NCBI GenBank assembly: GCA_947302675.1
Contig: CAMYWI010000016.1
Location: 1 to 10,705 of the forward strand
Direction: 5' to 3'
DNA length: 10,705 bases
Source of the DNA: an uncultured Selenomonadales bacterium
Lineage (GTDB): Bacteria > Bacillota_C > Negativicutes > Selenomonadales > Selenomonadaceae
Positions 1 to 10,705 of the stretch are shown here, one piece after another. The notes below the pieces were generated by a model, which saw only the letters and a list, made by a program, of their open reading frames with translations, had not been told where the DNA came from and ran no database searches. The position numbers and the translations under genes are program-made. How positions within the stretch are numbered: position 1 is the stretch's first letter; every line of letters starts with the position of its first letter.

Positions 1-240
1 TCGTCAACTGAATCGTCCGCCGTGTCGTCAACTGAATCGTCGCTCGCATCGTCAACTGAATCGTCAGCCGCGTCGTCAACTGAATCGTCCGCCGTGTCGT
101 CAACTGAATCGTCGCTCGCATCGTCAACTGAATCATCAGCCGTGTCGTCAACTGAATCGTCCGTCGCGTCATCAGTCGAATTGTCAGCGGCGTCATCAGT
201 CGAATTGTCGACGGCGTCGTCAGTCGGATTGTCGTCAAAG
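1..240. repeat. 24-bp tandem repeat, ten units, with a 72-bp higher-order period
   Basis: Ten head-to-tail 24-base units begin at 1, 25, 49 and so on to 217. Most start with tcgtcaactgaatcgtc on the + strand; the three units nearest the unique sequence (169-240) have drifted. Positions 1-72 and 73-144 match as a three-unit block with two differences, which suggests recent duplication of a 72-bp block. On the - strand each unit codes eight residues, DDSVDD plus a variable pair (TA, AS, AA or AT), forming the acidic tail of the repeat protein. Since 24 is a multiple of three, copy-number change keeps the frame. The array continues past the window edge, so its full length is unknown. Confidence 0.95.
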
Positions 241-2339
241 GTTTCTTGCAAATTGCCGAGTATGTTTAAGCTCGCCAAATCACCCGCGCCGTACAAACGT
301 ATCGAACCGTCGCCGACCGTGACGGTAATATTCGAGCCGCTCTTTGTCAAAGAATATGGCTCGCTACCGTCGCCGAGTTTCAACATCGAAGTTTCAGTGA
401 AACCAGCAATAACGTCGTTGCCGTCGCCGGGCGCGTATTCGTAAACAAAATTTGCCGCTTCGTTGGAGATATGGTCATCGCCCTTGCCGCCGTTTATCGT
501 CGAGTTAACATTGTCGGTTTCTATCGTGACGGAAACTTCTACGTCGTGGGTAACCACACTATCAACCGTCTTTGTCCCGGTTTGCACGTCTCTATATTTG
601 GTGACGGTAGTTGTGACGGGTTTCACGCCAACTTTTTTATAAGCACTGCGATATCTGGTTTCGCTTTTGGATACATAAGACGTTATGTAATGCCCGCCGC
701 CGATATATCTCTTTACTGGCTCGCTATAGTAGTATGTGTATGGCTCTTGTACCCATTCATAAACATCCTCATAAGTTGTCTCGGTGTCAGTGTAGGCTTG
801 ACGTTCATAAACTGGCTCCTCAACTTGCACGGTCTCGGCTACTCTTTCTATCCTGGTGGTTACATAGCTCGTCTTGTTTACAATGGTATCGTCGCCCGCA
901 CTGCCTACGATTGAGGCGTTCGCGTTTGTATTTTCAATGTACTCGCCGCTTGCTTGAATTGTGTCGTCATCGTCAGTATCGTCGCCGTCGGTATCGTCGC
1001 CGTCCGTGTCGTGTTCACTCTGATCTTGACCAACAATATTTACTGACGAATTCGCCTTGTCAATCAACGTGATAAAGCTCTCGCCGACTTGAACAATTAA
1101 ATCGTCGCCGCTGTTTTGAGTTGAGTAAGTGCCCGTGCCGTCGCCGATTTGGAGTGTTGAGGTTGTCGTGAAATCTCCGATAGTATCGTTACCTTCGCCT
1201 TCATTGTATTGAATTAGATTATAGTCACCTGACGAACTAATAGAATCATCACCTAAGCCGCCGTCGATTGTCACACTGTAGCCCTTGTTGCGAATGGTAT
1301 CGTTGCCATTGCCCGCCACGATTGAAACGTTGTTGCCCGCATTATCAATATCGTTGTTGCCGTCGCCCGACTCGATTATCACTGAATTTCCGTCGTTGAA
1401 AATGGAATCGTTGCCCGCGCCGCTGTTGATAGTAACATTGGAGCCGCCGCTGTGCCAAGTGTTGAACGAATCGTAGTAGCCATTTTGAATATAATCGTTG
1501 TCGCTCGTGCCGCTGATTAGCGTATCGTTGGAGGAGTTATAAATACTGCCAGGAACTGTGGAGACAGCCGCGTTGCCGATTATGTTAGGGTTTTCAATAG
1601 TCGCCGCGCCGCCAAGAGTGATATTGCTTTCGCCGACGCTTATAATCAAATCGTTGCCGTTCGTTGTCGAAGTGTAGTCGCTGTCCGCAATGGCAAGCGT
1701 CGAGTTGGCACTGAAACCGTAGATTGAGTCGTCGCCGTCGCCCAACTTGTAGTTGAAACGAACGTTGCTACCATAGTTGTCAATGTTGTCATAGCCCGCG
1801 CCCGCGTCAATCGTCACCGAATCAGCAATGTTATTAATTGTGTCTGGCTCTTCGCCCGCGTTGATTAAAGCGTTACTGGTGTTGTTCCAAATGGAATCTC
1901 TTCCTGCGCCGCCCACAATCGTGACGTTCTCACCGTAGCCACTGTAGATTGTATCGTCGCCCGCGCCCGCATAGATTGAAACGTTAGAGCTAGTGTTGCG
2001 AATGGAATCGTCGCCCGTGCCCGCGTCAATCGTCACCGAGTCGCATTCGTTATTAATCTTGTCGTTGCCGTCTCCTGCGTTTATTATGTCGCCGTATTGG
2101 TTTTCAATTAAATCATCGCCGTCACCCGCGTTGATTGTGACGCTCACGCCGTAGTTTGCAATGGTATCGTCGCCCTCGCCGCCGTTGATTTTCGTGTTAT
2201 TACCTTTATTAGTAATGTTATCGTTACCCGCGCCGGCGTTTATCACGACGTACGAATTGTCATTAGATAGAATATCGGCGTCGTCCGTCCCGTTCAACGC
2301 TTTATAGCTCGTCGTCGACGGAATGTTAATGTTTATCAT
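1..2339 (-). CDS. Large RTX-like calcium-binding repeat protein, C-terminus beyond window
   Basis: Reading leftward from ATG at 2339, the frame stays open to the window edge (779 complete codons), so the gene is partial. The start is set by AGGAGG nine bases upstream. The N-terminus (MININIPSTT) has no signal peptide, consistent with type I secretion, although no C-terminal signal can be seen. Residues 17-200 and 268-390 are glycine/aspartate repeats of the form INAGxGxDxIxN, resembling hemolysin-type calcium-binding beta-roll repeats. Three related capping modules (about 194-244, 376-426 and 631-684) share a pattern GDGxDxIxGF, then TSxLxIGDG, then a VGxSxITL strand. Residues 442-459 are an Asp/Thr/Gly linker. 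Residues 489-608 are a Tyr/Thr/Val/Glu-rich insert without repeats. From residue 702 the chain is an acidic Asp/Ser/Val/Ala/Thr tail. Likely a cell-surface or secreted protein (adhesin or S-layer-like); the exact role is not recognisable. The repeat-family call is firm, the function is not. Confidence 0.88.
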   Translation of the reverse strand, partial: MININIPSTTSYKALNGTDDADILSNDNSYVVINAGAGNDNITNKGNNTKINGGEGDDTIANYGVSVTINAGDGDDLIENQYGDIINAGDGNDKINNECDSVTIDAGTGDDSIRNTSSNVSIYAGAGDDTIYSGYGENVTIVGGAGRDSIWNNTSNALINAGEEPDTINNIADSVTIDAGAGYDNIDNYGSNVRFNYKLGDGDDSIYGFSANSTLAIADSDYTSTTNGNDLIISVGESNITLGGAATIENPNIIGNAAVSTVPGSIYNSSNDTLISGTSDNDYIQNGYYDSFNTWHSGGSNVTINSGAGNDSIFNDGNSVIIESGDGNNDIDNAGNNVSIVAGNGNDTIRNKGYSVTIDGGLGDDSISSSGDYNLIQYNEGEGNDTIGDFTTTSTLQIGDGTGTYSTQNSGDDLIVQVGESFITLIDKANSSVNIVGQDQSEHDTDGDDTDGDDTDDDDTIQASGEYIENTNANASIVGSAGDDTIVNKTSYVTTRIERVAETVQVEEPVYERQAYTDTETTYEDVYEWVQEPYTYYYSEPVKRYIGGGHYITSYVSKSETRYRSAYKKVGVKPVTTTVTKYRDVQTGTKTVDSVVTHDVEVSVTIETDNVNSTINGGKGDDHISNEAANFVYEYAPGDGNDVIAGFTETSMLKLGDGSEPYSLTKSGSNITVTVGDGSIRLYGAGDLASLNILGNLQETFDDNPTDDAVDNSTDDAADNSTDDATDDSVDDTADDSVDDASDDSVDDTADDSVDDAADDSVDDASDDSVDDTADDSVD

Positions 2340-2347
2340 GATATTTC

Positions 2348-2353
2348 CCTCCT
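2348..2353 (-). promoter_or_regulatory. Ribosome binding site of the repeat protein
   Basis: The - strand reads AGGAGG eight bases before the ATG at 2339, inside the purine tract AAGAGGAGGGAAA. It is a near-perfect Shine-Dalgarno sequence and fixes the start of the leftward gene. Confidence 0.85.
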
Positions 2354-2372
2354 CTTAAAAAAATTTTTTGTT

Positions 2373-2401
2373 GTTGTATCTGATCAATAGTTTCAAATCA
2401 A
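2373..2401 (-). promoter_or_regulatory. Candidate promoter for the repeat protein gene
   Basis: On the - strand TTGATT (2401-2396) and TACAAC (2378-2373) are 17 bases apart. Each matches four of six consensus bases of a housekeeping sigma promoter. Transcription would begin near 2366, giving a leader of about 27 bases that includes the AGGAGG site. The match is modest in an A/T-rich region, so this is tentative. Confidence 0.3.
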
Positions 2402-2423
2402 GCATTTGCAAAAAAATCCCGCA

Positions 2424-2433
2424 AGAAATTTCT
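2424..2433. promoter_or_regulatory. Ten-base palindrome in the divergent promoter region
   Basis: AGAAATTTCT is a perfect inverted repeat lying just upstream of the murE -35 element and behind the candidate promoter of the leftward gene. Its position would suit an operator shared by both genes, but a 10-base A/T-rich palindrome can arise by chance. No known regulator site is recognised. Confidence 0.2.
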
Positions 2434-2440
2434 GCGCGGC

Positions 2441-2470
2441 TTGTATTTTCATGCAAAGTTCAATTATAAT
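2441..2470 (+). promoter_or_regulatory. Promoter of the mur operon
   Basis: A perfect -10 hexamer TATAAT lies at 2465-2470, preceded by TTGTAT (2441-2446, three of six -35 matches) at 18 bases. Transcription would begin near 2477, followed immediately by the AGGGAGG site and the TTG start of murE. It is the only clear promoter seen for the rightward genes, and it implies that murE is the first gene of this transcription unit. Confidence 0.6.
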
Positions 2471-2480
2471 TGGCGGCAGA

Positions 2481-2487
2481 AGGGAGG
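2481..2487 (+). promoter_or_regulatory. Ribosome binding site that decides the murE start
   Basis: AGGGAGG sits seven bases before the TTG at 2495. The alternative upstream TTG at 2441 has no such site, and its coding extension would run through the TATAAT promoter element. The TTG at 2495 is therefore preferred. Confidence 0.75.
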
Positions 2488-2494
2488 CGAGACC

Positions 2495-3973
2495 TTGATA
2501 AAAAAACTTAGCGAACTTGCGTTGCTTATCCCCGACGCCGAACTTATAGGCGGCGACGTTGAAATTGGCGGGATTGAGCACGACTCGCGCAAGGTCACGG
2601 CGAAAGATTTATTCGTGTGCATGGAAGGTGCGCACGTTGACGGACATAATTTTATTCCGCAAGCAATTTCAAAGGGCGCAGTCGCTCTCTTGACGACGAG
2701 GAAAAATTTCAAGCCGCCCGAAAATATTTCCGCGCTGATTGTCCCCGACATGCTTAACGCGCTGGCGGTTATCGTCCCGTATTTTTATGATTATCCTGCG
2801 CGGGCAATGCGCGTTATCGGCGTGACGGGTACCAACGGCAAGACAACGACGACTTATCTTCTGCGAGAAATTTTTTCCTACGCGGGTTTCAAGGTCGGCT
2901 TGATTGGCACGATTCAGATTCTTATCGGCGACGAGACTTTTCCGAATCCGAACACGACGCCCAACGTCATTGACTTGCAAAAAATTTTGGTCAACATGCG
3001 CGATAAAAATATTCAAGTCGTCGTCATGGAAGTTTCTAGCCACGCGCTGGCGGAAAATCGCGTTGCGGGCATTGAGTTTGACACGGCGATTTTCACAAAC
3101 CTCACGCAAGATCACTTGGACTTTCACGGGACAATGGAAAATTATTTGCGAGCGAAGACGAAACTTTTTGATATGGTGTCGCGGCGCGGGCGCAAGCAAA
3201 ATAAAACCGCCGTCATAAATATTGACGACGCGGCAAGCTCCGAAGTCCTCAAGCATTGTCTCTGCAAAAAAATTTCTTACGGCATAAAAAATCCCGCCGA
3301 CTTGCAAGCAACCGAGCTTGAAATAAAATCAAGCGGCATGAACTTTAAGATTGGCGACGAGATGAATTTGGATTTGCATTTAACCGGCTTGTTTAATGTC
3401 TACAACGTGCTTGCGGCAGTGTGCGCGGCGACAGCTGAAAATATTCGTCCCGACGTTATCAAACGCGCTTTGGAGAATTTTAAAAGCGTGCCCGGACGTT
3501 TCGAGCGAGTTTTTTCCGACAAGCCCTTTGAAATTATCGTCGACTACGCGCACACGCCCGACGGTGTTAAAAATGTTCTGGAGACTGCGCGGCAAATCGT
3601 CACGGGAAAAATTATCACGGTCTTCGGCTGTGGCGGCGACCGCGACAATAAAAAGCGACCGATTATGGGCGAGATTGCCGCGAAATTCAGCGACGTTATC
3701 ATTGCGACGAGCGACAATCCGCGCAGTGAAGATCCCGAAAAAATTTTGGACGAGATCGAAGTCGGGATTGGCAAAAAGAATCACGAGCGCATTGTCGACA
3801 GACGCGCCGCGATTTTTAGGGCGATTGAGCTTGCGAAGGCGGGCGACATAGTTTTGATTTTGGGCAAAGGTCACGAGGATTATCAGATTTTAAACACGGG
3901 CAAGATTCACTTCGACGACAGAGAAGTTGCGCTGGCGGCAATTAAAAATGTTGGAGGAATTAAAAATGACTAA
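2495..3973 (+). CDS. murE: UDP-MurNAc-L-Ala-D-Glu:meso-diaminopimelate ligase
   Basis: Cytoplasmic ATP-dependent ligase that adds the third stem-peptide residue to UDP-MurNAc-dipeptide. The frame gives 492 residues from the TTG at 2495, the usual family length. Visible motifs are the N-terminal substrate domain with HDSR near 29-32, the ATP loop GTNGKTT at 112-118, SSHALAENR at 181-189, and Lys221 in RAKTKLF, the position of the carbamylated lysine in Mur ligases. In the C-terminal domain, PGRFE is at 333-337, DYAHTPD at 350-356 and DNPRSEDP at 407-414. DNPR is the motif that marks meso-diaminopimelate rather than lysine specificity. The last eight bases overlap murF (ATGACTAA), so the two are probably translationally coupled. 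The gene is first in the operon; ftsL and PBP genes, often placed upstream of murE, are not here. Confidence 0.97.
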   Translation: MIKKLSELALLIPDAELIGGDVEIGGIEHDSRKVTAKDLFVCMEGAHVDGHNFIPQAISKGAVALLTTRKNFKPPENISALIVPDMLNALAVIVPYFYDYPARAMRVIGVTGTNGKTTTTYLLREIFSYAGFKVGLIGTIQILIGDETFPNPNTTPNVIDLQKILVNMRDKNIQVVVMEVSSHALAENRVAGIEFDTAIFTNLTQDHLDFHGTMENYLRAKTKLFDMVSRRGRKQNKTAVINIDDAASSEVLKHCLCKKISYGIKNPADLQATELEIKSSGMNFKIGDEMNLDLHLTGLFNVYNVLAAVCAATAENIRPDVIKRALENFKSVPGRFERVFSDKPFEIIVDYAHTPDGVKNVLETARQIVTGKIITVFGCGGDRDNKKRPIMGEIAAKFSDVIIATSDNPRSEDPEKILDEIEVGIGKKNHERIVDRRAAIFRAIELAKAGDIVLILGKGHEDYQILNTGKIHFDDREVALAAIKNVGGIKND

Positions 3974-5324
3974 ATTATCTTTGAAGGAAGTCGCGCAGGT
4001 CACGGGCGCACAAGTAAATTCGGACGCCGAAATTTTTTTCGAGGACGTCACGACCGACAGCAGGAAAATTACAAGCGGCGTGCTTTTCGTCGCACTCAAG
4101 GGCGAACATTTTAACGGCGAAGACTTTGCGGCGGAGGCTCTCAAGAAAGGCGCGACTGCCGTCCTCGTCAGCAAGAGCTTTGATAAAAATCTCGACGGAA
4201 TTATTTTGAAAGTCGACGACACCTTGAAGGCTTACGCGCAAATCGCGGGAGCGTGGCGCAATCGTTTCAACATTCCGATTGTCGCGGTCACTGGCTCCAA
4301 CGGCAAGACAACGACTAAAGATTTAGCCGCCGCCGCGCTCAATTCGCTTGGTCACGTTCAAAAGACTTCGGGCAATTTTAATAACGAAGTCGGCGTCCCG
4401 ATGACTTTGCTCTCGCTCAACGAGAATCATAAAGCCGCCGTCGTTGAAATCGGTATGCGCGGGCTTGGACAGATTGAGGCACTCGCGCAGGTCGTCAAGC
4501 CCAATATCGGCATCGTCACCAACGTCAGCGAGGCGCACATTGAACTTTTGGGCACGATTGAAAATATCGCGCGGGCGAAGGGCGAACTCGTCACGGAAAT
4601 TCAAGACGGCGGCACGATTATTCTTAACGCCGACAATGTTCACACGCTGGCTATGAAAAATCTCGTCAAGGGCGGCGTGAAGGTTTTGACTTACTCGATT
4701 GAGAGCGGCGCGGATTTTGTCGCGCAGGATATTTTAATCGGGAGCGTCTCGACGGAGTTCACTTTGAGTTTTCGCGGCAAGGAGTACGACTTTGAAATTC
4801 CGATGCTCGGTCGCCACAACGTTTCCAACGCGCTGGCGGCTATCGCGGCGGGCTATGCTTGCGGCTTGAAAGTTCCCGACGTTCAGCGCGGCTTTTCAAC
4901 TTTGACCACGACGAAAATGCGCTACGAGGTGATTCGCCGCGACGGCTTGACGATTATCAACGACGCTTACAACGCAAGCCCCGCCTCAATGCGTGCGGCA
5001 ATTCGCACAACTTCCGAAGTTTACAACGGACGGCTTATCGCGGTTTTGGGCGACATGCTGGAGCTTGGAACCATTTCCGAACAAATTCACCGCGAAATTG
5101 GCTTTGAACTCGTTGAGAATAAGTTCGACACGCTGATAACTCTCGGACCGCTCGGAAGATTTATCGCGGAGGGTGCTCGCGAAGCCGGCTTGAAAAATAT
5201 TTTTGCCTTCGACACCCACGAGGCCGCCGCGAGAAAAATTTTGGATATTGTTCGCGACGGCGACACGATTTTATTCAAGGCGTCGCACGTCATGCACATG
5301 GAAAAAATTATTGAGCTGATTTAA
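3966..5324 (+). CDS. murF: UDP-MurNAc-tripeptide:D-alanyl-D-alanine ligase
   Basis: Cytoplasmic Mur ligase that adds the D-Ala-D-Ala dipeptide to complete UDP-MurNAc-pentapeptide. It has 452 residues from the ATG at 3966, which is preceded by GGAGG with an 8-base gap. An upstream in-frame TTG at 3927 lacks a site and would lengthen the overlap with murE. Motifs are TTDSR at 29-33, the ATP loop GSNGKTTTK at 110-118, TSGNFNNEVGVP at 134-145, EIGMRGLGQIE at 161-171, LGRHNVSNALAA at 291-302 and INDAYNASPASM at 331-342. The C-terminal stretch reads KASHVMHME where many MurF proteins carry KGSR followed by M and E; this is a variation, not a break. The stop is followed without a gap by the ATG of the broken hicA gene rather than by mraY. 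Confidence 0.96.
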   Translation: MTKLSLKEVAQVTGAQVNSDAEIFFEDVTTDSRKITSGVLFVALKGEHFNGEDFAAEALKKGATAVLVSKSFDKNLDGIILKVDDTLKAYAQIAGAWRNRFNIPIVAVTGSNGKTTTKDLAAAALNSLGHVQKTSGNFNNEVGVPMTLLSLNENHKAAVVEIGMRGLGQIEALAQVVKPNIGIVTNVSEAHIELLGTIENIARAKGELVTEIQDGGTIILNADNVHTLAMKNLVKGGVKVLTYSIESGADFVAQDILIGSVSTEFTLSFRGKEYDFEIPMLGRHNVSNALAAIAAGYACGLKVPDVQRGFSTLTTTKMRYEVIRRDGLTIINDAYNASPASMRAAIRTTSEVYNGRLIAVLGDMLELGTISEQIHREIGFELVENKFDTLITLGPLGRFIAEGAREAGLKNIFAFDTHEAAARKILDIVRDGDTILFKASHVMHMEKIIELI

Positions 5325-5558
5325 ATGAGCAAACTCGAAAAACTTCTTCAACGAATCAAAAACAATCCCTAGTCCGTCCGCTTTGAGGAGCTGGATAAAA
5401 TTCTGTTGAACGCGGGTTATGATCGCTCTCAACCGCGCGGCGGCTCAAGTCATTACACTTACAGAAAAGAATCAAAAGAACCGATAACCATTCCGCATCA
5501 CAAGCCCTATGTTCGTGAAATTTATGTTCAAATCGTCATTCGCGCTTTGGATTTGTAA
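5325..5558 (+). pseudogene. hicA: HicA-family toxin interrupted by an amber codon
   Basis: Starting at the ATG directly after the murF stop, the frame reads 15 codons (MSKLEKLLQRIKNNP), then TAG at 5370-5372. It stays open for another 61 sense codons to TAA at 5556-5558. Across the TAG the product is a normal small HicA of 77 positions: an N-terminal helix, FEELDKILLNAGY, GGSSHYTYR with the catalytic-type histidine at position 43, then ITIPHHKP and a C-terminal helix. HicA toxins are double-stranded-RNA-binding-fold mRNA interferases. Family members usually have a lysine near the stop position (NNPK), so a single AAG to TAG change is the simplest explanation; that is inference. No good internal start with a ribosome binding site is seen after the TAG, and the initial ATG itself lacks a strong site. 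Readthrough, suppression or a sequencing error cannot be excluded. Confidence 0.85.
5370..5372 (+). other. In-frame amber codon inside hicA
   Basis: TAG forms codon 16 of an otherwise intact 77-position HicA frame. No other complete gene in the window ends in TAG; all end in TAA or TGA. The frame on both sides is conserved, so this is a point nonsense change rather than an indel. Confidence 0.9.
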
Positions 5559-5579
5559 TTTTGACAAGGAGAAATTTTT

Positions 5580-5963
5580 ATGGAAGACAAAACGACTGCA
5601 GAAAAAGATTTAAATTATTATGCGGCATTGCCTTACGGAATTATGATAGTACCTTCGCCGGAGGGCGGTTACGTCGCGACGATTCCGGACTTGCCGGGTT
5701 GCGTAACTCAAGGCGAAACGCAATTTGAAGTTCTTAAAATGATTGAGGACGCGAAACTTTGCTGGCTGGAGGCGGCGTTAGATTTGGGTCAGTCGATTGA
5801 CGAGCCGGATTGGGACTTATACAACGGGCGATTGAATTTGCGTATTCCAAAGAGTTTGCACAGGAAACTTGCGGAGGGAGCAAAGCACGAGGGAGTAAAT
5901 CTCAATCAGCTTGCGATTTATTTAATTGCGAACGGACTTGGCGAACAGGAGAAGAATTTTTAA
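5580..5963 (+). CDS. hicB: HicB-family antitoxin
   Basis: A 127-residue protein with the two parts of a HicB antitoxin. Residues 13-75 form the degenerate RNase H-like fold that binds HicA (IMIVPSPEGGYVATIPDLPG and CVTQGET, then a helix). Residues 83-120 form a ribbon-helix-helix/Arc-type DNA-binding region (GRLNLRIPKSLHRKLAEGAK, then GVNLNQLAIYLIANGL). AAGGAG lies 8 bases before the ATG. The gene follows hicA by 21 bases, the usual toxin-then-antitoxin order, and its TAA overlaps the mraY ATG by one base. With hicA broken it may be an orphan antitoxin. It could still act as a DNA-binding repressor or neutralise HicA toxins made elsewhere. Confidence 0.9.
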   Translation: MEDKTTAEKDLNYYAALPYGIMIVPSPEGGYVATIPDLPGCVTQGETQFEVLKMIEDAKLCWLEAALDLGQSIDEPDWDLYNGRLNLRIPKSLHRKLAEGAKHEGVNLNQLAIYLIANGLGEQEKNF

Positions 5964-6916
5964 TGGAAAAAATTTTAATGGCGGGAGCGATTTCGGCGGT
6001 CGTCGTGCTGATTTTGGCTCCGATTTGCATTCCGATTTTGCACAAGTTGAAATTCGGGCAGAGCATTCGCGAGGAAGGTCCCAAAAGTCATCAAAAGAAG
6101 AGCGGCACGCCGACAATGGGCGGAATATTTTTAATCGCGGGGATTGTTGTTGCGACGCTGATTATCGCAGAGTGGAACGCGGAAATTTTCCTCGCGCTGT
6201 TTATTTTGCTCGGTCATTTTATCTTGGGGTTCATTGACGACTATATCAAAGTCGTCCGCAAACACAATCAAGGACTTTTGGCGCGTTATAAACTTTTGGG
6301 ACAAATTTTTATCGTCGTCGTTACGGTTTTTGTCGCAAGCGAACTTTTGATTGACTTCAAACCGACGATTTGGCTCCCGATTGTCGACGTGACGATTGAC
6401 GCGGGCAAACTCTATCTGCCGTTTATGCTGATAGTCATGGTTGGCGCGTCAAACGCGGTTAATCTGACGGACGGGCTTGACGGTTTGGCGTCGGGTTGCA
6501 TGGCGATTGCCGCGAGTTGTTACGCCGTGATTTGCATTTTGACGGGACACGAGGAGCTTGCGATTTTCTGCGCGGCGACGGTTGGAGCTTGCGTCGGCTT
6601 TCTGAAGTTCAACTTCCACCCCGCGAAAGTTTTTATGGGCGATACGGGTTCCCTTGCACTCGGCGGAGCGTTCGCGGCTGTCGGAATTTTGACGCACACG
6701 GAAGTTTTACTGGCGATTGTCGGCTTTGTGTTCGTCTGCGAGGCGTTGTCAGTTATCTTGCAAGTAATTTCCTTTCAGACGACGGGCAAAAGAATTTTCC
6801 GCATGAGTCCGCTACATCATCACTTCGAGCTGGGCGGTTGGTCGGAAATAAAAGTTGTCTTCGTCTTCTGGAGCGTCGGCTTAATCGCGGGCGTCGTCGG
6901 CTTATCTATGCTTTAA
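5963..6916 (+). CDS. mraY: Phospho-N-acetylmuramoyl-pentapeptide transferase
   Basis: Integral membrane enzyme that transfers phospho-MurNAc-pentapeptide to undecaprenyl phosphate, forming lipid I. The 317-residue product starts at the ATG that overlaps the hicB stop (TAATG), with AGGAG eleven bases upstream. A longer in-frame extension from 5810 would run through hicB and is not credible. Motifs are KKSGTPTMGG (45-54), the Asp pair IDDYIK (91-96), NAVNLTDGLDGLA (164-176), FMGDTGS (224-230) and SPLHHHFELGGW (282-293) with its three histidines. About ten hydrophobic helices are visible. All expected catalytic residues are present. It is coupled to hicB upstream and lies 12 bases before murD. 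Confidence 0.97.
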   Translation: MEKILMAGAISAVVVLILAPICIPILHKLKFGQSIREEGPKSHQKKSGTPTMGGIFLIAGIVVATLIIAEWNAEIFLALFILLGHFILGFIDDYIKVVRKHNQGLLARYKLLGQIFIVVVTVFVASELLIDFKPTIWLPIVDVTIDAGKLYLPFMLIVMVGASNAVNLTDGLDGLASGCMAIAASCYAVICILTGHEELAIFCAATVGACVGFLKFNFHPAKVFMGDTGSLALGGAFAAVGILTHTEVLLAIVGFVFVCEALSVILQVISFQTTGKRIFRMSPLHHHFELGGWSEIKVVFVFWSVGLIAGVVGLSML

Positions 6917-6928
6917 GGGGTCTTGGAA

Positions 6929-8269
6929 ATGGATTTGGCAGATAAAAAAGTTTTGGTCATCGGCGCGGCGCGGAGCGGCATTGCGGCGGCGAACATTGCA
7001 AAAAATCTCGGCGCGAAGGTAATTCTCAGCGACGCCAAAGAAAATCTCGACATAAAAATTTCCGGCGTGGAAGTTCGGCTCGGCAAGCAGACTGATGAAC
7101 TTCTGCGCGGCATTGACTTGATAATTGTCTCGCCCGCCGTGCCGCTGAAAATTCCTCTGCTCAAGAGCGCGGCGGCTAAAAACATTCCGATTATCAGCGA
7201 AGTCGAGCTTGCCTACGATTTGGCGAAGTCGCCGATTTGCGCGGTGACGGGCACCAACGGCAAGACTACCACCGTAACTTTGCTCGGTCTTTTGCTTAAA
7301 GAAAAGTTTGATAAAGTCGGCGTCGGCGGAAATATCGGAGTGCCTTTGAGCGAAGTTGCTTTGGAAGTCGGCGCGGGCGGTTGCCTTGCCGCTGAAATTT
7401 CAAGCTATCAAATGGAGGCGACGAAAAATTTCAAGCCGCACATTTCCGCTATTCTCAACATCACACCCGACCATTTGAAACGTCACGGTTCAATGGAAAT
7501 TTATCAAGCTATGAAGGAAAAAATCTTCGCGCAGGAGACCGCTGACGACTTTTTGATTCTGAACTACGACGACGAACACACTCGCGACATGATTAATCGC
7601 GCCGCTTGTAAAGTGCTTTACTTTAGTAGAAAAGTGAAACTTGACGCGGGCGCGTTTGTTGAAAATAATAAGCTCGTTATTAAATTCAACGGCGCAACTC
7701 ATGAACTTTGCACGATTGACGAACTCGGCATTAAAGGCGGGCACAACGTCGAGAATGCTCTTGCCGCCGCGCTGATTGCGTTTCTTTCGGGTGTCGAAGT
7801 CGAGAAAATTTCCAAAGTCCTCAAAACTTTTCAAGGCGTCGAACACAGGATTGAGTTCGTGCGCGAGATTGACGGCGTGAAATATTTCAACGACTCGAAG
7901 GCGACCAACACCGATTCCGCGATTAAAGCTCTCGAAACTTTCGACGGGCACATTATTTTGATTGCGGGCGGCGACGACAAGGGTACAGATTTAACCGACT
8001 TCCTTAATTTGGTCAATGAGCGCGTCGATTATTTGATCTTAGTTGGCGACGCGGCGGCTCGTTTCAAAGCTTGCGCTCTCGAAAAAAATTTCCCTGCCGA
8101 TAAAATTTTGGAGGCGGGCTACTCAATGGAACGGGCGGTTGCGCTTGCGAAAGAAATTGCTCGCCCGCCACAAGTCGTCTTGCTCAGTCCCGCCTGCGCG
8201 AGTTTCGACATGTATAAAGATTTTGAGGAGCGCGGCAGAGATTTCAAACGCATTGTCTTGAATCTTTAA
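6929..8269 (+). CDS. murD: UDP-MurNAc-L-alanine:D-glutamate ligase
   Basis: Cytoplasmic Mur ligase that adds D-glutamate to UDP-MurNAc-L-Ala. It has 446 residues from the ATG at 6929, with AAGGGG 8 bases upstream; the in-frame TTG at 6923 is too close to that site. The N-terminal Rossmann-like domain begins VLVIGAARSGIAAA (8-21). The ATP loop is GTNGKTT (108-114), EISSYQ is at 156-161, NITPDHLKRHGSM at 177-189, and Lys196 sits in the carbamylated-lysine position. GGHNVENALAA is at 260-270, HRIEF at 326-330, NDSKATNTDS at 341-350, and SPACASFDMYKDFEERG at 420-436. This is a complete, ordinary MurD. ftsW, which commonly follows murD, is absent; a helix-bundle gene follows instead. Confidence 0.97.
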   Translation: MDLADKKVLVIGAARSGIAAANIAKNLGAKVILSDAKENLDIKISGVEVRLGKQTDELLRGIDLIIVSPAVPLKIPLLKSAAAKNIPIISEVELAYDLAKSPICAVTGTNGKTTTVTLLGLLLKEKFDKVGVGGNIGVPLSEVALEVGAGGCLAAEISSYQMEATKNFKPHISAILNITPDHLKRHGSMEIYQAMKEKIFAQETADDFLILNYDDEHTRDMINRAACKVLYFSRKVKLDAGAFVENNKLVIKFNGATHELCTIDELGIKGGHNVENALAAALIAFLSGVEVEKISKVLKTFQGVEHRIEFVREIDGVKYFNDSKATNTDSAIKALETFDGHIILIAGGDDKGTDLTDFLNLVNERVDYLILVGDAAARFKACALEKNFPADKILEAGYSMERAVALAKEIARPPQVVLLSPACASFDMYKDFEERGRDFKRIVLNL

Positions 8270-8282
8270 GGAGGAAAATTTC

Positions 8283-8597
8283 ATGATGAATATCAAAGAA
8301 CAGACATTAAATTTGGGCGTGGCGGTTCACAAATTGGCTTTGAAGTTGCCGCCGGAAGAGGAGCGCGGACTCGCCGAGTTAATGCTTAGCAAGATAGGAG
8401 CCGTTGCCGCGAATGCAAGATTGGCAGAAGAATTGACCGACGACGAACAACAAGATTGCCGCTCTAAAGCAAAGGGAGCACTCGCCGCGCTCGAAACGTT
8501 CATTTTAATTTGCGTCAACGTCGGCTACTTCGACGAGGCGGAGGCGCAAGCGGCTTTGAACTTGTGCGCGGAAATAAATGACAAGTTGGCGCAGTGA
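8283..8597 (+). CDS. Small four-helix-bundle protein, possibly S23/IVP-like
   Basis: A 104-residue, almost all-helical protein with a strong ribosome binding site (AAGGAGG overlapping the murD stop, 8 bases before the first of two adjacent ATGs). The pattern LGVAVHKLALKLPPEEERGL, then LSKIGAVAANARLAEE, and later AKGALAALETFILICVNVGY resembles the four-helix-bundle family related to the 23S rRNA intervening-sequence protein. In that family a KLPxEE turn, an AxxxxxNxAEG-like helix and an LETxLxIxxxxGY helix recur. The match is from memory of the pattern, so the family is plausible rather than certain. No membrane segment, signal peptide or catalytic motif is visible. Its function is unknown. 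It is probably co-transcribed with the SMR gene that starts four bases after its stop. Confidence 0.6.
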   Translation: MMNIKEQTLNLGVAVHKLALKLPPEEERGLAELMLSKIGAVAANARLAEELTDDEQQDCRSKAKGALAALETFILICVNVGYFDEAEAQAALNLCAEINDKLAQ

Positions 8598-8601
8598 CGG
8601 C

Positions 8602-8925
8602 ATGGGCTATCTTTATCTGGGCGCGGCGATTATTTTTGAACTGTTCGGGACAACGTGCCTGAAGTTATCGAACGGCTTCAGTCACATGATTTATACGACA
8701 ATAACGCTGATTTGCTACGGCGCGTGTTTTTATTTCCTGTCACTGTCGCTGAAAACCGTCGCGCTGAACATTGCCTACGCGACGTGGTGCGGGCTGGGCA
8801 TTGTGCTTGCGGCGGCGGTTGCGAAAATTCTTTTCCACGAATCACTTTCGACGCCGGGACTTATCGGAATTATTTTGATTGTGGTCGGCGTCGTGCTTTG
8901 TAATTTCTTTGGAGCGAATCACTAA
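8602..8925 (+). CDS. Small multidrug resistance (SMR) family transporter
   Basis: A 107-residue membrane protein with four hydrophobic helices (about 3-21, 30-50, 57-77 and 85-104), the size and layout of EmrE-type transporters, which work as dimers in the cytoplasmic membrane and exchange protons for small cations. Glu13 in AAIIFELFGTT matches the essential proton/substrate-binding glutamate of EmrE. LKLSNGF matches the following loop, and Tyr59 and Trp62 in IAYATWCGLGIVL match the conserved Tyr and Trp of helix 3. The GTTxLKxSxGF stretch looks more like the Qac/EmrE branch than the SugE/Gdx guanidinium branch. ATG 8602 is chosen because it gives the usual N-terminus and lies just after the upstream stop. 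ATG 8578 (115 residues, 20-base overlap) is the alternative; neither has a strong ribosome site. It occupies the place where ftsW is usually found. Confidence 0.85.
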   Translation: MGYLYLGAAIIFELFGTTCLKLSNGFSHMIYTTITLICYGACFYFLSLSLKTVALNIAYATWCGLGIVLAAAVAKILFHESLSTPGLIGIILIVVGVVLCNFFGANH

Positions 8926-10020
8926 ATGAAAATAATAGTATCGGGCGGCGGCACGGGCGGGCACATTTACCCCGCGCTCACGCTCATTGACGCAATTAAA
9001 AAGAAACGCCCCGACGCGGAATTTTTATACGTTGGGACGGAAAAGGGCTTGGAGGCTGACATTGTTCCGAAGGCGGGCATAAATTTTACCGCGCTCAAGC
9101 TCGAAGGCGGCTTGGAGCGTCATTTCACACTGGAAAATATTTCTCGCGCCGCCAACGCGATTTGGAGCATCAAACACGCCGCCGACATAATTAAAAATTT
9201 CAAGCCGAGCGTGGTCGTTGGGACGGGCGGCTACGTCTGCGGACCGATTTTGCTTGCGGCAAGTATCATGAAAGTTCCGACGCTGATTCAAGAACAAAAC
9301 GCCGTCGCGGGCGTCACGAATAAAATTCTGTCGAAGTTCGTCGACAAAATTGCGGTCGGGACAAGTAACGCGCTGAAACATTTCCCCTCCGGCAAGACAG
9401 TTTACACGGGCAATCCGATTCGCGCGGAGGTTTTGTTGGCGTGGAAGGAGGACGGGCTTAAGGAGTTCGACTTCACCGAAGACAAGCCGGTTGTTTTAAT
9501 TTCGGGCGGCAGTCGCGGTGCGCGGAGCATTAACAACGCAATGATTGACGTCTTGAAAGCGGAGGCTGTCAAAAATCGGGCGCAGTTCCTTCACGTCACC
9601 GGCAAGGGCGAGTTTGAATCCGTCACGAGCGAATTGACTGACGTACTCGACGCGCCAAATATAAAAGTCGTGCCGTACCTTTACAACATGCCGCAAGCAA
9701 TGGCGATGGCGGACTTGGCAATCTTCCGCGCGGGCGCAACGGGTTTGGCGGAGCTGACGGCGCGAGGAATCCCTGCAATTTTAATCCCATATCCCTACGC
9801 GGCGGAGAATCATCAAGAATTCAACGCGCGGGCACTTGTCGAGGCGGGCGCGGCAAAAATGATACTCAACAAAGATTTGACGGCGGAAATTTTATCAGCA
9901 ACCCTCGACGAACTTCTGTTCTCGCCGGAAAAATTGGAGGCAATGTCAAAAGCAAGCTTATCGCTCGGCAAACCGCAGGCGGCGGACGAAATCGCCGATT
10001 TAATTTTGGAAATGGCTTGA
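8926..10020 (+). CDS. murG: UDP-GlcNAc:lipid I N-acetylglucosaminyltransferase
   Basis: Peripheral membrane glycosyltransferase (GT28, GT-B fold) that adds GlcNAc to lipid I to give lipid II. It has 364 residues and starts at an ATG directly after the SMR stop (TAAATG), with GGAG eleven bases upstream. Motifs are the glycine-rich loop GGGTGGHIYPA (7-17), GTEKGLEADIVPKAG (37-51), VVGTGGYVCGP (98-108), IQEQNAVAGVTNK (121-133), TGNPIR (171-176), ISGGSRGARSIN (192-203), RAGATGLAEL (268-277) with the UDP-binding glutamate, and IPYPYAAENHQEFNA (287-301). All conserved elements are intact. Its stop codon overlaps the ribosome binding site of the next gene, an antitoxin. Confidence 0.97.
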   Translation: MKIIVSGGGTGGHIYPALTLIDAIKKKRPDAEFLYVGTEKGLEADIVPKAGINFTALKLEGGLERHFTLENISRAANAIWSIKHAADIIKNFKPSVVVGTGGYVCGPILLAASIMKVPTLIQEQNAVAGVTNKILSKFVDKIAVGTSNALKHFPSGKTVYTGNPIRAEVLLAWKEDGLKEFDFTEDKPVVLISGGSRGARSINNAMIDVLKAEAVKNRAQFLHVTGKGEFESVTSELTDVLDAPNIKVVPYLYNMPQAMAMADLAIFRAGATGLAELTARGIPAILIPYPYAAENHQEFNARALVEAGAAKMILNKDLTAEILSATLDELLFSPEKLEAMSKASLSLGKPQAADEIADLILEMA

Positions 10021-10032
10021 GGAGGTTTCAAT

Positions 10033-10317
10033 ATGACAAACGAAGTTACTCTGGAAATTAAAATCGATGCCGACTTGAAAGCGGAGGCTGAAAAACTCTA
10101 CGGCAAAATCGATTTGACGCTTGAAGAGGCAATTTCGATTTTGATTAAGTACAACGTCGAGCAACAAGACGGCGAAATTCCGAACAGAAAAACGGAATCG
10201 GAACACACCGAACTTTTCGGCGCGTTGTCGAAATACGCAAACCCCGCGCTGATTCCCTTTGAAGATGGGGCTTGGGAAAGGGCTATGGTGAAAAAATATG
10301 CACAAAATCTTGGTTGA
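10033..10317 (+). CDS. RelB/DinJ-like antitoxin
   Basis: A 94-residue acidic protein with AGGAGG at 10020-10025, 7 bases before the ATG. Residues 4-40 (EVTLEIKIDADLKAEAEKLY, then GKIDLTLEEAISILIKY) fit the RelB/DinJ ribbon-helix-helix pattern: a beta strand, a helix ending in a short turn, then a second helix. The remaining half is the toxin-binding region expected of a type II antitoxin. The last 20 bases overlap the PIN-domain gene, so the pair is translationally coupled in antitoxin-then-toxin order. RelB/DinJ antitoxins usually pair with RelE/YafQ-type toxins, so the PIN partner is notable. The family assignment rests on a short pattern; another ribbon-helix-helix family is possible. Confidence 0.75.
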   Translation: MTNEVTLEIKIDADLKAEAEKLYGKIDLTLEEAISILIKYNVEQQDGEIPNRKTESEHTELFGALSKYANPALIPFEDGAWERAMVKKYAQNLG

Positions 10318-10672
10318 TACCAATATCATCCTGCGCTGCCTTTTGCGCGACAACGAAGAACAAGCTAAGCAAGCCGACAAAGTTATCAAAGACGGTGCTT
10401 GGACTCTCCCAGAGGTTTTGGCAGAAGTAGATCACGTTTTACGCACTTTTTATGACGTTGAAAGAAAAGACATCGCCGCGCAACTTTTTAAGACATTGAA
10501 TCTGATTGAAGTTGAACGCCCCGTCGTTATGCACCCTGCCGTAGAAATTTTCGCAGAAACAAAGTTGGATTTCGTCGACTGCATACTTGCGGCTTATCAT
10601 GACGTGGAAGGGGCTAATGTCTTCACCTTCGACAAGAAACTTAAAAAACAGATTGAACGGGAGGAAAAATAA
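10298..10672 (+). CDS. PIN-domain (VapC-like) ribonuclease toxin
   Basis: A 124-residue protein covering one PIN domain. The acidic residues that bind metal in this family are visible: Asp7 in ILVDTNIILR, Glu43 in PEVLAEVDHVL, Asp94 (with Asp91) in LDFVDCILAAYH, and Asp112 in VFTFDKKL. VapC-type toxins are Mg-dependent endoribonucleases that cut tRNA or rRNA and are held in check by the antitoxin encoded just upstream. The ATG lies inside the end of the antitoxin gene with only a weak ribosome site (GGTGA seven bases upstream), as expected for coupled translation with antitoxin in excess. All key residues are intact, so the toxin looks active. Confidence 0.88.
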   Translation: MHKILVDTNIILRCLLRDNEEQAKQADKVIKDGAWTLPEVLAEVDHVLRTFYDVERKDIAAQLFKTLNLIEVERPVVMHPAVEIFAETKLDFVDCILAAYHDVEGANVFTFDKKLKKQIEREEK

Positions 10673-10673
10673 T

Positions 10674-10705
10674 TTGAAACTCGACGGCTTGAAGAAATAT
10701 CATGT
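10674..10705 (+). CDS. murC: Start of a gene cut by the window edge, probably murC
   Basis: GGGAGG at 10659-10664 is followed nine bases later by TTG at 10674, which opens the frame MKLDGLKKYHV to the window end. The pattern of a short polar lead, then K-K-x-H and a hydrophobic residue, matches how MurC proteins begin just before their nucleotide-binding GIGG loop. murC also commonly follows murG in Firmicutes mur clusters. Only ten codons are visible, so the identity rests mainly on context. Confidence 0.5.
   Translation, partial: MKLDGLKKYH

Follow-up and report, generated by a model that had tools for sequence, protein, structure and literature searches.

Chromosomal toxin-antitoxin pairs that lie between core genes are small, occupy fixed intergenic sites, and are gained, lost and supplied with new partners. 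The pairs considered here differ in lying inside a contiguous essential operon, and their toxin blocks appear to have been swapped between sister species whose mur flanks are 91-97% identical. Two described families are closest. HicAB type II systems have the same toxin-first order and the same HicA and HicB domains, and the HicB analysed here resembles the solved HicB antitoxins (6hpb, 6u0i); in our case, however, the genes are placed gap-free between murF and mraY, they form allelic classes at one site, and the hicA at hand is interrupted. RelB/DinJ antitoxins paired with VapC-like PIN toxins share with the second pair the antitoxin-first order, a 20 nt overlap and invariant acidic residues. 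Here, the antitoxin scores below the RelB_DinJ cut-off and the PIN protein below the VapC cut-off, and several classes with a matched antitoxin motif are found between murG and murC. A further parallel is hsdS of type I restriction systems, which has conserved ends and a swapped specificity core; the cassettes likewise combine conserved ends with a swapped core, but encode a toxin-antitoxin pair.

The analysed stretch of DNA (the window, 10,705 nt) stems from a member of the rumen group that includes Quinella. Its genes are listed in Table 1; the order is murE-murF-[hicA, hicB]-mraY-murD-[four-helix-bundle, SMR]-murG-[RelB-like antitoxin, PIN]-murC, all on one strand. The coordinates, with intergenic distances of -20 to +21 nt from murF to murC, bear out the mur gene order with three occupied junctions given in a preliminary description. 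Only 32 nt of murC fall inside the window, and the gene was named by its similarity to relative L001, whose last gene is a MurC-Ddl fusion. Because many relatives have the same genes at the same junctions, the arrangement is not due to chance.

Table 1. Genes of the window, with the distance from each gene to the following one (negative values are overlaps).
Feature	Position	Strand	Evidence	Distance to next gene (nt)
murE (TTG start, likely)	2495..3973	+	tblastn to relatives	
murF	3966..5324	+	Pfam Mur ligase domains	0
hicA, in-frame TAG 5370-5372 (codon 16)	5325..5558	+	3' piece PF07927 E 3.5e-6	21
hicB antitoxin	5580..5963	+	PF15919, PF05534	-1
mraY	5963..6916	+	PF00953 E 3.3e-36	12
murD	6929..8269	+	Pfam	13
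four-helix-bundle protein (23S rRNA IVP/TIGR02436 family, weak match)	8283..8597	+	PF05635, TIGR02436	4
SMR transporter, Qac-like	8602..8925	+	PF00893 E 1.6e-25	0
murG	8926..10020	+	Pfam	12
RelB/DinJ-like antitoxin, class 1, motif HTELFGAL	10033..10317	+	TIGR02384	-20
PIN-domain toxin (predicted), class 1	10298..10672	+	PF01850 E 6.7e-12	1
murC start, TTG at 10674	10674..10705	+	likeness to L001	

At the murF-mraY junction, the HicA domain is recognized on the piece following the stop codon (PF07927, 27.5 bits; cut-off 27). None of 14 relatives shares such an interruption, and all 14 have an uninterrupted toxin frame. Thus, hicA of the window is presumably not an active toxin, and because of this interruption the proposed link from toxin release to arrest of wall synthesis is unlikely to operate via this HicA. 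The downstream gene encodes a HicB domain (PF15919, 41.4 bits; PF05534, 40.4 bits); its stop codon overlaps the mraY ATG by 1 nt, and a Shine-Dalgarno-like sequence for mraY lies within the last hicB codons. Among 25 loci, hicAB is present at this junction in 11. All 15 strong HicB matches (E 1.2e-13 or better) in 66 genomes lie at murF-mraY: for 14 both neighbours are seen, and the fifteenth adjoins mraY at a contig end.

At the murG-murC junction of the window, the PIN gene overlaps the antitoxin gene, and the murC leader GGAGGAAAAATAAT holds the last codons and the stop of the PIN gene. The PIN domain scores 46.5 bits with PF01850. Four acidic residues (D7, E43, D94, D112), which we take to be catalytic, are invariant in 11 PIN sequences; a recognized VapC family was not found with NF047959, the NCBIfam VapC model (18.4 bits; cut-off 80). 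The antitoxin of the window reaches 13.5 bits with Pfam RelB (cut-off 22.4) and 27.7 bits with TIGR02384 RelB_DinJ (cut-off 45.65); with Pfam RelB, the antitoxin of L001 passes (24.0), that of L002 remains below (21.8), and that of L006 gives no match. The pair may be an active type II toxin-antitoxin system with an RNase toxin. PIN matches occur in 20 of the 66 genomes, one apiece, and 16 of the 20 lie at murG-murC. The 31 loci at this junction, including the window, comprise 15 filled, one truncated (PIN in L101), one remnant (L099), two with other content, and 12 empty ones.

Since HicB has one site and most PIN genes share another, both pairs look like old residents that were frequently lost rather than repeated landings. 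The preliminary description had suggested that one operon served repeatedly as a landing site; for these two pairs, each with one main site, this idea is not upheld. More specifically, repeated independent insertion would mean that the mur junctions are hot spots at which every species obtained a hicAB or PIN pair of its own from outside. We regard this as quite unlikely: the filled sites contain a single HicB subfamily, no second strong HicB copy away from murF-mraY was found among the 66 genomes, at the 11 filled junctions hicA starts no more than 21 nt away from the end of murF, and across classes the initial 60 nt of hicA match L097 or L151 with 82-97% identity. Moreover, when IMG/VR was searched for a mobile-element source by means of patterns for these two proteins, HicB gave two short matches of 48% and PIN none. 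What repeated insertion would explain is the low identity between classes, the four-helix-bundle genes on either side of SMR, and the patchy presence, for which hicAB requires 9 or more changes over 28 rows and antitoxin-PIN 10 or more over 32 rows, counts in which gain and loss are not distinguishable. Similar small ORFs in L031 and L087 had pointed to a repeat shared by the cassette edges; scanning for patterns and repeats turned up a duplicated stretch of 21 nt from the mraY start in L031, but nothing that the cassettes share.

The murD-murG junction is different. In the window, the SMR protein matches PF00893 with 89.8 bits, and the stop codon of its gene is followed immediately by the murG ATG. 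The four-helix-bundle protein scores 25.0 bits with TIGR02436 (cut-off 24) and 30.2 bits with PF05635 (cut-off 33.8). The SMR protein matched 23 NCBIfam models, each below its own cut-off and thus no named Qac/EmrE model above it; the best was QacCGHJ (105.3 bits; cut-off 160). Some content is present at this junction in 31 of 34 loci, and 23 of 25 SMR matches with E 1e-27 or better are located upstream of murG at a distance of no more than about 620 nt. The four-helix-bundle gene precedes SMR in the window and L002 and follows it in L094 and L095. We therefore rejected the two genes as one cassette, in departure from the preliminary description with its three two-gene cassettes: in relatives, SMR genes and four-helix-bundle genes are found apart from each other, and either may come first. 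SMR would be an older resident; unlike for the two toxin-antitoxin pairs, more than one entry is supported for four-helix-bundle genes.

Across relatives, the cassettes occur in a single genus-level group, in which their position is fixed and their presence is not. The arrangement is thus neither common to the whole order, which had been named as the outcome speaking against repeated insertion, nor the opposite extreme. In line with the preliminary description, relatives have closed junctions where the window carries cassettes, and content varies between species, with filled and empty states at each junction. L104, the sister to all others, has neither hicAB nor antitoxin-PIN. The distribution partly follows the core tree, and PIN class 3 is one clade. 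The relatives are nearly all metagenome bins, which may be mixed; for example, G006 has two murF-mraY loci, one empty (L006) and one filled (L157). The 90% cluster headed by the L005 PIN protein comprises 8 contigs from several sources.

The toxins at these junctions exist as allelic classes, which is new here. In sister species, the toxin segment is 52-65% identical between the highly similar mur flanks. For L005 and L007, identity is 95.3% in murG, 96.7% in murC-ddl and 77.1% in PIN. The PIN block of L005 is 65.0% identical to that of its sisters L006 and L007, 76.1% to the window and 75.2% to L095, and its tail is 98.2% identical to L006; no close donor of the block was seen, the best for L005 being at 76%. 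Similarly, L151 and L097 share 90.8% in murF, 96.5% in mraY and 68.0% in hicA; the hicA body is 51.9% identical between L151 and L097 and 92.6% between L097 and L091. Hence, in two close species pairs, the partners have different toxin versions at one and the same site, and recombination has probably exchanged them. Mapped on the core tree, the HicAB classes require 6 changes over 14 rows (minimum possible 2) and the PIN classes 5 over 17 rows (minimum possible 3); PIN classes 1 and 2 lack starred support in their tree. A clade of the HicB proteins from the window, L001 and L083, which are the hicB holders of one starred 8-row core group named after the trees had been seen, was rejected (AU p 7e-43); a clade of the window and L001 was not (p 0.06).

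Antitoxin motif and PIN class, compared by eye, agree in 17 of 17 cases, and dN/dS is 0.00-0.23 in most comparisons between intact alleles. The exceptions are the antitoxin and PIN of window and L086 (0.50 and 0.27, the latter between classes) and hicA of L005 and L152 (1.18, few changes). This agreement, the low ratios and the differences in blocks between conserved flanks make it unlikely that we see ordinary chromosomal toxin-antitoxin genes which, after one harmless insertion, drift and decay, with relaxed selection producing the diversity; the interrupted hicA, the truncated PIN in L101, the remnant in L099 and the many empty junctions would fit such a history. The same empty junctions and remnants contradict the earlier expectation that toxin-antitoxin genes in this operon are hard to lose.

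We hold it probable that these are read-through cassettes at fixed mur junctions, and that homologous recombination exchanges the specificity of their toxins. In a Quinella-like genus, small genes would ride as read-through cistrons at three junctions. HicAB and antitoxin-PIN would each have entered their own junction early in the group, and would then have been inherited, often lost, and diversified in place into classes. The toxin and the matching part of the antitoxin would move between species as one block, most likely through homologous recombination within mur genes and cassette ends, both of which are conserved. Co-transcription and translational coupling with the mur genes would be part of this picture. 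In the window, a promoter scan, which is weak evidence, detected no promoter-like match in the cassette gaps; the two strands together gave 14 matches (shuffles: 7.1, sd 2.9), one of which lies inside murD with its end 177 nt upstream of the four-helix-bundle gene. The terminator-like sites were overall near the shuffled number (19 versus 15.3, sd 4.5), and one of them (9980-9997) lies just ahead of the antitoxin gene.

Location and gap-free coupling could also suggest a regulatory role of the cassettes in the mur operon, in which the toxin cuts the shared mRNA or the antitoxin acts as a repressor, and lipid II synthesis is thus tuned. This is very improbable, as the cassettes are missing from many relatives and HicAB pairs of different kinds are embedded in unrelated operons. 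These pairs are found without gaps in further housekeeping operons of this genus, so that the mur operon is not the only host of gap-free HicAB there; for the genus to which G012 (Mitsuokella jalaludinii) belongs, three genomes yielded one match, and the comparison was widened to the family. For the recombining cassettes, a growth-arrest or phage-defence module would be the most likely function, with a labile antitoxin that is produced only as long as the housekeeping operon is active and with toxin specificity under diversifying pressure; PADLOC anti-phage models matched none of the five cassette proteins other than the interrupted HicA at E 0.01. A wider proposal, which we offer tentatively and consider doubtful, is that an essential operon anchors recombining allelic toxin-antitoxin loci: the mur genes would provide expression and homology arms, the toxin would be traded between species together with the antitoxin contact segment like a specificity cassette, conflict with phages or rival toxin-antitoxin pairs would drive diversifying selection, and several housekeeping operons of the genus would be involved.

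The loci provide natural pairs of close relatives in which a single toxin-antitoxin specificity differs at a shared chromosomal place; therefore, the joint change of toxin and antitoxin and its drivers become testable. The findings suggest that toxin-antitoxin genes can persist gap-free in essential operons among members of a genus-level group, and yet be lost and swapped.

The claim that cassettes lie within the mur operon was borne out with corrections: the genes, whose families were checked against Pfam and NCBIfam, share one strand (see table) and from murF onward neighbours are -20 to +21 nt apart. In the window, murC is represented by its first 32 nt only. Where the murG-murC junction is empty, its sequence is often stop-GGAGGAAAAATAAT-TTG. 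Several filled loci, like the window, have a PIN gene that terminates within this murC leader, whose TAA is the PIN stop. Moreover, hicB of the window ends in TAATG, its last codons carrying a Shine-Dalgarno-like sequence for mraY, and the SMR stop directly adjoins the murG ATG. These edges suggest that the cassette genes may be translationally coupled to the mur genes. A repeat protein similar to the one divergent from murE is found at the same place in locus L001 of a relative. The MurC-Ddl match is split into two pieces in some Selenomonas and Mitsuokella loci.

Coordinates of features in the window and in loci of relatives (L-numbers)
Sequence	Position	Strand	Feature
Window	3-2339	-	long RTX-like protein with Asn/Asp-Gly-rich repeats, divergent from murE
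Window	from 2495	+	murE, murF, hicA, hicB, mraY, murD, four-helix-bundle, SMR, murG, RelB-like antitoxin, PIN, murC
L001	11746-14064		773 aa protein, MurC fused to D-Ala-D-Ala ligase
L031	7066-7214		insert of ~125 nt upstream of mraY, mraY start duplicated over 21 nt
L087	5305-5470		insert of ~125 nt upstream of mraY, like that of L031
L002	6346-6377		perfect 13-14 nt inverted repeat between mraY and murD
L004	1416-1445		perfect 13-14 nt inverted repeat between mraY and murD

A MurG scan of species genomes gave 58 loci; the eight nearest (83-88% identity) belong to gut and rumen Selenomonadaceae, one being Quinella sp. 1Q5. In the genus-level group of the nearest genome, MurG was detected at E 1e-40 in 63 of 66 genomes. 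The sample consisted of murG-surrounding stretches from 40 group genomes plus the loci of the scan; core genes were placed by tblastn, and junctions were read in 34 close loci and the window. Selenomonas and Mitsuokella loci outside the group have the order murE-murF-mraY-murD-murG-murC, and tblastn found no match to the cassette genes in these loci of the scan. The arrangement is therefore not order-wide, and the same cassettes at the same junctions throughout the whole order, a case considered in the preliminary description, were not seen. In some of the 66 genomes murG lies apart from the other mur genes or adjoins murD only (e.g. L008-L027); around murG in these detached stretches, no toxin gene of the hicA or PIN kinds was matched.

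At murF-mraY, where both genes were seen in 25 loci, hicAB is present in 11, a gap of 11-21 nt in 13, and 140 nt of other sequence in L031; other contigs added four filled junctions (L151, L152, L157, L159). The murG-murC junction (30 loci and the window) holds a complete antitoxin-PIN pair in 15 cases and is empty in 12; PIN is truncated in L101, an antitoxin tail stands alone in L099, and L079 and L104 have other content. Among 34 murD-murG junctions, SMR occurs in 23 (incomplete or interrupted in L081, L088 and L100), a four-helix-bundle gene in 11 and both in 4; murD and murG overlap by 4 nt in three loci, and L084 has unlabelled sequence. L083 and L088 also carry a YgiT-type zinc-finger-like gene (assigned by likeness in L083, from its proteins in L088), which in L088 is preceded by a DUF4258 gene. 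The four-helix-bundle gene precedes SMR in the window and L002 but follows it in L094 and L095, which means two or more entries of such genes. No relative of the window's copy exceeds 41% identity to it, and of the 48 matches in 34 genomes, 10 are at murD-murG.

Repeated landings in the operon, as originally proposed, could not be upheld for hicAB and antitoxin-PIN, since each pair has essentially one site. HicB gave 19 matches at E 1e-5 in 18 of the 66 genomes. The murF-mraY junction accounts for all 15 matches with E values of 1.2e-13 or lower: both neighbours are visible for 14, and the fifteenth (L004) adjoins mraY where its contig ends. The remaining four matches have 35-45% identity. Twenty genomes have one PIN match apiece, and 16 of these matches lie at murG-murC (that of genome G054 placed by its murC side only, that of G015 truncated). 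The four elsewhere have 51-57% identity; one has an internal stop, and the one in L077 lies between genes which we read as psd-like and pssA-like. Other PIN-family genes give 3 to 7 matches per genome in eight close genomes. At E 1e-27 or better SMR gave 25 matches, of which 23 lie within ~620 nt upstream of murG; the remaining two are on another contig (G015) and, with an internal stop, on the murF-mraY contig of G007. In G007 the mur operon is split over two contigs (C22 and C46) with SMR on each, owing either to rearrangement or to a bin artefact. The G006 bin is likely mixed, since it contains one empty murF-mraY locus (L006) and a different one with hicAB (L157).

On a 44-row core tree, presence of hicAB changes at least 9 times (28 rows), that of antitoxin-PIN at least 10 times (32 rows) and that of SMR at least 10 times (44 rows), gains and losses being counted alike. 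Presence was scored by hand, for some rows on a different contig of the genome in question; L099 and L101 were taken as present, and L006 was omitted for hicAB. Because both large branches hold both pairs, while sister L104 holds neither, we read hicAB and antitoxin-PIN as present early in the group and lost later.

HicA-family matches number 59 in 28 group genomes. By an automatic rule, 15 of 30 examined loci are flanked on both sides by same-strand genes at most 40 nt away, compared with 1 of 26 in a control of best-scoring, unmatched loci from family genomes outside the group. Repeated sites among the 15 are not independent; allowing for this and for the choice of control, the group seems to embed HicAB in housekeeping operons habitually. 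By our own reading of names, the 15 fall at GntR-type/glmU-like (7), rfbB-like/cbiD-like (4), murF-mraY (2) and two single sites; in L119-L148, HicAB pairs sit gap-free at the first two (named by eye). With names likewise given by eye, HicAB also lies gap-free upstream of a tyrS-like gene (L124, L126) and a pfkA-like gene (L122); in L131-L133, L141 and L144 it is opposite in strand to an adjoining ubiD-like gene, with a tatC-like gene on its other side in L132, L133 and L141.

Selection was assessed in 15 pairs by our own NG86 script, synonymous sites being close to saturation in several of them. With three exceptions, dN/dS was 0.00-0.23 for hicA, hicB, antitoxin and PIN; murG, mraY and murD gave 0.03-0.16. 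The exceptions were antitoxin (0.50) and PIN (0.27) between the window and L086, which differ in PIN class, and hicA between L005 and L152 (1.18, on very few changes). A TAG at codon 16 breaks the hicA frame of the window, and the remaining part still scores as HicA; its dN/dS values after the TAG are 0.08, 0.12 and 0.22, so the interruption is recent or the shorter product is still in use.

A literature search found nothing on Quinella with toxin-antitoxin. In the titles and abstract openings found, mur, mraY and dcw literature included, a toxin-antitoxin arrangement in a mur operon is unreported; a term search of the Quinella genome paper (PMC9585023) found no use of toxin, antitoxin, operon or recombin.

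At their fixed junctions, the toxin genes fall into allelic classes. Supported groups are L083, L087, L094 and L159 in the HicB tree, where the window belongs to another of eight, L082, L091 and L097 in the HicA tree, and PIN classes 3 (L002, L003, L004, L031, L087) and 4 (L086, L076); class 1 has support 91/93, and class 2 is the remainder of a larger open group. On the core tree, the classes require 6 changes over 14 rows for HicAB and 5 over 17 for PIN. In all 17 loci compared, an antitoxin motif, assigned by eye after classing, agrees with the class of the PIN gene: HTELFGAL (5), SAFGAL or SAYGAL (5), SAFGSL or TAFGSL (5) and TAAGML (2). A second antitoxin tail, of the SAFGAL kind in the first three, precedes PIN in L095, L097, L086 and L076; it is either a remnant of an earlier allele or an additional short peptide that neutralises the toxin.

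Compared with its sisters L006 and L007 (with contig L152), L005 has 91-97% identity in mur genes versus 77-79% in PIN. In sliding windows, the first half of the antitoxin is 95-100% identical and a short later segment ~70%; the first two thirds of PIN are 53-72% identical, the rest 87-100%. The PIN block of L005 is 76.1% identical to the window, 75.2% to L095 and 65.0% to its sisters, the tail 98.2% to L006. The 90% cluster headed by the L005 PIN protein has 2 members and is represented on 8 contigs from several sources; for the PIN gene itself, if not for its flanks, a single bad assembly is therefore less likely. Between L151 and L097, the hicA body is 51.9% identical, versus 93.3% for its first 60 nt, 90.8% for murF and 96.5% for mraY; the bodies of L097 and L091 share 92.6%, those of L151 and L084 85.5%. 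In our best reading, the two toxin-antitoxin pairs of this group occupy fixed cassette sites, prone to loss, at which toxin specificity is exchanged.
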